From: Eubacteriales bacterium | GTDB taxonomy: Bacteria > Bacillota > Clostridia > Lachnospirales > Lachnospiraceae | Reading direction: 5' to 3' | NCBI GenBank assembly: GCA_030524175.1 | Contig: JAUNHC010000015.1 | Span: forward strand, 1 to 64,000 | DNA: 64,000 bases | In this document: positions 1-64,000 of the stretch, in pieces | Position numbering within the stretch: the first letter of the stretch is position 1 | Layout: the number at the start of each line of letters is the position of its first letter | Translations under genes and position numbers: made by a program | The notes under the pieces: model-generated | Told to the model about the DNA's origin: nothing | Seen by the model: the letters and a program-made list of their open reading frames with translations, nothing else | Database searches by the model: none

Positions 1-1
1 A

Positions 2-1027
2 CGTACGGTTCTTAGAGGGGAAAGCGGTAGTAATACCGCCGACCCACTCGATTACCTGCAGGGGGATTTAATCAACGTGGATGAAGTATCCATGGTAGAC
101 ATGCATTTAATGTATGAATTCCTCAGTCACATAAAAGATGGTTCCAGGATCTTACTGCTTGGGGATGTGAACCAGCTTCCTTCTGTGGGGGCAGGTGACG
201 TGTTCCGGCAGCTTATCGGCTGTGGACTGATCCCGGTCACCGTTTTGGATTTGGTGTACCGGCAGGGGGCAGACAGTAACATCCCAGTCAATGCCCAGCT
301 CATGCAGGAAAACCGGACCGACCTCTGTATGGGGGAGGATTTTCAGTTTATCCCCTGCAAAGGGGCCAAGGAAGCGGCTGAGATTGTCAGGAACCTGTAC
401 GCACAGGAAGTTTCACAGCAAGGCCTTGAGCAGGTACAGATATTAACCCCTTACCGGAAACGGAGCGCTGCAGGTGTGATAGAGCTTAACAAATCCCTTC
501 AGGATATTGTAAATCCACCTAATAGCGGAAAAAAAGAATTTGTAGAGGGAAATATGAAATTCCGTACCGGGGATAAGATCATACAGAATAAGAATACAGA
601 TATTTTAAGCAACGGGGATATGGGGATCATTGCAGACTTCTATGTGGATGAGGATGATACAAGTAAGGCGGTATTGCAGTTTTCAGATAACCGTCAGGTT
701 GAGTATGAGGCAGAACAGATGGAAATGATCGAACATGCCAATGCAATCACCATCCATAAATCCCAAGGCTCAGAATGCCCCATTGTCATTATTCCATGGG
801 TGAAGGCATTTTACATGATGTTAAAGCGCAACATCCTCTATACAGCGATCACCAGGGCTAAAGCGAAGGTGTATCTGGTGGGGGAATGGAGCGCGGTATG
901 CCAGGCAATCCACACGAATGATAATGGAAAGCGGAATACCCTGTTAGGACAGCGAATCATATGGTACTACAACAAATACAAAGATGGTCAGAAGCCAAAG
1001 ACAGAACAGCTGCGTCTGGCAGTGTAA
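2..1027 (+). CDS. RecD-like superfamily 1 helicase, C-terminal part (5' end outside window)
   Basis: This is the C-terminal ~340 residues of an ATP-dependent DNA helicase of the RecD2/TraA-like superfamily 1B. The frame is open to the first base, so the gene begins upstream. Visible motifs are a Walker B segment DEVSMVD near the start, the motif III-like LLLGDVNQLPSVG, and the C-terminal UvrD_C_2-type block ITIHKSQGSE followed by LYTAITRAK. The Walker A motif must lie upstream. Such helicases unwind duplex DNA and are common in conjugative elements, where they may act in transfer or repair. It is followed after 12 nt by the next gene, so the two are probably co-transcribed. The helicase family is secure; the role in this element is inferred. 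Confidence 0.9.
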   Translation, partial: RTVLRGESGSNTADPLDYLQGDLINVDEVSMVDMHLMYEFLSHIKDGSRILLLGDVNQLPSVGAGDVFRQLIGCGLIPVTVLDLVYRQGADSNIPVNAQLMQENRTDLCMGEDFQFIPCKGAKEAAEIVRNLYAQEVSQQGLEQVQILTPYRKRSAAGVIELNKSLQDIVNPPNSGKKEFVEGNMKFRTGDKIIQNKNTDILSNGDMGIIADFYVDEDDTSKAVLQFSDNRQVEYEAEQMEMIEHANAITIHKSQGSECPIVIIPWVKAFYMMLKRNILYTAITRAKAKVYLVGEWSAVCQAIHTNDNGKRNTLLGQRIIWYYNKYKDGQKPKTEQLRLAV

Positions 1028-1039
1028 GGAGGCTGAAGA

Positions 1040-1318
1040 ATGGAATATACAGATGACATGATAGACCGGATTGAAAAGATGGATCAGGCAGTTTATAAGA
1101 TGTGCCTGGCATTTCTGCAGTTAAATGATACAGATGACCTGGAAGTTAAATTTCCATGGAACAACGATATCATTGAGGAAATCTATGATGCTGCAGTACA
1201 GACACTTCGGAAATACCAGTACAAAGTGTGCGATCCGTATATAAAACAAACAGGTGGTTCCGGTCAGTATTGCAATATCAAGACCTGCGGAATCAGAGAG
1301 TGCAAATTACATCCATAA
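1040..1318 (+). CDS. small acidic hypothetical protein (92 aa)
   Basis: I do not recognise this protein. The ATG is preceded by AAGGAGG at good spacing and starts 12 nt after the helicase, so it is almost certainly translated and in the same operon. The N-terminal half is acidic and helical (DDMIDRIEKMDQ), and the C-terminus carries cysteines in a CNIKTCGIRECK arrangement that could bind metal, although spacing is not a classic zinc ribbon. No signal peptide or membrane segment is seen. Function unknown. Confidence 0.65.
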   Translation: MEYTDDMIDRIEKMDQAVYKMCLAFLQLNDTDDLEVKFPWNNDIIEEIYDAAVQTLRKYQYKVCDPYIKQTGGSGQYCNIKTCGIRECKLHP

Positions 1319-1337
1319 TAATTTCAATTCACCGAAA

Positions 1338-1375
1338 AAGCAGACTATTACTTGTATATAGGCAGTAGTCTGCTT
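1338..1375 (+). promoter_or_regulatory. 10-bp intercistronic hairpin
   Basis: AAGCAGACTA (1338-1347) is perfectly complementary to TAGTCTGCTT (1366-1375) with an 18-nt loop. It sits in the 76-nt gap upstream of the ribosome-binding site of the next gene. It lacks a T-tract, so it is more likely an RNA-stability or processing element than a terminator. Confidence 0.5.
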
Positions 1376-1394
1376 ACCAGAAAGGAGCAGACAA

Positions 1395-2312
1395 ATGAAA
1401 GAAATGCTTTATAACAAATCCGAAGCGGTAGCTGCCTTAAACTACGTGGAGGGATTTAACCCATTGGAGCTTGCACGGAAAATTCTAAATGAAGGCCAGG
1501 AGGAGCAGCTTTACCTGGATGTCAAATACAGAAAGCTATGGTTCCGCTTGATTCACCCACAGGGGAAAATTGCAAGTTATATTGTGAACTTTACGGAGAA
1601 CATGGCATTGGTGGAAGCAAGGATTTATTTGGACAGGAACGACAGTCCGGATAACTATATTGCAAGTTCCTTCTCACAGAAGTTCAGGAGTACGGATCCG
1701 CAGTTTGGAGATAAGTTCCTGGAAACTGCCCAGACAGCAGCAATTGGAAGGGCACTTGCGGATGCTGGATTTGGTCTTCAGTTTGCAGATGTAGGCGAAG
1801 AGAACGATCCGGCGCAGGTGGACGCCGGCATAACGGTTTCCCAGAACTATCAGGAGCAGAACATACAGCAATATGGTGTGCCATGGTCTGATGCACAGGC
1901 AGCCATGCCGGCACAACCACTGCCGCCTGTGCAGATGGATACAGGGCAGTCTATGATGAGCCAGTTCTATCAGCAGGCCCAGAGTGCCGGAAATACCATC
2001 GGGCAGCCAAACAGGATGCCTCCGGCTTCTAATGGACAAAATATTCCTTCCCAGATACCAACAGCCGCAAACCAGATGGCAGCAAATGCTGCGATGTCAG
2101 TGGATGAGCTTGTTAAAACAATGAGTTACGAGCAGGCTACGCAGGTGGTAATCGGTGGAAATGGGAAATTTGGTAAAAAAACAATGGGACAGGTTGCCAT
2201 AGAAAGCCCCTCCAGTGTGAATTGGTTTGCCTATGATTACGCTGGAAACAACAATATGGTGCCAGCTGCAGCCAGAATCATTCTGGAGAAAGCAATGCCA
2301 AAGGCGGGTTAA
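1395..2312 (+). CDS. conserved element protein, possible ssDNA-annealing/binding protein (305 aa)
   Basis: The start has AAAGGAG 8 nt upstream. Residues ~1-140 form a compact domain ending in TAAIGRALADAGFG; a similar AIGRAL-x-x-x-GFG signature occurs in phage single-strand annealing and related ssDNA-binding proteins, which is the only basis for the suggestion. Residues ~155-230 are a Gln/Pro/Met-rich linker of low complexity, and residues ~235-305 form a second small domain. No catalytic motif, signal peptide or membrane segment is seen. Its place between a helicase and a primase-like protein fits a DNA-metabolism role, but this is inference. Confidence 0.6.
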   Translation: MKEMLYNKSEAVAALNYVEGFNPLELARKILNEGQEEQLYLDVKYRKLWFRLIHPQGKIASYIVNFTENMALVEARIYLDRNDSPDNYIASSFSQKFRSTDPQFGDKFLETAQTAAIGRALADAGFGLQFADVGEENDPAQVDAGITVSQNYQEQNIQQYGVPWSDAQAAMPAQPLPPVQMDTGQSMMSQFYQQAQSAGNTIGQPNRMPPASNGQNIPSQIPTAANQMAANAAMSVDELVKTMSYEQATQVVIGGNGKFGKKTMGQVAIESPSSVNWFAYDYAGNNNMVPAAARIILEKAMPKAG

Positions 2313-2375
2313 TAAGAAGCATATGCGGCAGCCGGGAAACTGGCTGCCATTTCTGGAAAGGAGAGCTATCTATGT

Positions 2376-3569
2376 ATGGGGTATGACATGTCAGGATTCG
2401 ATTTTAATATTAAGGATGTAGCCAATATGCTGCAGCTAACCATCCGGCATAAAAATGCCCGTTCCTTGGATGCGGACTGTCCCTTTTGCGGAGGCAAAGG
2501 AAAAATGAACATTAATACGGAGCGGGACATCTATCGCTGTAATGTATGCGACTGTTCCGGCGGGATGCTGGGACTGTATGCAAATCTGTATGGCATTTCT
2601 TACGCAGAGGCGAACCGTCAGATACGGGAAGCACTCAATTTGGGGCAATACCGGAATGACTATGTAAGGGCGTCGGAGCCAGAGCCACAGATTCAGAACA
2701 GTGAGCTGGCATCAGAACTGGAAATTGACCATACTTACAGCCGGATGCTGTCCTTACTGACTCTCTCGGAAAAACACAGGGAGGATTTGCTGGGGCGCGG
2801 ACTTACTGCACCGCAGATTGAAGCCCAGAGATATCGCAGCGTGCCGCTGTTTGGTATAAAGAAACTGGTATCCAGGCTTTTGGAGGAAGGATGCACGGTG
2901 CAAGGAGTTCCGGGATTTCATCTGGATGAGGCTGGAAACTGGACCATTCATTTCAGTACCCCAAATTCCGGCATCCTGATTCCCATTGTTTCTATGGAAG
3001 GATTGACACAGGGATTTCAAATACGGCTGGATCATCCCACAGACTCCAAAAAGTATATCTGGCTGTCCAGTGTGAACTACCATCAGGGTGTTTCATCAGG
3101 AAGCCCTGTCCATGTGATTGGTGATTTGTCTGCCAAGACAGTCTATGTCACGGAGGGAGCGTTAAAGGGAACAATCGCCCATTATCTGTCCGGAGATACC
3201 TTTGTCTGCGTGGCTGGGGTAACTCAGTACCGGAATCTAAAGCCAATACTGGAGAAGTTAAGGGCAAACGGGGCAAGTTATGTATGGGAAGCTTACGATA
3301 TGGACAAGAAGATGAAGATTACCTGTGATGGAAACCACAAAAAATGCGGGGAATGTAATCTGTTGGTAAAACCGGAAATCTGTCCCCATAAGGAAAGAAA
3401 ACGCCGAAATATTCAGAATGGCTGTCAAAAGCTTTACGATATCTGCCGGGAATTATCCTTGCCGGTGGGCCGCCGGTTATGGGACGTAGATGATGCCTTG
3501 GACTGGAATGGCAATATAAAAGGAATTGATGATTTGTATTATGAACAGAGCTTGAGGAGAACACCATGA
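2376..3569 (+). CDS. primase-like protein with CHC2-type zinc finger and Toprim-like domain
   Basis: The protein (397 aa) has an N-terminal zinc-finger region (CPFCGGKGKMNI ... YRCNVCDCSGG, residues ~28-55) of the type found in DnaG-like primases, where it recognises template DNA. A central region with VTEGALKGTIAHYL (residues ~255-270) resembles the first acidic motif of a Toprim domain. A second cysteine set (CDGNHKKCGECNLL and CPHKE, residues ~325-345) may be another zinc site. The ATG at 2376 is chosen because AAAGGAG lies 12 nt upstream; an ATG at 2372 reads only four codons. It may prime the transferred strand, but no primase activity motif can be confirmed. The stop overlaps the start of the sortase gene. 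Confidence 0.75.
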   Translation: MGYDMSGFDFNIKDVANMLQLTIRHKNARSLDADCPFCGGKGKMNINTERDIYRCNVCDCSGGMLGLYANLYGISYAEANRQIREALNLGQYRNDYVRASEPEPQIQNSELASELEIDHTYSRMLSLLTLSEKHREDLLGRGLTAPQIEAQRYRSVPLFGIKKLVSRLLEEGCTVQGVPGFHLDEAGNWTIHFSTPNSGILIPIVSMEGLTQGFQIRLDHPTDSKKYIWLSSVNYHQGVSSGSPVHVIGDLSAKTVYVTEGALKGTIAHYLSGDTFVCVAGVTQYRNLKPILEKLRANGASYVWEAYDMDKKMKITCDGNHKKCGECNLLVKPEICPHKERKRRNIQNGCQKLYDICRELSLPVGRRLWDVDDALDWNGNIKGIDDLYYEQSLRRTP

Positions 3570-4372
3570 AGAAAAAGACACAAATAATATTTTTAATCGC
3601 GATATTCCTGTCAGCTGCAGTCGGTATTTTTGCGCTTGTAAGACTTTTAGACATTTATTCAGAGTATGAAAAAGGCAACAATACCTATGAAGTGCTGGAG
3701 GACTTTGTGAAGAAACCAGACCACGGAGAGGAAACAGAGGATAAGCCTCAGTCTGATACAGATGCAGTGAGAGTATCATCTCAGAAACTTATTGTGGATT
3801 TTGAAAGCTTGAGGGGCATTAATCCGGATGTGGCAGCCTGGATAGAGATACCGGCGCTGGATATCAGTTATCCGGTTGTGCAGGGAACGGACAATTCCTA
3901 CTATCTGCACCATCTTTTTAGTGGAGAATCCAACATCAATGGCAGTATTTTTGTGGACTTTCATAACAAGCTGGATTTTTCAGATGAAAATACCATTGTT
4001 TATGGACACAATATGAAAAATGGAAGTATGTTTGGCACGCTGTCCAATTATCAAAATCCAGAAGTATACAGAGAATACCCTTACTTCTATATTTATATTC
4101 CGGGATATTGTCTTGAATATCAGGTGTTCTCTTGCTATGCAGCAAAGACGGGAAGTGTTGGATATACTTATGCCTTTTCCGGTATAGAGGAATATCAGGT
4201 GTTTCTGGATACGGTAAGTTCCTATGCCGGATATTCCACCGGTGAAGACATGGCAGTGGCCGATAAGGTTGTGACCCTATCTACCTGTGTCAATTCCGAC
4301 CGGGATTACCGGTTTCTGGTTCATGGAAAACTGATAAAAAAGAGCGCGATTCAGGAGGAGAAAAAGAAATGA
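3566..4372 (+). CDS. srtB: class B sortase
   Basis: This 268-residue protein is a membrane-anchored transpeptidase that cleaves sorting signals of exported proteins and attaches them to peptidoglycan or to other pilin subunits. An N-terminal membrane segment (residues ~5-28) is followed by the sortase fold with catalytic His148 in VYGHNMKNG, Cys241 in TLSTC and Arg249. The spacing and the long insertion before TLSTC fit class B. The start overlaps the preceding stop (ATGA), indicating translational coupling. Likely substrates in this window are the proteins ending at 18477 and 47598, both of which carry a KTGDET motif before a C-terminal membrane segment. Confidence 0.93.
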   Translation: MKKKTQIIFLIAIFLSAAVGIFALVRLLDIYSEYEKGNNTYEVLEDFVKKPDHGEETEDKPQSDTDAVRVSSQKLIVDFESLRGINPDVAAWIEIPALDISYPVVQGTDNSYYLHHLFSGESNINGSIFVDFHNKLDFSDENTIVYGHNMKNGSMFGTLSNYQNPEVYREYPYFYIYIPGYCLEYQVFSCYAAKTGSVGYTYAFSGIEEYQVFLDTVSSYAGYSTGEDMAVADKVVTLSTCVNSDRDYRFLVHGKLIKKSAIQEEKKK

Positions 4373-4446
4373 TTGGACATGCAACATCAAAGTCAACACT
4401 GGAAAAAATCTTAAAACCCAGCACCCGTGCAGAGGGAATCTGTTGA
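4369..4446 (+). CDS. possible 25-aa coupled peptide
   Basis: A short frame starts at the ATG that overlaps the sortase stop (ATGA, as between the two upstream genes) and ends at 4446. It has no recognisable motif and is followed 41 nt later by a hairpin. The overlap geometry and an upstream AGGAGG-like stretch (CAGGAGGAG) favour translation, but the length makes this uncertain. Confidence 0.35.
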   Translation: MIGHATSKSTLEKILKPSTRAEGIC

Positions 4447-4487
4447 TAGTGGATTTGCTGCATAGACAATTTTACTAAAGGTTATGG

Positions 4488-4513
4488 AGCATCCCCTCGG
4501 GGGTGCTTCTTTC
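4488..4513 (+). terminator. probable intrinsic terminator after the sortase operon
   Basis: AGCATCCCC (4488-4496) pairs with GGGGGTGCT (4499-4507), with one wobble, followed by a short T-rich tract TCTTTC. It separates the helicase-sortase operon from the segregation genes. The remaining 4514-4634 stretch shows no gene and may hold the parM promoter or centromere; no iterated repeats were found there. Confidence 0.6.
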
Positions 4514-4634
4514 GTTATATGTAAAGCGATGACTTGTACTGGTCCGAATGGTATTAGGAAAATTGGGGAAAAGGGTGCGTTTTATGCATGTCATACGTAC
4601 AGAATAAGTATTAAAAAAAAAGGAGTAGTATTAT

Positions 4635-5567
4635 ATGATAAGAGAAATAAGAATACCAGTGGATCATGGAAACCGAAATATCAAGACAACCAGCCTGATT
4701 TTTACAACGGGGCTGAATGTGCTGGATAAAAAGCCTGGGCGGGGCGAAGAATATCTGAGGTATGAGGGGAAATACTATACCCTCAGTGAGAAACGGATTC
4801 CCTACCAACGGGATAAGACAAAGGATTTCCGTTTTTTTATCCTCACTTTGTTCGCCATAGCAAAGGAAATACACCAACAGAAACAGATTCTTTCCGAGGA
4901 TGTGGTTCAAGTACAACTGCCAATCGGTCTGCCGCCTAAACATTTCGCAGAGCTGTATGAGAAATATGAGGAGTTTTTTCAAGGTAATGGGCAGGTGCAG
5001 GAACTGGATTACTGTGGAACCAAATATCATGTGGTGATTCAGGATACCATGGCATTTCCGCAGGATTTTGCAGCCATGGTAACACGGCTTGAAAAGCTGA
5101 CGAAAATTCCCAAGGTTGTAGGAATTGATATCGGCGGATTTACGGCAAATTACCTCCTGATGCGCATGGGCAGTCCGGATATAGATTATTGTGATTCCTT
5201 AGAGATGGGAATCATCACGATGTACAATCAGATTATCTCTGACATTAACAGTGAATATGATGTTTTACTGGAAGAAGCGGATATCGACAGCATCGTGAAG
5301 GGAAACACCCAGTATTATGACAAGGCCATTGTAATGGCTGTTGAGGATAAGGTACAGGCATTTGTTATAGACCTGCTTCATAGTATTCGGGAACGCGGTA
5401 TTGATACTAAGACTTCTTATGTGGTATTTATTGGCGGCGGGGCTGTCCTGCTGAAGCGGTTTATCGAGAAGACAGACCGTCTGGGACAGTATATGTTTAT
5501 TGAAAACCTGCGGGCAAATGCAGAAGGCTATGGTATTCTCTACCAGATGACCAAGACGAAGGAGTGA
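4635..5567 (+). CDS. parM: ParM-like actin family ATPase, plasmid segregation
   Basis: This 310-residue protein belongs to the actin/Hsp70 superfamily branch of bacterial segregation filaments (ParM, Alp7A and relatives), which polymerise with ATP to push DNA copies apart. Visible motifs are an N-terminal phosphate loop region VDHGNRNIKT (residues ~9-18), a central phosphate-2 motif GIDIGGFTANY (~residue 164), and the adenosine motif FIGGGAVLL (~residue 270). The start has AAAGGAG upstream. It is followed by a small partner gene whose start overlaps or lies just after the stop, the standard ParM-ParR layout. Either a plasmid or a self-maintaining ICE would use it to avoid loss. Confidence 0.88.
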   Translation: MIREIRIPVDHGNRNIKTTSLIFTTGLNVLDKKPGRGEEYLRYEGKYYTLSEKRIPYQRDKTKDFRFFILTLFAIAKEIHQQKQILSEDVVQVQLPIGLPPKHFAELYEKYEEFFQGNGQVQELDYCGTKYHVVIQDTMAFPQDFAAMVTRLEKLTKIPKVVGIDIGGFTANYLLMRMGSPDIDYCDSLEMGIITMYNQIISDINSEYDVLLEEADIDSIVKGNTQYYDKAIVMAVEDKVQAFVIDLLHSIRERGIDTKTSYVVFIGGGAVLLKRFIEKTDRLGQYMFIENLRANAEGYGILYQMTKTKE

Positions 5568-5572
5568 TTGCA

Positions 5573-5938
5573 GTGGCAAAGAAAAATCCATTTATCTTTA
5601 CGATCGGATTCAATAAATCAAACCTGACGCATGTGAAGGCAGTGGAAATTCTGAATAAAACTAAGGATAAAGCCCAGCTGATTGCCACTGCTGTCCTGTA
5701 TTATTTGGAAGAAGCGGATGCCAACGGATGGCAACGTTTGGAAGAAGGAAACCTTCAACCCATAATCTCGGAACTGGTCCGGCATGAAGTGAAAAAAGCC
5801 ATGGGAAATTACCAAGCTGTTCCGGAAGCAGGGAAATCCACGTCATTTGGTATGGACAAGATTGATACACCGTTATCGTTGAATCCAGAACTTACACAAA
5901 ATGCTAAAAATGCATTGAAAGCTTTCCGAAAATTTTAA
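5573..5938 (+). CDS. ParR-like partner of ParM
   Basis: A small protein directly downstream of parM. The GTG at 5573 is chosen because AAGGAG (5558-5563) is 9 nt upstream; the earlier GTG at 5564 would abut that site. Residues ~5-25 (NPFIFTIGFNKSNLTHVKAVEIL) look like a beta-strand plus helix typical of ribbon-helix-helix or ParR-type adaptors, followed by an alpha-helical middle and a variable tail. ParR proteins bind centromere repeats and link them to ParM filaments. Identification rests on position and size more than sequence signature. It is closed by a clear terminator. Confidence 0.65.
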   Translation: MAKKNPFIFTIGFNKSNLTHVKAVEILNKTKDKAQLIATAVLYYLEEADANGWQRLEEGNLQPIISELVRHEVKKAMGNYQAVPEAGKSTSFGMDKIDTPLSLNPELTQNAKNALKAFRKF

Positions 5939-5947
5939 AGAAGATAC

Positions 5948-5978
5948 AAAAAGCAGCCACATGAATAGGCTGCTTTTT
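5948..5978 (+). terminator. intrinsic terminator of the parM operon
   Basis: Arms AAAAAGCAGCC (5948-5958) and GGCTGCTTTTT (5968-5978) pair perfectly with a 9-nt loop and a built-in T-tract. Confidence 0.9.
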
Positions 5979-6084
5979 GTCGTAATATGCGGAATTTTAC
6001 AGATGAAGCACAGACTTCTCACAGAGAGTACACAGATTCATCTATTATAATCAAAAAATGGTGGCTTAGAAAAGCATTCAAAAA

Positions 6085-6426
6085 TTATTTTTCCTCTAAA
6101 AGTGAATCTAACATACCGCGTAATGCGGCAAGAACAAGGTGTTTGGATTCAGGGGGACATTGATCTAAGTCGATTAGGATTTGGTTTATGGTAGAATCCG
6201 TATCTTTATCTTGCGGAAAGATAAGTGCATCCATGGAGATGTTGAGATAGGAAATCAGAGGGCAAAGCGTGTCCAAACGTGGATTTCCCCTATAATTTTC
6301 AATATCGGAAATTGTACGTAAAGATACGTGTGCCTGTTCAGCAAGGCTGTTTTGGGACAGGTTGCGGCGAAGCCGTTCTTCTTTTACGATATCCCCCAGT
6401 GCTTTTTTTGCCATCATTTGTATCAC
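6085..6426 (-). CDS. XRE-family HTH transcriptional regulator
   Basis: The 113-residue protein has an N-terminal helix-turn-helix of the Cro/CI (XRE) family: RRNLSQNSLAEQAHVSLRTISDIE spans residues ~19-42. The C-terminal part is short and may mediate dimerisation. It is transcribed away from the sigma-like genes at 6832, and the intergenic region between them contains repeated TTAACGC/GCGTTAA half-sites that overlap a + strand promoter. This is the arrangement of a repressor controlling the divergent unit, by inference. Confidence 0.88.
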   Translation of the reverse strand: MIQMMAKKALGDIVKEERLRRNLSQNSLAEQAHVSLRTISDIENYRGNPRLDTLCPLISYLNISMDALIFPQDKDTDSTINQILIDLDQCPPESKHLVLAALRGMLDSLLEEK

Positions 6427-6440
6427 CTCGCTTAACTCAT

Positions 6441-6513
6441 TTAACGCTTATATTTTACCTTAAAGAGGCATTAAGTAAAACGCGTTAAACTACATGATAA
6501 AGCGCGTTATAAT
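6441..6513 (+). promoter_or_regulatory. promoter with candidate XRE operator half-sites
   Basis: A -10 TATAAT lies at 6508-6513 and a weaker -35 TTAAAC at 6485-6490, spaced 17 nt. TTAACGC (6441-6447) and GCGTTAA (6482-6488) form an inverted pair and GCGCGTTA (6502-6509) is a further copy; two copies overlap the promoter elements. This fits repression by the divergent XRE protein. Confidence 0.55.
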
Positions 6514-6699
6514 GCGTACTTGTTTTTGTCATCAGGTACAAAGGAGATATGGATACTTGCAAGATACGAATGAGAAGAAAATCACGGTTAATATACTAAA
6601 AAAATTGAAGCTATCCTTGGGCGACAATCTGCTGATCGATATGTAGTATATGGGTTGTTACTACTGCATGTAGCGCATGAGTTTCTCTCTTCTTTTGAT

Positions 6700-6732
6700 A
6701 AGGCCGAACCGGTTACAGACTGGTTCGGCCTT
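6700..6732 (+). terminator. terminator-like hairpin in the sigma-gene leader
   Basis: AAGGCCGAACC (6700-6710) pairs perfectly with GGTTCGGCCTT (6722-6732), followed by TCCCTTT. It lies between the promoter at 6508 and the gene at 6832, so the transcript must read through it. The leader also holds a short frame (6557-6646, TTG start after AAGGAG, 29 residues), which could be a leader peptide or a gene remnant. Confidence 0.6.
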
Positions 6733-6780
6733 TCCCTTTGTCGAGACAGCATCTATTTTGTCGAAAAACGGTGCCGTTCA

Positions 6781-6825
6781 CCTCCCCCCTGAAATTTGGA
6801 ACACGATAACCCAAATTTCTGGAGG
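6781..6825 (+). promoter_or_regulatory. hairpin that sequesters the ribosome-binding site
   Basis: GAAATTTGG (6791-6799) pairs perfectly with CCAAATTTC (6811-6819). The outer CCTCC (6781-6785) is complementary to GGAGG (6821-6825), which is the ribosome-binding site of the gene at 6832. The fold would hide the site, so translation may depend on opening it. Direct pairing is visible; regulation is inference. Confidence 0.55.
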
Positions 6826-6831
6826 CAGAAA

Positions 6832-7278
6832 ATGAAAGAAAAAAATACATATACAGGTTCTAAAGTCAAAAATCAGTTTACGGCATATCTATTGGGATTT
6901 ATCCGTGGAAGACGTAGAGATTATCTGGTGAAGAAAATCAAGGTCAATACTGCAGAGAATCCAATGGAGGATTTTGCTCAGGTAGAAACGGGGATACCTT
7001 TTGAGGTGCTGCTTGAAACGCAGGCAAAACAAAGGCTTTTGATGGAGGAAGCCAGGGGCTGTTATCCAAGATGGAATGAGATGGAGGATCAGCGCCTGAT
7101 AGAAGCACTATCAAATTTGTGTGAAGATGAAAGGCATCTGATTTACCAACATGTATTTGAAGAGCGTTCTTTTAAAGAAATGAGTCTTCTAAATGGTTTG
7201 CCAGAAGCAAAATGCAAAGGCATTTATTACTATGCAATTAAAAAAATCCGTAACCGGATGGGAGGTGAAAGATCATGA
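6832..7278 (+). CDS. sigma-70-like regulator of conjugative-element type (148 aa)
   Basis: The ATG at 6832 follows GGAGG at 6821-6825; an in-frame TTG at 6796 would place the start inside the hairpin and before the ribosome-binding site. The C-terminal half (LSNLCEDERHLIYQHVFEERSFKEMSLL ... KIRNRM) resembles sigma region 4: a helix that detects LXXLXXXE followed by a helix-turn-helix. Similar small proteins occur in Tn916-like and related conjugative transposons next to an HTH_16 protein, as here. It overlaps the next gene by 4 nt. It probably controls element genes, perhaps excision or transfer. Confidence 0.72.
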   Translation: MKEKNTYTGSKVKNQFTAYLLGFIRGRRRDYLVKKIKVNTAENPMEDFAQVETGIPFEVLLETQAKQRLLMEEARGCYPRWNEMEDQRLIEALSNLCEDERHLIYQHVFEERSFKEMSLLNGLPEAKCKGIYYYAIKKIRNRMGGERS

Positions 7279-7463
7279 ATTTTGAAGAAACATTGTTCCG
7301 GGCAAAGCAGGGAGACACGGAAGCGGTGGAGCAGATATTGGAGATGTACCGTCCGCTTTTAATTAAGAACGCACTGGTAAATGGACGGTTTGATGAAGAT
7401 CTGTATCAGGAGCTGGTGGTGGAAACATTGAAGTGTATTCAGTATTTTCGTTCAAAATTGTAA
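7275..7463 (+). CDS. HTH_16-type conjugative transposon regulator (62 aa)
   Basis: A short protein of the family of helix-turn-helix domains found in conjugative transposons. The sequence FRAKQGDTEAVEQILEMYRPLL followed by DEDLYQELVVETLKCIQYF resembles a truncated sigma region 2. It starts inside the end of the upstream sigma-like gene (ATGA-type overlap), so the two are translationally coupled and may act as a split sigma factor. It is followed by a terminator. Confidence 0.75.
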   Translation: MNFEETLFRAKQGDTEAVEQILEMYRPLLIKNALVNGRFDEDLYQELVVETLKCIQYFRSKL

Positions 7464-7497
7464 TCAGTTTTAGTCCTATGAGTAAATGTTAAAGTTA

Positions 7498-7528
7498 AAA
7501 CGGATTGTCAAAAAATGGCAGTCCGTTT
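7498..7528 (+). terminator. intrinsic terminator
   Basis: Arms AAACGGATTGTCA (7498-7510) and TGGCAGTCCGTTT (7516-7528) pair with two G-U wobbles and a 5-nt loop, closing the sigma-like operon. Confidence 0.75.
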
Positions 7529-7601
7529 GTTTAAAAGTAAGATTTTCATTTGGAATTATATAGTTTATATTAGATATACATTGTGAGATTTTAAATAAAT
7601 A

Positions 7602-7784
7602 GTGTGGATTGGAGAAGCGGCAATGCGTGATACGGCGATAGCAATGGCTAAAAGATTACTTGTGGACAGCATATGGAAAAGTGCGAATCTGGAAGGGCTG
7701 GGAACTACCTTTCCAAAAACAGAGGCGATTCTGGCCAATGTGCCAACAACGATAAAAACGGAAGGGACGGCATCTGTAGAATGA
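7602..7784 (+). pseudogene. Fic-family protein fragment
   Basis: A 60-residue frame reads GEAAMRDTAIAMAKRLLVDS and then IWKSANLEGLGTTFPKTEA. This matches my memory of the N-terminal helix and inhibitory-helix region of Fic/DOC AMPylation-type proteins (VDSIWKSANIEG-like). No ribosome-binding site is present, the upstream part is missing, and the catalytic HPFxxGNGR motif is absent because the sequence breaks off near 7770. It is a relic, not a working gene. Confidence 0.55.
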
Positions 7785-8128
7785 TAGCGCAGACCACTAC
7801 TTAAAGATTCGGATTTCGCCAGTGCGTCTTTATAGTTGGGATTGCCTTCGCGGATCATATTAAGAAGCGCCTGCTCTAACAGCCAGATTCCCGGGTGTTC
7901 ACCGGATGGATCGGGAATATGAGCATCGGATGCTACCCTGGATGCATTTGCGCCAGGAGCGGCGGCTTTTCCGAGCGTATTTAAGCCGGTGCTGGCCGTG
8001 CTTTTTCTGAGTACGTTAGTGCCAGATTCGGATAGTCTTTCCTTGTCTGCCAGGGAAGCATATTGCAGCTCCGGCGATAAAATTTTTTCGCCTGTAATAT
8101 AGTAGTGGAGCATGACCGCATACTCCAT
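7785..8128 (-). pseudogene. AraC-family regulator fragment (N-terminal domain remnant)
   Basis: Reading on the - strand from 8128, the frame contains MLHYYITGEKI, then LLEQALLNMIREGNPNYKDAL and SLSSGLRYHS. This resembles the linker region of Lachnospiraceae AraC-type regulators that precedes the DNA-binding domain. The AraC helix-turn-helix is missing: at about 7785 the sequence joins the Fic fragment, which is on the opposite strand. The frame continues by chance to 7565. Evidence is pattern memory only. Confidence 0.4.
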
Positions 8129-8487
8129 TTGAAATGGGGGGTGGTTATAGTTTAATAAAGCTGGATATGGTAATAGTTTGTTTCAGCAAAGATCAGGAAT
8201 CGCTGAAAGTTATTCTTGAGAACATATAAACCTCTTAAAATGATATCTTCTTAATGCATATGGAACCATAATTCAAAATCTCAATCTCAATATATGAAAT
8301 GACAAAGCTGATACCTTGCGACAAGTCCTTTGTTTTCAATGCTTTCGGAAGAATTCAGTACAAAAAAATTATCGACAGAGAGAAAAAACGGATCACACTA
8401 TACTTTTGGCTAGTTCACTTTTGAAACCATAAATGATAAAATTAAACAAATCAATATAAATCTTAGATTGATATTATCATTTTGGGG
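8129..8487. other. gene-free, AT-rich stretch
   Basis: No convincing gene, repeat or RNA was found. Short frames here are interrupted by stops. A piece at about 8165-8225 (VIVCFSKDQESLKVILEN) looks like the first strand and helix of a receiver domain, possibly a relic of a response regulator, but this is weak. Confidence 0.4.
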
Positions 8488-8516
8488 TTGACAAGAGAGG
8501 TAACAGAATGGATAAT
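8488..8516 (+). promoter_or_regulatory. near-consensus sigma-A promoter
   Basis: TTGACA (8488-8493) and GATAAT (8511-8516) are separated by exactly 17 nt. The predicted transcription start (about 8522-8523) falls on the first unit of the pentamer tract, so the leader RNA would begin with the repeats. A competing reading is a 13-codon leader peptide starting at ATG 8508 after GAGAGG. Confidence 0.75.
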
Positions 8517-8520
8517 TTGG

Positions 8521-8605
8521 CAGAGCAGAGCAGAGCAGAGATCAGATGAGCAGTGAAGACAAGAGAATAGCAGAGATCAGATTCGCAGAGAAGAGCAGAG
8601 CGATA
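8521..8605 (+). repeat. 5-nt periodic GAG-type tract in leader RNA
   Basis: From 8521 the sequence parses into consecutive 5-nt units without a gap: four CAGAG, then ATCAG, ATGAG, CAGTG, AAGAC, AAGAG, AATAG, CAGAG, ATCAG, ATTCG, CAGAG, AAGAG, CAGAG. Eleven of the first sixteen units end in GAG or TAG, each separated from the next triplet by two bases. This is the geometry of binding sites for the 11-subunit RNA-binding protein TRAP. It may instead be simple repeat expansion. Confidence 0.85.
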
Positions 8606-8650
8606 AGGTTCTGTTTTTTTGTCGAATCCATTTTTATACAGGACTATGTA

Positions 8651-8705
8651 AAGACCGTCGGACAGCAGAGGGCATCAGTGCCCTCTGCTGTCCGATGGTC
8701 TTTTT
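8651..8705 (+). terminator. 24-bp terminator/attenuator stem before the LuxR-type gene
   Basis: The arms 8651-8674 and 8679-8702 pair over 24 bp with one G-U wobble and a 4-nt loop (TCAG), followed by a T-tract (8701-8705). The 3' arm contains CTCTGCT, the complement of AGCAGAG, which is repeated in the upstream pentamer tract. The stem lies only 22 nt before the gene start, so expression of the locus requires readthrough. Confidence 0.85.
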
Positions 8706-8727
8706 GTAAAAAGATACGGAGGTGATG

Positions 8728-11082
8728 ATGATCAGTCAGCAGGATGAAAATTATAGATTCCCGAAAATCGCGGAAAGCAGGATGAGGGCTGCAAAAAAGA
8801 CAAAGACACCGGCGTATCTTTACGGTGTCACAGGGATTGGTAAAACTTCGCTGATCCAACAGCTTTTTGTGCACAGGAGATATCGGTACCACAAGTCTGT
8901 GGAACTGATCGGTGAGGAAACTTCCGTCCATATTCCCAAAGATGAAAAAACATATATCGTTGTTGTGGATGATCTTCAGGAGATTACAGATCCGGAGGAG
9001 CGCAGATGTCTTACAGAGATATTTCGTACATTTCTGGAACAGGGGAATGTGTGGCTGATCCTCATATCCAGAGCCCCGGTGCCCGGATGGCTGATGGACA
9101 CGTATATCCGGTATTCCTTTGTGACCATAGGGGAGGAAGACTTTTATTTTACCAGGGAGCAGCAGGATGCCTATCTGGAAGAAAAACTCACCACCCTGTC
9201 AGGAGCGGAAAAAGAGAAGATGTGGGAGTGCACTCAGGGGGTTCCCATTGCGGTGCGCCTGCTGGTGCTCTATAGAGGAGAGATAGAAGTAACCAGGGAG
9301 GACCTTTTGAATTACCTGGAAAGCCATGTGTATGACCAGTGGGACCTGGAACTGGAAGAGTTTTTGATGGAAATTTCTATTGCAGAGCAGTTTACTAAAG
9401 AACTGGCGGAGATGATAACCGGAAGCAGCCGTGTGGACACCTTGCTGGCCCGGGCAGCGGAGCTTGGAAACTTCTTCGCGCAAAGCGGCAGGGACGGGGT
9501 CTGGCAGTACCGGTGGCAGATGCTGCTGTCCATGCGCCGCCGGCTGCAGAAAAAATACTGCAGGGAAAAAATCCGGCAGTTATACCACCATGCAGGGCTG
9601 TATTATGAACTTCACGACCAGATTCCCATGGCCTTGTCCATGTACGAAAGATATGGGGATACGGAGAGCATTTCCCGGATACTGGTGGCCAATGTCAGGA
9701 AGAACCCGGCCACAGGCCATTACTATGAGCTGAAAGCGCATTATCTGAAGCTGCCGGAAGAAGTGATACTGGAAAGTCCTGTATTGATTGCAGGTATGAG
9801 TATGCTCCAGTCTATCCTGATGAATGAGGAGGAGAGCGAACGCTGGTATCGTGAACTGGAAGCCTACGCCAAAACCCATGGGGGCAGTGAGAGGCGGGAG
9901 GCGAAAAGCCGCCTGCTGTACCTGGATATCGGGCTGCCCCACAGGGGGAGCGTGAACCTGGCGGAGATTTTAAAACATGCAGGGACGCTTCTCAGGGAGA
10001 GAGGAAACTGCCTGCCGGAATTTTCCGTGACCAGCAATCTGCCCTCCATGATGAACGGGGGAAAGGATTTCTGTGAGTGGAGCCGCCATGACAGGGAACT
10101 GGCGGTGTCCATCGGAAAACCTGTGGAGTTTGTCCTTGGAAAATATGGAAAAGGCCTGGTGCCGCTGGCCTTGGCGGAGAGTTTTCTGGAAAAAGGTCTG
10201 GACAGTTACGAAGTCATGAGCCTGGCCCAGAAGGGAAAGCTGGCAGCGGAGAGCGGCGGCAAGATAGAACAGGGTTTCGTGGCGGCGGGCCTCTTGTGCT
10301 GGCTGTCCATCCTGGAGGGGAATGCAGAGTACGCCATGGAACAGATGGAGGCCTTCCGGGGGAGGGCTCAGAGAGAGGCACCCAATCTTCTGAAGAACCT
10401 GGAGGCCTTTGTCTGCCGGGTATCCCTTTATCTCAATGACTATGTTCTGGCGGAGACCTGGATGAAAGAGGCCCCGGATGAGCTGGCGGAATTTGCCACC
10501 ATGGAACGGTTCCGCTACCTGACCAAAGTGCGGGTCTACCTCCAGCAGGGGAAGTATGAACGGGCGTGCGCCCTGGCGGAACAGCTTCTCCACTATGCGG
10601 AGAAAATGCAGCGGACCTATATCCGGATGGAATCCCGCCTGTTGTTAAGCTCCGCTCTGTACGGCCTTCACCGGGAAAAGTGGAGAGAAGTGCTGCAGCA
10701 ATGCATCAGCGAGGCGGAAAGCTATCATTTTGTGCGGCTGCTTTCCCGGGAAGGGCCATTGACGGAGCGAATGCTCCGGGAGGGGGAGTTTGCCTTTCAG
10801 GATGCAGGATTTGAAGAACAGGTGAGGAGAGAATGCAGCCGGATGGCAGGATATTATCCCAGATATCTGGAGCCGGGAAGCAGCGGGGAGATACAACTGC
10901 CGGAAAATGCCCGGAACATCCTCAGGCTGCAGGCGGAGGGCTTTTCAGCCCGTGAGATAGCAGAAAAACTGGGCTTCAGCCTTGCCAATGTAAAATACCA
11001 TATCAGCGAGAATTACCGGAAGCTGGGTGTGAAAAGCCAGGCAGCGGCGGTCAATGAAGCGAGAAAAAGAAATATCCTATAG
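8728..11082 (+). CDS. MalT-like LuxR-family transcriptional regulator with AAA ATPase domain
   Basis: A 784-residue regulator of the STAND/MalT type. Walker A GVTGIGKT is at residues 33-40 and a Walker B-like VVVDDLQE follows near residue 75. The middle ~450 residues are helical and TPR-like, as expected for a sensor that binds an inducer or partner. The C-terminus (last ~60 residues) is a LuxR helix-turn-helix: LQAEGFSAREIAEKLGFS then VKYHISENYRKLGV. The ATG at 8728 is taken because GGAGG (8718-8722) is 5 nt upstream; ATG 8725 is also possible. It is the first gene of a surface-protein locus and probably activates it. Expression appears to be gated by the leader repeats and terminator. Confidence 0.88.
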   Translation: MISQQDENYRFPKIAESRMRAAKKTKTPAYLYGVTGIGKTSLIQQLFVHRRYRYHKSVELIGEETSVHIPKDEKTYIVVVDDLQEITDPEERRCLTEIFRTFLEQGNVWLILISRAPVPGWLMDTYIRYSFVTIGEEDFYFTREQQDAYLEEKLTTLSGAEKEKMWECTQGVPIAVRLLVLYRGEIEVTREDLLNYLESHVYDQWDLELEEFLMEISIAEQFTKELAEMITGSSRVDTLLARAAELGNFFAQSGRDGVWQYRWQMLLSMRRRLQKKYCREKIRQLYHHAGLYYELHDQIPMALSMYERYGDTESISRILVANVRKNPATGHYYELKAHYLKLPEEVILESPVLIAGMSMLQSILMNEEESERWYRELEAYAKTHGGSERREAKSRLLYLDIGLPHRGSVNLAEILKHAGTLLRERGNCLPEFSVTSNLPSMMNGGKDFCEWSRHDRELAVSIGKPVEFVLGKYGKGLVPLALAESFLEKGLDSYEVMSLAQKGKLAAESGGKIEQGFVAAGLLCWLSILEGNAEYAMEQMEAFRGRAQREAPNLLKNLEAFVCRVSLYLNDYVLAETWMKEAPDELAEFATMERFRYLTKVRVYLQQGKYERACALAEQLLHYAEKMQRTYIRMESRLLLSSALYGLHREKWREVLQQCISEAESYHFVRLLSREGPLTERMLREGEFAFQDAGFEEQVRRECSRMAGYYPRYLEPGSSGEIQLPENARNILRLQAEGFSAREIAEKLGFSLANVKYHISENYRKLGVKSQAAAVNEARKRNIL

Positions 11083-11100
11083 AAAAGGGGAAACAACGTG

Positions 11101-14100
11101 ATGAAAAGACAGCGGACAAAGATCAGTCCGGGAATAAAAAAGAAAGGAAAGCGGATACTGGCAACAGTGCTTGCAGTAGTTTTGGTCAGTCCTTATGGGG
11201 ACTACAAAATGCCTGCCACAGTCAAGGCGGATGCTCCGGAGCAAACATTGGAGAGTACTGCTTTGGAGGCGGTATCAGAAACGGCGGTCCCAGAGATAAA
11301 GGTTGCGGATGCTATAGAGGGGACGGAAGCGGCCGCCCCGGAAACAGAAGATCAGGAGCCGGAAAAGCAGCCGGCAGAAGACCCCACAGGACCAGAGACA
11401 CCGCAGACTGAACAGATAGAAACAGAATCCAATGTCATGGAGGAAACATGCATCTGTACAGAGCCTTGTATGGAGGAAACAGTCAATATGGACTGCCCGA
11501 TGTGCAGTGGAGAGAATGGGGATTGGAAAGTCTGCAAAGGAAAGGTGGTCTTTACAGAGGAGCCAGGAGAACAGGAGAGTTGTATTTGTACAATTTCCTG
11601 CAGTGAGAGCCATATCAATGCCGATTGCCCCATCTGTTCTGTTGAGAACGCCGACCTGTCTGTCTGCAAAGGCGAGAGCCCGCAGGCAAGCGTCACCATG
11701 GACGGAATAACCACAGAGTATGCCAATCTTTTGGAGGCGCTGAATGCAGCAAACGAAAAAAATGCTACCGTCACCATGCTTCAGGATGGGACGGGCGAGA
11801 CAAGCAAGGATTACTTTTGGACGATGACAGGCGGCAATGTTACGCTTGACATGAACGGGCATACCCTGATCTGCGAAGGATTTGTAATCGAAGACAACAG
11901 TTCTAAGGGAATGCTGACCATCACAGGTAATGGAAATTTCCAGTCTACAGGCCAGGGAGTGAATGTGATCAGCGGAAAATGTACGATTGAAAACGGAACT
12001 TTTTCCTTAACAGGCTTAGTAAAGTCTTTTTTAATCGGCAACGAAACGAATGGTTTGCTGACTATTAAAGGGGGAACTTTCAAAAGCAGCAGTGTTGAAC
12101 TATTGGGTCCTTCTTCTTCTGTAGAGTCCTCCAGCGCCATATCGGGCGGCACCTTTGACGAGCTAAACTTATACTCAGGTATCAATCTGAAAATAACCGG
12201 CGGTAAATTTGGAAAGATCAATGGCGGGGATACCTCTTGCAGTACATACATTGCGGACGGTTATACGCTCTACGACTACGCAAATAACCAATGGGTGACT
12301 GAACCTGAGAAACTGAGCGCAGTATCCATTGAGAATGTGGAAGTGAAAAGAATACCCGTGAGCATATCTGCACAGCCCCAGGACAAGACGGTCTATTACA
12401 GTCAGTGGACAGAAAAATTGGAAGTGACAGCGCAGACAGTGGACGGCGCCGGGCCCGTTTCTTATCAGTGGTACCGTGTGGGTACCGGAGCCGATGGCGG
12501 GGATGAAGCCATTTCCGGTGCAGCGGAAGCCCAATTTAGGATCCCCGGGGATTTGGATGCAGGAACGCATAACTTTTACTGCATCGCCACCTGTGACGGT
12601 TATCCGGCAAAAAGCAATACGGCTGCGGTTACCGTGCTGCAGTCCGGTATAGACCTTGGAGAGATCAAGACCTACCTGAAGAGGGACGACGTGATTCCAA
12701 AGGAGCAGACGATCTTTACGGGCGAACAGACCATTATGGTGACGGTTACTCCAAAAACTACCGGTAAGGCTCCGGCAGTTATGGCAAGAACGGCCGCTGC
12801 AGAGCCGGCAGCCGGTCAGATGGCGCTCTATGATGAGAAAGGGAACCAGATCGGCCCTGCGGTGGATGCGTCGGTATCCGGTGCCTATTGGATGAACGTT
12901 AACAGCACAGAATTGGGCGTGGGCGTCCATGTCCTTACCGTTAAATATGTGGGCGGCCCCAATGTTGTTTCCGCAGAAGGGACCGTGGAGGTCACGGTCG
13001 TCCCTGCGGCCCGGATTGACAGCCAGGAATACTTCACGCTGGAGGCTGCCTGGGCAGATGCAAAAAAGAACAGCTCCGAAGAAAGTCCCGTCACGGTGAC
13101 TCTGTTGGCGGATGTGGAGGTCAGTTCAGAGTTGACAGTGGAGTCAGAGGAGCACATCATCCTCACCAGTGAACCGGACAAAAACTATACGGTTTCCAGC
13201 ACTATTAATGGGCCTCAAAAAGGAACCATCAGGATGAGTGGCGGAATCTTTGAACTTTTGGGTGGTACAGTCAAATCTCCGGGAAACGGTTATGGCATAT
13301 TTTTATTAGGAGGCAGCGCTTTTCTGAGAGGCGGCAGTATCACCGGTATGCATGGTATCTATCTGGAGGAGTACAAAGCGGCTGCCCGGGTAGAGATATT
13401 CAGTGGTTTTGTAATGCGTGTGTCCAGCGATGGGATAGAGGCACAGATTGGCGGAGAACTCATAATCAATGGCGGGCAGATGGAAGCTGGCAGTACATGT
13501 GTGCATGCAAAAAATGGTGTAACTGTGCGCATCAGCGGAGGAATCATAAAATCGTATTTCAACGGTCATGGTTTAGATGTAAGTGGTAATAGCAGTGCTC
13601 TGGTAGAACTTTCCGGAGGTACCTTTACCGGCAGCGACTCCTCCCCCAGCATTTCTGTGTCCAATACGTCCAATGTAAAAAGCATACTGGCGGAGGGAAA
13701 AGCCTATTATCGGGGCGGGGATACCACAGGAGAACTGATTACCGAAGGACTGGATGGGACGAAGCTTTTAGAAACCGTAACGGTGGGCGACTGCACCCAC
13801 AGCGTAAAAGAATGGACAGATCTGCAGGATGGCACCCATACCGGAGTATGTACGGCCTGTGGAAGTACCATAGTGGCTGCCCATACCTGGGATAGCAGCC
13901 ATTCGAAATGTCCAGACTGCCAGATTGCGTTTGCAGCCAGTGTGGAGAGCAACGGGGAAGAAGCCCTGTTTGCCGCTATAGAACAGGCCTGGGCATACGC
14001 AAAGAAAAACAGTTCAGAAGAAAATGGGGCGACGGTGACGCTCCTGGCGGATGCGGAAGTGTCGGAAGGCCTGACCGTGGAAGCTGGGGAGCACATCATC

Positions 14101-16020
14101 CTTACCTGTCCGGAGGGTGTGGAGTATACGCTTTTCAGTTCAATCAAAATATCGGGAGGAACCTTTGTGCTTACAGGTGGAACGGTCAGTCATGATAATA
14201 AAGATGCTACTATTGATATAACAGGAGGAAGGGCGCTCCTGAAGGGCGGGAAAGTTACAGGCATGCGAGGTGTAAGAATCCCTCAGGATGCTGCAAATGG
14301 AGCAGAAATGGAGATAGATGGAGATTGTGTGATTATAGGAGATGAAGGGGTGCTTATTAGGTCTGGAACGGCTAGGATTAAAGGCGGACAGATCAGCGGA
14401 ACTGGGAAGGGTAACGCGGGATTTGTCGTGTATGGTACCGGAAATGCGAAGATCAGCGGAGGAAGTATACAAGGTAAATTCTGTGGTTTGGAAATGAGAG
14501 GGAAGGGAGTTGTAACGCTTTCAGGAGGAACATTTAGAGGATATTATGGCATTGAGTCAAAGCAACAACCTGTGAAGAACTTTCTGGAAAAGGGAAAAGC
14601 CTATTATCAGGGCGAGGATACCGCAGGAGAACTTATCACGGAAGGACTGGAAGGGACGTGGCTTCCAAAAACCGTAACGGTAGGCGACTGCATCCACTGG
14701 ATAGGGAGCGGAAGCGACAATGGAGACGGTACCCACACTGGAGCATGTGCTGTTTGTGGGCAGGAAGTGATAAAATCCCACAACATGGCAGGTTGGACGG
14801 ATCAGGAGGATGGCACTCATGCCAGAGCCTGTGAAGTATGCGGGTATACGGAGAAACACCCTCACAGCATGACGGTTTGGAAAGACCAGAAAGACGGAAC
14901 TCATAGCAGAAGCTGTTCGGACTGCGAATACACGGAGACGGCGGAGCATATCTGGGACAGGAACCATCCCCAATGCCCGGACTGCCAGCTCACGGCGGTT
15001 GTCCTTGTGGAGATAAAGGGAACAGATACGCTGTTTTCTTCCATGGCAGAAGCCTGGGAATACGCCAAGGAGAACAGTTTAGAAACATCTCCGGCCACGG
15101 TAATGCTTCTGGCGGATGTCACGATTTCGGAAAGTTTATATGTAAATGAAGGAGAATCCCTGATCCTTACCAGTGCAAATGGCATGGAGTATAGCTTGGA
15201 TGTGATCAATAACTATGCTGACGGCATCGTGGTACAGGGCGGAACCTTTGAGATGACGGGAGGCAGCGTCAGCCACAACTTAACTGCTATATCTATAGTG
15301 GGCGGAAAAGTGGTTATTCGGGGCGGCAAGGTAACAGGAGGCTTGACAGGTCTGGCGATGCAGGGTGGAAACGCCATGATCGATGGCGGAACGATCACAG
15401 GGGAACAATATGGAATCGCGGTATTTGAAAATAGCGCTTCGGTATTACTTTCCGGCGGGTGTTTTACTGGAAAAGGCTATGGTAGTATAGTGCAAAATTG
15501 CGAGTTATCACTAAATTCATTTTTGGCAGAGGGCTGCTATTACTACGATGAAACCGGAAATAAGGTAATACCTGCTGATAATGCCTTTATGTTGAGCAAA
15601 AAAACTGTTTTCGTAAAGAACCCGGATGTGGTGTCCTACACCATTTCCATCCCACAGACTGCCATTGCAGGCGGAGAGCCGGTCAATATCGGAATCAATC
15701 AGGAACAGACCTTCAACTTAAACGGCGGCACGGTCAGCGTATCCGTCAGTGGCGGAATCGACGAAAGCGGCAAGCTGACGTTGACGGACAAAGCCAATAC
15801 TGCCAACACCGTGACTTCGGCGCTCTATGTACAGAAGCCAGGAGAAACGGAGGAACAGCCGATCACCAGCTATGAAAATGGAGTGTTTGCATCCTTCACA
15901 AAAGCAGGTGATCCGGCAGCAGCCCTTTCCTTTAAGGAGCCGACGGAAATAAATATTCCGATCGGAAGGTATGAAGGAAACGTCACATTTTCTATTGATT
16001 ATACAGAAGCACAGCAGTAG
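11101..16020 (+). CDS. large exported beta-helix surface protein with cysteine modules
   Basis: This 1639-residue protein starts with a basic N-terminus and a hydrophobic stretch (ILATVLAVVLVSP, residues ~20-32), a signal peptide. Residues ~110-190 hold two related cysteine modules (CICTEPC ... CPMCSGEN; CICTISC ... CPICSVEN). The bulk consists of three ~300-residue repeats, each beginning AWAxAKKNSSEE-x-VTLLAD and continuing with many short ISGGTF/GGTV turns typical of right-handed parallel beta-helices. An Ig-like segment lies near residues 415-510. DGTHTGxCxxCG zinc-ribbon-like linkers separate repeats. The C-terminal ~125 residues (YTISIPQ ... GRYEGNVTFSIDY) resemble the two small exported proteins downstream. 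No sortase motif is seen. An adhesin or glycan-binding role is inferred. Confidence 0.82.
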   Translation: MKRQRTKISPGIKKKGKRILATVLAVVLVSPYGDYKMPATVKADAPEQTLESTALEAVSETAVPEIKVADAIEGTEAAAPETEDQEPEKQPAEDPTGPETPQTEQIETESNVMEETCICTEPCMEETVNMDCPMCSGENGDWKVCKGKVVFTEEPGEQESCICTISCSESHINADCPICSVENADLSVCKGESPQASVTMDGITTEYANLLEALNAANEKNATVTMLQDGTGETSKDYFWTMTGGNVTLDMNGHTLICEGFVIEDNSSKGMLTITGNGNFQSTGQGVNVISGKCTIENGTFSLTGLVKSFLIGNETNGLLTIKGGTFKSSSVELLGPSSSVESSSAISGGTFDELNLYSGINLKITGGKFGKINGGDTSCSTYIADGYTLYDYANNQWVTEPEKLSAVSIENVEVKRIPVSISAQPQDKTVYYSQWTEKLEVTAQTVDGAGPVSYQWYRVGTGADGGDEAISGAAEAQFRIPGDLDAGTHNFYCIATCDGYPAKSNTAAVTVLQSGIDLGEIKTYLKRDDVIPKEQTIFTGEQTIMVTVTPKTTGKAPAVMARTAAAEPAAGQMALYDEKGNQIGPAVDASVSGAYWMNVNSTELGVGVHVLTVKYVGGPNVVSAEGTVEVTVVPAARIDSQEYFTLEAAWADAKKNSSEESPVTVTLLADVEVSSELTVESEEHIILTSEPDKNYTVSSTINGPQKGTIRMSGGIFELLGGTVKSPGNGYGIFLLGGSAFLRGGSITGMHGIYLEEYKAAARVEIFSGFVMRVSSDGIEAQIGGELIINGGQMEAGSTCVHAKNGVTVRISGGIIKSYFNGHGLDVSGNSSALVELSGGTFTGSDSSPSISVSNTSNVKSILAEGKAYYRGGDTTGELITEGLDGTKLLETVTVGDCTHSVKEWTDLQDGTHTGVCTACGSTIVAAHTWDSSHSKCPDCQIAFAASVESNGEEALFAAIEQAWAYAKKNSSEENGATVTLLADAEVSEGLTVEAGEHIILTCPEGVEYTLFSSIKISGGTFVLTGGTVSHDNKDATIDITGGRALLKGGKVTGMRGVRIPQDAANGAEMEIDGDCVIIGDEGVLIRSGTARIKGGQISGTGKGNAGFVVYGTGNAKISGGSIQGKFCGLEMRGKGVVTLSGGTFRGYYGIESKQQPVKNFLEKGKAYYQGEDTAGELITEGLEGTWLPKTVTVGDCIHWIGSGSDNGDGTHTGACAVCGQEVIKSHNMAGWTDQEDGTHARACEVCGYTEKHPHSMTVWKDQKDGTHSRSCSDCEYTETAEHIWDRNHPQCPDCQLTAVVLVEIKGTDTLFSSMAEAWEYAKENSLETSPATVMLLADVTISESLYVNEGESLILTSANGMEYSLDVINNYADGIVVQGGTFEMTGGSVSHNLTAISIVGGKVVIRGGKVTGGLTGLAMQGGNAMIDGGTITGEQYGIAVFENSASVLLSGGCFTGKGYGSIVQNCELSLNSFLAEGCYYYDETGNKVIPADNAFMLSKKTVFVKNPDVVSYTISIPQTAIAGGEPVNIGINQEQTFNLNGGTVSVSVSGGIDESGKLTLTDKANTANTVTSALYVQKPGETEEQPITSYENGVFASFTKAGDPAAALSFKEPTEINIPIGRYEGNVTFSIDYTEAQQ

Positions 16021-16037
16021 GAAGGAGCCATGACAAA

Positions 16038-16547
16038 ATGAACAAAGACAATAAGACGGGAAAAACAATCCTTCTGCTCTTCCTTGTACTCCTGCTTGTG
16101 GGAGCAGGGATATTTGTAGGAATGAACTGGAACCGCTGGTTCGGGGAAACACCCCCGGAGGCCCCCGTCACTGACCAGAATGCCCGGGACTGGACCGGGG
16201 AGCAGGAGGTCTACCAGGGAGAGAAAAATACGGACACCATCGACATCCCCGGTTACGGGAGCATTACCTTAAAAGCAGATGCCGCGGAGCAGTCCGTGAA
16301 CCTGTATAACCCGGAGCAGAATACCTGCTACTTCCGCATGACACTGCTGCTCAGTGACGGCACGCAGCTCTGGCAGTCGGGGTTAATAGAGCCGGGAAAG
16401 GGTATTTATGACCTGACCATGGAGCAGACACTTGCAGAAGGGACTTACGAGGAGGCAGTTCTGAAGTATGAATGCTTCGCAATGAATGAGGAACAGACGC
16501 CGCTCAATGGCTCTGAAATAAAGTTAACACTGAATGTGATTCAGTAA
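16038..16547 (+). CDS. membrane-anchored extracellular protein (169 aa)
   Basis: The protein has one N-terminal membrane segment (residues ~10-30: ILLLFLVLLLVGAGIFVGM) and an exported domain of ~135 residues without a lipobox. The exported part is beta-rich, with a GYGSITL strand, a YNPEQNTCYF motif and a closing ALKYECF ... ITLNV-type strand pair. I do not know a named family. It is placed 17 nt after the large surface protein with a good AGGAAGGAG site, so it is part of the same transcript and may anchor or assemble the surface proteins. Confidence 0.72.
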   Translation: MNKDNKTGKTILLLFLVLLLVGAGIFVGMNWNRWFGETPPEAPVTDQNARDWTGEQEVYQGEKNTDTIDIPGYGSITLKADAAEQSVNLYNPEQNTCYFRMTLLLSDGTQLWQSGLIEPGKGIYDLTMEQTLAEGTYEEAVLKYECFAMNEEQTPLNGSEIKLTLNVIQ

Positions 16548-16607
16548 CATCCCTGCCGGGCGGAAACCCGCCCACAAAGGCATGAGAATAAAATGGAGGA
16601 AAACAAA

Positions 16608-17117
16608 ATGAGAAAGACAATGAAAAAGGCAATGGCAGGCGCAGTGGCAGTGGGAATGCTATCAGCAGGTACAATGACCGCATATGCGGCAGAACCGCAG
16701 ACAGGGTCCACGACGGTGCAGTATACAAAGAGCCAGGAGTCAAGCTTTGTACTGAGCATTCCCCAGTCCGTTACACTGTCTGATACAGAGGAAGTTAGTA
16801 AAACAGTAGGAGTGACCGCAATCAGTGTGGCGGATAGCGAGAAGGTGCAGATCAAGGTTACAGAGGGAATTACAAACGGCGCTGTAACTCTGACAGATAA
16901 GGCTATATCTAAAGAAGTATCTTCAAAGGTTAGTCTGACGAAAAATAATACTGGAGAAGGAATCAAAAGCGATGACGTTGTAGCAGAATTTGAGGGAACA
17001 TCTACCACAGCTACCACGGGAGGCACGCTGTACTTTGCCCCGGTAGGAGAAGATGCAGAAGTGGGAACATACGAGGGCACCATCACATTTTCAGCTTCTA
17101 TCGCAGCAAAGAACTAA
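16608..17117 (+). CDS. small exported IPQ-domain protein A
   Basis: The ATG at 16608 is chosen because the earlier in-frame ATG at 16593 forms part of the sequence ATGGAGGA that serves as ribosome-binding site. A clear signal peptide (MAGAVAVGMLSAGTMTAYA, cleavage after AYA) leads to a ~145-residue beta-rich domain. Its first strand FVLSIPQSVTL and last strands GTYEGTITFSASI match the C-terminus of the large surface protein and the next gene. No membrane anchor or cysteine is present, so it is secreted or polymerised. A pilin- or S-layer-like subunit is possible but unproven. Confidence 0.75.
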   Translation: MRKTMKKAMAGAVAVGMLSAGTMTAYAAEPQTGSTTVQYTKSQESSFVLSIPQSVTLSDTEEVSKTVGVTAISVADSEKVQIKVTEGITNGAVTLTDKAISKEVSSKVSLTKNNTGEGIKSDDVVAEFEGTSTTATTGGTLYFAPVGEDAEVGTYEGTITFSASIAAKN

Positions 17118-17138
17118 ACACAGGAGGAAATGAAAACA

Positions 17139-17612
17139 ATGAAAAAAAGAATGATCTTAGGCGGAACTCTGGCAGCAGCAATGCTCACAGCCTCTGCCCT
17201 GACCACATTTGCGGCTGAACCTCAGTCCGGCACTACAACTCTGACCGTCCAGAAAGCGGCATCCTATATGCTGCACATCCCGCAGGATCAGGAGATTACA
17301 TTCGGGACTATGGATACAGAGATCGGCACACTGTCTGTGACTGGAGAGATCGGCGCCAACCAGAAAGTCAATGTAAATGTGACCAAAACAGGATTTATCG
17401 ACACGGAAGATGCAGGAAATAAATTTTCCTTTGAACTCCGTGAGGGAAACGCTGAATTTCAGGGGAAAGAGTGGGGCAGCCAGGAATTAAAAGACAATAA
17501 AGCATCCGCAGCCCTGACCGTCCACATTCCCAGCGAGACATGGGGCAGCACGGAACCGGCAACCTACAAGGCAACTGTGACTTTCCAGGCATCCCTTACA
17601 GATAGAAATTAA
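17139..17612 (+). CDS. small exported IPQ-domain protein B
   Basis: ATG 17139 is preferred over ATG 17130 since AGGAGG (17121-17126) lies 12 nt upstream rather than 3. The signal peptide is evident (LGGTLAAAMLTASALTTFAAEP). The mature domain (~130 residues) begins SYMLHIPQDQEI and ends PATYKATVTFQASL, the same framing strands as in its neighbour, though the middle differs. Like its neighbour it has no anchor. Two adjacent diverged copies suggest duplication of a structural subunit. Confidence 0.75.
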   Translation: MKKRMILGGTLAAAMLTASALTTFAAEPQSGTTTLTVQKAASYMLHIPQDQEITFGTMDTEIGTLSVTGEIGANQKVNVNVTKTGFIDTEDAGNKFSFELREGNAEFQGKEWGSQELKDNKASAALTVHIPSETWGSTEPATYKATVTFQASLTDRN

Positions 17613-17679
17613 GCCATCTATTTTTAGGACTGGCGGTGGCGGCGCAGACCGCCATGACAGCCGGAGAGGAGTTAGGAAA

Positions 17680-18477
17680 GTGGGATTGTTAAAAAAGAGG
17701 ATCCGCACATTGGCGGGGGCTGCAGTCCTGTGTCTGGTGTTTTCCCTATCCCCGGCAGCCGTTTATGCACAGGAACCACAACAGCACAGCCAGACCGTGC
17801 TGACAACGCAGGTCAAAGGACAGTCTGACATGGTGGAAAAAGGAAAAGGGGAAGTAGCACTTTCAGATGGGACAGTTGTGACAGTGGAGGGGGAAAGTCT
17901 GCAGGATGGCCTTTTGTTTCTAGTAGAAAACGTCGGGCAGACGGACGCATCCCTACATGAATGGATCACAAAGTGCATGGAGGGTCTGGGGACTAATCTC
18001 CGGGCCTATGATATTTATTTTGTGGACAGCAGTGGGCAGAGGTATGAAGTGACGGGGAGGATGACCATAACGATCAGCCTGAACGGGGAATACAGTTCCC
18101 CTGCGGTTTACTATGTATCATCGGCTGGCAGCGTGATGCGGCTGGACAGCAGTGTGACAGATGACTGCATCTCCTTTGAAACCACGCACAACAGCTATTA
18201 TGTGCTGGCAGAGCAGGAGGAAGAGGAGACAAAGCCGGTCCCGACACCGGGAGAGGAAATAAAACCAACCACCACACCGGGGACGAATGGAAATAACCAA
18301 TCCGCAGGTGGCACGGGAGGAATGGCTGGAAGCAAAGCAGTACAGGGAACCGGGGCAAAGACCGGGGATGAAACGGATGTGATGCTGTGGACAGTACTGT
18401 TATGCGGTTCTGTAGTGACTCTAGCTGGACTTATCATAAAGAAAAGGCACAGGAAGGGAATATCTAAAAATATGTAA
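17680..18477 (+). CDS. cell-wall anchored surface protein with KTGDET sorting signal
   Basis: The start is GTG 17680 with AGGAG about 12 nt upstream. A signal peptide (residues ~8-28, ending AAVYAQ) precedes an extracellular domain of ~160 residues, a Pro/Thr/Gly-rich stalk (residues ~185-225) and a C-terminal anchor: GAKTGDET, a ~20-residue membrane segment and the basic tail KKRHRKG. The motif is an LPXTG variant shared with the VaFE protein at 47598. It likely forms the wall-attached base for the proteins encoded just upstream. The domain itself is not recognised. Confidence 0.78.
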   Translation: MGLLKKRIRTLAGAAVLCLVFSLSPAAVYAQEPQQHSQTVLTTQVKGQSDMVEKGKGEVALSDGTVVTVEGESLQDGLLFLVENVGQTDASLHEWITKCMEGLGTNLRAYDIYFVDSSGQRYEVTGRMTITISLNGEYSSPAVYYVSSAGSVMRLDSSVTDDCISFETTHNSYYVLAEQEEEETKPVPTPGEEIKPTTTPGTNGNNQSAGGTGGMAGSKAVQGTGAKTGDETDVMLWTVLLCGSVVTLAGLIIKKRHRKGISKNM

Positions 18478-18528
18478 CTTAAAAGCAGAGGAAAAAGGTA
18501 TTGGGTCCGATAGGAGGAGCAGATAGAT

Positions 18529-19037
18529 ATGGGAAATAAGATTTCGGTGGAGACTTTCCGTCAGGCAATGAATGACACAACAATCAGGACATTGAATTAT
18601 GGGGCTGAACATGATTTAAATTTGTTATATGCAATATATGATGGAAAAAAACGGTAAAAGAAGAAGCTCCCGCTTTTTATGATATTATCCAGAAAACAAG
18701 TGTTATAAATCAGGAAGGAAAAGAGCTAAACCACAAAACCCTATTCCAACTTCCAGAAGAAGAGAGAAATATTCCTACGGATTGTGTTATGGGTATGTTT
18801 TTTCAGATAAATGAGCCGTGGGTTAATGCAATCTCCTACGTAAATCTTTCGGGAACATGCGAAATGATACTAATGGATATGTATATATATGAAAGTGGAA
18901 TCTTGATTGCTGAATCACATATGTCTGACGTGGATGTAAGCAGTGTAGGGCTTTTGGAGCCAAATATTCCCAGCCACTGCATCACATCCCAGATTATCGC
19001 TCCCCTCCTTCTTCCATTGATACACTGCATATTGTAA
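18529..19037 (+). pseudogene. unknown gene interrupted at a poly-A tract
   Basis: An ATG with AGGAGG upstream opens a frame that stops after 42 residues at 18655-18657. One extra A in the A7 run (18645-18651) would restore a continuous frame (DGKK-TVKEEAPAFYDII ...) reaching 19037. The product is not recognised; it is acidic, soluble and lacks a signal. It could be a true frameshift mutation, a sequencing error in a homopolymer, or a slippage-controlled gene. It follows the surface operon without a visible terminator. Confidence 0.6.
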
Positions 19038-19233
19038 TCCGGTCAGTACACTAGGATATCGGGCAATTCGCATATGCCTGAAACAGCCGGAAGTATTTAA
19101 AACACAGCTGCATGCATTATTGCGTTCCGCAGTATTTGGAAATTTGTCTATTATGTATCCCATGATTATCTCTGTAGAGGAGGTACATAGAATATCACAA
19201 ATTGTCAAAGATGTACAGCGGGAATTGACGTGA
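19036..19233 (+). pseudogene. PTS enzyme I (PtsI) fragment
   Basis: About 65 codons read [20 protein letters not shown], then [18 protein letters not shown], matching the PEP-binding domain of enzyme I of the sugar phosphotransferase system (NPFLGYRAIR ... NVKIMYPM). The N-terminal phosphohistidine and swivel domains and the catalytic cysteine region are absent, so this is a relic of a chromosomal-type gene. The reading frame ends at TGA 19231-19233. Confidence 0.75.
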
Positions 19234-19328
19234 CATTGAGAAGCTGAAAAAATATTATGAAATATAATAAATTTTGAGTCGATAGAGTTGGCGTGCGTTG
19301 GTTATATATGGAGGGAACTATTATCTAT

Positions 19329-19748
19329 ATGGCTGAAATTATTCTCATTAAAATATCAGATGGTGGAAATAAAATCTTTAACGAAATTTTGGAGATAGTG
19401 AAAAGGGAAAATCTAAAGCTTATTACATATAATAACCAAGAAAATTCTTTTTCAAATCTAAATCTAATAATAAATAGTCAGCAAAAAGAAGTTTTTTGTG
19501 AAGGGAAAAAAACTAATTTAACATCGTCAGAATTTAAAATATTAAATTTTTTCTCAGGTTCTCCAGGGCAAGTATTCACCAAAGAACAGCTTTATAAAGC
19601 TGTTTTTGAGGAGGGCAACTGTGTAAATGTAGATAATAGCATTTATTGCTTGATAAGAAGCCTTCGTAGGAAAATAGAAGCAAATCCAAAACAGCCTAAG
19701 TATATCCATACGGTGCGCGGATTAGGATATAAGTTTACGATGGATTAG
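19329..19748 (+). CDS. OmpR-type winged-helix regulator lacking a receiver domain
   Basis: A 139-residue protein whose C-terminal ~95 residues form an OmpR/PhoB DNA-binding domain: LTSSEFKILNFFSGSPGQVF, then the recognition helix region VDNSIYCLIRSLRRKIE and the wing IHTVRGLGYKF. The N-terminal ~45 residues are too short for a phosphorylation domain. ATG 19329 is taken, with GGAGGG upstream, but in-frame starts at 19293 and 19308 are possible. It precedes an ABC transporter and could regulate it, though a partner kinase is missing. Confidence 0.75.
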   Translation: MAEIILIKISDGGNKIFNEILEIVKRENLKLITYNNQENSFSNLNLIINSQQKEVFCEGKKTNLTSSEFKILNFFSGSPGQVFTKEQLYKAVFEEGNCVNVDNSIYCLIRSLRRKIEANPKQPKYIHTVRGLGYKFTMD

Positions 19749-19940
19749 AGATAGGAGTAGTCAAATGTGATCAGATAGCCATGGAATCCTTCAAGAAGCA
19801 GTCGGGCGATATTTCCATTCTGGCTCCTGGAATAGTAGAAATAAAACAGAAGCATAGAGTAGGTGGTGTGATAGTTTATGTATTTATGTCCAGATGAGGA
19901 AAAAGCGGCATTCTTGCAGAATACAGTCAAAGAAGTTCTT

Positions 19941-20636
19941 ATGGAAGGAAAACATCTAGTAAAGACTTATGGTATGGGTGATACCAAAGTTTATGCATTG
20001 GATGACGTCAGCTTTAAGATTTACAAAGGGGAATTAACAGTTATATTGGGCAGTAGTGGGAGTGGAAAAAGCACACTGCTAAATATGATTGGCGGTATGG
20101 ATAAACCTGATAGCGGACAATTAATTTATTTTAATGGAGAGGATATCTGCGCATTTAATAGAAAACAGCAGACTCTATACCGAAAGAATACAGTGGGTTT
20201 TATATTTCAATTTTACCATTTGATACCGGAATTATCTGCTTATGAGAATATAGCGTTTGCAGCAGACATGGCAAAGGAACCAAGGGATATTGATAAACTT
20301 TTGGAAGCTTTAGATATACGACATCGGAAAAATCATTATCCTTACCAGCTGAGTGGAGGGGAACAACAGCGAGTTTCAATTGCAAGAGCATTGGTGAAGA
20401 ATGCCGAATTCCTGATTTGCGATGAACCGACAGGCGCGCTGGACCATAATACAGGAAAACAGCTGCTTGCGGAGTTGGAGAAATTGGTGCGGGAGCAAGG
20501 ACAAACGGTGGTAATCGTTACTCATAATACAGCAATTGCTTCTATTGCAAATCGCGTATTCAAACTACGAAGTGGGAAAATCGTAGATGAGACAGAGAAT
20601 GCAATTCCAGAGCAGGTGAAGAATGTTGAATGGTGA
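19941..20636 (+). CDS. ABC transporter ATP-binding protein (MacB/LolD type)
   Basis: A 231-residue ATPase with Walker A GSSGSGKS, Q-loop FQFYHLIPELSAYENIAFA, signature LSGGEQQRVSIARAL, Walker B LICDEPTGALD and H-loop VTHN. This set is typical of ATPases that power FtsX-type permeases in peptide or lipoprotein export and bacteriocin resistance. The start at 19941 matches the usual family N-terminus; the frame is open upstream to 19878 but that stretch is not part of the family. It overlaps the permease gene by 14 nt. Since the permease is frameshifted, the system may be inactive. Confidence 0.92.
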   Translation: MEGKHLVKTYGMGDTKVYALDDVSFKIYKGELTVILGSSGSGKSTLLNMIGGMDKPDSGQLIYFNGEDICAFNRKQQTLYRKNTVGFIFQFYHLIPELSAYENIAFAADMAKEPRDIDKLLEALDIRHRKNHYPYQLSGGEQQRVSIARALVKNAEFLICDEPTGALDHNTGKQLLAELEKLVREQGQTVVIVTHNTAIASIANRVFKLRSGKIVDETENAIPEQVKNVEW

Positions 20637-22997
20637 ATCAAGGATATTGTTAAAATATATGTTTCGCAAGCTGTTTCGGCGTAATCGCAAGATTTTTATA
20701 TCATTAGTACTAATTTCCGGGATGGCTATTAGTTTGTTGATCGCTTTTTTGAACTCTTATGCAGGACTTAGTAAATCCTTTTCTGACTATTTTATAGATT
20801 ATCATTTTCCGGATGTAACACTATTTTCTTCTTCTTTATTCGCAGAAGATATACAGAAAGAAGTGGAAGCAATAACGGGTGTTACAGATGTTTCTTTAAG
20901 GCTATGTGTAGATTCACAAATGGTGCCCGAAGAGGGAGCAGGAGTGTCGGTCAGATGCTATTCTATGGATGAAAAAGGATTTCCAGATTATTATGTGATA
21001 AAAGAAAGTGAATTAAATTATAGTGAACAGACAGAAAATGACGCAGATGACGTGATACACATAGCAATGGAAGCTTGCTTTGTGGAACTTGCAGGTTATC
21101 AGTTGGGTGATGTATTTACGATTTGCATTGGTGAAACTGAGCATAAGGGTGTTTTGACACAAATTGTGACTTCACCGGAATGTGCGGTAGTATATCGGGA
21201 TGAAAAATTTAATTTTAGTACGGATGAGTTTGGTTATGCGTTCTTTTCTTATGAGCAGTTAAAAGAATTATCTGGTGTTCAGTCTGATCTGTTTAATCAG
21301 ATTCTTGTGCAGACTGCCTCGGAAACTGATGCAAAAGTGATAAAAAATAAAATCATAGAAATCATAGATTTCGAGCCTGAAACAGCTGTAATGTCTTATA
21401 CATATGAAGATTCCGCCCAGAAAGCATTTGTTGATAGCTGTGTGGAGCCGTTATATTCATTGAGTTATTTACTTTCAACGGTATTTTTTCTGATTGCTAT
21501 GCTGATGATATATCTGTTCATGTATCAGATAATCAAAGAACAGAAAGAGACGATAGGAATTTACATGGCTCTTGGTATTTCCAAGAGAAGTATTGCAACG
21601 CTGTATTATGCCTTTGGAGCGGCGATTTTGATTTTTGCTGCAATTTTGGGAAATGGGCTGGGATACCTCTTAACACGGTATGTAGCCGATCTATATCAGC
21701 AAACCTTTTATCTTCCTGCAGTTGAATGTAAATGCAATCCGTTATTAATATTGGTGGCAGTGCTGATTAACGGAATCATTGTGGAATTGGCAGTTTTTCT
21801 TGCAGAGAGACAGATATTCAAACTGGAACCGGTAGAAGCCATGCGAAAAAATCCGTTTATAGCTGTACAGAAAGAAAGAAGGACGATTCCGTTTTTTAAT
21901 AAAGTGGTCAAAGTATGTATCAGCTGCTCTATCAGGAATAAGCGTAGACTGTTGCTGTCTTTTTTATCTACAATACTAACGACAGCATTGCTTGTATTTG
22001 CTTTTCAATATATGGAATCAGGAAGAATAATCATAAAACATACATTTTCTGAACGCTATTTATATGACGGGCAAGTTATGTTTGACGGAGAATTAGAGGC
22101 AGAGAGTGCAGAAGCTTTATTGGAAAATGGTGAAGGGATTGAAGGCTGGGAATTCTTTTCTGTCCGAGATGTAACAATAAAAGCAAATGAAAAAACGGTG
22201 GAAAGTACTCTGTATGGAGTAGAAGCGGAAGGGGAACTGCTTACAATACAAGGGAAAAACGGAAATCCAATTAAACTTTCTACTGATGGTGTGGTATTGT
22301 CGCAGCAAGCAGCGGGGGAATTGGGAGTACATCAGGGAGAGTTGGTACAGATCAACGATCAAACATTTACAGTTACAGATATCTCTATAAGGAAAATATG
22401 TTTTTTGTACAATACTGCAGTTTGGTAAGCGAAAGTGAACTATTTGAGGAAGGGTATACAGGAGCATTCTTAAAATTTGATTCTCAAGCATCAAAAGAAC
22501 GTATATATGATTCATTGCAGGATAAAAAAGGATTTTCATATCTATCTTTTAAAACTTCTCAAGAAACGGGAACAGAAAATCGATTAGAAAAAACGGAGGT
22601 GGCGGTCTACATTATTGCCGCAATGTCATTTTTGATTGGTTTTGTTATTGTTTATAATATGTCTATCATCAACTTGAAAGAACGAAAACGGATATTTGTT
22701 ATAATGATGTCTCTGGGGATGAGTATTCAGGAGATTGGTCTGGCAACCTTTGCAGAATTGTTTATGCAGTATGTGGTGTCTTTATTCATAGGAAGCATTA
22801 TCGGAAGGTTTTTAGGAAACATACTGTTACAAATGAGTTCCACCGATTTGATACAGTACCCAAAGATGTTTTCTATACAGGGATTTTTGGTAGTTGCTTT
22901 GGTAATAGGTGCTTTTATGGTAATGGGACATTTATTGGCATTGCGTCAAATTGCAAAAGTGGAGATAGTGAAAGAATTACGGTCAAAGGAGGAGTAG
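20623..22997 (+). pseudogene. FtsX-type ABC permease, frameshifted
   Basis: The first part (20623 to ~22386) encodes an N-terminal membrane segment, a large extracellular domain, and three more membrane segments near residues 280-400. The rest continues in another frame to 22997 with further membrane segments (AVYIIAAMSFLIGFVIVYN, ELFMQYVVSLFIGSIIG). The frames switch near 22386, where reading DIS directly into YKENMFFVQY would restore continuity; a one-base deletion in TCTCT explains it. The uninterrupted protein would be ~790 residues with the ten-segment layout of BceB-like or MacB-like permeases. Confidence 0.8.
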
Positions 22998-23118
22998 TAT
23001 GCTGTATTATTGGGGTATTAGTTTTTATACCTTTGATCCAGTCTGGCTATTCCAATAGAAATTTGATTCATTCCGGAGGCAGGAACAAATTCATTCTTTT
23101 CATGGATACACTCTCTGA

Positions 23119-23364
23119 GGAAGGTCATACGATCCAGAGTGGCCGTATTGCCACATGAGTCCGCAGGAAGTCTTACAGGCAGAGGAAGAGATGGGGACAG
23201 AATGGCTCATCCCTGTTCACTGGGGCGGGTTCGTACTTTACAGTCATGCTTGGGATAAACCAGCAGAACGGCTGACAATTCTGGCTGCTTATTCAGATAT
23301 TTCCGTATCAACACCAAGAATTGGAGTGACGATCAGTTTTGATGATATAGAACAATATCAATAA
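23119..23364 (+). pseudogene. MBL-fold metallohydrolase, C-terminal fragment
   Basis: The frame reads HMSPQEVLQAEEEMG, then LIPVHWGGFVLYSHAWDKPAERL, typical of the C-terminus of UlaG-like metallo-beta-lactamase fold hydrolases (PVHWG-x-F with a metal-binding His). The HxHxDH core is missing and an in-frame stop lies just upstream at 23116. It is a relic. The segment between 22998 and 23118 has no readable gene. Confidence 0.7.
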
Positions 23365-23401
23365 ATTAGGAACAGTAAAATAGGATGAAATGGAGGTCAA
23401 G

Positions 23402-23742
23402 ATGGCTAGGCGTAAAAAAGCTGCAAGGAACTGGAAAGTTTAATTGATCAGTTAAAATCATATGAATCACTGTCCTATTTGATGCTGCCTATTTTGCATG
23501 GGCTGTAAGAAGCATATGCCAATAAAACGGAAGTGAATGCTCCATGGAATAATGTACAGATAAACGAAGTTGCAGAACTTATTGAGGAACTGGATGATGT
23601 CATATTGAACAAACAGTTTACTTCAAATGCTATATATAGTGTAGTTATGAAAAAAAGTACATATGTGATAGATTTGGAATTATGGATAAAAGTCATGTGG
23701 CTGCTTATCTATGAGTGTCGAATGATTTTAGATGAATATTAA
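23402..23742 (+). pseudogene. small unknown gene with frameshift and nonsense mutation
   Basis: ATG 23402 follows GGAGG and reads MARRKKA; a one-base shift near 23428 enters KELESLIDQLKSYESLSYLML, which hits TAA at about 23507 and then continues EAYANKTEVNAPWNN to 23742. Together these make one plausible ~110-residue helical protein carrying two disabling changes. The family is not recognised. Confidence 0.5.
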
Positions 23743-23874
23743 AAGAGAATGAACTTGAAAGGCTGAATAATAGAGCACATATAGAGAAGATAGGTGATGC
23801 AGCTATGGGAAAATAATAATTCTTACATTTAGAAATGGCTGGGATACAATCGTAACTATATAAATACATGTATA

Positions 23875-23905
23875 AAAGGCAATGGAGAAATCCATTGTCT
23901 TTTTT
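23875..23905 (+). terminator. intrinsic terminator
   Basis: AAAGGCAATGGA (23875-23886) pairs with TCCATTGTCTTT (23891-23902), GAAA loop, one wobble, followed by a T-tract. It closes the decayed region before the resolvase module. Confidence 0.85.
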
Positions 23906-23956
23906 AGGGTACATTTTTCGTATCTCACTCGTACTAAATAGATAAAGAGGTCTTCT

Positions 23957-24060
23957 CAAAAAGTATAGATTTATGCTGAGATTTCCCAAAAGTATAGTTT
24001 GATACATTTTGGGACTAAAATAAGATCTGTTTTATGACAGTTCAAAAAGTGTACTTTTTG
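23957..24060 (+). repeat. candidate resolvase res site: repeated CAAAA(A)GT motifs
   Basis: CAAAAAGTATAG (23957-23968), CAAAAGTATAG (23987-23997) and CAAAAAGTGTAC (24043-24054) recur just upstream of a serine recombinase gene. The third copy is part of an inverted repeat CAAAAAGT-GT-ACTTTTTG (24043-24060), and CCCAAAA (23985-23991) pairs with TTTTGGG (24007-24013). Resolvases usually bind several inverted subsites upstream of their own gene, which this resembles. Confidence 0.5.
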
Positions 24061-24083
24061 AGACAGGGAAGGAGGAACTTAGG

Positions 24084-24743
24084 ATGAGTAATTATGGATA
24101 TCACAGAACCAGCACAAAAGAGCAGCATTTGGATCGTGGTCTACAGGAAATTAAAGCCTACTGTGAAGAACATCAGCTTGCGCTTACCAATATTTTTACG
24201 GATCAGCAGACTGGAAAGAATTTCAACCGGCCAAGGTACACTGTGTTAACAGAGGATGTGCTTAGAGCTGGAGATACACTTATCGTTACAGAACTTGACC
24301 GGTTGGGAAGGAACAAAAGGGATACCATGCGTCAGATACAAAAATTTAGGGATATGGATGTTCGGTTGATGGTGCTGGAGTTGCCGACAACACTTATGGA
24401 TTTTTCCAAAATGGACAATGCCCTGGCTAAATTAATGTTGGAAACCATCAATAATATGATGCTGGAATTGTATGCTTCTATGGCAGAAGCAGAGATGGAA
24501 AAAAAGGAGAAACGTCAAAAAGAAGGCATTGAAGCCAAGAAACAGCGAGGGGAATGGGAAGATTATGGACGCCCCCACGCTATGGATCAGGAGACATTTT
24601 CTCAAGCGTTTGAACGGGTCATCCGGGGAGAACTGACACCGACAGAACTCCGCCGGGAGTTATCCCTGTCTTCTGCTACCTTTTACCGCTATCGCACAGC
24701 ATATATTAAGAAACATCCGGAGACTTTTCAATCTGAGAGATAA
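24084..24743 (+). CDS. serine recombinase (resolvase/invertase family)
   Basis: The 219-residue protein has the small serine recombinase fold: N-terminal YGYHRTSTKEQ with the nucleophilic serine at about residue 10, then the conserved TELDRLGRNKRD (~residues 72-83), a long E-helix, and a C-terminal helix-turn-helix (TPTELRRELSLSSATFYRYR). These enzymes resolve cointegrates or invert DNA after site pairing. AAGGAGG precedes the start. It heads a five-gene + strand module and is preceded by likely subsites. Confidence 0.9.
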   Translation: MSNYGYHRTSTKEQHLDRGLQEIKAYCEEHQLALTNIFTDQQTGKNFNRPRYTVLTEDVLRAGDTLIVTELDRLGRNKRDTMRQIQKFRDMDVRLMVLELPTTLMDFSKMDNALAKLMLETINNMMLELYASMAEAEMEKKEKRQKEGIEAKKQRGEWEDYGRPHAMDQETFSQAFERVIRGELTPTELRRELSLSSATFYRYRTAYIKKHPETFQSER

Positions 24744-24794
24744 CGTCCCTATTATACATTTAAAGAACGATTTATCGTGAGGGAGGAAAAGACT

Positions 24795-25379
24795 ATGGAT
24801 TTTACCAAAGACGAATTGAACATGGTTTATCAATATGGTGCCGACACAAAGGCTGATACACTGAAGGAACTGCGGCAGATACAGCCTTATCTGAGAGACA
24901 GAAAACTTCAAGATATTGTGAACAGCACATTGCAAAAGCTTTCTTCTATGTCTGAAATGGAGTGTCAAAAGTTTATTGTGAAAATCAGGGAGCAATTTAT
25001 TGCGGAACGTGATCTTTCTATTGAAAAGCGGCAGACTGCAGCCAGGCAAGGAAGTGTAGCGGCCGGCAGACAAAGAGAGAAAACCATGGGGGAACTTCTG
25101 GACGAAGCTCGCTGTAAATCGGGTGCAGAGAAACTGGCAGGACATGACATCCTGGATCTAATGCGTTTTGCCGATGATACAAGGCATATGGTGGTATTTG
25201 ATGTGCTTTCTGATGAATCCCCAATTGGATTCAAAGGTGAGAAAACGAGGGTGTTTCTTACGGCGAATGGGTATCAGCGGACACTGGAGAATCAGACGCG
25301 TGGCTATATTAAAATCCTGAACCATGCCAAGGTATACCAAGGGCATTTATTTTATGATCAGATGGAGCATGACCTTTAG
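24795..25379 (+). CDS. transposon-transfer assisting (TTRAP-like) protein with C-terminal unknown domain
   Basis: ATG 24795 follows GGGAGGAAAAG. The first ~65 residues (FTKDELNMVYQYGADTKADT ... LQDIVNSTLQKLSSMS) look like the small TTRAP domain found in conjugative transposons. The middle is basic and helical (residues ~75-100), and the last ~70 residues (TRHMVVFDVLSDE ... TLENQTRGYIKILNHAKVY) form a separate unrecognised domain. No enzyme motif is seen. Located 51 nt after the resolvase, probably in its operon. Confidence 0.6.
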   Translation: MDFTKDELNMVYQYGADTKADTLKELRQIQPYLRDRKLQDIVNSTLQKLSSMSEMECQKFIVKIREQFIAERDLSIEKRQTAARQGSVAAGRQREKTMGELLDEARCKSGAEKLAGHDILDLMRFADDTRHMVVFDVLSDESPIGFKGEKTRVFLTANGYQRTLENQTRGYIKILNHAKVYQGHLFYDQMEHDL

Positions 25380-25387
25380 GGGGAGTA

Positions 25388-25693
25388 ATGAAAACAACGT
25401 GGAAGGATTATAGAAAAACAGACATAAGGCTTGTGGCGGAGGTGGAGATTATTTTGGAGTGTCTGCATGAAGTTTATGGCAAGGAAGGCGAGTTGCTGTT
25501 GGAAAATAAAAAGGTTAGAAATACAATGGTATATCCGTTTCTGAAGATGCTTGCCAGCCAATGCCGGGGAATCGAGCCGGAAGGTGTACACAAAGTGCTG
25601 TGGGAGGTTTATCAAAACAGCAGTGGGAAAGAGGATTTTTTAGAGAAAGCAAAGATTATTGTAACTCCTTATTGTTATGAAAGGATGAGGTAG
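25388..25693 (+). CDS. hypothetical protein (101 aa)
   Basis: Unrecognised soluble, mostly helical protein; start 8 nt after the previous stop with GGGGAG upstream. It is tightly spaced on both sides (next gene starts 2 nt later), which supports expression within the resolvase operon. Confidence 0.55.
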   Translation: MKTTWKDYRKTDIRLVAEVEIILECLHEVYGKEGELLLENKKVRNTMVYPFLKMLASQCRGIEPEGVHKVLWEVYQNSSGKEDFLEKAKIIVTPYCYERMR

Positions 25694-25695
25694 CT

Positions 25696-26160
25696 ATGAG
25701 AAAAAAGACAAATATGCCAGAAATTCAAACTCAGTATAAAATAATAAGAAATGCATTGGTAGCTGAAAGGGATTTGGAAACGCTCCTTCTGGTTCGTATT
25801 TTAATGGAAACAGGAATACGCTCTGTGGATGCCTGTTACATTGAGCCAATTAATATCCGTGGCAGGAAAGTCGTAGTGAGGTCAAAAAAGCAATCAGATT
25901 TCTACCGGGAATATAACGGCAAGTACCCATGCATTTCAAGAAGGACTGAACAGATTGCAGAGGCGCTTCTGCAAAAACAGGGAAAGTACTTTACCAGGGG
26001 CCGAGGGTATTATATAATGAAAATCAGAAAAATACTGCCGAAAGACCATTTTAGTTTATATGAATTTAGACATTACCATAAACTTTGCCAATGCTGTATA
26101 CCTAATGCGGCATTGCCATATTTGGCAGTCAATACCGGTAACAGAACGGAAAAACGGTAA
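25696..26160 (+). CDS. degenerate tyrosine recombinase-like protein without catalytic tyrosine
   Basis: The 154-residue product resembles the catalytic domain of phage-type integrases. Box I arginine is in LMETGIRSVDACYI (~residue 40), and box II appears as LYEFRHYHK, retaining the arginine but with Tyr in place of the usual first His. The last residues NTGNRTEKR end in TAA exactly where the nucleophilic Tyr (usually R-x-T-x-x-R-Y) is expected. The N-terminal arm-binding domain is also missing. It may be a dead enzyme or a regulator derived from one. Confidence 0.6.
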   Translation: MRKKTNMPEIQTQYKIIRNALVAERDLETLLLVRILMETGIRSVDACYIEPINIRGRKVVVRSKKQSDFYREYNGKYPCISRRTEQIAEALLQKQGKYFTRGRGYYIMKIRKILPKDHFSLYEFRHYHKLCQCCIPNAALPYLAVNTGNRTEKR

Positions 26161-26174
26161 CAGGGGAGTAGAGT

Positions 26175-26702
26175 ATGGGAACAAAGAATCATAAATTAGT
26201 GGATGGTAAGTTGCTGCAGATGAATAAACAGTTTCGTGACTTAAAGAGATCACAGCAGGAAAAGATTAAAGAGTGGCTCTTTCAGGAATATCGCTGTCTA
26301 TGGATGAAGGATGGACGTGAACCTCAGAAAAAAGAGGCGGAGATTGTCGATAAGGTAATGGAACATATTCACGCAGCTGAGATATGGATTCCGGAAACAG
26401 AAGTACAGAAATATTTTTCAAGCCGAGTGAGCCGTTATCGGAAACGGATACATCGGGAATTGCAGCAACAGCCTCAAGAAGAGAATCTGCTGACAGAGGA
26501 AGTGATTATGGCTGCAGTGACCGGGGAAAAAGAAGCGGTCCAGAAAGTGGTGGAACATTACTCCGATTATATTGATGAGTTGTGTACCTTTGAGGAACCA
26601 CAGAAGGATGGCACGGTTAAGAAGCGTATTGACGAAGATATGCGGCAGACAGTTATACTGAGATTGATAGAATCCCTGCCGGATTTTAAGGATGAATTAT
26701 GA
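26175..26702 (+). CDS. HTH_16/sigma region 2-like regulator (175 aa)
   Basis: The C-terminal ~75 residues (EEVIMAAVTGEKEAVQKVVE ... RIDEDMRQTVILRLIESL) match the conjugative-transposon helix-turn-helix domain also present at 7275-7463. The N-terminal ~95 residues are basic and helical and are not recognised. It is the last gene of the resolvase module, 14 nt after the integrase-like gene, and is followed by a terminator. Likely a regulator of the element. Confidence 0.7.
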   Translation: MGTKNHKLVDGKLLQMNKQFRDLKRSQQEKIKEWLFQEYRCLWMKDGREPQKKEAEIVDKVMEHIHAAEIWIPETEVQKYFSSRVSRYRKRIHRELQQQPQEENLLTEEVIMAAVTGEKEAVQKVVEHYSDYIDELCTFEEPQKDGTVKKRIDEDMRQTVILRLIESLPDFKDEL

Positions 26703-26705
26703 TTT

Positions 26706-26733
26706 AAAAAGAGCCGTCCAAATTGGGCGGCTC
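26706..26733. terminator. bidirectional terminator between converging operons
   Basis: GAGCCGTCC (26711-26719) pairs with GGGCGGCTC (26725-26733) with one wobble. On the - strand it is followed by a five-T run (26706-26710); on the + strand by a weaker T-rich tract. It separates the resolvase module from the - strand block. Confidence 0.8.
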
Positions 26734-26793
26734 GAAGTTTTTCATAATGTTTATTGTAAATTCCTTTTGACTGTAACTGAAAGTAAATTCCGT

Positions 26794-27678
26794 TTAAGCG
26801 GAAATATTAAGGGTGTCTTTTTGCAGGTCATAATAGTATGGATGGTCTGCTAAAACTTCATCTGGCTCAAGAATAGCTTTATTGATTTCACAGATCATTT
26901 CCGTCAATTCTGTTTCGCTTTCCACCTTGCTTTTGGGAAGAATGATGCATTCATGGATACTGCTTGGTATTACGTACAAACTTTCACCAAATCGGCGCCC
27001 CAACTGCTTTAATATGTTATCATATAGGATACATCCCGCTCCCAGGTTTTTGTAAGTGTTGGAAAGCATAAGCATTCCATAATCAACATCCGGGACTACA
27101 AGTTCCTCATCTATTTCGCTGACAACGTCAGACATAGACTGGATATAGGCAGGGAGTAATTTGGGAGTATTTTTCTTAGCATAGGAATAAAGCGTGTCCG
27201 TATTTATCCCCCATACTGAAAGATATCTTTTATCAATTAGCATGGACGTAATGCCATTATCATTTATGTGCAGCAACAGGTAAAATACAATTGCAAGATC
27301 AAGGCATTGAATATGAGGAATTTCTTTTAACAGATCCTTATTTTTCTCATAATTGATAAGCTTGTAAACAATCTGCTCTTTCCTGTTTTCTAAATCATAC
27401 AGTAGTTTTGGGCTACAACTTTGTAAAGGCAGATCTTTATATGTATGATAAAGATTTTCAAAAATATCAGCGATAGAGACTCCACTTTCATAATCCCGAT
27501 AAGAATCCTCTAAATAAAGGGATGAAGCCAAATTGCTGCCTGCCATCTGAAAAGCAAGGCCTCTGTATAATGTATTGTTATTTTTCCGGGTTTTGACGGA
27601 TGTAACGTTGACGTTTTTTTCAACTGCTGATTCAAATAATTTTTTTATTGTATCTTCAAATTCTTCGTAATTCATCAT
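26794..27678 (-). CDS. DUF5688 family protein (294 aa)
   Basis: The layout matches DUF5688 proteins common in Lachnospiraceae elements: an N-terminal NVTSVKTRKNNNTLYRGLAFQ segment, a middle with LYSYAKKNTPKLLP, and MLMLSNTYKNLGAGCILY near residue 210. Function is unknown. The start is preceded by AAAGGAT. It lies last in the LigA operon order but is separated from the preceding gene by a terminator-like hairpin, so it may be partly uncoupled. Confidence 0.75.
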   Translation of the reverse strand: MMNYEEFEDTIKKLFESAVEKNVNVTSVKTRKNNNTLYRGLAFQMAGSNLASSLYLEDSYRDYESGVSIADIFENLYHTYKDLPLQSCSPKLLYDLENRKEQIVYKLINYEKNKDLLKEIPHIQCLDLAIVFYLLLHINDNGITSMLIDKRYLSVWGINTDTLYSYAKKNTPKLLPAYIQSMSDVVSEIDEELVVPDVDYGMLMLSNTYKNLGAGCILYDNILKQLGRRFGESLYVIPSSIHECIILPKSKVESETELTEMICEINKAILEPDEVLADHPYYYDLQKDTLNISA

Positions 27679-27740
27679 ATTGTTATCCTTTCATAAATAT
27701 ATTCTAAGTTTTTGTCCGGTCACATAGCAGTCGGTACAAA

Positions 27741-27770
27741 AGGAAAGGTACAGTAGATTGCACCTTTCCT
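27741..27770 (-). terminator. intercistronic terminator-like hairpin
   Basis: AGGAAAGGT (27741-27749) pairs perfectly with ACCTTTCCT (27762-27770); on the - strand a short T run follows. It falls between the cysteine cluster gene and the DUF5688 gene and could reduce downstream expression. Confidence 0.65.
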
Positions 27771-27784
27771 AATTTTATAAAGAG

Positions 27785-28522
27785 TTATTCTGCTTTTTGG
27801 TTTTCATTGACTGTATTCTCAGCAAATGCCCGCATCACTTCCATTAGTTTTTCAGTATTGGAACAGAATTGGGGAAAGAAATTCTTGTGAATATCATAGT
27901 TAAAATACAGGCTTATAAATGATGCCGTCCATATTTGTTCCATTGACTTTTTGGGAAGCTTTTTTTCAATACCATGAAATATACTGCTGAGTCCCACAAG
28001 GATTCGATTCCAATTTGCGAAATATGAATCTTCTAATGGAATTCCAAAGCGGTTGAACCATTCCCGGACCGTATGTGTTTCTGTATCATCACCGCATTCG
28101 GGATTTACATAAATATATCCGGTTTTTCCTGTTTTCAGATTCTCCAGAATAGGTGTCGACTGATTAGATGCTTCTGATTCCATGTAACGGCCAATGGGAA
28201 ACATGGCACAGACGGTAGGCTTTGAATCGTGTACCATACATTTGCAATTTTTTAGCAAAGGGCAGCGATTCTCTGGACCTCGTGGATTCAGTCTGACAAT
28301 GGGAAGCCGGGAATCAGGTCCGATGTATGTTTCACAGTATTCCGCTGCTACTTCATGGGGCGTGAGCTCCAGCTTTTTTGCAATGCGAAAAAGATCTTTA
28401 GCATTTAACAGAATATCCTCCCGGTGTATGCAGCACTCTCCGCATAAGGTACAATGGAACTTAAATGGCTCATCTATTCCTATTTTCATTTCTTTATAAT
28501 GTTTTACGATTTCTTCATTCAT
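27785..28522 (-). CDS. YkgJ-family cysteine cluster protein
   Basis: The 245-residue protein has the zinc- or iron-chelating cysteine cluster of the YkgJ/UPF0153 family: FHCTLCGECCIHRED at residues ~19-33, then CPLLKNCKCMVHDSKPTVCAMFP at ~88-110. Such clusters are thought to bind Fe-S or zinc, with poorly defined function. The remainder is helical. GGAGG lies 8 nt before the start, and the gene starts 20 nt after the LigA stop, so the two are co-transcribed. Confidence 0.85.
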   Translation of the reverse strand: MNEEIVKHYKEMKIGIDEPFKFHCTLCGECCIHREDILLNAKDLFRIAKKLELTPHEVAAEYCETYIGPDSRLPIVRLNPRGPENRCPLLKNCKCMVHDSKPTVCAMFPIGRYMESEASNQSTPILENLKTGKTGYIYVNPECGDDTETHTVREWFNRFGIPLEDSYFANWNRILVGLSSIFHGIEKKLPKKSMEQIWTASFISLYFNYDIHKNFFPQFCSNTEKLMEVMRAFAENTVNENQKAE

Positions 28523-28541
28523 GATTTTTCCTCCCAGGCTT

Positions 28542-30536
28542 TTAAGCTATCATATCCAGAAATTCCTGCTCTGTGAGAACATGGATTCCCAATTCTTGTG
28601 CTTTCGTGAGCTTGCTTCCAGCCTTTTCGCCACAAATTAGATAATCTGTTTTTTTTGAGACTGAACTGCCGGGTTTTCCTCCCAGAGCCAGAATCTTTTC
28701 ATTGATGTCATCGCGTGTAAAATGTGTCAGCTTTCCAGTGGCTACGATAGTACAGCCCTGAAATGGGTTCTCAGAAACTTGTCTGTCTATTTCCTTTTCA
28801 AAATTCATTTCCATCTGTAATTCCCTCCATAAACATAAATTGTCTTCATCTGCAAACCAGGTGTGTAGATTGTTATTAAGTACATCTCCGAAGTCTTCCA
28901 GTTCTGTAAAGTCATAGCTGCCACAAGCGGCTGCTTCTAATGCATCCAGATTCCCACGAAATACCCTATTTAGAACTCGGCTTTTGGTGCTGCCAATCAT
29001 AGGGATATCCATAGATACCAGAAAGTGAATAAATGTCGTATTTCTGCTGTTTTGGATGGATGACCAGAGACGGTCAAATGACTTTTCACCGAAACCATCT
29101 AACTGTATGATAGCTTCTCGGTGCTGATCCAGATGATAAATATCCTGAAAAGACTGAAGATATCCCAGTTCCAGAAATTTATCCAGAGTTGCTCTTGATA
29201 TGTTTTCGATATTCATTGCTTTTTTCGATGTAAAATGCTCAAATTTCCGAAGTATTTGAGTGTCACATAGTGGGTTGTCACAGTGGACAGTCTCAACCAT
29301 CCTGCCATCACTGCTCTGTCGGCTGTGAGTTCTTGTTGCAGAGCCACAGCATGGGCAAATCGGCGGTGCAGGGTTGGTGTAACGCCCACGGTCCAAATTT
29401 TCCTCAATATGTGGAATAATCATGTTCCGCTTGGATACCATGATGCGGCATCCTGGAATCAGTTCCAGATCCTTAATGAAAGTCAGGTTGTGAAGGCTGG
29501 CCCTTGATACTTCACAGCCGTCAATTTCCACGGTATCAAAAATAGCTACCGGTGCAATTTCCCCAAAGCGTGTCGGAGTCCATTCAATTTCTCGCAAAAT
29601 CGTTTCGTACTGCTCATCCTCGAACTTATATGCCAGACCCTCTTTATTATGATGACCGGTATAGCCACAGCTTTTGGAGTAGGAGAGACTATCAAAAATA
29701 ACTACGATACCATCAATGGGAATGTGTTCTCTTTGTGCCGCTGCCTTTAAGGAATCAATGCAAGTTTCCAACTGCGTTTCAGTTGGTGCAGATTCTTCGA
29801 TTGTGGCGTAGGGACAGGTATCAAAACCAAGTTCTTTTACTTTGGCCAAACGTATTTGCCGGCTGTCACTGTCAGGAATTTCTTCCATGCCTTCCAGTAC
29901 ATTAAAAGGAGAGAAATAGATACACCTTTCGGCACAGGCTTTGGGATTCAGATTCCGCACACCACCCGAAGCTAAATTACGGGCATTATGATAGGGACGT
30001 CCATTGCTGTCTTGCAGCGTTTCCTTCAAACGGTCGAAATCATTGGTGTGAATATAAGATTCTCCAACGATGACCAAGCGTTTTTGATAGGGAATGGTAA
30101 GTGGCACATTCCTGAAAGAGGGAATGTTATGGGTTATTTCTTCACCGACTTCGGAATCACCTCTGGTAGAGCCGGATATCAGTTTGCCGTCTTCATATAC
30201 AAGCTTTGTTGTAAGACCATCCAGCTTCAGCATAATTAATGCGGGATTCCGAGCTATAAAAGATGCCAGTTCGGAGAGCTGCTTTGTCTTATCCAGGGAT
30301 CGAAGCGGAATCGAGTGCCGCATCTTTGGAAGTGCACTGATTGGATAATATCCGACTGTCCGTGTTGGAGAATTTGACAGGATAAACCCGGACCTTTCTT
30401 CAAGTCGTTTTAATTCATCAAACAGTCTGTCATATTCCTTGTCGGAGATGGTAGGACTGTTCTGGTTGTAATAAGCATCCCGGTGTTTATTCAGGGTGTA
30501 TACAAGTTCTTTGATTTGTTCGATTTCTTTTGGCAT
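28542..30536 (-). CDS. ligA: NAD-dependent DNA ligase
   Basis: A complete LigA-type ligase of 664 residues. It seals nicks using NAD+. Domain Ia is present at the N-terminus (DAYYNQNSPTISDKEYDRLF), the adenylated lysine lies in MLKLDGL (~residue 112), nucleotidyltransferase motifs continue with STRGDSEVGEEIT, a four-cysteine zinc finger is at CPCCG ... CDNPLC (~residues 396-426), helix-hairpin-helix repeats follow, and a C-terminal BRCT domain (IVATGKLTHFTRDDI) ends the protein. The start at 30536 has GGAG upstream; an upstream extension of the frame is not part of the family. Being an accessory copy on an element it may close the strand after transfer. A regulated leader precedes it. Confidence 0.93.
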   Translation of the reverse strand: MPKEIEQIKELVYTLNKHRDAYYNQNSPTISDKEYDRLFDELKRLEERSGFILSNSPTRTVGYYPISALPKMRHSIPLRSLDKTKQLSELASFIARNPALIMLKLDGLTTKLVYEDGKLISGSTRGDSEVGEEITHNIPSFRNVPLTIPYQKRLVIVGESYIHTNDFDRLKETLQDSNGRPYHNARNLASGGVRNLNPKACAERCIYFSPFNVLEGMEEIPDSDSRQIRLAKVKELGFDTCPYATIEESAPTETQLETCIDSLKAAAQREHIPIDGIVVIFDSLSYSKSCGYTGHHNKEGLAYKFEDEQYETILREIEWTPTRFGEIAPVAIFDTVEIDGCEVSRASLHNLTFIKDLELIPGCRIMVSKRNMIIPHIEENLDRGRYTNPAPPICPCCGSATRTHSRQSSDGRMVETVHCDNPLCDTQILRKFEHFTSKKAMNIENISRATLDKFLELGYLQSFQDIYHLDQHREAIIQLDGFGEKSFDRLWSSIQNSRNTTFIHFLVSMDIPMIGSTKSRVLNRVFRGNLDALEAAACGSYDFTELEDFGDVLNNNLHTWFADEDNLCLWRELQMEMNFEKEIDRQVSENPFQGCTIVATGKLTHFTRDDINEKILALGGKPGSSVSKKTDYLICGEKAGSKLTKAQELGIHVLTEQEFLDMIA

Positions 30537-30600
30537 ATAAAGCTCCTTTCTTGTAAAGGTCTTCCGGAAATTCTTTTTCCCCCTTTCTGTGTTTAGGCAC

Positions 30601-30704
30601 AAAAAAGAGAATGGACACAAATGCGTTCATTCCCTCTATGCTGCAGATATCCTGCAAAATAAAAAAAGCCAGAAGAATCCTGAAAACTGCAGAGTAAACT
30701 TCTG
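30601..30704 (-). terminator. two tandem terminator-like hairpins in the ligA leader
   Basis: First on the - strand transcript: CAGAAG (30699-30704) pairs with CTTCTG (complement at 30670-30675), followed by T7 (30661-30667). Second: GAATGAAC (30625-30632) pairs with GTCCATTC (30609-30616) with one wobble, followed by T6 (30601-30606). Both lie between the promoter at 30773-30801 and the gene, so LigA expression needs readthrough. Confidence 0.65.
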
Positions 30705-30772
30705 ACGTCTTACCAACCTAAACAATGTGTGAAATACCCTTCCGGATTGACACAAATAATAATTACAAGAAT

Positions 30773-30801
30773 AGTGTAACACTATATATAGAAAAAGTCA
30801 A
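30773..30801 (-). promoter_or_regulatory. ligA promoter with AACACTATA operator-like sequence
   Basis: On the - strand TTGACT (30796-30801) and TACACT (30773-30778) are spaced 17 nt. The spacer and -10 contain a perfect 7-1-7 palindrome ATAGTGT-A-ACACTAT (about 30771-30785), and a second AACACTA copy starts at 30808. The same half-site occurs in the SSB promoter at 42603-42631. Confidence 0.7.
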
Positions 30802-30922
30802 AATAAAAACACTACATATAGATTTAAACGTAAAAATAAGTATTACCGAGATCAACGGATAAGTATCTCTACAATTTTATTGCGCTAAAATACAGTTCCA
30901 AATTTCTTTTTAGTTTCTTAAA

Positions 30923-31087
30923 CTAATCATCACTATCATCTGATAATGTTTCCAATATTTTGCATTCATGAACACAGTCAGGACATTTCAGTTCAATAAT
31001 CTCTCCATCCACATATTTATTGGGAGAGTGAATTTGTATTTCCTCCTTTGTAGTTAAGTCAAAGGCTTTGTAACCATTATTTTTCAT
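30923..31087 (-). CDS. 54-aa protein with CxxC motif
   Basis: ATG 31087 has AAGGAG 9 nt upstream, and the frame ends at TAG 30923-30925. The protein contains a CPDCVHEC cluster at residues ~35-42 and a very acidic tail (SDDSDD). It could be a small zinc-binding or DNA-mimic type protein; no family is recognised. The strong ribosome-binding site supports it as a real gene. Confidence 0.65.
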   Translation of the reverse strand: MKNNGYKAFDLTTKEEIQIHSPNKYVDGEIIELKCPDCVHECKILETLSDDSDD

Positions 31088-31175
31088 AAGATTCAGCTCC
31101 TTATTTGTAATAAGAAAATTATATAATAATCTTTTGTAATATACAAGAAAGAGAATTTAGGATGGTACAAAATAT

Positions 31176-31204
31176 AAAAAAGGACCGTCCAATGTGGGCG
31201 GTCC
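31176..31204 (-). terminator. intrinsic terminator of the 31.2-42.4 kb - strand block
   Basis: On the - strand GGACCGCCC (31196-31204) pairs with GGACGGTCC (31182-31190), one wobble, followed by T6 (31176-31181). Confidence 0.85.
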
Positions 31205-31214
31205 GATGTCTCTC

Positions 31215-31532
31215 TTATTCATAGAAAACAGAGCTGTTATCCTGTATACCTTTAAGATTCCGGCACGGCCAGTGATCCGGACGGGTGAAATCCTTCGGAC
31301 TTCCCTGAAAGAAGGGATTTCCTTCCTCTTTATCACAATAATTTTTATAGATGCCAGGATAGTATGCTTCTACATTAGTATATTGGAATAACGGAAGTAA
31401 GCCGGCTCTTTCTCCTTTGAAAAAAAGCACTTCCATCCCATCCCATCGGTCAAGATCAACAAGCCGCCAGTCAAGAATAACACACTGCGGAGCCCTTTTA
31501 ATGAATTTAGTTTTGCTAAAGTAATATTTCAT
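31215..31532 (-). CDS. hypothetical protein (105 aa)
   Basis: Unrecognised soluble protein, rich in aromatic residues (WRLVDLDRWDGMEVLFF; YTNVEAYYPGIYKNY). A GGAGG site precedes the start. It is the last gene of the - strand block and is followed directly by a terminator. Confidence 0.6.
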   Translation of the reverse strand: MKYYFSKTKFIKRAPQCVILDWRLVDLDRWDGMEVLFFKGERAGLLPLFQYTNVEAYYPGIYKNYCDKEEGNPFFQGSPKDFTRPDHWPCRNLKGIQDNSSVFYE

Positions 31533-31567
31533 TTGTGGAATATCCTCCGTAATATATTTTCAGTTGC

Positions 31568-31951
31568 TCAATCCTCAAAAGCCCGATTTAGCTGTACCTT
31601 GTATCTGTCCTCACAAAGTGGATCATCTGGGAATCGGTTATTTTTATCCGGAATGATGATCCGGAGAACATCCCGTCCGGTTTCTCTGAATGTTTCGAGG
31701 CGGATGGGGCAGTCCTCATAGATGCCTTGTATAAGTTGTCCGGGGGAAAAACGTTCCCCATTCTGGACGCGGTGTCCCATTTCATTCAATAAATAGCCAA
31801 TATGCCAGATTGGGAAATTTAATACAACCTGAAAGTCCTTATGGCCATAAACATTCATGCCGTGGGTGTGTGCATTAATGATTCCTCCGGGTCCAATAGT
31901 GTTGATAACGTAATGGATATTCCAAGTCATGGTTTCTTTATTTCTATTCAT
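31568..31951 (-). CDS. DUF4262-like protein (127 aa)
   Basis: The segment GGIINAHTHGMNVYGHKDFQVV resembles the core of DUF4262 proteins (HTHGL ... HPELQV). No function is known for that family; the His-rich pattern could bind metal. AAAGGAGAG precedes the start. The family call is from motif memory and is moderate. Confidence 0.55.
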   Translation of the reverse strand: MNRNKETMTWNIHYVINTIGPGGIINAHTHGMNVYGHKDFQVVLNFPIWHIGYLLNEMGHRVQNGERFSPGQLIQGIYEDCPIRLETFRETGRDVLRIIIPDKNNRFPDDPLCEDRYKVQLNRAFED

Positions 31952-32003
31952 ATATTATTCTCTCCTTTGTGTCCTTTTCCAACGTATTAAATGTGTCACC
32001 CCT

Positions 32004-32603
32004 TCAGGCAGCGGTATTTTTGTTAGCATAAAAGTTTTCAAATTCGTATATATGAATTTCATCTTCATCCAACATGCCATTCAATTCTTCAGCTGTATCA
32101 GCAATATACCCAAGTTTACGAAAAGTCTCCAATAGCTCTGCTTCAGACGTATATACCTCCCAGTCTTCAATAACTTCGGTAACTCTTGTGCCAGATGGGG
32201 CAGACATTTCTTCATCATAAATGCAGACGATATATCTCTCCGGAAAGCAGGAACCAGAAGAATCCGTATTAATAAAAAGCTTCTCTCCTGGTTCTACGCT
32301 TTTTAGGACAAAGGTTACACCATACGCATCGGCTATTGCGCCATATGCTTCATATAACGGTTCCCATGCAGTTTCTAAATCCAGTAGAACTCCATCTGCG
32401 TTCCGCTCCATATAGGCTACAACTCCTCGAAGGTATATTCCTGTTACGGGAATATTTTTATATTGAAAGAGCCTGCTGAGAGCTACGTAATCGGAATCTG
32501 GGCATAGCACGATAGAAGCTTCCAAATCTTCCCAAAGCTGGTCAATACCCTTTGGGTTTGTTCCAGGCAAAAACTGAACATCATCACAACATATATTTGC
32601 CAT
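32004..32603 (-). CDS. hypothetical protein (199 aa)
   Basis: Unrecognised acidic soluble protein; it begins MANICCDDVQFL and ends with FENFYANKNTAA. The middle has an alternating beta-strand pattern (LFINTDSSGSCFPERYIVCIYDEEM). It starts exactly at the last base of the preceding gene, so the two are translationally coupled. Confidence 0.65.
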   Translation of the reverse strand: MANICCDDVQFLPGTNPKGIDQLWEDLEASIVLCPDSDYVALSRLFQYKNIPVTGIYLRGVVAYMERNADGVLLDLETAWEPLYEAYGAIADAYGVTFVLKSVEPGEKLFINTDSSGSCFPERYIVCIYDEEMSAPSGTRVTEVIEDWEVYTSEAELLETFRKLGYIADTAEELNGMLDEDEIHIYEFENFYANKNTAA

Positions 32604-32869
32604 TACTTTTCTTCCTCCAATTCTAAAGATTCATAATAACCAGGCAGTATAAGCTCATATTCACATGGCGAAAGAGCGATATCTTTGTTGTAAGACTCAT
32701 AGGCGGCGTTCCGTTCCTCTATACTTGCATAATCTTTATCCAATTCTACGATTTCTAGTTTTATATTCTCAGTTGAGGAATAAGCTGCGCTGATGATTCC
32801 CTCTTCGATAATCACGGCGACCCTCAGTATATCCTTGTTCGTTTTATCTATTACATGGTTTTTTGACAT
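32603..32869 (-). CDS. hypothetical protein (88 aa)
   Basis: Small acidic protein without recognisable domain; overlaps both neighbours (19 nt with the upstream gene, 1 nt with the downstream gene), showing tight translational coupling. Confidence 0.6.
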   Translation of the reverse strand: MSKNHVIDKTNKDILRVAVIIEEGIISAAYSSTENIKLEIVELDKDYASIEERNAAYESYNKDIALSPCEYELILPGYYESLELEEEK

Positions 32870-33447
32870 TGTTTTATTGTCTCCGTTCTTCCCGCCGGCT
32901 CTGGTTCGGCAGGATATTTGTTTTGCTTAAGGTAGATTAGAAGTTTTCCTTTAAGGTCAAGTTTTCGGTCTACCCAGGTATCATTTTCATAAACTTTTTC
33001 TGTCAGCGTGTTATAAAGAACCGGTTCCTGTTCGATATTAAACAGGCCTGCAACCAGACAGTCTTCTGGTGCCACATAAGGGCGCAGTGCACTTTCAATC
33101 ACCTCCCGCATTTCCATTGACAGGTGGTATAGCTCTGCTACATCATAATGAGATGATAAACATCGTCCCATCTTAACCAACAAGCCAGAATCCGAAACGG
33201 CATGGTTGATAGCCTTGATCTGTTCCGCCAAGGGAAAATCAGGATTGATGGCTAAACCACTTAATGAGACTTCTTTTGAGAAAGCGGTAGCGTTTTGGTT
33301 GATCCGGCGGAGCAGATCATAATATGGCTCCCGGTATTTTGTTTTCAGCACATGGCGATCTACATACTCCCGGTTCTTTTTTAAGATGGAGAGCAGCCCT
33401 TGCAGGCTGTCCCCCAGTTCCTTTATTTTGCTGTCATTCAAGCACAC
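32851..33447 (-). CDS. hypothetical helical protein (198 aa)
   Basis: The GTG at 33447 is supported by GGAGGTGAT immediately upstream. The protein is mostly alpha-helical with an N-terminal coiled-coil tendency (KIKELGDSLQGLLSILKKNREYV). No known family. It overlaps genes on both sides, and lies in a run of five coupled genes. Confidence 0.65.
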   Translation of the reverse strand: MCLNDSKIKELGDSLQGLLSILKKNREYVDRHVLKTKYREPYYDLLRRINQNATAFSKEVSLSGLAINPDFPLAEQIKAINHAVSDSGLLVKMGRCLSSHYDVAELYHLSMEMREVIESALRPYVAPEDCLVAGLFNIEQEPVLYNTLTEKVYENDTWVDRKLDLKGKLLIYLKQNKYPAEPEPAGRTETIKQCQKTM

Positions 33448-33695
33448 ATCACCTCCGCTGCCATTCCTATGGGAAATCGTTCATACTGGAGCTGATAAAT
33501 GGTGTTGCAGGTCTCAAAAACAATACAGTCTTCAGATACCTCCCATATCTTTTCTACCGTGGAAGTAGTAATGCACTGGTTTGTCTGACGAATCCAGGCC
33601 CGTTCTCCTACTCGTAGAGGAAGGGAAAGGATTCCAGTCAGCAGGACCTGTTTCTTGTTTGATTTTTCTATCTTTCGGATTATTGTGTTTTTCAT
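33438..33695 (-). CDS. hypothetical protein, small beta-barrel-like (85 aa)
   Basis: A basic N-terminus (MKNTIIRKIEKSNKKQ) precedes alternating strands (LLTGILSLPLRVGERAWIRQ; IWEVSEDCIVFETCNTIYQL) like a small SH3- or OB-like barrel. Unrecognised. AAAGGAG lies upstream and the end overlaps the next gene by 10 nt. Confidence 0.6.
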   Translation of the reverse strand: MKNTIIRKIEKSNKKQVLLTGILSLPLRVGERAWIRQTNQCITTSTVEKIWEVSEDCIVFETCNTIYQLQYERFPIGMAAEVMCA

Positions 33696-33724
33696 ATCAT
33701 TTTCACTCCTTTATTCTTGTACTT

Positions 33725-34780
33725 TTATGCTACCGTGTAACTCAGACGGAAACATCCACGGGATATTGGGATGTACTGTTCTTTGTGCTCGTAAATGGTT
33801 GCGCGGATCCGTTCCTGATAATGAGGGTTGGCCATCGCTTTGGGATGCTCTCTTAATAAAGCGTAGAGGTCGCACAAAGCAGCCGTTCCGCCAAGGCTCT
33901 CCAGTGTCATCCGAATCAAGTGATGCCAGGTAAGAACCATGGTATCGGTGTTTTGGATGGAATATCCTCCTTTCTGCCTGCAGCTGAAAGGTATCATCAG
34001 CGAGTCTGCCTTTTTTAGCAGCATCACATATTCTGTGACCACGGGGATAAACGGTTTTTTGTATCTGCGAGTGTCAGAGACACAGTTGAACTGGCCCTTT
34101 ACTAGAAAAGATTCAAACTCACCCATCCGCATCACATCATTTTGCATACTGTAAAATTGCCCACGGCTCCGGATATCCCCTACAAGAACGGCAAGCCTTC
34201 CGTCTTTCCGCAGAGATAAGAAGAATTTATGGATGCAAAAATTTAGTTTTTCCAGAAAGTCTTCATAGCTTTCACACCGTGACAGGTCATCAGGATGCGG
34301 GTTCCCCCACATATTTCCGGAATACTGAATCATGGAGTGGTACGGTGGGTGAAAGAAAATCAGATCCGCCGAATCATCCACATCATTTCTAAGGGCGTTC
34401 CAGTTACCAAATCCGACAGGTGGTGCCGGGTTCAAATCGTAGAGCAGCGAGCGGATCTGAAAACGGTCTGCCGCTGCCTTCGATGTCCCCGAACCGCTCA
34501 TGGGATCAATCAGGGTAAACTGGCTGGTGTCTTTGCCATAATAACGTTTGCAGTCCAACACATACTGCAGAAGGGCGGCAACAACTTCAGGGGAGCAGTT
34601 GCCCCTCCAATGGCTGTTTCCGCCATCTCCGCGTTCCGGGAAGGCCACAAATGATGTCAGTTCTTTTCCTACCCGCTTCCTAAGCCCCTCGGTTCCCAGT
34701 ATCCCGGCAATGGATTGCCATTCTGGTCCGAATTCCGCTTCCAGAAGCTGTGCTGCACGCTGTAGTTGTAATTCGTTCAT
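33725..34780 (-). CDS. DNA methyltransferase-like protein (N4/N6 amino type)
   Basis: The 351-residue protein carries an AdoMet-binding motif DPMSGSGTS (~residue 92) and a motif IV-like HPPY (~residue 149) in LIFFHPPYHSMIQYSGNMWG; the usual catalytic tetrapeptide is (D/N/S)PP(Y/W), so the first residue is unusual. A third conserved region LRKDGRLAVLVGDIR follows. It resembles the SPPY/DPPY adenine or cytosine-N4 enzymes, but no restriction partner is adjacent. It may protect element DNA against host restriction or regulate. It is preceded by AAGGGTG. Confidence 0.75.
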   Translation of the reverse strand: MNELQLQRAAQLLEAEFGPEWQSIAGILGTEGLRKRVGKELTSFVAFPERGDGGNSHWRGNCSPEVVAALLQYVLDCKRYYGKDTSQFTLIDPMSGSGTSKAAADRFQIRSLLYDLNPAPPVGFGNWNALRNDVDDSADLIFFHPPYHSMIQYSGNMWGNPHPDDLSRCESYEDFLEKLNFCIHKFFLSLRKDGRLAVLVGDIRSRGQFYSMQNDVMRMGEFESFLVKGQFNCVSDTRRYKKPFIPVVTEYVMLLKKADSLMIPFSCRQKGGYSIQNTDTMVLTWHHLIRMTLESLGGTAALCDLYALLREHPKAMANPHYQERIRATIYEHKEQYIPISRGCFRLSYTVA

Positions 34781-34799
34781 TGTATTTCACCCTTTCTTC

Positions 34800-35336
34800 C
34801 TAGGATAGTGCCAGTTCACACAGACGGCTTCTCAGCCGGTGGAAACGGCTGCCTACACCTTGAATCGTAATGCTGCAGTGTGCAGCAATTTCACGGTAGG
34901 TGTATCCGTCTGCTTTTAAGAACACAACTTCTTTTTCCTTTGGCGTCATTTTGGCAAGTAACTTTAAGGCCAGATCCTGATTGTCCAGAGATTCGGCAAT
35001 AGCCAGCATCCGATTGGGCAGAAGCTTTTCTAAGGAGGCCGATTCCTGGTACTCCTCATAGGGTACCAGCGTTGCTTTACGCTTTGGGCGGTTGAGGTAG
35101 ATAAACTCCTTTGCAATACAGTTCCTCATCCGGAGCCAGGCGACCGTAGTAAAAGAAAATCTGGAAAGATCCGGATTCTCCAGATACTCCTGGACGGCAA
35201 GCAGATATCCAAAGATAGCGACATCATAAAATTCCTCAACACTTAATTGATTATTGTTTAGAAATTTATAAACAAGTGTATGATGTTCTTCCGCGAACCG
35301 TTTCTGTTCGTTGGTTAATTCGTGTATTTTCTTCAT
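34800..35336 (-). CDS. sigma-70-like RNA polymerase sigma factor
   Basis: The 178-residue protein has a region 2-like helix block (FSFTTVAWLRMRNCIAKEFIYL, residues ~63-84) and a region 4 helix-turn-helix (KMTPKEKEVVFLKADGYTYREIAAHCSITIQGVGSRFHRLRSRL, C-terminal 45 residues). Size and layout fit an ECF-like or element-encoded sigma factor. GGAGG precedes the start. It may direct transcription of element promoters; target promoters are unknown. Confidence 0.82.
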   Translation of the reverse strand: MKKIHELTNEQKRFAEEHHTLVYKFLNNNQLSVEEFYDVAIFGYLLAVQEYLENPDLSRFSFTTVAWLRMRNCIAKEFIYLNRPKRKATLVPYEEYQESASLEKLLPNRMLAIAESLDNQDLALKLLAKMTPKEKEVVFLKADGYTYREIAAHCSITIQGVGSRFHRLRSRLCELALS

Positions 35337-35360
35337 GGTGATTCCTCCTTCGCATTTCTT

Positions 35361-35882
35361 TTAAAGTAATTGATGTCCTAATGTAACAGCGACTAATTTG
35401 GCACTGCCAAGTTCCATATCAGATAAGGGATGTCCCTGTTTTGCAATCAGTATCAGTGCCAGGGCAGGATGTCCTGACTGACGGATAATCGGAAACAGTG
35501 CAGTGACCGGATTATTCAGATGCGGCGGTATAAAGATAGGATGAGCCGGATCAAACACGGTCTCTATCCCAGATGCCACATAGTCTGCCAGCTCCTTTGG
35601 AACAGGGCTGTTCTTTGGCAGGGGAATCCCTCTGGAGGCATAGACCGCCTCTGTGGAACAGATCATAGCTCCACAAGGCACGATGCTGTGCAGGATATCC
35701 AAATAGGACTGTGCCTGCCAGCTGTCAACGGTAAAATTCTGAGGTTTACGGAGAAGAATATTCTGTCCCGTGCTTTCCACCTCTAACGCTTCCCCATCGG
35801 CAATGTGCATTGCTTTTCGGATAACGGCAGGAATCGTGATACGTCCTTGAGCGTCCATGTTGCAGATCGTAGCAATTCTCAT
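35361..35882 (-). CDS. AbrB/SpoVT-type regulator with C-terminal sensory-like domain
   Basis: The start at 35882 is chosen over a longer frame to 36053 because AAAGGAG is 9 nt upstream. The N-terminal ~50 residues (DAQGRITIPAVIRKAMHI ... LEVES) are a swapped-hairpin AbrB DNA-binding domain. The remaining ~120 residues (AVYASRGIPLPKN; TALFPIIRQSGHPALALILIAKQGH) look like the GAF-type domain of SpoVT. SpoVT-like proteins are transition-state or sporulation regulators, so the element may sense the growth state of the host. Confidence 0.85.
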   Translation of the reverse strand: MRIATICNMDAQGRITIPAVIRKAMHIADGEALEVESTGQNILLRKPQNFTVDSWQAQSYLDILHSIVPCGAMICSTEAVYASRGIPLPKNSPVPKELADYVASGIETVFDPAHPIFIPPHLNNPVTALFPIIRQSGHPALALILIAKQGHPLSDMELGSAKLVAVTLGHQLL

Positions 35883-35947
35883 AGTGTGATACTCCTTTCC
35901 TTCTAAAGAGAAAAGAAGCAGCATAAGCCGCCTCTTTTCTGGTAATT

Positions 35948-36628
35948 TTATGCAGCGTTCGGCACCTGGCTGGATGCTTGCTGCTGGGCCTGCTGGTTCG
36001 CAAGGGCCTGTTTTCCATTTATTATCAGTTGATGGCTGATGCAGTTCTCCCACTGGGTGATATAAGCATCTGCCCGCTTAAACAAGATAAATAAATCCAT
36101 ATCCGTCAATTGGATAAAAGTACTTTTCTCTGACACAAAACTTCCGGATTTCATGTAAGAACCGCCATTGCTGTTCTGCACCTTAATCCCCTTTCCATTT
36201 ACAATCTGGATCCGCCAGGGACTCTTCATCATCCGGCCGGTGTTGTCGGCAGCGTGTCTTGAAATGAAGAACTGCTGGGCGGTAGAATACCCTCCAGCAT
36301 CCGGTACACCGAAAATCTTACTCTGCGACCATTCATATTCCTGAAAGCCTGCAGTGATCCTGGTCAGAATGAACTGAATCTGCTCTGGCGCCAGATGAAA
36401 TTGGGTGATGATGTTTCTATCCCCTGTGCCGTTAGAGTAATCCTGAATGGTGATCCCAATTAAAGAATGAGATTTGTGTCCATTTTCCAGATATTCTCCC
36501 TTGGCATGAAGCTGGGCATAGCTGCTAACAGATGCGTAACGGAGACGGTCATAAAGAGCGATCAGCTTTTTATCGGTCTGGACTTTAAAAATCTGGTCTG
36601 TGACCTTATTTTGATAATTTGCATTCAT
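35948..36628 (-). CDS. hypothetical element protein (226 aa)
   Basis: Unrecognised soluble protein with a Gln-rich C-terminus (QQAQQQASSQVPNAA). The middle holds short beta-strands (SHSLIGITIQDYS; PWRIQIVNGKGIKV). It lies just after the VWA gene (15 nt gap) with GGAAGGA upstream, and probably belongs functionally to the AAA-VWA group. Confidence 0.65.
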   Translation of the reverse strand: MNANYQNKVTDQIFKVQTDKKLIALYDRLRYASVSSYAQLHAKGEYLENGHKSHSLIGITIQDYSNGTGDRNIITQFHLAPEQIQFILTRITAGFQEYEWSQSKIFGVPDAGGYSTAQQFFISRHAADNTGRMMKSPWRIQIVNGKGIKVQNSNGGSYMKSGSFVSEKSTFIQLTDMDLFILFKRADAYITQWENCISHQLIINGKQALANQQAQQQASSQVPNAA

Positions 36629-36642
36629 AAAGTTCCTTCCTT

Positions 36643-38754
36643 CTACTTAAGATACTGTTTCACCAGGAGCGTCATATGCTTGGGCAGGTCTTCCAAATTG
36701 GTGATATCAAGAAAACCGTCCTTGTAGATGCGCTTGATGTTCTCTTTGTCGTCGCCAATGGCGGCTGCAAAGAGCGTAATGCCTTTCTTTTCATATTCCT
36801 TTTTAATCCCACGCAGATCTGCTTCCGCCTCAGTTCCCGAATAACCGTAATCCGCTGGCTGTCCGTCTGATATTAGAATCAGGAGTTTTCTTTTAGCGGC
36901 ATGTTTATCCAGATGTTCGGCCACGTAACGAAGGGCAGCACCGTCGCGGTTCCCACCGCGGGCACTCATATCCATCAGTCGATAACAATCGGTGTTGTCG
37001 ATGGAATCAAATTCTGCATAGGAATAAAGTGCCACTCCGCCGTCATCCGTGGAATGTCCATAGATAGTGATGGGGAGGTTTAGTCCCCGGCAGAAATCAT
37101 AAAGCACGATTGCTGTTTTCCTTGCATGGGTAATCCGGTCATTCCAAGACATAGAGCCACTCTCGTCCACCAGCAGCGCGACTGCCAGTTTCTGTTCTTC
37201 ATCAGGCAGGCGGTTCCGCATAAAAAGCGTGCCGTCCTGATGGTACAGGGCGTTCATATTCAGTCGCTTTCCGTAAATGAGGTTCTTTAGGTTCCCGCCT
37301 TCTGCCTCTTCTCGAAGCAGGGGAGCGATGGATGCCTGTAGCCGTTTTGATGCCCGTAAAAGCGCAGGAGCAACGGACTGGTAGTCAGAGATCATGGAAG
37401 GTTCTACCCTTTGGATTCTGTTGACAGTCACATGGATGCCTGCATGGGCATTTCCATAACGGATATCATTGGCTGTTTTCTGCAGTTCTTCAGTCATTTC
37501 CTGCTGATATCGTTCCTCTGCCTTTTCTGTTGCGACATCAGTTAAGATGTCGAACAGGTCAGAAGCTGCCTTTTCGTAGCCGGAACCAGAGTATTGGTGA
37601 TTGTAGGTAATCCCCGGGTTATTTTCATCTGTGATGGTGTTGGTCTTTGCCAGTGCGATCCGTTCACCCTCTTCGTGCATAACTTCCTGGATTTCTTGAA
37701 TGGCTGCCTGCCTTGTGGCAAGAGGGTCAGGTGGAAGTGGGTTGTTTTTCTTATCTTTTTTTCCGGCAGGGACATTTTTCGGAGCTTTCCCGCCGGGGAT
37801 TCCCGGAAGTGGCATCCCGCCTTTGATTTCCTCACCCAAAGTATCAGAAAGATTCTTGCCGGCTTCGGACTCGTCGCTTTCTTCCAGTTTTTCTTTCATC
37901 TCCTCGATCATGGGCTGAAGATACTCCCATAAGATGATCAAAATATGGTTTGTTGCATCAAAGCGCGCCTTTGCATCATCCTCATAAACGGAATCGTCAA
38001 TATATGGCACACATTCCTCCAGATAGTCCAGATAGGGCCCGCTGTAACCGGAAAGGTTATTGATGTTCCCAGTCTTGCAGTATTGGATGATGAGGTTTGC
38101 AACAATAGAGAAGTCATTGTATTTTTTATCAATCTGCTCCTGTATGGAAGGCATCTGCTCTGCAAAACGCAGATTGTTTAACAGGATACCCTGACGGAAG
38201 ACGCCTGGGAATGCTTCACACATGCGAGCTTCGATGTAAACGTCCTCCAAAATGTTTGAGATGGACGATGCACAGTTAGCAAGCACCATGCAGGTTGCTT
38301 TTTCTTTATCTTCCATTGCCTCCCATGCCGTCATCAGAAAATTTTGATAGGATGACGTAGAAAAATCGGGGGGATTAGGATAAAACGAGCCATTCTGCAT
38401 ACTGCTCAGATATATCCCAAGAGAGGTGAAATCGGTATACCGTAAATGTCCGATTTCGTGTCCCGTAAGACCAGTAAGGCTCTGAGAGCGCAGGTAGCGG
38501 GTAGGAAAACTCTGGGTTAAATGATTGGCGGTATTGTTGTGGATTTTATAATTATCTGTATATGCCACATATGCCTCCGGATCATCGTCCCACTCCATCA
38601 GCACCTGAAGCCCATTGCGGTAGCGGCCGGTAGCCGTCTGTGCAAGGGAAGTCTGATGCTTTTGGAATGCGGAAGACAGAAAGAGTTCTTCGTCCGTAAT
38701 GCTGAGTTCCTGTTCCCGGATCATTTTTTTCAGTGTCTTTTGATTAGCGTTCAC
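36643..38754 (-). CDS. CobT-like VWA domain protein with HExxH motif
   Basis: A 703-residue protein. Near residue 98 it has GHEIGHLRYTDF, an HExxH metal-binding motif as found in CobT-like VWA proteins. Residues ~310-350 are a charged, Pro-rich linker. The C-terminal ~190 residues are a von Willebrand A domain with MIDAS residues DESGSMS (~525), and ISDGQPAD. It starts at a GTG that overlaps the stop of the XRE gene (GTGA). With the nearby MoxR-like ATPase it forms a MoxR-VWA pair, a chaperone-like machine that remodels or inserts metals into partners. The substrate is unknown. Confidence 0.85.
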   Translation of the reverse strand: MNANQKTLKKMIREQELSITDEELFLSSAFQKHQTSLAQTATGRYRNGLQVLMEWDDDPEAYVAYTDNYKIHNNTANHLTQSFPTRYLRSQSLTGLTGHEIGHLRYTDFTSLGIYLSSMQNGSFYPNPPDFSTSSYQNFLMTAWEAMEDKEKATCMVLANCASSISNILEDVYIEARMCEAFPGVFRQGILLNNLRFAEQMPSIQEQIDKKYNDFSIVANLIIQYCKTGNINNLSGYSGPYLDYLEECVPYIDDSVYEDDAKARFDATNHILIILWEYLQPMIEEMKEKLEESDESEAGKNLSDTLGEEIKGGMPLPGIPGGKAPKNVPAGKKDKKNNPLPPDPLATRQAAIQEIQEVMHEEGERIALAKTNTITDENNPGITYNHQYSGSGYEKAASDLFDILTDVATEKAEERYQQEMTEELQKTANDIRYGNAHAGIHVTVNRIQRVEPSMISDYQSVAPALLRASKRLQASIAPLLREEAEGGNLKNLIYGKRLNMNALYHQDGTLFMRNRLPDEEQKLAVALLVDESGSMSWNDRITHARKTAIVLYDFCRGLNLPITIYGHSTDDGGVALYSYAEFDSIDNTDCYRLMDMSARGGNRDGAALRYVAEHLDKHAAKRKLLILISDGQPADYGYSGTEAEADLRGIKKEYEKKGITLFAAAIGDDKENIKRIYKDGFLDITNLEDLPKHMTLLVKQYLK

Positions 38755-39017
38755 ACTTCGTCCGTCCTTTCTTTTAATAGATTTTTTGTCAGAAGTTCCT
38801 CCATCGTGCAGCCGTAATAATCTGCCAGACGGTAGACTGCATAGGCTGAGAGGGAACTTTTGGCGGATTCATAATTCATAATAGTTTTTGGAGAGAGGTT
38901 TAGAATGCGTGCAAGAGCCTGCTGGGAAATTTTCCCGTTATGGGATTTCCGAAGATATTGCAGGTTCTCTGCACAGATAACACACATTTTGCTTTCCGTC
39001 ATTTTCATGTTTTTCAT
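38751..39017 (-). CDS. XRE-family HTH regulator (88 aa)
   Basis: Helix-turn-helix of Cro/CI type: KISQQALARILNLSPKTIMNYESAKSSLSAYAVYRLADYYG spans residues ~28-68. The gene sits between the AAA and VWA genes (9 nt from the former, overlapping the latter) and is therefore co-transcribed with the machine it may control. GGAGG precedes the start. Confidence 0.85.
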   Translation of the reverse strand: MKNMKMTESKMCVICAENLQYLRKSHNGKISQQALARILNLSPKTIMNYESAKSSLSAYAVYRLADYYGCTMEELLTKNLLKERTDEV

Positions 39018-39026
39018 CTGGTCCTC

Positions 39027-40835
39027 CTATGCGGCAAGGAGCGTATCCAGGCAGCTGCTTTCCAGCTCACTCCGGCTCTCTGCATCCGCAGAAGCGGAAG
39101 CAAGGATTGTATAGCGCGCTGCTTCACGGATATCTCCGCAGATCATATAAGACTGTATCCAGGATATCAGTTCCCTGGAGCCACAGCAGCCATCAGTGAT
39201 CAGGTTAGCCCGGCAGTATTCTGACATAGACCGGACAATGCGTACCATCGTCCGCACCATTGCCTTGTCGGTGCATCCGGTAACTGCAAGCGCACGTTCT
39301 GTCAGTGTTTCTTCATCCGGTTCTTCCATGTCGATGACAAGGTTCATTCGGGAAATGATGGATTGGTTGAGCGGCTTACAGCCTGCATAGTCATTGTTGG
39401 TGGTCAGCACGATTACCGTGTCAGGGTGGCGTCTTATGACTTCACCATTGGGGAGTACCGTGCTTGCACATCCATCCAGCAAGGAGTTCAAACCTACCAA
39501 CACACCCGGATTTGCAATCACGGTGGGCTCCTGCAGTTCAATCAAGTAGCCATTGCGGATTGCATCCACTAAAGGGGTGTCCGTATATTTGAATCTCTGT
39601 TGTGAAGTACCACCTGTATTTTGCAATTTTGCCTGTTCCGAAATGGTAGCTACGAGCTTTTGATAGACCACTTCTTCAGTGACATCTTCATCAAGGATGC
39701 CAGTCAACTTATAGTACGCAGTAGGTGGATCCAGCAGGATGTCCTGGAAGGTTGGGTATATGCCGGTAAGTGCCGTTGGCTTATCCACATCCGGAATAAA
39801 CTGTCCGAGCAGGTCGTAGATTTCACTATTTGCTGAGAAAGTAGTAAACAGATATGGCAGATGAAGTGCAGTAGCAAGTGCCTTTGCACCTTCGGTTTTG
39901 CCTGTGCCAGAAACACCTCTTAGCAGGAAATTACGCATTGGCTGTGAGCCGCCGGTAGTCATCTTGGCATGTTCGCAGATCCGTTTGATTGCGGGTGGTA
40001 TGATATACCAGTCCGGAAGTGGGGGAACCATGAGTTCTTCCTGGGGCGTTAATATTCGGGATTCAGATAGGGGATATTTGCTAACAAAATCATTCCTATT
40101 AATAAGGATAGAAACTTTTTTTGAAGAATTTCCTGGTTTTACTACCTGAAAATCCCCATAAATAACATTGGTTGGTGCGTAAATCCCCTGTTCTATCTGG
40201 AAAGGCTTGATTACCGGGATGACGCCGTTTGCTGTAACGGCAGATTTGATCTCCCCGGCAGGAAGCATATTTCCATAGGTGATGCGGCGGTAGATGTTGT
40301 CGCATAAAAGTGCGGCTGTCTTTGCCGTCTCATCCATATCAGGGTAGCCCCTATCGCGGTCCTCCTTTAACTGCTGGTAAAAACTGTTGCACTCCTCATC
40401 GGCAAGAGCCGTAGGGAGCAGGGCAAATAATAAAGCAGCACCGCTGCTTTCCCCTTCCTTTACAATGTATTTCTCAGGATTACTCTCGGTATCTGGTGGA
40501 GTGGTGTAACGCCCTGCATAAAATTTCCCGGTCAGACGGTTGTAGACGACCACATGCAGTTCCCCGGTCTTGCTAGGGTACTCTGCAATGGTGAAGTTGT
40601 TGTTCTGGCTTCCAATTGCGCCAAGTTCCTCAGGCTTTTTCCCAGCCGTTGGAGACTCCAGCTCCATATAGGCAAGTACCGCCCTAAGTGTTGCTGCGTG
40701 CAGTGTTGCCTGTGGTCTGGGCTGTGTGCAGTATTTGGACGCGATTCCGGTAAACTTTGCATCATCGGTATAATCTTTGAAAGGCTCCGGTAAGGTCTTA
40801 CGAAAAGTCCAGTTTGCGATAAGGTTATTCGCCAT
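39027..40835 (-). CDS. MoxR-like AAA+ ATPase
   Basis: A 602-residue protein. Walker A is GVSGTGKTEGAK (~residue 300), followed by a dynein-related/MoxR pattern: LLGQFIPD, LLDGCASTVLPNGEVIRRHPDTVIVLTTNND (sensor 1) and an arginine-finger region SIISRMNLVIDME. The N-terminal ~270 residues are not recognised and may bind the partner. MoxR ATPases work with VWA proteins, and one is encoded just downstream. RBS AGGAGGGA precedes the start. Confidence 0.87.
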   Translation of the reverse strand: MANNLIANWTFRKTLPEPFKDYTDDAKFTGIASKYCTQPRPQATLHAATLRAVLAYMELESPTAGKKPEELGAIGSQNNNFTIAEYPSKTGELHVVVYNRLTGKFYAGRYTTPPDTESNPEKYIVKEGESSGAALLFALLPTALADEECNSFYQQLKEDRDRGYPDMDETAKTAALLCDNIYRRITYGNMLPAGEIKSAVTANGVIPVIKPFQIEQGIYAPTNVIYGDFQVVKPGNSSKKVSILINRNDFVSKYPLSESRILTPQEELMVPPLPDWYIIPPAIKRICEHAKMTTGGSQPMRNFLLRGVSGTGKTEGAKALATALHLPYLFTTFSANSEIYDLLGQFIPDVDKPTALTGIYPTFQDILLDPPTAYYKLTGILDEDVTEEVVYQKLVATISEQAKLQNTGGTSQQRFKYTDTPLVDAIRNGYLIELQEPTVIANPGVLVGLNSLLDGCASTVLPNGEVIRRHPDTVIVLTTNNDYAGCKPLNQSIISRMNLVIDMEEPDEETLTERALAVTGCTDKAMVRTMVRIVRSMSEYCRANLITDGCCGSRELISWIQSYMICGDIREAARYTILASASADAESRSELESSCLDTLLAA

Positions 40836-40850
40836 TTTTAATCCCTCCTT

Positions 40851-41621
40851 CTACGCCCATGAAATTTCCAATGCCTGTTCGGTTTCCGTTGCTTCCAGTT
40901 CATCGCGGATTAAGATATCCGTCAGAGCTGTCCAATAATTCCGGGGAGGAAAATACTCGAATGTGCCTTTGATCTCTGGGGTATTTCCATTCTCAATGTA
41001 AATCTGTCCCTGTTCATTGATGAATAGTTTCTGATGTCCTCTGGCCTGCAGGTCTCCAACCAAATTTACAAGAAGTGGTTTCCCGATCAAGGTATACCAG
41101 GATTCTGGGTCCGCTTGGGCAGGATCATCCTCAGGATTCTCATCTGATGTCCGCCGTTTTAGCGTTTCTATGGTCATCATGGAAAGCATAAGGCTTCCGT
41201 AAGAGTCCATACGGACTTCAGCAAAATTAAAGTCGTTGGTATTTCTTGTGCGGATACGCATCGGTTCACCGCTGATTAACCGGTTTATGTCCGGCTGCCT
41301 GATAAAATCCCAGGTAGCTTTTGGATAGGCAGACTGTAGCTTCGCTGTAATCTGGTAGCTGATCTGCCGAAGCAGAAGAGTCTCCATATCCGAGGACTGA
41401 TAAGCAGCAGTTTTTGGCATTCTTTTGGAATGTCGGGGTTTCTGCACCTTTGGAAGACGGGGAAGCAGAGGGATCAGAAGCAAAAGAAGAGCTCCAATGA
41501 TACCGATGACTGCAATCGTCAAAACCAAGGCACGGTTGGAATGATCCGGCATGAAAAATGCAGATGCGAACAGCACAATAACAATAATCTGTAAAAATTT
41601 TAGTCCATTCTTGGATTTCAT
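40851..41621 (-). CDS. two-TM membrane protein (256 aa)
   Basis: ATG 41621 is used because AAAGGA is 9 nt upstream; a longer frame adds a hydrophobic but unsupported extension. Two membrane helices (residues ~8-24 and ~32-52) precede a basic linker and a cytosolic ~180-residue domain (METLLLRQISYQITAKL; WYTLIGKPLLVNLVGDL). Not recognised. It is directly upstream of the AAA gene and could anchor the AAA-VWA machine in the membrane. Confidence 0.7.
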   Translation of the reverse strand: MKSKNGLKFLQIIVIVLFASAFFMPDHSNRALVLTIAVIGIIGALLLLLIPLLPRLPKVQKPRHSKRMPKTAAYQSSDMETLLLRQISYQITAKLQSAYPKATWDFIRQPDINRLISGEPMRIRTRNTNDFNFAEVRMDSYGSLMLSMMTIETLKRRTSDENPEDDPAQADPESWYTLIGKPLLVNLVGDLQARGHQKLFINEQGQIYIENGNTPEIKGTFEYFPPRNYWTALTDILIRDELEATETEQALEISWA

Positions 41622-41741
41622 AATAAATATCCTTTCTACTTTTGTGCAAAAAAAGAGGAATTGCAGTGCCATCAGCATGGCGGAAAGCAATTCCTCAACA
41701 TAGAGTTCTTTTTAGTACATAAGGGGGCTGAATATCCTTGC

Positions 41742-42422
41742 TTAAGCTGGAAATGGAAGCTGACTCTCCTGAACATTTGAGAAGCCATTATTCCCATAGC
41801 CATTTCCGGAAGGGGCTGCCTGATAATTCTGTGGCGCTCGATTCTGTGGTGGATAACCGCCTCCTGCATAAGATGCAGGGGGATTTTGGTAACCAGTTCT
41901 GTTTTGGGATGTCTGGTTTGGCACGCCGGGTGTCCCGCCATAATTACCATTTGGCATGGGCTGATTTGGGGCCGCTTGATTTTGCATGCCCTGATTCTGA
42001 TAGCCACCGGCTCCCAGTGTTGACGCACCACCATAATTCGCTGCCGGCATTCCGTTTTGAGGGGCTCCAGCTTCATTTTCCGACTTGTTGGATGGAACAA
42101 ACTGCCAATCCTTGACATTGATCCTGATGTTGACACCAGCCTGTCCAGCTTTCGCTCCCTTCTGATAGAGGAATGGTTGATAGCTCGTATCTCCATAGAC
42201 CATGATAGGGGTTCCATGTTTCACGCCTGCTTTTCCCAAACGCTCTGCTAAAAATTTGTTGAAATAGCAGTTGACGAAGATTGTTTCATTTTCGCCGTTT
42301 TGTCCACGCTGTGTGGTGGCAATATCCAGACTGACATATTCAATCTGGGTATTATTCTTGGCCTGTTGCATGACGGGATCCGCTGTGGGCCTCCCCATGA
42401 TAATAGTGAGTGGTGATGACAT
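41742..42422 (-). CDS. ssb: single-stranded DNA-binding protein (SSB)
   Basis: An OB-fold SSB of 226 residues. The N-terminal ~110 residues have the SSB layout (LTIIMGRPTADPVMQQ; EYVSLDIATTQRG; IFVNCYFNKFLAERL; GDTSYQPFL). The C-terminal half is a Gly/Asn/Pro/Gln-rich flexible tail ending LPFPA; the usual acidic DDDIPF tip is absent. It likely coats the transferred strand. A leader with operator-like promoter and terminator hairpin precedes it. Confidence 0.9.
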   Translation of the reverse strand: MSSPLTIIMGRPTADPVMQQAKNNTQIEYVSLDIATTQRGQNGENETIFVNCYFNKFLAERLGKAGVKHGTPIMVYGDTSYQPFLYQKGAKAGQAGVNIRINVKDWQFVPSNKSENEAGAPQNGMPAANYGGASTLGAGGYQNQGMQNQAAPNQPMPNGNYGGTPGVPNQTSQNRTGYQNPPASYAGGGYPPQNRAPQNYQAAPSGNGYGNNGFSNVQESQLPFPA

Positions 42423-42473
42423 AGTAATTCTCCTTTCTGCCTCTTTGGGCGGTAAAATAATAAATGGTGAAAT

Positions 42474-42520
42474 AAAAAAAGTGCCATATGAAACCGCATA
42501 ATACGGCTAACATATGACAC
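42474..42520 (-). terminator. terminator-like hairpin in the ssb leader
   Basis: On the - strand GTGTCATATG (42511-42520) pairs with CATATGGCAC (42481-42490), with an inner CCG/CGG pair, followed by T7 (42474-42480). It lies between the promoter and the ssb start, so ssb is expressed only by readthrough. A second small hairpin CTGGA/TCCAG lies at about 42550-42567. Confidence 0.7.
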
Positions 42521-42602
42521 TAATTTCCAACTTAGACTGCCTGTGCGTTCTGGATGAATGGTCCAGACTCCCACACTGGGGATAGCACAAATACTTAAAC
42601 AC

Positions 42603-42637
42603 AACACTATAATAGCACAATATATAGTGTTAGTCAA
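42603..42637 (-). promoter_or_regulatory. ssb promoter with AACACTATA operator pair
   Basis: On the - strand TTGACT (42632-42637) and TATTAT (42609-42614) are separated by 17 nt. AACACTATA (42603-42611) and its inverse TATAGTGTT (42623-42631) flank the spacer, and another TATATAGTG copy lies at 42652-42660. The same half-site is in the ligA promoter. Confidence 0.7.
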
Positions 42638-42878
42638 ACTAAAACAAACCATATATAGTGAACTTGATAAGAACCGCTATTGAATAGGACTTTGCAGCTG
42701 CATTATTAATTTATGGAATATTAGGAAGAAAAAACACAATGCTGTATAAGAAGGCATATTACATACAGCGAATAATTTTATTTGATGGGTAATGGACATA
42801 AAAAGAGTGACTTCAGTATGTTGCTGTGATAATCTGGATATGTAGATAGCTTTGTATTTGTACAGGAGGGAAAAGCAG

Positions 42879-43040
42879 ATGGAAAATGTAAAGAATGAAG
42901 AATATGTTATTTGCCCACGTTGCAAGCAAGAGGTTTACAAAGAAGTGATTATATGCCCTTTTTGCAAGTTTGGTATTATGGCATGGCTTGAGGGAGAAAT
43001 TGATGAAAATGGAGATCCAATAAAAGATAAGCCTAAATAA
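42879..43040 (+). CDS. small zinc-ribbon protein (53 aa)
   Basis: ATG 42879 has AGGAGGG upstream. Two CxxC pairs (CPRCKQ, residues 11-14; CPFCKF, residues ~25-28) form a zinc ribbon, followed by an acidic C-terminus. It is on the + strand, opposite to the surrounding block, and is the first of four small genes preceded or followed by related repeats. Confidence 0.7.
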   Translation: MENVKNEEYVICPRCKQEVYKEVIICPFCKFGIMAWLEGEIDENGDPIKDKPK

Positions 43041-43090
43041 AAATCCAGCTTGTCAAACTGGAAAATTTGAATTTGAGGAGGAAATATACA

Positions 43091-43486
43091 ATGTTTAAAG
43101 AAGCTCAAAAATACTTCTTGCTTGTTTGTGTATTGTTTGCAGTAACAACATTTTGTAGCAGTATTTTTCAACTTACAATACAGGAAAAAGGGTATGACAG
43201 CAATACACATATTTTATTACGGGGAGCTATTTGTATTCTAGGTGTAGGCTTTATCTGTCTTTTTAGAACCATAAAATTAAGAAATAAATTACTACAAGAA
43301 TGTGTGCATTATATAGTTTCATTATTTCTCATCATATTATTTATTTTTTGCTTAAGTTTCTTTGTTGAAATTGGCGAAAACCCACCTTATCCTATTTTTG
43401 CTTTAAACTATACAGGAGTATATGCTGTTATTACAGCTGTATCATATTTTAATGAAAAAAAGAAACGTAAAGATAAGGAACAGTAA
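43091..43486 (+). CDS. four-TM membrane protein (131 aa)
   Basis: ATG 43091 follows GAGGAGG. Four hydrophobic segments (YFLLVCVLFAVTTFCSSIF; ILLRGAICILGVGFICLF; YIVSLFLIILFIFCLSFFV; VYAVITAVSYF) and a basic tail (KKKRKDKEQ) predict an integral membrane protein. No family recognised. Part of the small + strand cluster. Confidence 0.65.
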   Translation: MFKEAQKYFLLVCVLFAVTTFCSSIFQLTIQEKGYDSNTHILLRGAICILGVGFICLFRTIKLRNKLLQECVHYIVSLFLIILFIFCLSFFVEIGENPPYPIFALNYTGVYAVITAVSYFNEKKKRKDKEQ

Positions 43487-43579
43487 CGTGCCAGTTTGAT
43501 ATACTGAAAAATTCCAGTTTATGTAAAAGAAAAATTTCAGCTTGTATTGGAAAAATATGAAGTTGTAGGAGAAAGAACG

Positions 43580-43969
43580 ATGGATCTAAAAAGCAGGATA
43601 CAAAAATTAAAGGCAGAGATACCTGCTGTTTTTTTATCATTAAAGGATAATGAAACTCCACTTATAGCAAAGTTCTTCGCGGCGATAACGGTTGCTTATG
43701 CACTTTCTCCCGTTGATTTAATACCAGATTTTATTCCGGTGCTTGGGTATTTGGACGACCTTATACTGCTTCCTGCTTTTGTCGCCTTAACGATACGTTT
43801 TATTCCAAAACCTGTCTGGGAGAAGAATCTTGCTCTTGCTATTGACTTGTGGAAAGATGGTAAACCCCAAAAGTGGTATTATGCAATCCCTATCATTCTA
43901 TTTTGGTTTGTCATCATATGGTTAATTGTGAAAGCGATCTGGCTTAAGCAAATTTCAACACCAGTATAG
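43580..43969 (+). CDS. YkvA-family (DUF1232) membrane protein
   Basis: The 129-residue protein has the DUF1232 signature AYALSPVDLIPDFIPVLGYLDD (residues ~36-57), a short hydrophobic hairpin with conserved D-x-x-P-D, and a C-terminal membrane helix (IPIILFWFVIIWLIVKAIW). Function in the family is poorly known. ATG 43580 has AGGAGAAAG upstream. Confidence 0.85.
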   Translation: MDLKSRIQKLKAEIPAVFLSLKDNETPLIAKFFAAITVAYALSPVDLIPDFIPVLGYLDDLILLPAFVALTIRFIPKPVWEKNLALAIDLWKDGKPQKWYYAIPIILFWFVIIWLIVKAIWLKQISTPV

Positions 43970-44034
43970 CTGGATGGAAAATTTGAACTTATAACTGATA
44001 TTTTTTGTGTTTTGAGAAGGGAGAATATTGATCT

Positions 44035-44409
44035 ATGCTTTCAATATTAGGTGCAGTATTATTTGGAGTTATAGCAACTATGACAGTTCTTGTTGCTTGC
44101 GGTTTGCCTTTGGGCGAATTTACAATGGGTGGACAACATAAAATCTTACCTAAGAAATTTAGAGTTATGGCAGTCATCTCATTTGCTGTCCAAATTTTTG
44201 CAATGATAATTGTTTTGCAAGCCGGAGGTTTGATTTCCTTGTGGTTGTCTTTTAAGGTTACTAAATATATTTGTTTCTTTTTTGCCGCTTACCTATCTTT
44301 GAATACTATTATGAACATGATTTCAAAAAGTAGGAAAGAAAAATATGTTATGACTCCGCTTTCACTTATAGCCGGAATATGTTTTTGGATAACGGCATTT
44401 CAGATGTAG
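44035..44409 (+). CDS. small membrane protein (124 aa)
   Basis: Four predicted membrane segments: LGAVLFGVIATMTVLVACG, FRVMAVISFAVQIFAMIIV, ICFFFAAYLSLNTIMNM and LSLIAGICFWITAF. The layout resembles small DoxX/DUF-type four-helix proteins but no family is certain. AAGGGAG precedes the start; followed by a strong bidirectional terminator. Confidence 0.65.
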   Translation: MLSILGAVLFGVIATMTVLVACGLPLGEFTMGGQHKILPKKFRVMAVISFAVQIFAMIIVLQAGGLISLWLSFKVTKYICFFFAAYLSLNTIMNMISKSRKEKYVMTPLSLIAGICFWITAFQM

Positions 44410-44441
44410 TATGTATATTGAAGAATAGTTCTGTTTTCACT

Positions 44442-44489
44442 AAAAGACCAACAAGTATCTGCGCAATGTATATACCTGTTGGTCTTTTT
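44442..44489. terminator. bidirectional intrinsic terminator
   Basis: AAAAGACCAACA (44442-44453) pairs perfectly with TGTTGGTCTTTT (44477-44488), with T and A tracts on the two sides. It separates the + strand cluster from the - strand genes. Confidence 0.88.
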
Positions 44490-44494
44490 ACATG

Positions 44495-44956
44495 TTACTG
44501 TTCATCTGATATGTTACCTGACTCAAGAGAAGAGAGTTCCTCAAATCCCAGAAAGTCCAGAAATGACTCAGAAGCGTTCGCAGGCACATCTTTGTTGTTT
44601 AATACACTATCCGCCCGGAAATACAATCGGTAGTAATGTCCCTGAAGCAGTTTCACACCTTTATCCAAGGTAAAACGATATTCCGTGCCTTCCGTATCTT
44701 GAAACAGGATCTGCAGACTGCGCTTTAACAGTGTTGGTTCCCGTTTCATGCAGGTACCCTCAAAACACACATATCGGTGTGCACGGATGAGGAGGTATAG
44801 GCTAACGCAGCGGATCAGGCTTCCAACCCCGATGCCAAGGCTTAATAAGAGCAAAATCCGGTCGTTTGCGGAAAGACCGTAGATGCATCCAAACAGGACA
44901 CAAAAAAAGCCGATTGCACCCCCGGCAATCAGCTTGGTGAATAATGGTTTTGGCAT
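44495..44956 (-). CDS. two-TM membrane protein (153 aa)
   Basis: Two adjacent membrane helices (IAGGAIGFFCVLFGCIYGL; ILLLLSLGIGVGSLIRCVSLYLLI) are followed by a ~90-residue cytosolic beta-rich domain. Not recognised. AAAGGAG precedes the start; 11 nt separate it from the upstream gene. Confidence 0.65.
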   Translation of the reverse strand: MPKPLFTKLIAGGAIGFFCVLFGCIYGLSANDRILLLLSLGIGVGSLIRCVSLYLLIRAHRYVCFEGTCMKREPTLLKRSLQILFQDTEGTEYRFTLDKGVKLLQGHYYRLYFRADSVLNNKDVPANASESFLDFLGFEELSSLESGNISDEQ

Positions 44957-44967
44957 GGTACTCCTTT

Positions 44968-45654
44968 CTAAAAGGTCTGAAATGAAATCTGTTTATTCAG
45001 GTACAGGTTTCCAATCGCCTGCAGTACAGGAAACTGGATATGGTGGAGCTGTGCGTCCTCAGCCAGACGCTGGCAGGTTGCATCAGAATCCTCGTAAAGC
45101 TCTTTCATGATGTCTGTTTCGCTTTGGATATTTGCTTTCTTTTCTATGCTGGTCAGCATTTCGGCGGTGGAGAGCGGCACCTTTTCTGCCAGCTTTAAGA
45201 TCACCTCTTCAATGGGGGAGTATGTTTCCTTTCGTAAATAGCGGCTGAAATCTCCGATTTTTATCTTCCCCTCCAGACAAAGATGAATACAACTGAAGAA
45301 ACGTATGGAGAAAGTATCTTTAACCGGCAGGATGTAGAGTGATCCGAGGAGCCGATACAAGGCATCTACACCGGTCAGCCCCTCACCCTTTACTATCAGC
45401 CCCCGCAGAATCAGGCGGTTCAGGTAATGTGAAAATGGCAGGGAGTCTGGCAACGCATTCTTTGCAAGCCGGCTTTCATACTCTGCCTCCAGCTCATGGA
45501 TCTGAAGGATTTGGAAGGCCAGGCAGCTCCAGAGAAGCAGTTCATTTTCCGTCATCCCGTAATCCTGCCCATTATTGATAATGACGGGCAGGGGCTGCTT
45601 ATTATTACCTTTTTTGAATTTTAAATATCCGATTGCGGTATAGAGCGTTAACAT
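44968..45654 (-). CDS. hypothetical protein (228 aa)
   Basis: Unrecognised soluble protein. A possible winged-helix-like middle (SHYLNRLILRGLIVKGEGLTGVDALYRLLG, residues ~75-105) suggests DNA or protein binding. It follows the sigma factor gene at 20 nt with AAGGAGG upstream, in a likely operon of regulators. Confidence 0.6.
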   Translation of the reverse strand: MLTLYTAIGYLKFKKGNNKQPLPVIINNGQDYGMTENELLLWSCLAFQILQIHELEAEYESRLAKNALPDSLPFSHYLNRLILRGLIVKGEGLTGVDALYRLLGSLYILPVKDTFSIRFFSCIHLCLEGKIKIGDFSRYLRKETYSPIEEVILKLAEKVPLSTAEMLTSIEKKANIQSETDIMKELYEDSDATCQRLAEDAQLHHIQFPVLQAIGNLYLNKQISFQTF

Positions 45655-45673
45655 AGGAAATTCCTCCTTGTAT

Positions 45674-46264
45674 TTAAGCTAACAGGGCGTATAGCTCCTG
45701 ATTTTGCTGTAGTTTCTTCCGCGCCTTGCTCTGCCAGCAGCGTACCCGGTTTGGCGATACGCCATAGTGTTTTGCCAGATCCCGGCTGGTGTAGCCCTGT
45801 TGTTGCAGTCGCAGGGACTCCATCCCTTTTTGGATACTGGGACAGCAGTTTTTCTCCAATGTCTGGAAGTATTCGGAAATGACATGGCTCAAACTTTCTT
45901 CTTCCGGTCGGGCGAAGGCATCTGGGTGGTTAAGAAATATCCGTTCATGGCAGGCATCTTCCTCTTGGTCTAGCATAGCATCCAGAGAACAGAAGTGCTG
46001 CCGTTGCTGACCGGTATTGCGGAAACTGTCATAGAATGCATGTTTGATTACAACCTGTGCGTAGGTGGGGAACGGTCGTTTCTCATCATAGGTCATGGCA
46101 GCTTTGCATAATGCAAGGGAACCGATCTGTGTCAGTTCCTCCCGCTCCAGAACCGTTAGCCGGGAACGGTTACAAAGAGCTGTTACCATTTTAGGAACCA
46201 GGTATAGGTGTGCTTCTGTGAGCTGCCGCTGCTTTGGGGTCATGGAGATGGTTTGTTTCATCAT
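45674..46264 (-). CDS. sigma-70-like sigma factor (196 aa)
   Basis: Region 2-like block: LTQIGSLALCKAAMTYDEKRPFPTYAQVVIKHAFYDSFR (residues ~45-83). Region 4-like helix-turn-helix near the C-terminus: GYTSRDLAKHYGVSPNRVRCWQSKARKKL. This is the second clear sigma factor of the - strand block after the one at 34800. It may direct transfer-gene promoters. The MM start is at 46264 or 46261. Confidence 0.82.
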   Translation of the reverse strand: MMKQTISMTPKQRQLTEAHLYLVPKMVTALCNRSRLTVLEREELTQIGSLALCKAAMTYDEKRPFPTYAQVVIKHAFYDSFRNTGQQRQHFCSLDAMLDQEEDACHERIFLNHPDAFARPEEESLSHVISEYFQTLEKNCCPSIQKGMESLRLQQQGYTSRDLAKHYGVSPNRVRCWQSKARKKLQQNQELYALLA

Positions 46265-46275
46265 GTGCCGCCCCC

Positions 46276-46686
46276 TTATCCGGCTGCCTGGAGCTGCACG
46301 TGATTGTCGCGCAGCACTTTGGCAGACTCCAAAATCACCTGATCGCAGAGGTAATCGCTAAACTGACCGATATGTGCATGGCGCAGATCAATACAAAGCT
46401 TGTCTGCAATCCAACGATAAGCTTCTGATCGGGTTAAAATGCCGCGTTTCCAAATCTGGTCAAAGACCTGATGCGCTTTGATCCGTTTTTCACGCAGTGC
46501 TTTGTTTGCTAAAGTCCCTTTTGGGGTAGAAGTTCCCGGATGAACGCCGACGTAGGCATCACACTGGGGATAGTGGCTGCATACATAGACCATCCGGCCT
46601 CGGGCATGATTCCCGTATACAACGGAATCTGGCTTCAATATAGCGGTGCTGCCGCAATAGGGGCAACGTATTTTCTGGGTTCTCAT
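46276..46686 (-). CDS. DUF3268-type zinc-finger protein (136 aa)
   Basis: The N-terminus CPYCGSTAILKPDSVVYG followed by VCSHYPQCDAYVGVHPG forms a four-ligand zinc finger seen in DUF3268 proteins of phages and elements. The C-terminal ~80 residues are helical (RIKAHQVFDQIWKRG; AYRWIADKL). Probably a nucleic-acid binding regulator; 11 nt upstream of the sigma factor gene in the operon order. Confidence 0.8.
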   Translation of the reverse strand: MRTQKIRCPYCGSTAILKPDSVVYGNHARGRMVYVCSHYPQCDAYVGVHPGTSTPKGTLANKALREKRIKAHQVFDQIWKRGILTRSEAYRWIADKLCIDLRHAHIGQFSDYLCDQVILESAKVLRDNHVQLQAAG

Positions 46687-46839
46687 ATGGATTCACCTCA
46701 CTTAACGTATGGTATACGTACAAAAATTAATCGTTACATATGGCATACTTATATTCTACGGAAGCGGGTGATGAATTCCTATACATTGGAGACCGAAACT
46801 GCTCCCAGATTCGGACAATTAGGGGATTTTCCCCACATC

Positions 46840-47118
46840 TTATGGATGTTCGGAGTAAAAGAGTGCCTTGATGAGCGGAAACAGTCCACTGTCTGTAAAC
46901 CGATGGTAATTCACATTTGTAAAAATAAAATGGGAACAGAAGCAGCGGACCACAAAGATTGCCACCAGTACAAAACATACCCGGTATAAATTAATAAATC
47001 GTCTGCTCCTTTGTTTGGTAGGAGTAAATTTACAGCACAGAATAAAAATCATAGGCACGAAAATAAAACTGGTAAATATCTGATCCATCATCTGCAAAAC
47101 AGCCGTTACATTCGTCAT
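46840..47118 (-). CDS. small membrane protein (92 aa)
   Basis: GGAGG lies 9 nt before ATG 47118. Two hydrophobic segments (SFIFVPMIFILCC; VCFVLVAIFVVRCFC) predict a membrane protein. Not recognised. The 150-bp stretch between this gene and 46686 holds a palindrome-like CGTATACCATACG (about 46702-46715) that could be an operator. Confidence 0.55.
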   Translation of the reverse strand: MTNVTAVLQMMDQIFTSFIFVPMIFILCCKFTPTKQRSRRFINLYRVCFVLVAIFVVRCFCSHFIFTNVNYHRFTDSGLFPLIKALFYSEHP

Positions 47119-47171
47119 ATTCGGATTACCTCCTTTTCTTTATCTGTACGTAGATATGGACGGAAATGCAC

Positions 47172-47531
47172 CTACCAGTCATAACATTCATCTTCCTGCG
47201 AATGTAAAAGTGCGATACAGGGACACCTGTTATCCGGAAAGTGCTGAAAGTCCAAATATTTTCGGTATAAATGTTGGAACTGAGAAATGTTCATACTGTT
47301 CAGGCACTCTGTAGGTTCCGGCCTGCGGGAAAAAAGATAGTAGGCATCAGATATTGGCAGGATACGGGGAATACAGCTTTCATCCACGCAGAATAAAAAA
47401 TCAGGTTCACGGCAGAGTTCTTTGGTCTTACAGGAGGGACAGCAGACGTAAGTGCAGTTATGCCAGTTTCCGTCACATGCATCCAAAAAATGACGGATGT
47501 ATTTTGCATCTGTGCTGCAGTGTGTATTCAT
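47172..47531 (-). CDS. cysteine-rich hypothetical protein (~120 aa)
   Basis: The start is uncertain: GTG 47540, ATG 47537 and ATG 47531 are in frame and AAGGG favours 47531. Cysteines are arranged C-x-CCPSCKTKELCREP and FLFCVDESC, suggesting metal binding. No family recognised. It lies immediately downstream of the VaFE adhesin gene, so it may be in the same transcript. Confidence 0.6.
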   Translation of the reverse strand: MNTHCSTDAKYIRHFLDACDGNWHNCTYVCCPSCKTKELCREPDFLFCVDESCIPRILPISDAYYLFSRRPEPTECLNSMNISQFQHLYRKYLDFQHFPDNRCPCIALLHSQEDECYDW

Positions 47532-47597
47532 ATTCATCACCCTTATTACAAACAGGCAGCCATGAAGGCTGCCTGCAGAGAATTTTTTATTTACAAG

Positions 47598-50500
47598 TTA
47601 CTTTTTGGCATTTTTACGCTTTTTCCAGTAAAGGATACCAAGGCCGCCGGCAATGGCAAGTGCTGCCACAGCTAATCCGACGTACAAAAAGATTGGAGTT
47701 TCATCCCCGGTTTTGACCGGTGCAGAGACATCCGGAGTTTCTTTCGGAGTTTCCTCTTTGGGTACTTCAGTCAGCTTAATGGTCTGTCCCTCATCCTTGA
47801 TATCCTCATGGTAAGCGACTTCTATCTCCCTATCTTTTTCAAGCAGGAAGAGTTTCTCAAATACAACGACATCATGGCCAGCCAGGGAAGTACCATTGAA
47901 TGTAAAGGTAACATCTACAGACCCCTCTGCTTTTTCTGCGGTAAATTCTGTTTCCGCTATCACCGGTTTGCCATCAATCTGCACTTCTTTCCCGGTTTCT
48001 TTGTCCATCAGGATGCCAGATACCTTGTATTTACTGTCTGGAACCAGGTTTTTGTAAGCTACCGTGTCAATGATGGTGACCTTTTCCTCAGCAACCGCTT
48101 CCTTGTCATCGTCTGCTCCGTCCTTTGCGGTGGTGCTGATTTCAGGGAAGTGGATGGTCTGTGCCATATCTTCGATGTCTGTATGGGATGCAATTTCCTT
48201 CTCCTCACAGGTAACCGATTCAAAAGCTACGATGGTCTTGCCCTTTAGGGCGCTGCCATCGAATGTAAAGGTAAGCTCTATGCTCCCTGAACTTTCTTCC
48301 GGGGTAAAAGTGTCTTCTGCAGTTACCGGCTTTCCGTCAATCTCCAGAGCTTTGCCCGTTTCCTTATCCATGAGTGTACCACTTATCTTATATTCCTTGC
48401 CGGGAATTAAATTTGTATAATTTACGGTATCAAGGATCGTCACTTCTTTATCCGGATACGCGAGATGGGTGCCATTTTCCTTATCGACTGCAGTGGTGCC
48501 AATCTCCGGAAAATAAATGGTCTGCCCTTCGTCCGTTAAATCTGCATGGACTGCCACTTCTTTGTTCTTATAGAGGACGGATTCAAATACAACCACGGTT
48601 TTTCCTGCCAGAGAAGAACCAGGAAACGTAAAGGTTACATCGACGGTACCATTACTTTCCTTCGCAGTAAAAGAAGCCTCTGCAGTGATCGGTTTTCCGT
48701 CCACCTCTACCGGTTTTTCAGTCCCTTTATCAATCAGTGTACCTGTAATCTGGTATTTTTGTCCCGGGAATAGGTTCTTATAAGTGACAGTATCAATCAG
48801 CGTCACCTCTTCATCTGCATGGGAGAGGTTTGTATCAGTATCGGCATCTCTTGCGGTCGTGCCGATTTCCGGAAAATAAATAGTCTGGTCCTGATCTTCA
48901 ATATCCGTATGTACGGCTAATAGCAGATCCTCCTGATACAGCTCCTCGAATACTACAATGGTTCTGCCCTTCAGAGAGGTAGCATCAAACGTAAAAGTAA
49001 CCTTTGTACTGCCGGAAGTTTTTTTGGCAGTAAAAGTGGATTCTGCTGTCACGGGTTTACCATCAATTTCTACGGCTTTGCCGCTTTCTTTGTCCATTAG
49101 CGTTCCGATGAGCTTGTATTCTTTGCCTTTCTTCAGTCCCTCATATTCCACAGTGTCAACTAATGTGATTTCTTTGTGAGGCTGAGCCATATGGGAATCG
49201 CTATCCTGGTCTAAGGCGGTGGTAGCAATCGTGATCTGGTCATCTGTCAGAGTGCCAAGTGGTATCGTTACAGAGTCCTTGTAAATTGTGACATCAAATT
49301 TCAGCAGGTTCATCCCTTCGTTTGTTTCACAACGCTGTTCTTCGATTGTGTAAGTATCATAGATCAGAGCGCCTTTGGTATCATCCGGAGCAGAAGTGCC
49401 GAACCATATGCCATCCTTTGAAGTCTTTCCCTCGTTGGTACTGGATGTGTGCTTATTCCATTCAGAGGAAGTGCTGGCGTAACCGTTTTTATCAGTGACA
49501 ATGACATGGCTTTCACCAGTAGTTTTAGAGGTAATGGAAAACGGTACATTGGCAAGATGATTCAAGTCGCCATCGGAAACTTTGACAAATTCCAAGTCCC
49601 CACGGATGACTTGGTTCAAAATGGACAAATCTTCTGAAGTCAACTCTACAATCTTTTTATCCTCCACAATGTCAAATTCAATGGATATCTTTCCAGAATT
49701 TAAGTAACCTTCCGGCGGGATCGTTTCATCCACTCGGTAATGGCCATAGGGGAGTGTATCTTTTTGAGTAGAGGAGAGTCCGTTTTTATCTGTCGTAAGC
49801 GTAAATACCACCTGGTCTTTGGTATATGTTTTACCTTCTACTACCACCGGATTATTGTTTAAACTTGTGATAGTAAATTGTGCACCCTCCAGAGCGGCAC
49901 CTCCCTGCGCTTTATCTTTTAGAGTCTCCAAATCTCGTTTTTGAACTTTCACCCCGCCACGGATAACCTGATTGTGGATGGATGTTTCTTCAGAGGTCAA
50001 ATCTATCATCTGCCCGTTTTCTGTAATATCAAATTCCAGAGTCAACTTTCCGGCATTAAGATATCCATTTGGGGATTCTTTTTCAGTTACACGGTAATGT
50101 CCGTAGGGCAGAGTATCATCAGGAGTAGCTGCCTGACCAGCTTGATTTGTTGTGAGGGTTAAAACATCCTGATCTTTTGTATAGGACTTTCCGTTCACAA
50201 TCACAGGATTGTCATTTAAGGTCGTGATGGTAAATTTGGCACCTTCCAGAGTGGCACCACCCTGTGGCGTAGCACCTGCCGTCTCCAAGTCTCTTTTCTG
50301 CACTGTCACGCCCCCGCGAATAACCAGGTCTTCTACATTTGGAGCATTGAAAACCGATAAAGTTTCCTTGTTTCCACTGCCAGTTATTTTCTGGGTAATT
50401 ACTGTTTCTGTAACAGTATAACCAATAGGAGCCTTTGTCTCCTGAATGGTTACTGTACCAATGGGAAGGCAGGGGGTCTTACCATTGTCCGCGTAGAAAA

Positions 50501-51596
50501 ACTCATCTCCAGATACCAGATAGTCTTTTGTGAATTGAATTTTGCCCTGTGCATCCGTTTTAAATATCCATGACCGTACCGGCTTCTTTCCACCTGCAGC
50601 AGGATCGCTGTCGGATAGTTCTGCATAGAATTTAATCGTAAACTCAGCACCCTGCAAAGTGGCACGTCCCTGAGCAGCAGCTCCTTTTGTCTCTGCATCC
50701 AGTTTTTGCAGCAGTAGATTAATAGGATTACTTTGTGGGTTTTCTTTGACTTTTAATGTGCTGCCAGCTTCGCTTTTTACATGGACATCATATCCGTTGG
50801 GATCAACAGCAAAACCAGGGCTTGCTGTGATCTCACGGACAGTATAGTCTGTATCCGCTTCCAGGTCGCCTGACTTTGCATAGCCATTCCTGTCAGTTGT
50901 AAGTGTTTCTACCAGTTGGCTGCCTTTGTAAATGCCATATTGTGCGCCTTTTAAGCTGTAACTCTCATTTCCGTCTGTGATGCCTGAGTTAGAATTAGTT
51001 TTCTGAAGCTCAATCCATCCGTAGGGCTTTTTATACCAGCTTCCTGCGATAGTCTGGTTACCGCTGCCCAGAACAATAAATGCCCGGAAACTCTCCGGGG
51101 GTTCCGGCAGGGAATTGATTGCGTTTACTACTTCCAGCGCCTTTTCAATGTAGTTTTGAGGTGCACCGTAGAATGCACCACTGTTGGAGTCATACCCGGC
51201 ATAAATATAGGCAACCACCAGATGTCCGATGACATAGGCATCGTCCTCTGCCCAGTCACTTAAATATTTGTTTGTTTCTTTTTCAAATCCATACCCGCCC
51301 GGGAGATAATAGAGTGCCTTCCGCACGGGAGAACCGTTACTTAATAAGTCATACTCGTATGTTCCTGCAGCAGGTGTAGGTTTCAGCGGCTCAACACAAT
51401 AAGCTTTGTTATCTCCGTCAAAGGTCATCCGGGTGGTGAAATAATCACCATAAGATATGGTTTCCCCCGAATTAAAGGTGAGGGTTCCGGAAGCGGCATA
51501 AACAGGAATGCGCTCTGTGATGACTGTGCCCAGCGTGACCAGAATCGCCAGCAAAAAGGCAAGCAGCCGTTTTCCATTGGTTTGTAGATTCTTCAT
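47598..51596 (-). CDS. VaFE/Cna-B repeat surface adhesin with sortase signal
   Basis: A 1332-residue surface protein. A signal peptide (residues 1-35) is followed by a thioester-domain-like region with Cys67 in KAYCVEP and a later GNQTIAG, which in such domains forms covalent bonds to host or donor surfaces. Cna-B/SpaA isopeptide-type repeats follow; two of ~110 residues (starting GGVTVQKRDLET and GGVKVQKRDLET) are near-duplicates. Then four VaFE-type repeats (IGTTA..D ... GKPVTAE ... VFE). The C-terminus has VKTGDETP, a membrane helix and KKRKNAKK. It probably holds mating cells together or binds host tissue, and is processed by the sortase at 3566. GGAGGAG precedes the start. Confidence 0.93.
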   Translation of the reverse strand: MKNLQTNGKRLLAFLLAILVTLGTVITERIPVYAASGTLTFNSGETISYGDYFTTRMTFDGDNKAYCVEPLKPTPAAGTYEYDLLSNGSPVRKALYYLPGGYGFEKETNKYLSDWAEDDAYVIGHLVVAYIYAGYDSNSGAFYGAPQNYIEKALEVVNAINSLPEPPESFRAFIVLGSGNQTIAGSWYKKPYGWIELQKTNSNSGITDGNESYSLKGAQYGIYKGSQLVETLTTDRNGYAKSGDLEADTDYTVREITASPGFAVDPNGYDVHVKSEAGSTLKVKENPQSNPINLLLQKLDAETKGAAAQGRATLQGAEFTIKFYAELSDSDPAAGGKKPVRSWIFKTDAQGKIQFTKDYLVSGDEFFYADNGKTPCLPIGTVTIQETKAPIGYTVTETVITQKITGSGNKETLSVFNAPNVEDLVIRGGVTVQKRDLETAGATPQGGATLEGAKFTITTLNDNPVIVNGKSYTKDQDVLTLTTNQAGQAATPDDTLPYGHYRVTEKESPNGYLNAGKLTLEFDITENGQMIDLTSEETSIHNQVIRGGVKVQKRDLETLKDKAQGGAALEGAQFTITSLNNNPVVVEGKTYTKDQVVFTLTTDKNGLSSTQKDTLPYGHYRVDETIPPEGYLNSGKISIEFDIVEDKKIVELTSEDLSILNQVIRGDLEFVKVSDGDLNHLANVPFSITSKTTGESHVIVTDKNGYASTSSEWNKHTSSTNEGKTSKDGIWFGTSAPDDTKGALIYDTYTIEEQRCETNEGMNLLKFDVTIYKDSVTIPLGTLTDDQITIATTALDQDSDSHMAQPHKEITLVDTVEYEGLKKGKEYKLIGTLMDKESGKAVEIDGKPVTAESTFTAKKTSGSTKVTFTFDATSLKGRTIVVFEELYQEDLLLAVHTDIEDQDQTIYFPEIGTTARDADTDTNLSHADEEVTLIDTVTYKNLFPGQKYQITGTLIDKGTEKPVEVDGKPITAEASFTAKESNGTVDVTFTFPGSSLAGKTVVVFESVLYKNKEVAVHADLTDEGQTIYFPEIGTTAVDKENGTHLAYPDKEVTILDTVNYTNLIPGKEYKISGTLMDKETGKALEIDGKPVTAEDTFTPEESSGSIELTFTFDGSALKGKTIVAFESVTCEEKEIASHTDIEDMAQTIHFPEISTTAKDGADDDKEAVAEEKVTIIDTVAYKNLVPDSKYKVSGILMDKETGKEVQIDGKPVIAETEFTAEKAEGSVDVTFTFNGTSLAGHDVVVFEKLFLLEKDREIEVAYHEDIKDEGQTIKLTEVPKEETPKETPDVSAPVKTGDETPIFLYVGLAVAALAIAGGLGILYWKKRKNAKK

Positions 51597-51649
51597 AATT
51601 CTCCTCCTTGATCTTGTGGGAACATGGACTTATAAAAGCCCATGCTGCA

Positions 51650-54600
51650 TTATCCTGCCCGCTGGCGCTTCTGGCGTTCGATGAGATCCAGAAGTTCCTG
51701 GCGGTCAGTAGTGATGAGTTCCTTTTCCAGGGTGGAAGCCTTAAATTCTACGGTGATGTTATTGTTGTTCGTGGAAATCAGGCCGTTGCCCCGCTGGAAG
51801 TGGGTAATGGACATCACTTCCGTTTCTGACAGATGGAGGATGGACTGTACACGCTGTGCCTCCTCATCCTCCATGTTTAAAATAATCTTGGTCTTGCAGT
51901 TGTTGATGATTCCTTTTCCATATTTTCCATTGTCTAACGCAAAGAAATCATTGAGATCCTGAGTAGCAAAGATACCTGCCCCAGAATATGCCCGGATGAC
52001 TTTGGCAATCTCCAAAACAAATTCTGCCGCCAGCCGGTTGCTGGAGGCACCGATGAGCTGCCAGACCTCATCTACGAAGATTGCTTTCTCTGCCGTTCGA
52101 TTTTCTTTTGCTTTGTCCCAGACATAATCCAGAGCCACGAACATGCCAACGGTTAATAGGTCACTGGTCCCGGTAAGCTCCGAGATGTCGAGTACGGTAT
52201 ACTTGTTGGACAGGTCTACATTGGTCTGTTGGTTAAAAGAAGAAGCAGACCCATGTACCAGCCGGTTTAAAATATGTCCAATCCGTTTGGTGTCTTCGCT
52301 GTCCATCAGAATGTTATAGACATCTTCCAAAATCGGCATCTTCTTATACTGATCCGGATGTTGGGGGTCTATGAGGGATTCGTTCTTATGGGTAATCCCA
52401 AACCGGGCGTAAGTTTTGATCAGGGCTTCGTCTAAGAGCTGTTTTTCCTCGTGATTCATATCCGGAATCAGGAGAGAAAAGAAAATATGCAGCTTTTGAA
52501 TCTTACCGGCCAGAGCGGAGGCATCCAGTGTGGGTCCATCCAGCAGCTCATTGACTGAGTTATCTACCTGACGGATTTCCATGATGTTGATACAGTTCTG
52601 ACTGCCTGGGGATATCTGGATAAATTCCCCGCCAATGTTCTGGCAGGCCCGGTAGAATTCATGGCCTTTGAGCGGCGCGATGATAAACACCTGGATGCCC
52701 TTCCTTCTCATCCGAAGCCCCATGGTCTGCATGGTGAACGTCTTTCCGGCGCCGGAGCAGCCCAAAATACAGATGTTGCTGTTCTTGTACTGCTTGGAAT
52801 CAAAAATATCCGCGATGACAAGGGAGTTATTGTGCTTGTTGACGCCGAACAAAATCCCGTTGTCATCACAGATGCTGTAGCTGGTAAACGGGTAGCAGCT
52901 TGCCGCCCCGCTGGTCAGGACATTTCTCTTGGAAAGCTCAAAAAGCTTTTTATCCAGATTCGCCAGCGGAAGGGTAGACAAAAATCCCTGTTCCTGCAAA
53001 AAGTAGCAGGTACGCAGATCCATATCCTGAGAAATGAGCAGTTTCTTCATTTCCTGCGTCCGCCACTGCAGTTCCTCCAGAGAGGACGCTGTAATGGTGA
53101 TCAGCAGGTTGATATAATAAAAATCCTCATTGTTGGCCAGCCCCTGTTTGAGAAAGTAACCGGAACGGATGGCGGAATCCAGGTCATCAAAATCTGAGTT
53201 GGTATCCGAAGCATCTTTCAGCTTCGAGCGATTGATACGGATCTGCTGGCCCAGACGTTGTGAAACCTTGTCCTTTGGCTGCTTATGGAGAAAAAAGTCA
53301 ATATCAATGCCTTCACCTGCATTGATGAGGAGGGAGAGCCATCCTGGCACCACCTTATTTTTGTATCCATCGCTTGGAACGATGAGATAAGAATGATAGA
53401 TGCCATTAATCTTCACATAGCTGGAGTGTTTCAAATCCAGACTTTCCGGCGCGATGAACTCATTCATCCGGATATGGTCTGTCTCGGATTCCCGGTTCTG
53501 AGCCGTATAGCCTGCCAGGACTTCATTAATTCGTTTCGGCAGTGGCTTGTTCGTGCATAAGCTGCGGTTCAGCAGAGTGTAGAGGACATCTGTGCTGAAC
53601 TCATCCTCATTGTCATGGGTGAGAACCTCGTTGCCACACTGGTATAAAAAAGTCTTAGCTGTCTGAGAGACAGTCTCCAGTGCAGCCAGAATATCCTTTT
53701 CAGATTCTTTTCGGTTGGTATTGAACGGCTCATGCTCAAAAATCAAGAAAAACCGACGGGATACCGCTTCTCTGGAACTGAGCTTTTGGACAAACTGGAT
53801 GTAATCTTCCTGCAGTTCCCGGCAGTGTGGATTGGTTTCCTGCTCCAGCTCCCGTGCGGCCTGGGCCAGATGCTTATTGATATCCGCTTTCTTGGAAATC
53901 ATTTTGATATGCACCTTGACTGGGCTTATCTTCAGGTATGAAATAAAGCTGTAGATAATGCTCTGCTGTTCTCTGGCACTTCGTAACAGAAAATTAATTG
54001 GCTCAATCTCCAGAATCTTGACATAGCGGTGGTCGGAGGTATAGATCACTCCATTGGCAATCTTTTCAATCGGAAGATAATCCTCCAAAGTCTGATATTT
54101 GCGCTTTTTCTTTTTAACGGAAGCTTTTACCTTTGGCGGTGTAGCAGCCTTTTCTCTATCTGTCTGACCGGATTCCGGCTTCAAATTTGGGGAAGAATCC
54201 TTTTCCACAGCTTTCTTGCGAAGTTTTTCCTGCTTCTGTATTTTCTTAGCTGCCTTTTGTGTCAGTTTCTGATGCCGGCGTTCTTCTTTCTGATTAAACT
54301 TCAGTATTTTGATATCTTCTCTGGCCTGCTTTTTGATCCCGCGCTTAGTGGAGGTATCAAACTCCCGACGTTCTTTTTTTTTAATAGGGATATCAGGCAT
54401 AACAGGCGGGTCTTCCAGTTGAGTTTCCTCTTTAGGCGTTGCTGCACCTTTTCGGCGCTTTTTAGTGCGTGGCTCCTTGTTCCGTGGCTTTTTACGGGGC
54501 TTGACTTTAGTGTCCGGAAGCATATCTTGCCGGTATATCATTCTCCGGTTTTTTAAGAAGCGGAGAGCATTCATGAAAAATGCAGTCAGGCTCTCCCCGC

Positions 54601-54826
54601 CAACCCCAATCAAAGAAACCATTGCGGCTGGAAGTGCCGTCATACACAGGATGATGATCCGCACGGTCAGGGAAAGCGGAAGATACAGTACCGGTATGGT
54701 GATGATGATTGCCAGGATTCCCCCTTCTATGGCGTTTCGGATTTTAAACATCCCACCCATAAAGGTGCCGCGCTCGATAAAATTACGGGGAAGAAAAAAC
54801 ACCTGTTGTTCTTCTGGCTGGGTCAT
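51650..54826 (-). CDS. virB4: PrgI-VirB4 fusion, conjugation ATPase
   Basis: A 1058-residue protein. The first ~100 residues (FLPRNFIERGTFMGG and two membrane helices) match the PrgI-type partner that in other Gram-positive systems is a separate small gene. A long, very basic linker (~residues 105-245, KKPRNKEPRTKKRRK-like) follows, then the VirB4/TraE-type ATPase with Walker A GCSGAGKTF (~residue 690) and Walker B KAIFVDEVWQLIG (~residue 915). VirB4 energises assembly of the mating channel at the membrane. Its start overlaps the previous stop (ATGA). The family is secure; the fusion is directly visible. Confidence 0.93.
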   Translation of the reverse strand: MTQPEEQQVFFLPRNFIERGTFMGGMFKIRNAIEGGILAIIITIPVLYLPLSLTVRIIILCMTALPAAMVSLIGVGGESLTAFFMNALRFLKNRRMIYRQDMLPDTKVKPRKKPRNKEPRTKKRRKGAATPKEETQLEDPPVMPDIPIKKKERREFDTSTKRGIKKQAREDIKILKFNQKEERRHQKLTQKAAKKIQKQEKLRKKAVEKDSSPNLKPESGQTDREKAATPPKVKASVKKKKRKYQTLEDYLPIEKIANGVIYTSDHRYVKILEIEPINFLLRSAREQQSIIYSFISYLKISPVKVHIKMISKKADINKHLAQAARELEQETNPHCRELQEDYIQFVQKLSSREAVSRRFFLIFEHEPFNTNRKESEKDILAALETVSQTAKTFLYQCGNEVLTHDNEDEFSTDVLYTLLNRSLCTNKPLPKRINEVLAGYTAQNRESETDHIRMNEFIAPESLDLKHSSYVKINGIYHSYLIVPSDGYKNKVVPGWLSLLINAGEGIDIDFFLHKQPKDKVSQRLGQQIRINRSKLKDASDTNSDFDDLDSAIRSGYFLKQGLANNEDFYYINLLITITASSLEELQWRTQEMKKLLISQDMDLRTCYFLQEQGFLSTLPLANLDKKLFELSKRNVLTSGAASCYPFTSYSICDDNGILFGVNKHNNSLVIADIFDSKQYKNSNICILGCSGAGKTFTMQTMGLRMRRKGIQVFIIAPLKGHEFYRACQNIGGEFIQISPGSQNCINIMEIRQVDNSVNELLDGPTLDASALAGKIQKLHIFFSLLIPDMNHEEKQLLDEALIKTYARFGITHKNESLIDPQHPDQYKKMPILEDVYNILMDSEDTKRIGHILNRLVHGSASSFNQQTNVDLSNKYTVLDISELTGTSDLLTVGMFVALDYVWDKAKENRTAEKAIFVDEVWQLIGASSNRLAAEFVLEIAKVIRAYSGAGIFATQDLNDFFALDNGKYGKGIINNCKTKIILNMEDEEAQRVQSILHLSETEVMSITHFQRGNGLISTNNNNITVEFKASTLEKELITTDRQELLDLIERQKRQRAG

Positions 54827-55452
54827 GGCTGCACCTCCTCAGTGGAATTTTGGTTCTTAGAGCCCTTGTCTGGAGCAGCCGCTTCATTATTTGGGCTGGT
54901 ATCCGTTCCGCTTTCTTCGAGGGTGTCAGGGAAGCCGCCTTCTGATAGCGATTCAATCTTCTCTGTCGTAATAGAGGGAAGCGTATCATCGGTAGCCTTT
55001 TCATAACTCCTTGGTTTTACGTCAAGCTGCAGCTTCTCTTTTCCAAATAAAAAAGCACCGGTATCGGTGCGGTGGGTAACGGGAAGCTTGCTGCCATTAG
55101 ATAAGGAAAACATCAGAGTTTCTGACCGTTTATCTGGATAGCTGGTTTCCTTTGGAAGGAAAGTAACTTCCGTGATTCCTGTAAGTCCAGCTTGCGAAAA
55201 ATAGGAAGGAAACAATTCCTTAAAGTCAGAAATCTGGCTATCGGAGAAGAAGGATGTAAGTTCCTGAAAACCGGTATATTTCAGTTCTGCTTCCGAAGGC
55301 TCATCTTTGGGGGCTTCTGTTTGAGGTTTGGAGGTTTTTTTCTCCGTATCTGTTTCTTTGTTCTGGTGCTTCCATATGGCGGGGAGCACAATTCCCACAA
55401 TGACCATTAGGATCAGCAGGAATATGGAAAGGATTACTTTTTTTCTGCTCAT
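54823..55452 (-). CDS. single-pass membrane conjugation protein (209 aa)
   Basis: One N-terminal membrane helix (VILSIFLLILMVIVGIVLPAI), an acidic Pro/Glu/Lys linker, an exported ~110-residue domain (FQELTSFFSDSQISDFKELF) and a disordered tail. Position between VirB4 and the hydrolase matches a small transfer-channel component; sequence similarity to TcpC/VirB8 cannot be claimed. AAAGGAG precedes the start. Confidence 0.68.
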   Translation of the reverse strand: MSRKKVILSIFLLILMVIVGIVLPAIWKHQNKETDTEKKTSKPQTEAPKDEPSEAELKYTGFQELTSFFSDSQISDFKELFPSYFSQAGLTGITEVTFLPKETSYPDKRSETLMFSLSNGSKLPVTHRTDTGAFLFGKEKLQLDVKPRSYEKATDDTLPSITTEKIESLSEGGFPDTLEESGTDTSPNNEAAAPDKGSKNQNSTEEVQP

Positions 55453-55469
55453 AGAATCTCGAATCTCCT

Positions 55470-57290
55470 TTATTTTTTATCGAAAATCCAATATGCATTA
55501 GAAGTTGCATGGATTTCACTCATCATGTCAAATTCCCGGTTAATATAATTTTTTGTGCTGCTGTCATTGGGATCATTGACCAGCACTTTTCCATTTGTTG
55601 TCACACCCCTCAGGACGATGAAGTGTCCGCCACTGGTAAAAAGACCGGGACTTTGGGAACTGATAACCGGGTGCCCTTGGGATAGTGCCTGCAGGACTGC
55701 GTTTGGATCAGTGGTCTGAGTAACGGAACCGCATCCAAAATGACTGGCTGCAGCACCAAAGTAAGACCAGTAAGTACCGACTCCCGGCATATAATAAGAA
55801 TTTCCGCACCAGGCAACTGCATCCACTGGTGTTATTGTGGTTCCGGTCAGATAACTTGCGATCATAGCAAAACTGGTTGGTCCGCAGCCGCTTGAGGCGA
55901 TGGAACCGCCGCCGTAGGGGATATTCCCGTAATCGGTCTGGAGGTAATGGGGAATCTGCATTCCATTTGCCGGGTAACTGCCTCCTGTGTTGGTGATGAC
56001 ATAATATCGTAGAACATGATCCACATATTCTTTGTCACCATAAATGGAATAATTCCAGCCAGGTCTCGCACACATCATGTCAGAAAAAGCAATGGCGTTT
56101 TCTTTGGTGTAGCCTCCATCACGTGCCATGGCCCAGTCGATATATCCAGAGCCGTAATTGTACCCTTGCAGGGCCAATTTAATGCGGTCCAAATCTGTGG
56201 GCCCGGTGCATCCGGCTTTATCCAGGGCATACTTTAATTCCTGAATCCCACATTCAATGGAATACTCCGGATCCGTGATGCCGTTGGGAACATGGGGATA
56301 ACGGGTATTGAAGGCGCCCTCGGCCGCCTGCATGACATCAGGAACCAGCCCGCCGGATTCCTGCATCATAACTGCAAGGATCAAAGCGACATATTGCTCC
56401 ATACCATATCGAGCAGCTACCCGCTCTACAATTGGCTGATAAGCCAGAACCGCATCGGAGACATTAGCAGTTGCTATGCCGCTGCTGTCGGTTCCGCCCA
56501 GGAACAAAGTCAGGTTTTCCGCATAATCAGCCGCTGTTGCCTTCTGCTTGTCTGTCAGATGAAAGATATGGTCTGCAAAGTAGGAATCGCCGGCATATTT
56601 TACGGTATAGTTATGTCTGGTAAAGGTGACGGTCTGGGTTGTGCTGCCTGTTCCGGCATCTGGAGTACCTTCGGCTCCAGCATCTACGGTTACTTCCTGT
56701 GTTACCGTTTCCGTAGTGACATCATAGGAAAAAAGCCCTTCTTTCTGTTCACGGATGATTCGTTTCAATTCGTTTATATTGATATCTCTGTAATTTTCCC
56801 GGCTGGCGCAGAACTGTGCGATGAGCTGGTTCGCATTGACTGAGATGCTGTACTGGTAAGGATCTGTAACGGTAACGGTATCTCCCTGTGGAAGCCTTGC
56901 GATAGCAGCATTAATTTCGGACAGCAGGTCATCATGACACTCTGTGAGTACCTCGACAATTGCCTGGTTTGCTGCCCGGATATTTTCCGTGATTTTTGTG
57001 CTGTCATTGAGTGCCCCTGTATTATCGGTCAGGTTTCCAAAAATCAAGCTTGGTAGCATGACAATAAAAAGAACTGGAATCATGATAATAACTGTACATA
57101 CAATAAAAACACGCTTTAGTGTCTGTGGGTTTTGGAGAGCGCCACCAATCACGGCTCCGAATGGACCGGCAAGAGCAGCACCTTTCGCACCCTTGACCAT
57201 TGTGGAAGCCGCCCTCATAAATTTCAGATGAGATATAGCTGCCGAGCCTACTTCAGCCGCCTCACCCAAAGCAGATCGTTGTTCTGGCAT
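55470..57290 (-). CDS. bifunctional peptidoglycan hydrolase/C39-like peptidase
   Basis: A 606-residue channel-associated hydrolase. One membrane helix near residues 60-80 (VFIVCTVIIMIPVLFIVML) is followed by an exported part. Residues ~290-400 are a lysozyme-like transglycosylase (ALILAVMMQESGG with catalytic Glu, then ALQGYNYGSGYIDW), as in Tn916 Orf14-like proteins. The C-terminal ~140 residues are a papain-like C39 domain with SSGCGPTSFAM (Cys), GHFIVLRG (His) and VNDPND (Asp). It locally opens the cell wall for the mating channel. It begins 3 nt after the upstream gene ends. Confidence 0.9.
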   Translation of the reverse strand: MPEQRSALGEAAEVGSAAISHLKFMRAASTMVKGAKGAALAGPFGAVIGGALQNPQTLKRVFIVCTVIIMIPVLFIVMLPSLIFGNLTDNTGALNDSTKITENIRAANQAIVEVLTECHDDLLSEINAAIARLPQGDTVTVTDPYQYSISVNANQLIAQFCASRENYRDININELKRIIREQKEGLFSYDVTTETVTQEVTVDAGAEGTPDAGTGSTTQTVTFTRHNYTVKYAGDSYFADHIFHLTDKQKATAADYAENLTLFLGGTDSSGIATANVSDAVLAYQPIVERVAARYGMEQYVALILAVMMQESGGLVPDVMQAAEGAFNTRYPHVPNGITDPEYSIECGIQELKYALDKAGCTGPTDLDRIKLALQGYNYGSGYIDWAMARDGGYTKENAIAFSDMMCARPGWNYSIYGDKEYVDHVLRYYVITNTGGSYPANGMQIPHYLQTDYGNIPYGGGSIASSGCGPTSFAMIASYLTGTTITPVDAVAWCGNSYYMPGVGTYWSYFGAAASHFGCGSVTQTTDPNAVLQALSQGHPVISSQSPGLFTSGGHFIVLRGVTTNGKVLVNDPNDSSTKNYINREFDMMSEIHATSNAYWIFDKK

Positions 57291-57292
57291 GT

Positions 57293-58282
57293 CTACATCC
57301 GATCCTTTCTTTGCGGAGCTGGTGGGAGTTTCTGGACGAGGGATTCATGGTAGGCAATTTTTCCATCGTCCTTTTTATATGGGGTTTTGGATACAGCATC
57401 CTGAGCATATTGCTTGTACCAGGCAGTGCCGTCTACAGATTGGACGGTGTCATATTCTCCCTGAGGTGGAGCTATATACTGATCCTTGCTATACATAGCA
57501 AAATCTCTGCTTCCGTTCTCAGTAGTCTCTGTGCCAGTAATTCGTCCACCACCAATTTCCATATTCGTATAGGAAGGAACATTGGGTCTGGCACCGGGAT
57601 TACCGGCAGTACCATTGCCAGCAGTGTCTCCGGTTCTGGAAGATGGCTGGTTTGCAGGATTCGGGGTAAGCCCCATATAAGAGGAAAATGCCTTTGCCGC
57701 ATCATCGCCTTTGATGGAGCCTACCTGCCCGTAATTTCCCTGAGCAATGTTACTGATGACTTGATTAGAAAAATCGCCGCCTTTCTTCAGAGATGACTGA
57801 TATAAGGAATTGCCAATGCTGGAATTTTCGGTATAGCCAGTCGCTGCATTGACGGCACTTCGTTGTACCTGCCTTCCCACAGAACCGGCCAGCCCTCCGG
57901 CAAGAAAGCTTCCGCCGACTGCCGCATCTCCTGGGCTTGTGCTGCCGCTACGCGCCCTGCCTCCTCCGGATGGCTTATGAAAGCCACCACTCAGACTTCT
58001 CCCGGCAATGAGAAGTTCGCCGAGCATATTGCCGCCGGTGTTCCCCACATTGACACCAAGGGAGGCCAGAAAGCTGTCAATTTTCTGGGAGACTTTTAAA
58101 AAGGCCATGGCACATAAGAACCAGATGAACACATTGCCAGTCACGGCTTCTTTTCCTTGGTTAGCAACTGCCTGTTCTACATCCGCTTCTGTAAGCTCCG
58201 CTGCAAAGACCGGCATGGAGCAAAACAGCACCATGCTGACAAGGAGCACGGTACATAGAATCCATTGTTTTCGTTGTTTCAT
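57293..58282 (-). CDS. exported/membrane conjugation protein (329 aa)
   Basis: A signal peptide (residues 1-28, ending VFAAEL) is followed by one hydrophobic segment (VFIWFLCAMAFLKVSQKI) and a Gly/Ser/Asn-rich remainder. It is close to the VirB6-like protein and could be its soluble extension or a channel partner. The glycine-rich stretch (residues ~100-130) is low complexity. No catalytic motif. Confidence 0.7.
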   Translation of the reverse strand: MKQRKQWILCTVLLVSMVLFCSMPVFAAELTEADVEQAVANQGKEAVTGNVFIWFLCAMAFLKVSQKIDSFLASLGVNVGNTGGNMLGELLIAGRSLSGGFHKPSGGGRARSGSTSPGDAAVGGSFLAGGLAGSVGRQVQRSAVNAATGYTENSSIGNSLYQSSLKKGGDFSNQVISNIAQGNYGQVGSIKGDDAAKAFSSYMGLTPNPANQPSSRTGDTAGNGTAGNPGARPNVPSYTNMEIGGGRITGTETTENGSRDFAMYSKDQYIAPPQGEYDTVQSVDGTAWYKQYAQDAVSKTPYKKDDGKIAYHESLVQKLPPAPQRKDRM

Positions 58283-58297
58283 TTCGTCCTCCTTTCC

Positions 58298-59008
58298 TTA
58301 GAGGGAGAGTGGGTTTGCGAGGAAAGTGCCGACCATGCTGGTAAAGAGTCGCAGGCACCAGGCGTTCATTAAAAGTAAAAAGAGCTGTCCGCCCAGCATC
58401 CGGCACCAGCTCTTAAAAATATTGCCGGTGCTCTGGGAAGCGCCTGTAGCAAATGCAACCGGTGCAGTATAGACCAGCACGCCCAGTAACACGTACCGTT
58501 CCGCTGCTTCCAGTAAAAGTTTCAAGTAGTTCCAGGCCAGAATCAGGACCAGGATAAGTGCAATAATTGCCACAGCACCGTTGGCACATACGCCCAGAAT
58601 GACTGTGATGACACTGTTGAAATCCGCAAATTTCAGAGGCGGAAGATCTTCTGTCAAAATCCAGTTGTAAGGTGTACCTGCAATATTAAGAATGAGATCC
58701 ACAATGTCCTTGGCATAAAATGTCAGAAATAGAAAAATAAAGGTACGCATGGACAGCTTAATAGGGTCTTCTGCTTCAATCCCCGCACCGAGAAAATAGT
58801 TTTTAAACAACTGCCAGATCCAATTTAATAGGATGAGTCCGATGCCAAGTGCCAGAAACACCTGATACATGGTTTCGGCTGCTGGAAAGTAACGTAGGAA
58901 CGTATCCATGGAACATCCCAGGGCGCCCAGCACGGAAGTCGTAATCAGATCCAGAATATTCATGACCTGTTCGGCTATCCACTCTACAATTCCGTCGAGT
59001 ATTCCCAT
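58298..59008 (-). CDS. virB6: VirB6/TrbL-like membrane channel protein
   Basis: The 236-residue protein has five to six membrane segments (e.g. MYQVFLALGIGLILLNWIW; TFIFLFLTFYAKDIVDLIL; VILGVCANGAVAIIALILVLILAWNYL). The central TPYNWILTEDLPPLKF loop and the SWCRMLGGQLFLLLMNAW segment are typical of VirB6/TrbL families in Gram-positive type IV systems, which form the inner-membrane channel. Start preceded by AAAGGAG. Confidence 0.82.
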   Translation of the reverse strand: MGILDGIVEWIAEQVMNILDLITTSVLGALGCSMDTFLRYFPAAETMYQVFLALGIGLILLNWIWQLFKNYFLGAGIEAEDPIKLSMRTFIFLFLTFYAKDIVDLILNIAGTPYNWILTEDLPPLKFADFNSVITVILGVCANGAVAIIALILVLILAWNYLKLLLEAAERYVLLGVLVYTAPVAFATGASQSTGNIFKSWCRMLGGQLFLLLMNAWCLRLFTSMVGTFLANPLSL

Positions 59009-59026
59009 AATGACTCCTTTCCGGAC

Positions 59027-59404
59027 TTATCCATTCCACTGTCCCCCCGCAAAAAATGGGGTTATGTAGGCCATGATAAATCCAAGTCCATTTAAAATGG
59101 CCCAGGTGATAATGATACGTTTGAGCCAGGCGCGGGATTCATCCACGGTTTTCCCTGATTTTGAAAAGTTCATGAGCAACAGGGCAACCGATGCAGTTAC
59201 GACGGCAGCAATCGTAGATATCAGAACAATCTGTTTGTAAACATCCTGCATAATCTCTTTTGCTTTGTCCCACATATTGGCGGCCAGGACAGGCTGGACA
59301 TTCCCCAAGAGCAGCGTAAATAAGAGAAATGCGATGTAGAGCCATTTCCCATAATTTATATGGTGCTTCGGGGCAGGCGGACTTTCATTATTTGGTAGTT
59401 TCAC
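59027..59404 (-). CDS. virB2: VirB2-like pilin/small membrane protein
   Basis: A 125-residue protein: N-terminal polar stretch, signal-like hydrophobic segment (WLYIAFLLFTLLLGNVQPVLAA, processing likely after VLA), then two helices (QIVLISTIAAVVTASVALLLM and IIITWAILNGLGFIMAYI) separated by a basic loop. This is the VirB2/TrbC-type layout. It is the first gene of the channel operon and is preceded by a leader with three hairpins. Confidence 0.75.
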   Translation of the reverse strand: MKLPNNESPPAPKHHINYGKWLYIAFLLFTLLLGNVQPVLAANMWDKAKEIMQDVYKQIVLISTIAAVVTASVALLLMNFSKSGKTVDESRAWLKRIIITWAILNGLGFIMAYITPFFAGGQWNG

Positions 59405-59430
59405 GTTGTTATGACCTCCTTTATAAAAGT

Positions 59431-59643
59431 GGGCAGGGCGGAGAAAATCCGCCTTGCCCTTTGCTTATAGTTTTCAAGCCTCTTACCGGTTTTACGGTAT
59501 AGAAAAAGCAGCCTGGTCAATACAAACTGCTTTTTTTGGTTTCCATATGAAGTTGTAGACAAAGGTCACCTCCTCTGCAGAGAAAAACGCAGCCAGAACC
59601 GGAGAGAGGCAAATCCTCAGGTTGTGCTGCGTTTTTCTCTGCA
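59431..59643 (-). terminator. three stacked hairpins in the channel-operon leader
   Basis: In transcript order on the - strand: an 18-bp perfect stem (59576-59593 with 59626-59643); a stem AAAAAGCAG/CTGCTTTTT (59503-59511 with 59527-59535) with a T5 tail; and a 12-bp stem (59431-59442 with 59448-59459) followed by a T-rich run just before the ribosome-binding site. All lie between the promoter at 59662-59690 and the first gene. Confidence 0.6.
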
Positions 59644-59661
59644 TATAATTTTGACAATATA

Positions 59662-59690
59662 ATTCTAGCATAGGCAGTTTTACCTGTAAA
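59662..59690 (-). promoter_or_regulatory. promoter of the channel operon
   Basis: On the - strand TTTACA (59685-59690) and TAGAAT (59662-59667) are separated by 17 nt. The start would be near 59655, immediately before the first hairpin. The 59691-59913 region has no further gene and probably also holds the promoter for the XRE gene on the other strand. Confidence 0.6.
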
Positions 59691-59913
59691 TTGCAGGAGT
59701 GTGCCAGTTTATGACAATCTCCGGCCAATATTGTTTCATCACGGAAAATGCACTGCAGCTCTGGAATCTCATAGGATAGATTATGTAAAAGATAAGTTTG
59801 TATTCTTAAAGAATCGTACTAATCTTTAAGAATCTAGTCAAAAATATTGTGGAAAGTATAATTGTGGTACAAGGTAACAATCAGCACACAAAAGGTGTTG
59901 GGAAGGAAGCGGG

Positions 59914-60249
59914 ATGGGAGAAAATGTATTTGGGCGGAAAATGAATCATATCAGGAAAGAAAGGCATATAACCTCTGAAGGGCTGGCAGAATTGTGTGGT
60001 GTAAATCCAGGACATATCCGTCAGATTGAAAGTGGAAGACGAAATCCAAGCTATACGTTGCTGGTGGACATCTGCAGGAATCTGAAAGTATCCCCAAACT
60101 ATTTAATGGAACATGAAGTGGGAGATGTGGATGCTTTTGGGGAAGAATATAAAAGTATTTTTCAGAAACTGCAGTTTCTTACACCCAACCAGCTTGATAT
60201 GTTAGATGGTCTGTTAGAGACATATTTGAAAAAAAGTGGAATCCAGTGA
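59914..60249 (+). CDS. XRE-family HTH regulator (111 aa)
   Basis: Cro/CI-type helix-turn-helix at residues ~10-60: MNHIRKERHITSEGLAELCGVNPGHIRQIESGRRNPSYTLLVDICRNL is read in pieces as a standard five-helix domain. GGAAGGA precedes the start. It is divergent from the channel operon, separated by 509 bp, and is the natural candidate to repress it. Confidence 0.87.
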   Translation: MGENVFGRKMNHIRKERHITSEGLAELCGVNPGHIRQIESGRRNPSYTLLVDICRNLKVSPNYLMEHEVGDVDAFGEEYKSIFQKLQFLTPNQLDMLDGLLETYLKKSGIQ

Positions 60250-60384
60250 TAAGAGCGGGTTCTATTTTTTTGTCATTTTATAAGCAATCCTGTCGATGAA
60301 AAAGTGTGGATTTTCGACGGGAAATAAGGTAATATATGTATCATACAGCACATAAAGAATCATTAAGATACAAGGAGGAGAAAC

Positions 60385-60624
60385 ATGGAACTGACACAGG
60401 AATTGTTTCAGGTACTGGGCAGTGATTATAGTCAAAGCAATGTGAAGAAGGCACTGGAGCATATGGATCATCTGCTTTATGAGGAGGAGGAATACTTTCA
60501 GCTCGGAAAAGAGGCTGGAGAGGAAGAATTATCTGCATTGTTTGATCTGATGCAGGAGTTTATGGAGTATATACAGGCAGGAAATTATACTCATCTAAAG
60601 AAATATCTTTGTGTTTACAGGTAG
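60385..60624 (+). CDS. small acidic helical protein (79 aa)
   Basis: AAGGAGGAG precedes ATG 60385. The protein is almost fully helical and acidic (EEEEYFQLGKEAGEEELSAL). No family recognised. It lies 135 nt after the XRE gene and may be a co-regulated accessory factor. Confidence 0.6.
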   Translation: MELTQELFQVLGSDYSQSNVKKALEHMDHLLYEEEEYFQLGKEAGEEELSALFDLMQEFMEYIQAGNYTHLKKYLCVYR

Positions 60625-60791
60625 AGGTTTCATAAAGGTATTTATTAGCAGACAGAGGAATTATTTTTTTAAAGGAATGCTACTCAATAGAGTTAAAATA
60701 TTATATTATTTGGGAAACTAATATAATTATTCTATACAGGTTAAAATAAATGGTACCAGAGAATTGTTTGAAGAATTGAGGTGCCATAACT

Positions 60792-61118
60792 TTGATAGAA
60801 AATTATATTGTAGAACGTATCCATCAATTATGTGAACGGATGCACATGTCACAGTATGAGCTGGCGCTCCGCGCAGGGATGACGCAATCCTCTCTCTCAA
60901 ATCTGATGAGCCGGGGGAGCACGCCGCGGATGGATACGGTGGAAAAGATATGCAATGGCTTTGGAATCACCCCGGCGCAGTTCTTTTCCACGGACGATTC
61001 TTTTCCGGATCTGACGGAGGAACAAAAGGAGATGCTCTATGAATGGGGTTCCCTCTCACCGAAGGAAAAAGAAATCTGGAAAACAATGTGGAGTAGTGTG
61101 AAAGAATTAAGAAGATAA
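60792..61118 (+). CDS. XRE-family HTH regulator (108 aa)
   Basis: Helix-turn-helix of Cro/CI type: MSQYELALRAGMTQSSLSNLMSRG (residues ~20-43). A TTG start at 60792 follows GAGGTG; the next in-frame ATG would cut into the first helix. The gene is followed by a strong terminator. A second XRE regulator in this intergenic zone suggests layered control of transfer. Confidence 0.83.
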   Translation: MIENYIVERIHQLCERMHMSQYELALRAGMTQSSLSNLMSRGSTPRMDTVEKICNGFGITPAQFFSTDDSFPDLTEEQKEMLYEWGSLSPKEKEIWKTMWSSVKELRR

Positions 61119-61141
61119 CCTTTGCGGGTTATCTTTTTTTT
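61112..61141 (+). terminator. intrinsic terminator
   Basis: AAGATAACC (61112-61120) pairs perfectly with GGTTATCTT (61127-61135), followed by an eight-T run. Confidence 0.92.
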
Positions 61142-61172
61142 ACGGAAAAATCGTGTTGAAGGGACAGAAGTT

Positions 61173-61913
61173 ATGAAAAAAGTGGGATGTATTATTTTGA
61201 CTGCCTTTTTAAGTTTTGCTTTTGGGATTACTGTTGGAAGTGATCTTTTTCAACGGGAGAATAAAAGTATCTCTGACAAGATAATTTCTTCGGAAGAATC
61301 AGAAAGAACTTGGGAGACAAAAACACTGGAGCCTGTAAAAAGCAAGCTGGCTGATCAAAAGAAATGCTGGTTGTGCGGCAATGATAATCGTAGTCTGATG
61401 GGGTATTTCCGTAAGTTTAATGATGTGGGGATCATCTGTACCAATAGCTGGTATGTTCTGGATTTCCAGGTCAGGAACTATGATGAGGCGGGAAATTTTA
61501 CAAGTGAACAAGACGGCAGCCGTTCTGGATGGGTGTCAAATGGGGAAGGGGAATGTTCCTTTTATTCAAACCAAATGTCAGGCCGGGGGATTTCAGAAGT
61601 TACAGCTACTTATGGTGAAAACAGTTATTTTGATATTTCTAAAGTACAGGGGCATTTATGTCAGGTGTGTTTGGATAAAGTGCTGGCAGTGATGGAGACT
61701 TCTGGTTATGAAGATGAACAGGCAAAGCCACGGGATTTGTGTCTGGTGGACTTTCAGACGCTGGAACTGTACCCGCTTCAGAAGCAGAATATCGCGTATT
61801 TTGTGCGGGATTACTATATTATGGTTGAAAGTAAGGAGGAGGAAACAAAGGTACATGCAATCTATGCGCCGGTGTTGGAGAATGGAAGCAAGAATATTGA
61901 ACTTTATTACTAA
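61173..61913 (+). CDS. exported protein with two CxxC pairs (246 aa)
   Basis: ATG 61173 begins a signal-like helix (VGCIILTAFLSFAFGITVG). The exported ~220 residues carry CWLCGNDN (~residue 65) and LCQVCLDK (~residue 155), suggesting a zinc-ribbon or disulphide pair. No known family. An earlier in-frame start at 61122 lies in the terminator and is disfavoured. It may be a cell-surface accessory factor of the element. Confidence 0.68.
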   Translation: MKKVGCIILTAFLSFAFGITVGSDLFQRENKSISDKIISSEESERTWETKTLEPVKSKLADQKKCWLCGNDNRSLMGYFRKFNDVGIICTNSWYVLDFQVRNYDEAGNFTSEQDGSRSGWVSNGEGECSFYSNQMSGRGISEVTATYGENSYFDISKVQGHLCQVCLDKVLAVMETSGYEDEQAKPRDLCLVDFQTLELYPLQKQNIAYFVRDYYIMVESKEEETKVHAIYAPVLENGSKNIELYY

Positions 61914-61992
61914 TTACTTATACATGATTTCAATGGTTTTGGCGCATTTGAAAAGAAAAGCGGGTGAATGAATCATTAAATAAAAGGGGGAC

Positions 61993-62021
61993 TTGATTTC
62001 TCTCATCCCCCAGTGTATAAT
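61993..62021 (+). promoter_or_regulatory. antitoxin RNA promoter
   Basis: TTGATT (61993-61998) and TATAAT (62016-62021) are separated by 17 nt, predicting an RNA start near 62028. Confidence 0.75.
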
Positions 62022-62027
62022 CAAAAC

Positions 62028-62124
62028 AAGAAAGGTAATCAGATGCAAGATCTGATGCCCTCAGTCAATAATATGTCAAAAAGAAATAGTATTCACTTTG
62101 GACGGTGGGATGCTATTTCTTTTT
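62028..62124 (+). ncRNA. predicted antisense antitoxin RNA of type I system
   Basis: From the promoter at 61993-62021 to a perfect 12-bp terminator stem (62078-62089 with 62113-62124, T-rich end), this ~97-nt RNA would be fully complementary to the 3' part of the convergent toxin mRNA. This is the arrangement of txpA/ratA-like and related type I modules. Confidence 0.65.
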
Positions 62125-62196
62125 ATTATGTCGATCTATGTAAGTTAAAGCCGCAAAGACAACAAGTAGTAGTGTTAATACTTCCATTGTGCTCAT
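62113..62196 (-). CDS. putative holin-like type I toxin (27 aa)
   Basis: The peptide has a short polar start (MSTMEV), a single hydrophobic helix (LTLLLVVFAALTY) and a basic end (IDRHNKKK), characteristic of small membrane toxins of Firmicutes type I systems. GGAGGG lies 8 nt before the ATG. Its promoter is at 62273-62301 on the same strand and its stop codon lies inside the shared terminator stem, where the antisense RNA overlaps it. It likely depolarises the membrane when unpaired, giving element maintenance. Confidence 0.8.
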   Translation of the reverse strand: MSTMEVLTLLLVVFAALTYIDRHNKKK

Positions 62197-62272
62197 GGGC
62201 ATCACCCTCCTTCGTAAAACTAGAGGGCATAATCGAAATTGCATCCGTACTTTCCTGTTTGATTATTAAATT

Positions 62273-62301
62273 AGTATAACAGAATAAAAATTCTGCCGCA
62301 A
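62273..62301 (-). promoter_or_regulatory. toxin promoter
   Basis: On the - strand TTGCGG (62296-62301) and TATACT (62273-62278) are separated by 17 nt, giving a leader of about 70 nt before the toxin start. Confidence 0.65.
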
Positions 62302-62309
62302 TATGATAG

Positions 62310-63242
62310 TTAAATATTGCTTCTTATAATACGTGTTATAATTCCAAGAGCAACATTTCGTTCTTCGTCAATGTGTGTGACCACAAAAGATACATCGTCC
62401 TTTTTTCCTGGGGTGCGGGCATCATAGCAGCTGTGGGCAATAGCGTTTACACCGATGGAAAGCCGCACAAAGACCGTTCCTTTATGGATATCCTCCACTG
62501 TTCCGGCGTATTTTCCCTGAACTTTGCATTTTTTCATGTTTTCAATGCTGGTATTGCCTTCTACGCTTTTTACATCTGCCCGGACAGAGATTTTTTCCGG
62601 ATTCTCAGCCTGCACTTCCAGAATACGGACCAGAATGTTTTCGCCTACATGGAAACGTTCTCTGGCATCCCCCATCCAGTCAAAGGAGAGATCACGTGCC
62701 AAAATAGGTGTCTCAACTCCGAAAATTTCTGCCCGGACTACTTTTTCGGCAACAGCAATGACTCTGGCTTGTACAATACGGTCTTCGTGGACCTTGGGTA
62801 TCCCGGAGGAATCCTTGTCCAAATAGAATATTTGACGTTTCTTTAGCATAGCATCCTTGCGGCTGGCAACAATGCTACGTGTTGGGGTATCTAAGCCTTT
62901 TACAAGAAAGTCAATTTCGCAGCCCAGCATGTTGTTTAGGATTTTATTCTGACGCAGTGCCAGTTCCCCATAGTCATGTGCGGCATCCTGCGGCAGATTG
63001 ATCATCATTTCCGTTACCGGAATGACGGCTCGAAATTCTTTGTAATACGCAATCGCAATCAGACTCCCAGTTTCTGTTTTCTCGATTCCTCCCAGCATCC
63101 CGGTCAGGATTCGTTTGGTTCGATAGGCGTTTTGGATTTCGTGCCAGACCAGATCCGCTTTGGATTGTGTGGTTTCCAGTGCAGTATCGGAATCAAGGAT
63201 CAGAATGGAAGTGCTGTTTAAATTATTTTTTTCGTTTGGCAT
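62310..63242 (-). CDS. S1-like RNA-binding domain protein (310 aa)
   Basis: Two C-terminal segments look like S1/OB-fold barrels: ARVIAVAEKVVRAEIFGVET ... FHVGENILVRILEV (~residues 165-215) and GKYAGTVEDIHKGTVFVRLSIGVNAI (~residues 245-275). The N-terminal ~150 residues are not recognised. It follows the coupling protein gene by 13 nt with GGAG upstream, so it belongs to the transfer operon; an RNA or ssDNA-binding role is inferred. Confidence 0.65.
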   Translation of the reverse strand: MPNEKNNLNSTSILILDSDTALETTQSKADLVWHEIQNAYRTKRILTGMLGGIEKTETGSLIAIAYYKEFRAVIPVTEMMINLPQDAAHDYGELALRQNKILNNMLGCEIDFLVKGLDTPTRSIVASRKDAMLKKRQIFYLDKDSSGIPKVHEDRIVQARVIAVAEKVVRAEIFGVETPILARDLSFDWMGDARERFHVGENILVRILEVQAENPEKISVRADVKSVEGNTSIENMKKCKVQGKYAGTVEDIHKGTVFVRLSIGVNAIAHSCYDARTPGKKDDVSFVVTHIDEERNVALGIITRIIRSNI

Positions 63243-63255
63243 AAAAATGCTCCTT

Positions 63256-64000
63256 TCAAATTTTGGTCATAATGGAATCTTTGTCCAGTGGAATCATGTC
63301 AGAGGTGTAAGGATCATACTCGGATAAATCATCCTGCAGCCTGTCTGAAGGTGGATTCTCGTAATCGGGTTCGTGGTAAACTGGAGGTTGTGTGGCAGGA
63401 GGGGATGAATTTTTCCTGGTACACATTGAAGCTGTGGAAGTTCTTTTCTTACGTGGTCTTGGTGAAGAAGGAATTTTGGGTGTATAATCATGTTCTTCGC
63501 ATATTCCGTTTTCCCGCCATTGTGGAATATGCTCACATGCTTTCCGTAGTATCAGCTTTTTTGCATCGGGATGCAGGGTATAATCATACTTTTCAACCCT
63601 GAGCACCTTCTGACCACGTAAAATAATCAGTGCCGTGTCCAAAGGAAGACGAAGAATCTCATCCGGTGTGAGCAGTTTGCGCTTTCCGATGCTTCTGGTA
63701 TGACGGTATTCGGGTGTGTAATCTGAGACCCTCCAGCTATTGAGCTGCTTGGCCTCACTGCTGACACCTACGGTGATATCCCCGGTCCGATCTGAAATAA
63801 AGCTGGCAGTTACCTCATCGGTACACCCTAAAAATAATTGGGTGTCACAATTGCCGATAATTTCCTGCCATTGGTTCAGAGGATAGCGATTTTGCATTTG
63901 CGGCAAATTCTGAAAAATACAGGAAATACTGATATTTCTGCTTCGGATGACAGAAATTTTTTTGTTAAGTTCCAGGATGGCACCCGTATTTGCCAGTTCA
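63256..64000 (-). CDS. virD4: VirD4/TraG-type coupling protein, C-terminal part (5' end outside window)
   Basis: The - strand frame is open through the window edge at 64000. It reads ELANTGAILELNKKISVIRS and FQNLPQMQNRY, the conserved segment after Walker B of type IV coupling ATPases, then GNCDTQLFLGCTDEVTASFISDRTG. The last ~80 residues are a basic, Pro/Ser-rich and acidic tail. The coupling protein links the relaxosome to the channel. Walker A and the membrane part lie outside. Confidence 0.93.
   Translation of the reverse strand, partial: ELANTGAILELNKKISVIRSRNISISCIFQNLPQMQNRYPLNQWQEIIGNCDTQLFLGCTDEVTASFISDRTGDITVGVSSEAKQLNSWRVSDYTPEYRHTRSIGKRKLLTPDEILRLPLDTALIILRGQKVLRVEKYDYTLHPDAKKLILRKACEHIPQWRENGICEEHDYTPKIPSSPRPRKKRTSTASMCTRKNSSPPATQPPVYHEPDYENPPSDRLQDDLSEYDPYTSDMIPLDKDSIMTKI

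Follow-up and report, generated by a model that had tools for sequence, protein, structure and literature searches.

What does a run of GAG-type pentamers do in front of a regulator gene in a gut commensal of the genus Blautia? In the window (the whole 64,000-nt stretch of DNA that was analysed), the initial annotation had described a strict 5-nt tract from 8521, with a promoter abutting it. The period is clear. Sixteen pentamers follow each other in register from 8521 and exactly 11 of them end in GAG or TAG, compared with 5 for the best 16-unit GAG/TAG register outside 8400-8700 on either strand of the whole window. Lag-5 identity over 8520-8600 is 0.67; 2000 dinucleotide shuffles give 0.34 (sd 0.07) and peak at 0.58. 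With the imperfect part of the tract taken alone, the value is 0.60 vs 0.32, and none of 2000 such shuffles reaches it. The described array of about eleven (G/U)AG triplets, 2-3 nt apart, is thus present, and so is the promoter-like element. The strictness did not hold up: only ~8520-8541 is perfect, and the first four GCAGA units (8520-8539) are the sole perfect units of the tract. The earlier description was silent on the ATG at 8508-8510, its Shine-Dalgarno sequence and the two hairpins downstream (Table 1).

Table 1. Features of the tract leader and the genes that follow it (positions in the window).
Feature	Position	Strand	Basis or remark
Weak candidate upstream promoter, TTCACT-17-TAAAAT, TG before second hexamer	8414..8442	+	9/12
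Second candidate upstream promoter, extended -10 TGATATTAT	8469-8477	+	read by eye
TTGACA-17-GATAAT promoter-like element abutting the tract	8488..8516	+	11/12 positions; arrangement recurs before GAGCA tracts
Shine-Dalgarno-like GAGAGGT of leader ORF	8495..8501	+	sequence
Leader ORF, present allele, MDNLAEQSRAEIR, stop TGA 8547-8549	8508..8549	+	sequence
Perfect GCAGA pentamer tract	8520..8541	+	~4.2 units (Tandem Repeats Finder)
Diverged 35-nt duplication, 1.9 copies at 84%, holding the imperfect rest of the tract	8527..8594	+	Tandem Repeats Finder
Through frame from internal ATG, 59 aa, crossing both hairpins, stop TGA 8723-8725	8546..8725	+	aligns with G030 leader
Hairpin 1, terminator-like; 5' arm is the tract end, 3' arm GTTCTGTTTTTTT	8589..8620	+	folding, z -3.8
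Hairpin 2, resembling an intrinsic terminator: 25-bp stem with T run	8650..8705	+	folding, z -12.7
Shine-Dalgarno GGAGGTG of regulator, through-frame leader stop (8723-8725) at its end	8718..8724	+	sequence
MalT/LuxR-type regulator, 786 aa from GTG 8722	8722..11082	+	GerE above cut-off
1640-aa protein, N-terminal signal-like stretch	11098..16020	+	ORF reading; no Pfam match

We propose, with a probability of roughly 0.7, that the tract leader is a phase-variable leader-peptide attenuator of the kind described for the pil1 locus of Streptococcus gallolyticus, here placed before a regulator. The reading frames support this. The GCAGA pentamer is stop-free in all three frames. Counted from the ATG at 8508, one, four or seven units lead to the stop at 8547-8549, two, five or eight units to a stop at 8554-8556, and three, six or nine units to the stop at 8723-8725, within the Shine-Dalgarno sequence of the regulator. 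The two short-frame stops sit 40 and 33 nt ahead of hairpin 1 and 101 and 94 nt ahead of hairpin 2, and the through frame spans both hairpins, 60 codons without a stop. Hairpin 2 (stem at 8650-8703) has a folding energy of about -51 kcal/mol, and both hairpins fold far below shuffled sequences. An intrinsic terminator thus appears, by sequence and folding, between the tract and the first gene, and the number of repeats decides whether a ribosome would stop far before it or within or after it.

In the proposed mechanism, a promoter upstream of 8495 would give the leader RNA, and ribosomes initiating at ATG 8508 would translate on through the GCAGA units. Slipped-strand mispairing would alter the unit number and set the frame past the tract. 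In two of the frames (e.g., with four or five units), the ribosome would stop early, the terminators would form, and the regulator would be off or low. In the third frame (three, six or nine units), the ribosome would trail RNA polymerase through hairpins 1 and 2 and reach the Shine-Dalgarno sequence of the regulator, blocking terminator formation and switching on both the regulator and the genes that follow. With its four units, the present allele is predicted by the published distance rule to be off. The stop of the short ORF overlaps the through-frame ATG as ATGA (8546-8549), and in a pairwise alignment this internal ATG pairs with the leader ATG of a second Blautia species (genome G030). 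Re-initiation at ATG 8546 is therefore possible; it could make the four-unit allele leaky or partly on, and the ATGA overlap is a possible way around the switch.

The genes under such control would not be tryptophan genes, and on this point the initial annotation is supported, a regulator and surface-type genes lying downstream. The regulator more likely starts at ATG 8728 than at GTG 8722, and its MalT-like TPR match falls just under the curated Pfam cut-off (E 2e-11). Small secreted-looking proteins continue to 18477 after the 1640-aa protein, and like it they have no Pfam match. We infer the surface type of these genes from such features; the 1640-aa product is presumably a surface protein, and the regulator may control the genes after it. 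One frame change could then turn the regulator and the following genes on or off.

The closest described systems are the pil1 and pil3 loci of S. gallolyticus. Phase variation at pil1 comes from GCAGA repeats within the gene of a leader peptide, combined with a premature terminator (Danne 2014, PMC3894217), and pil3 has the same design in that account. Loss of the leader ribosome binding site and start codon, or addition of chloramphenicol, lowers pil1 expression, and transcription was mapped to a start (TTGTGT/AATAAT) ahead of the leader gene (PMC3894217). As far as the excerpted text of that report describes these loci, the window shares with them the GCAGA repeats in a Shine-Dalgarno-led leader ORF, the premature terminator, the frame-set ribosome stop and, presumably, a surface structure downstream. 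The same placement of the repeats, in a leader ORF with a Shine-Dalgarno sequence and start codon, is found in G030. The window departs from pil1 and pil3 in the first gene after the leader, which encodes a MalT/LuxR-type regulator, and in the through-frame leader, whose stop falls at the Shine-Dalgarno sequence of that gene; it also has two hairpins, no more than four perfect units and a Blautia host. Of the two options raised initially, pentamer expansion giving phase variation thus fits better than TRAP, with the tract inside a leader ORF ahead of terminators.

Several observations stand against this reading. Only four perfect units are present here and about 5 in G030, compared with pil1 variants of 17-26 units and a pil3 tract of 13 (PMC3894217); slippage may therefore be rare, and switching at the present four-unit tract is probably slow. 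In addition, the best-scoring promoter (8488-8516) predicts an RNA that starts inside the tract and lacks the Shine-Dalgarno sequence and ATG, and the upstream candidates are weak. The one at 8414-8442 scores 10 with its TG bonus, a score reached by 8% of shuffles. The G of the leader ATG lies immediately 5' of the -10 hexamer of TTGACA-17-GATAAT. That element was provisionally set aside as the sole promoter, since the Shine-Dalgarno sequence and ATG would be lost from its transcript. Judged by its sequence, then, the leader appears to belong to the pil1 kind, here placed before a regulator, with a presumed switching that may be slow.

A similar leader in G030, recognizable by sequence, accompanies a regulator 55-56% identical to that of the window. 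It has an upstream extended -10 and, after a Shine-Dalgarno-led ATG, about 5 units; a terminator follows, stop and Shine-Dalgarno sequence overlap as AGGAGGTGA, and the leader sits in the through frame. The protein after the G030 regulator matches the 1640-aa protein over only two short stretches (34% over 107 residues and 42% over 66). Homologues of the regulator occur in 7 of 64 Blautia genomes (E <= 1e-30) and in 4 of 196 genomes of the order (E <= 1e-120), own genome included in both counts. The tract leader precedes just 2 of the 10 homologues whose upstream DNA was read, namely those of the window and G030, and is therefore not a fixed partner of the regulator. The relatives without a tract have other short hairpins or nothing comparable upstream, as judged by eye and by pattern. 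No similar leader was found in plasmid records, and an exact-pattern scan of viral contigs gave no copy with the exact leader start and tract. Rfam gave no match in the window, and a second Rfam search gave 14 matches, none at its gathering score.

Among the open-access papers listed, titles and abstract openings report no such leader before a regulator or in Clostridia. The switch, confined in the literature found to two pilus loci of one Streptococcus, would extend to a gut commensal and to a gene for a regulator, and sequence comparison suggests further such leaders in gut and rumen Clostridia and in other bacteria. A sample scan of genome contigs for five GAGCA units gave at least 117 stretches. 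Among the matches listed, TTGACA lies 29 to 35 nt before the tract in 31 of 88 upstream-region clusters; it is the commonest hexamer in that stretch, where background frequency predicts about 0.2 clusters. We defined a leader as a tract followed by a terminator and then a Shine-Dalgarno-led ORF, and omitted 25 tracts with <450 nt downstream. The 41 TTGAC-preceded tracts (matches listed plus window, G030 and G005) then comprise 24 leaders, 6 coding tracts and 11 others, and the 42 listed without TTGAC comprise 3, 12 and 27, respectively; 10 of 200 random positions are leader-like. The 24 leaders, among the matches listed, represent 15 clusters plus 9 close relatives, and the representatives are not fully independent, since L042, L054, L098, L122 and L129 share similar leader DNA. 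Apart from those of the window and G030, 22 leaders among the matches listed appear by sequence to precede other genes. In 8 of 10 loci read by eye, the gene after the leader has a signal-like start, the exceptions being L058 and L147.

The frame arrangement is also recurrent. A short frame (stop at least 28 nt before the hairpin) together with one that runs into or beyond the hairpin was found in 19 of 23 leaders among the matches listed, L054, with two tracts, being omitted; shuffles gave both states in 11.5 of 23 on average and 17 at most (300 shuffles). Where there are several hairpins, this count uses the first in L042 (weak), L056, L119 and L147 and hairpin 2 in the window, and the sole hairpin of L098 is weak. 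If hairpin 1 is taken for the window instead, its two short frames still end 40 and 33 nt ahead of it. The 4 of 23 listed leaders without both frame states count against the attenuator reading. In a subset of leaders that we chose as "non-homologous", 11 of 12 among the matches listed have both. The 21 listed leaders with a start codon divide into 9 predicted off, 4 that stop just before the hairpin and 8 that enter or pass it. A feature like hairpin 1 accompanies 11 of 30 TTGAC-preceded tracts among the matches listed, compared with 5 of 150 shuffles; for listed tracts without TTGAC the counts are 6 of 45 and 5 of 225. It is therefore only moderately general. Four exact units occur in 3 of 64 Blautia genomes, and the own genome has slightly fewer. 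TTGACA plus tract is rare, occurring in 3 of 299 genomes of the family and, when a longer tract is required, in 3 of 197 Streptococcus genomes, and this rarity too counts against the proposed attenuator.

A possible, though unlikely, alternative is that the window holds a decayed switch, whose tract degenerated and into which a 56-nt start cassette was copied, leaving a leader with terminators that is perhaps re-initiated at ATG 8546. The imperfect tract with its 35-nt duplication, the ATGA overlap and the alignment of ATG 8546 with the G030 leader ATG are consistent with such a history. So is a copy of the cassette: positions 8487-8542 are identical over 56 nt, including four units, to positions 1-56 of contig C39 of genome G000 (L157), where they lead into an acyltransferase frame that is out of frame with the ATG; capsule-type genes lie at the other end of that contig. 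The shared stretch stems either from a branch in the assembly or from gene conversion that involved both tract loci. Conversely, the identity of the cassette suggests recent exchange, and the through frame has kept 60 codons free of stops through both hairpins, which argues against decay.

The promoter-like element that abuts so many tracts is a testable puzzle. Among the matches listed, 28 of 38 TTGACA-preceded tracts have a -10-like hexamer that follows TTGACA at a spacing of 16-18 nt (2.9 expected). This count is somewhat inflated, because an ATG, where it directly precedes the tract, supplies part of the hexamer; seven tracts of this set were added by hand, four of them through a pattern that requires TTGACA. 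RNA would therefore start inside the tract. In the same listed set, a Shine-Dalgarno sequence plus start codon precedes the tract in 27 of 38 (7.2 in block shuffles), and promoters further upstream show a mild excess (a score of at least 9 in 20 of 38, vs 9.1). It is conceivable, if rather improbable in our judgment, that GAGCA/GCAGA tracts travel as a cassette of promoter, Shine-Dalgarno sequence and start codon, in which the internal promoter drives slippage and tunes the switching rate. Such a cassette, with a consensus TTGACA-17-TATAAT-like promoter, would occur in Firmicutes and some other bacteria and would land on coding genes or on terminator leaders. If this is true, the cell tunes its own switching rate by transcribing the repeat.

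In the Streptococcus suis modS gene, a coding contingency locus, the GAGCA repeats lie within the coding gene (PMC8125046). The forward primer used for PCR of that tract contains CTTGACAGCC, with TTGACA as in the window (PMC8125046). The window and modS share the pentamer and its position close to an ORF start. Unlike in the window, the frame in modS decides the protein itself, and the excerpted text of that report describes no terminator leader (PMC8125046). An RNA driven by TTGACA-17-GATAAT and starting at the tract is very unlikely to be the functional product, be it untranslated, read by a protein or the output of a promoter that makes the repeat mutable. The abutting TTGACA and hexamer speak for it, as does the presence of such an element before both coding and leader tracts. 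Against it, pil1 needs the leader ribosome binding site and ATG (PMC3894217), and modS expression tracks the frame of the annotated start codon (PMC8125046), as far as the excerpts of these reports go. The comparable enrichment of Shine-Dalgarno sequence and start codon before the tracts likewise argues against a function of the shorter RNA.

Long GAGCA tracts directly after a start codon are found in G042 (contig C131, L002), G005 (contig C26, L004) and G145 (contig C44, L162). The gene is acyltransferase-like in L002 and AMP-dependent ligase-like in L004; all three are presumably coding contingency loci in the same bacterial family. L004 also carries a tetranucleotide GCTT run on the plus strand about 200 nt past its tract.

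In the TRAP-controlled trp leaders of Bacillus, a terminator comes after about eleven (G/U)AG triplets separated by 2 nt, and the window resembles them in its eleven GAG/TAG units in register ahead of terminators. It differs from them in having a leader ORF through the tract, a unit number that is broad across the tracts listed and, in the tract-bearing genomes searched, no gene for TRAP. The TRAP family (PF02081, mtrB) was absent from all 16 of these genomes, the own genome included, in a search for which Bacillus subtilis served as positive control. The leader recurs in G030, where about 5 units do not keep the count of eleven. Among the matches listed, the 28 uncut TTGAC-preceded clusters (19 tracts cut off at one end omitted) have a median of 11 units, which suits TRAP; it is the middle of a broad spread of 5 to 66, left-truncated by the scan's requirement of at least five units, and exactly 11 units occur in 4 of the 28. 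With the published GCAGA leader acting via translation in the excerpted report (PMC3894217), we give almost no credence to a TRAP-like ring protein that binds the tract and controls termination.

Loci L129, L149, L121 and L053 and, less alike, L040 and L119 have a related hairpin before signal-peptide genes; in the first four, the stops of the three post-tract frames fall far ahead of the hairpin, at the hairpin base and within the hairpin. The open-access literature gave no paper for 15-nt repeats with a repeat peptide. Elsewhere in the window, positions 7200-7446 are repeated in part, at 66-90% identity, in contigs C31, C71, C19 and C12 of the own genome, and these repeats are perhaps parts of related mobile elements.
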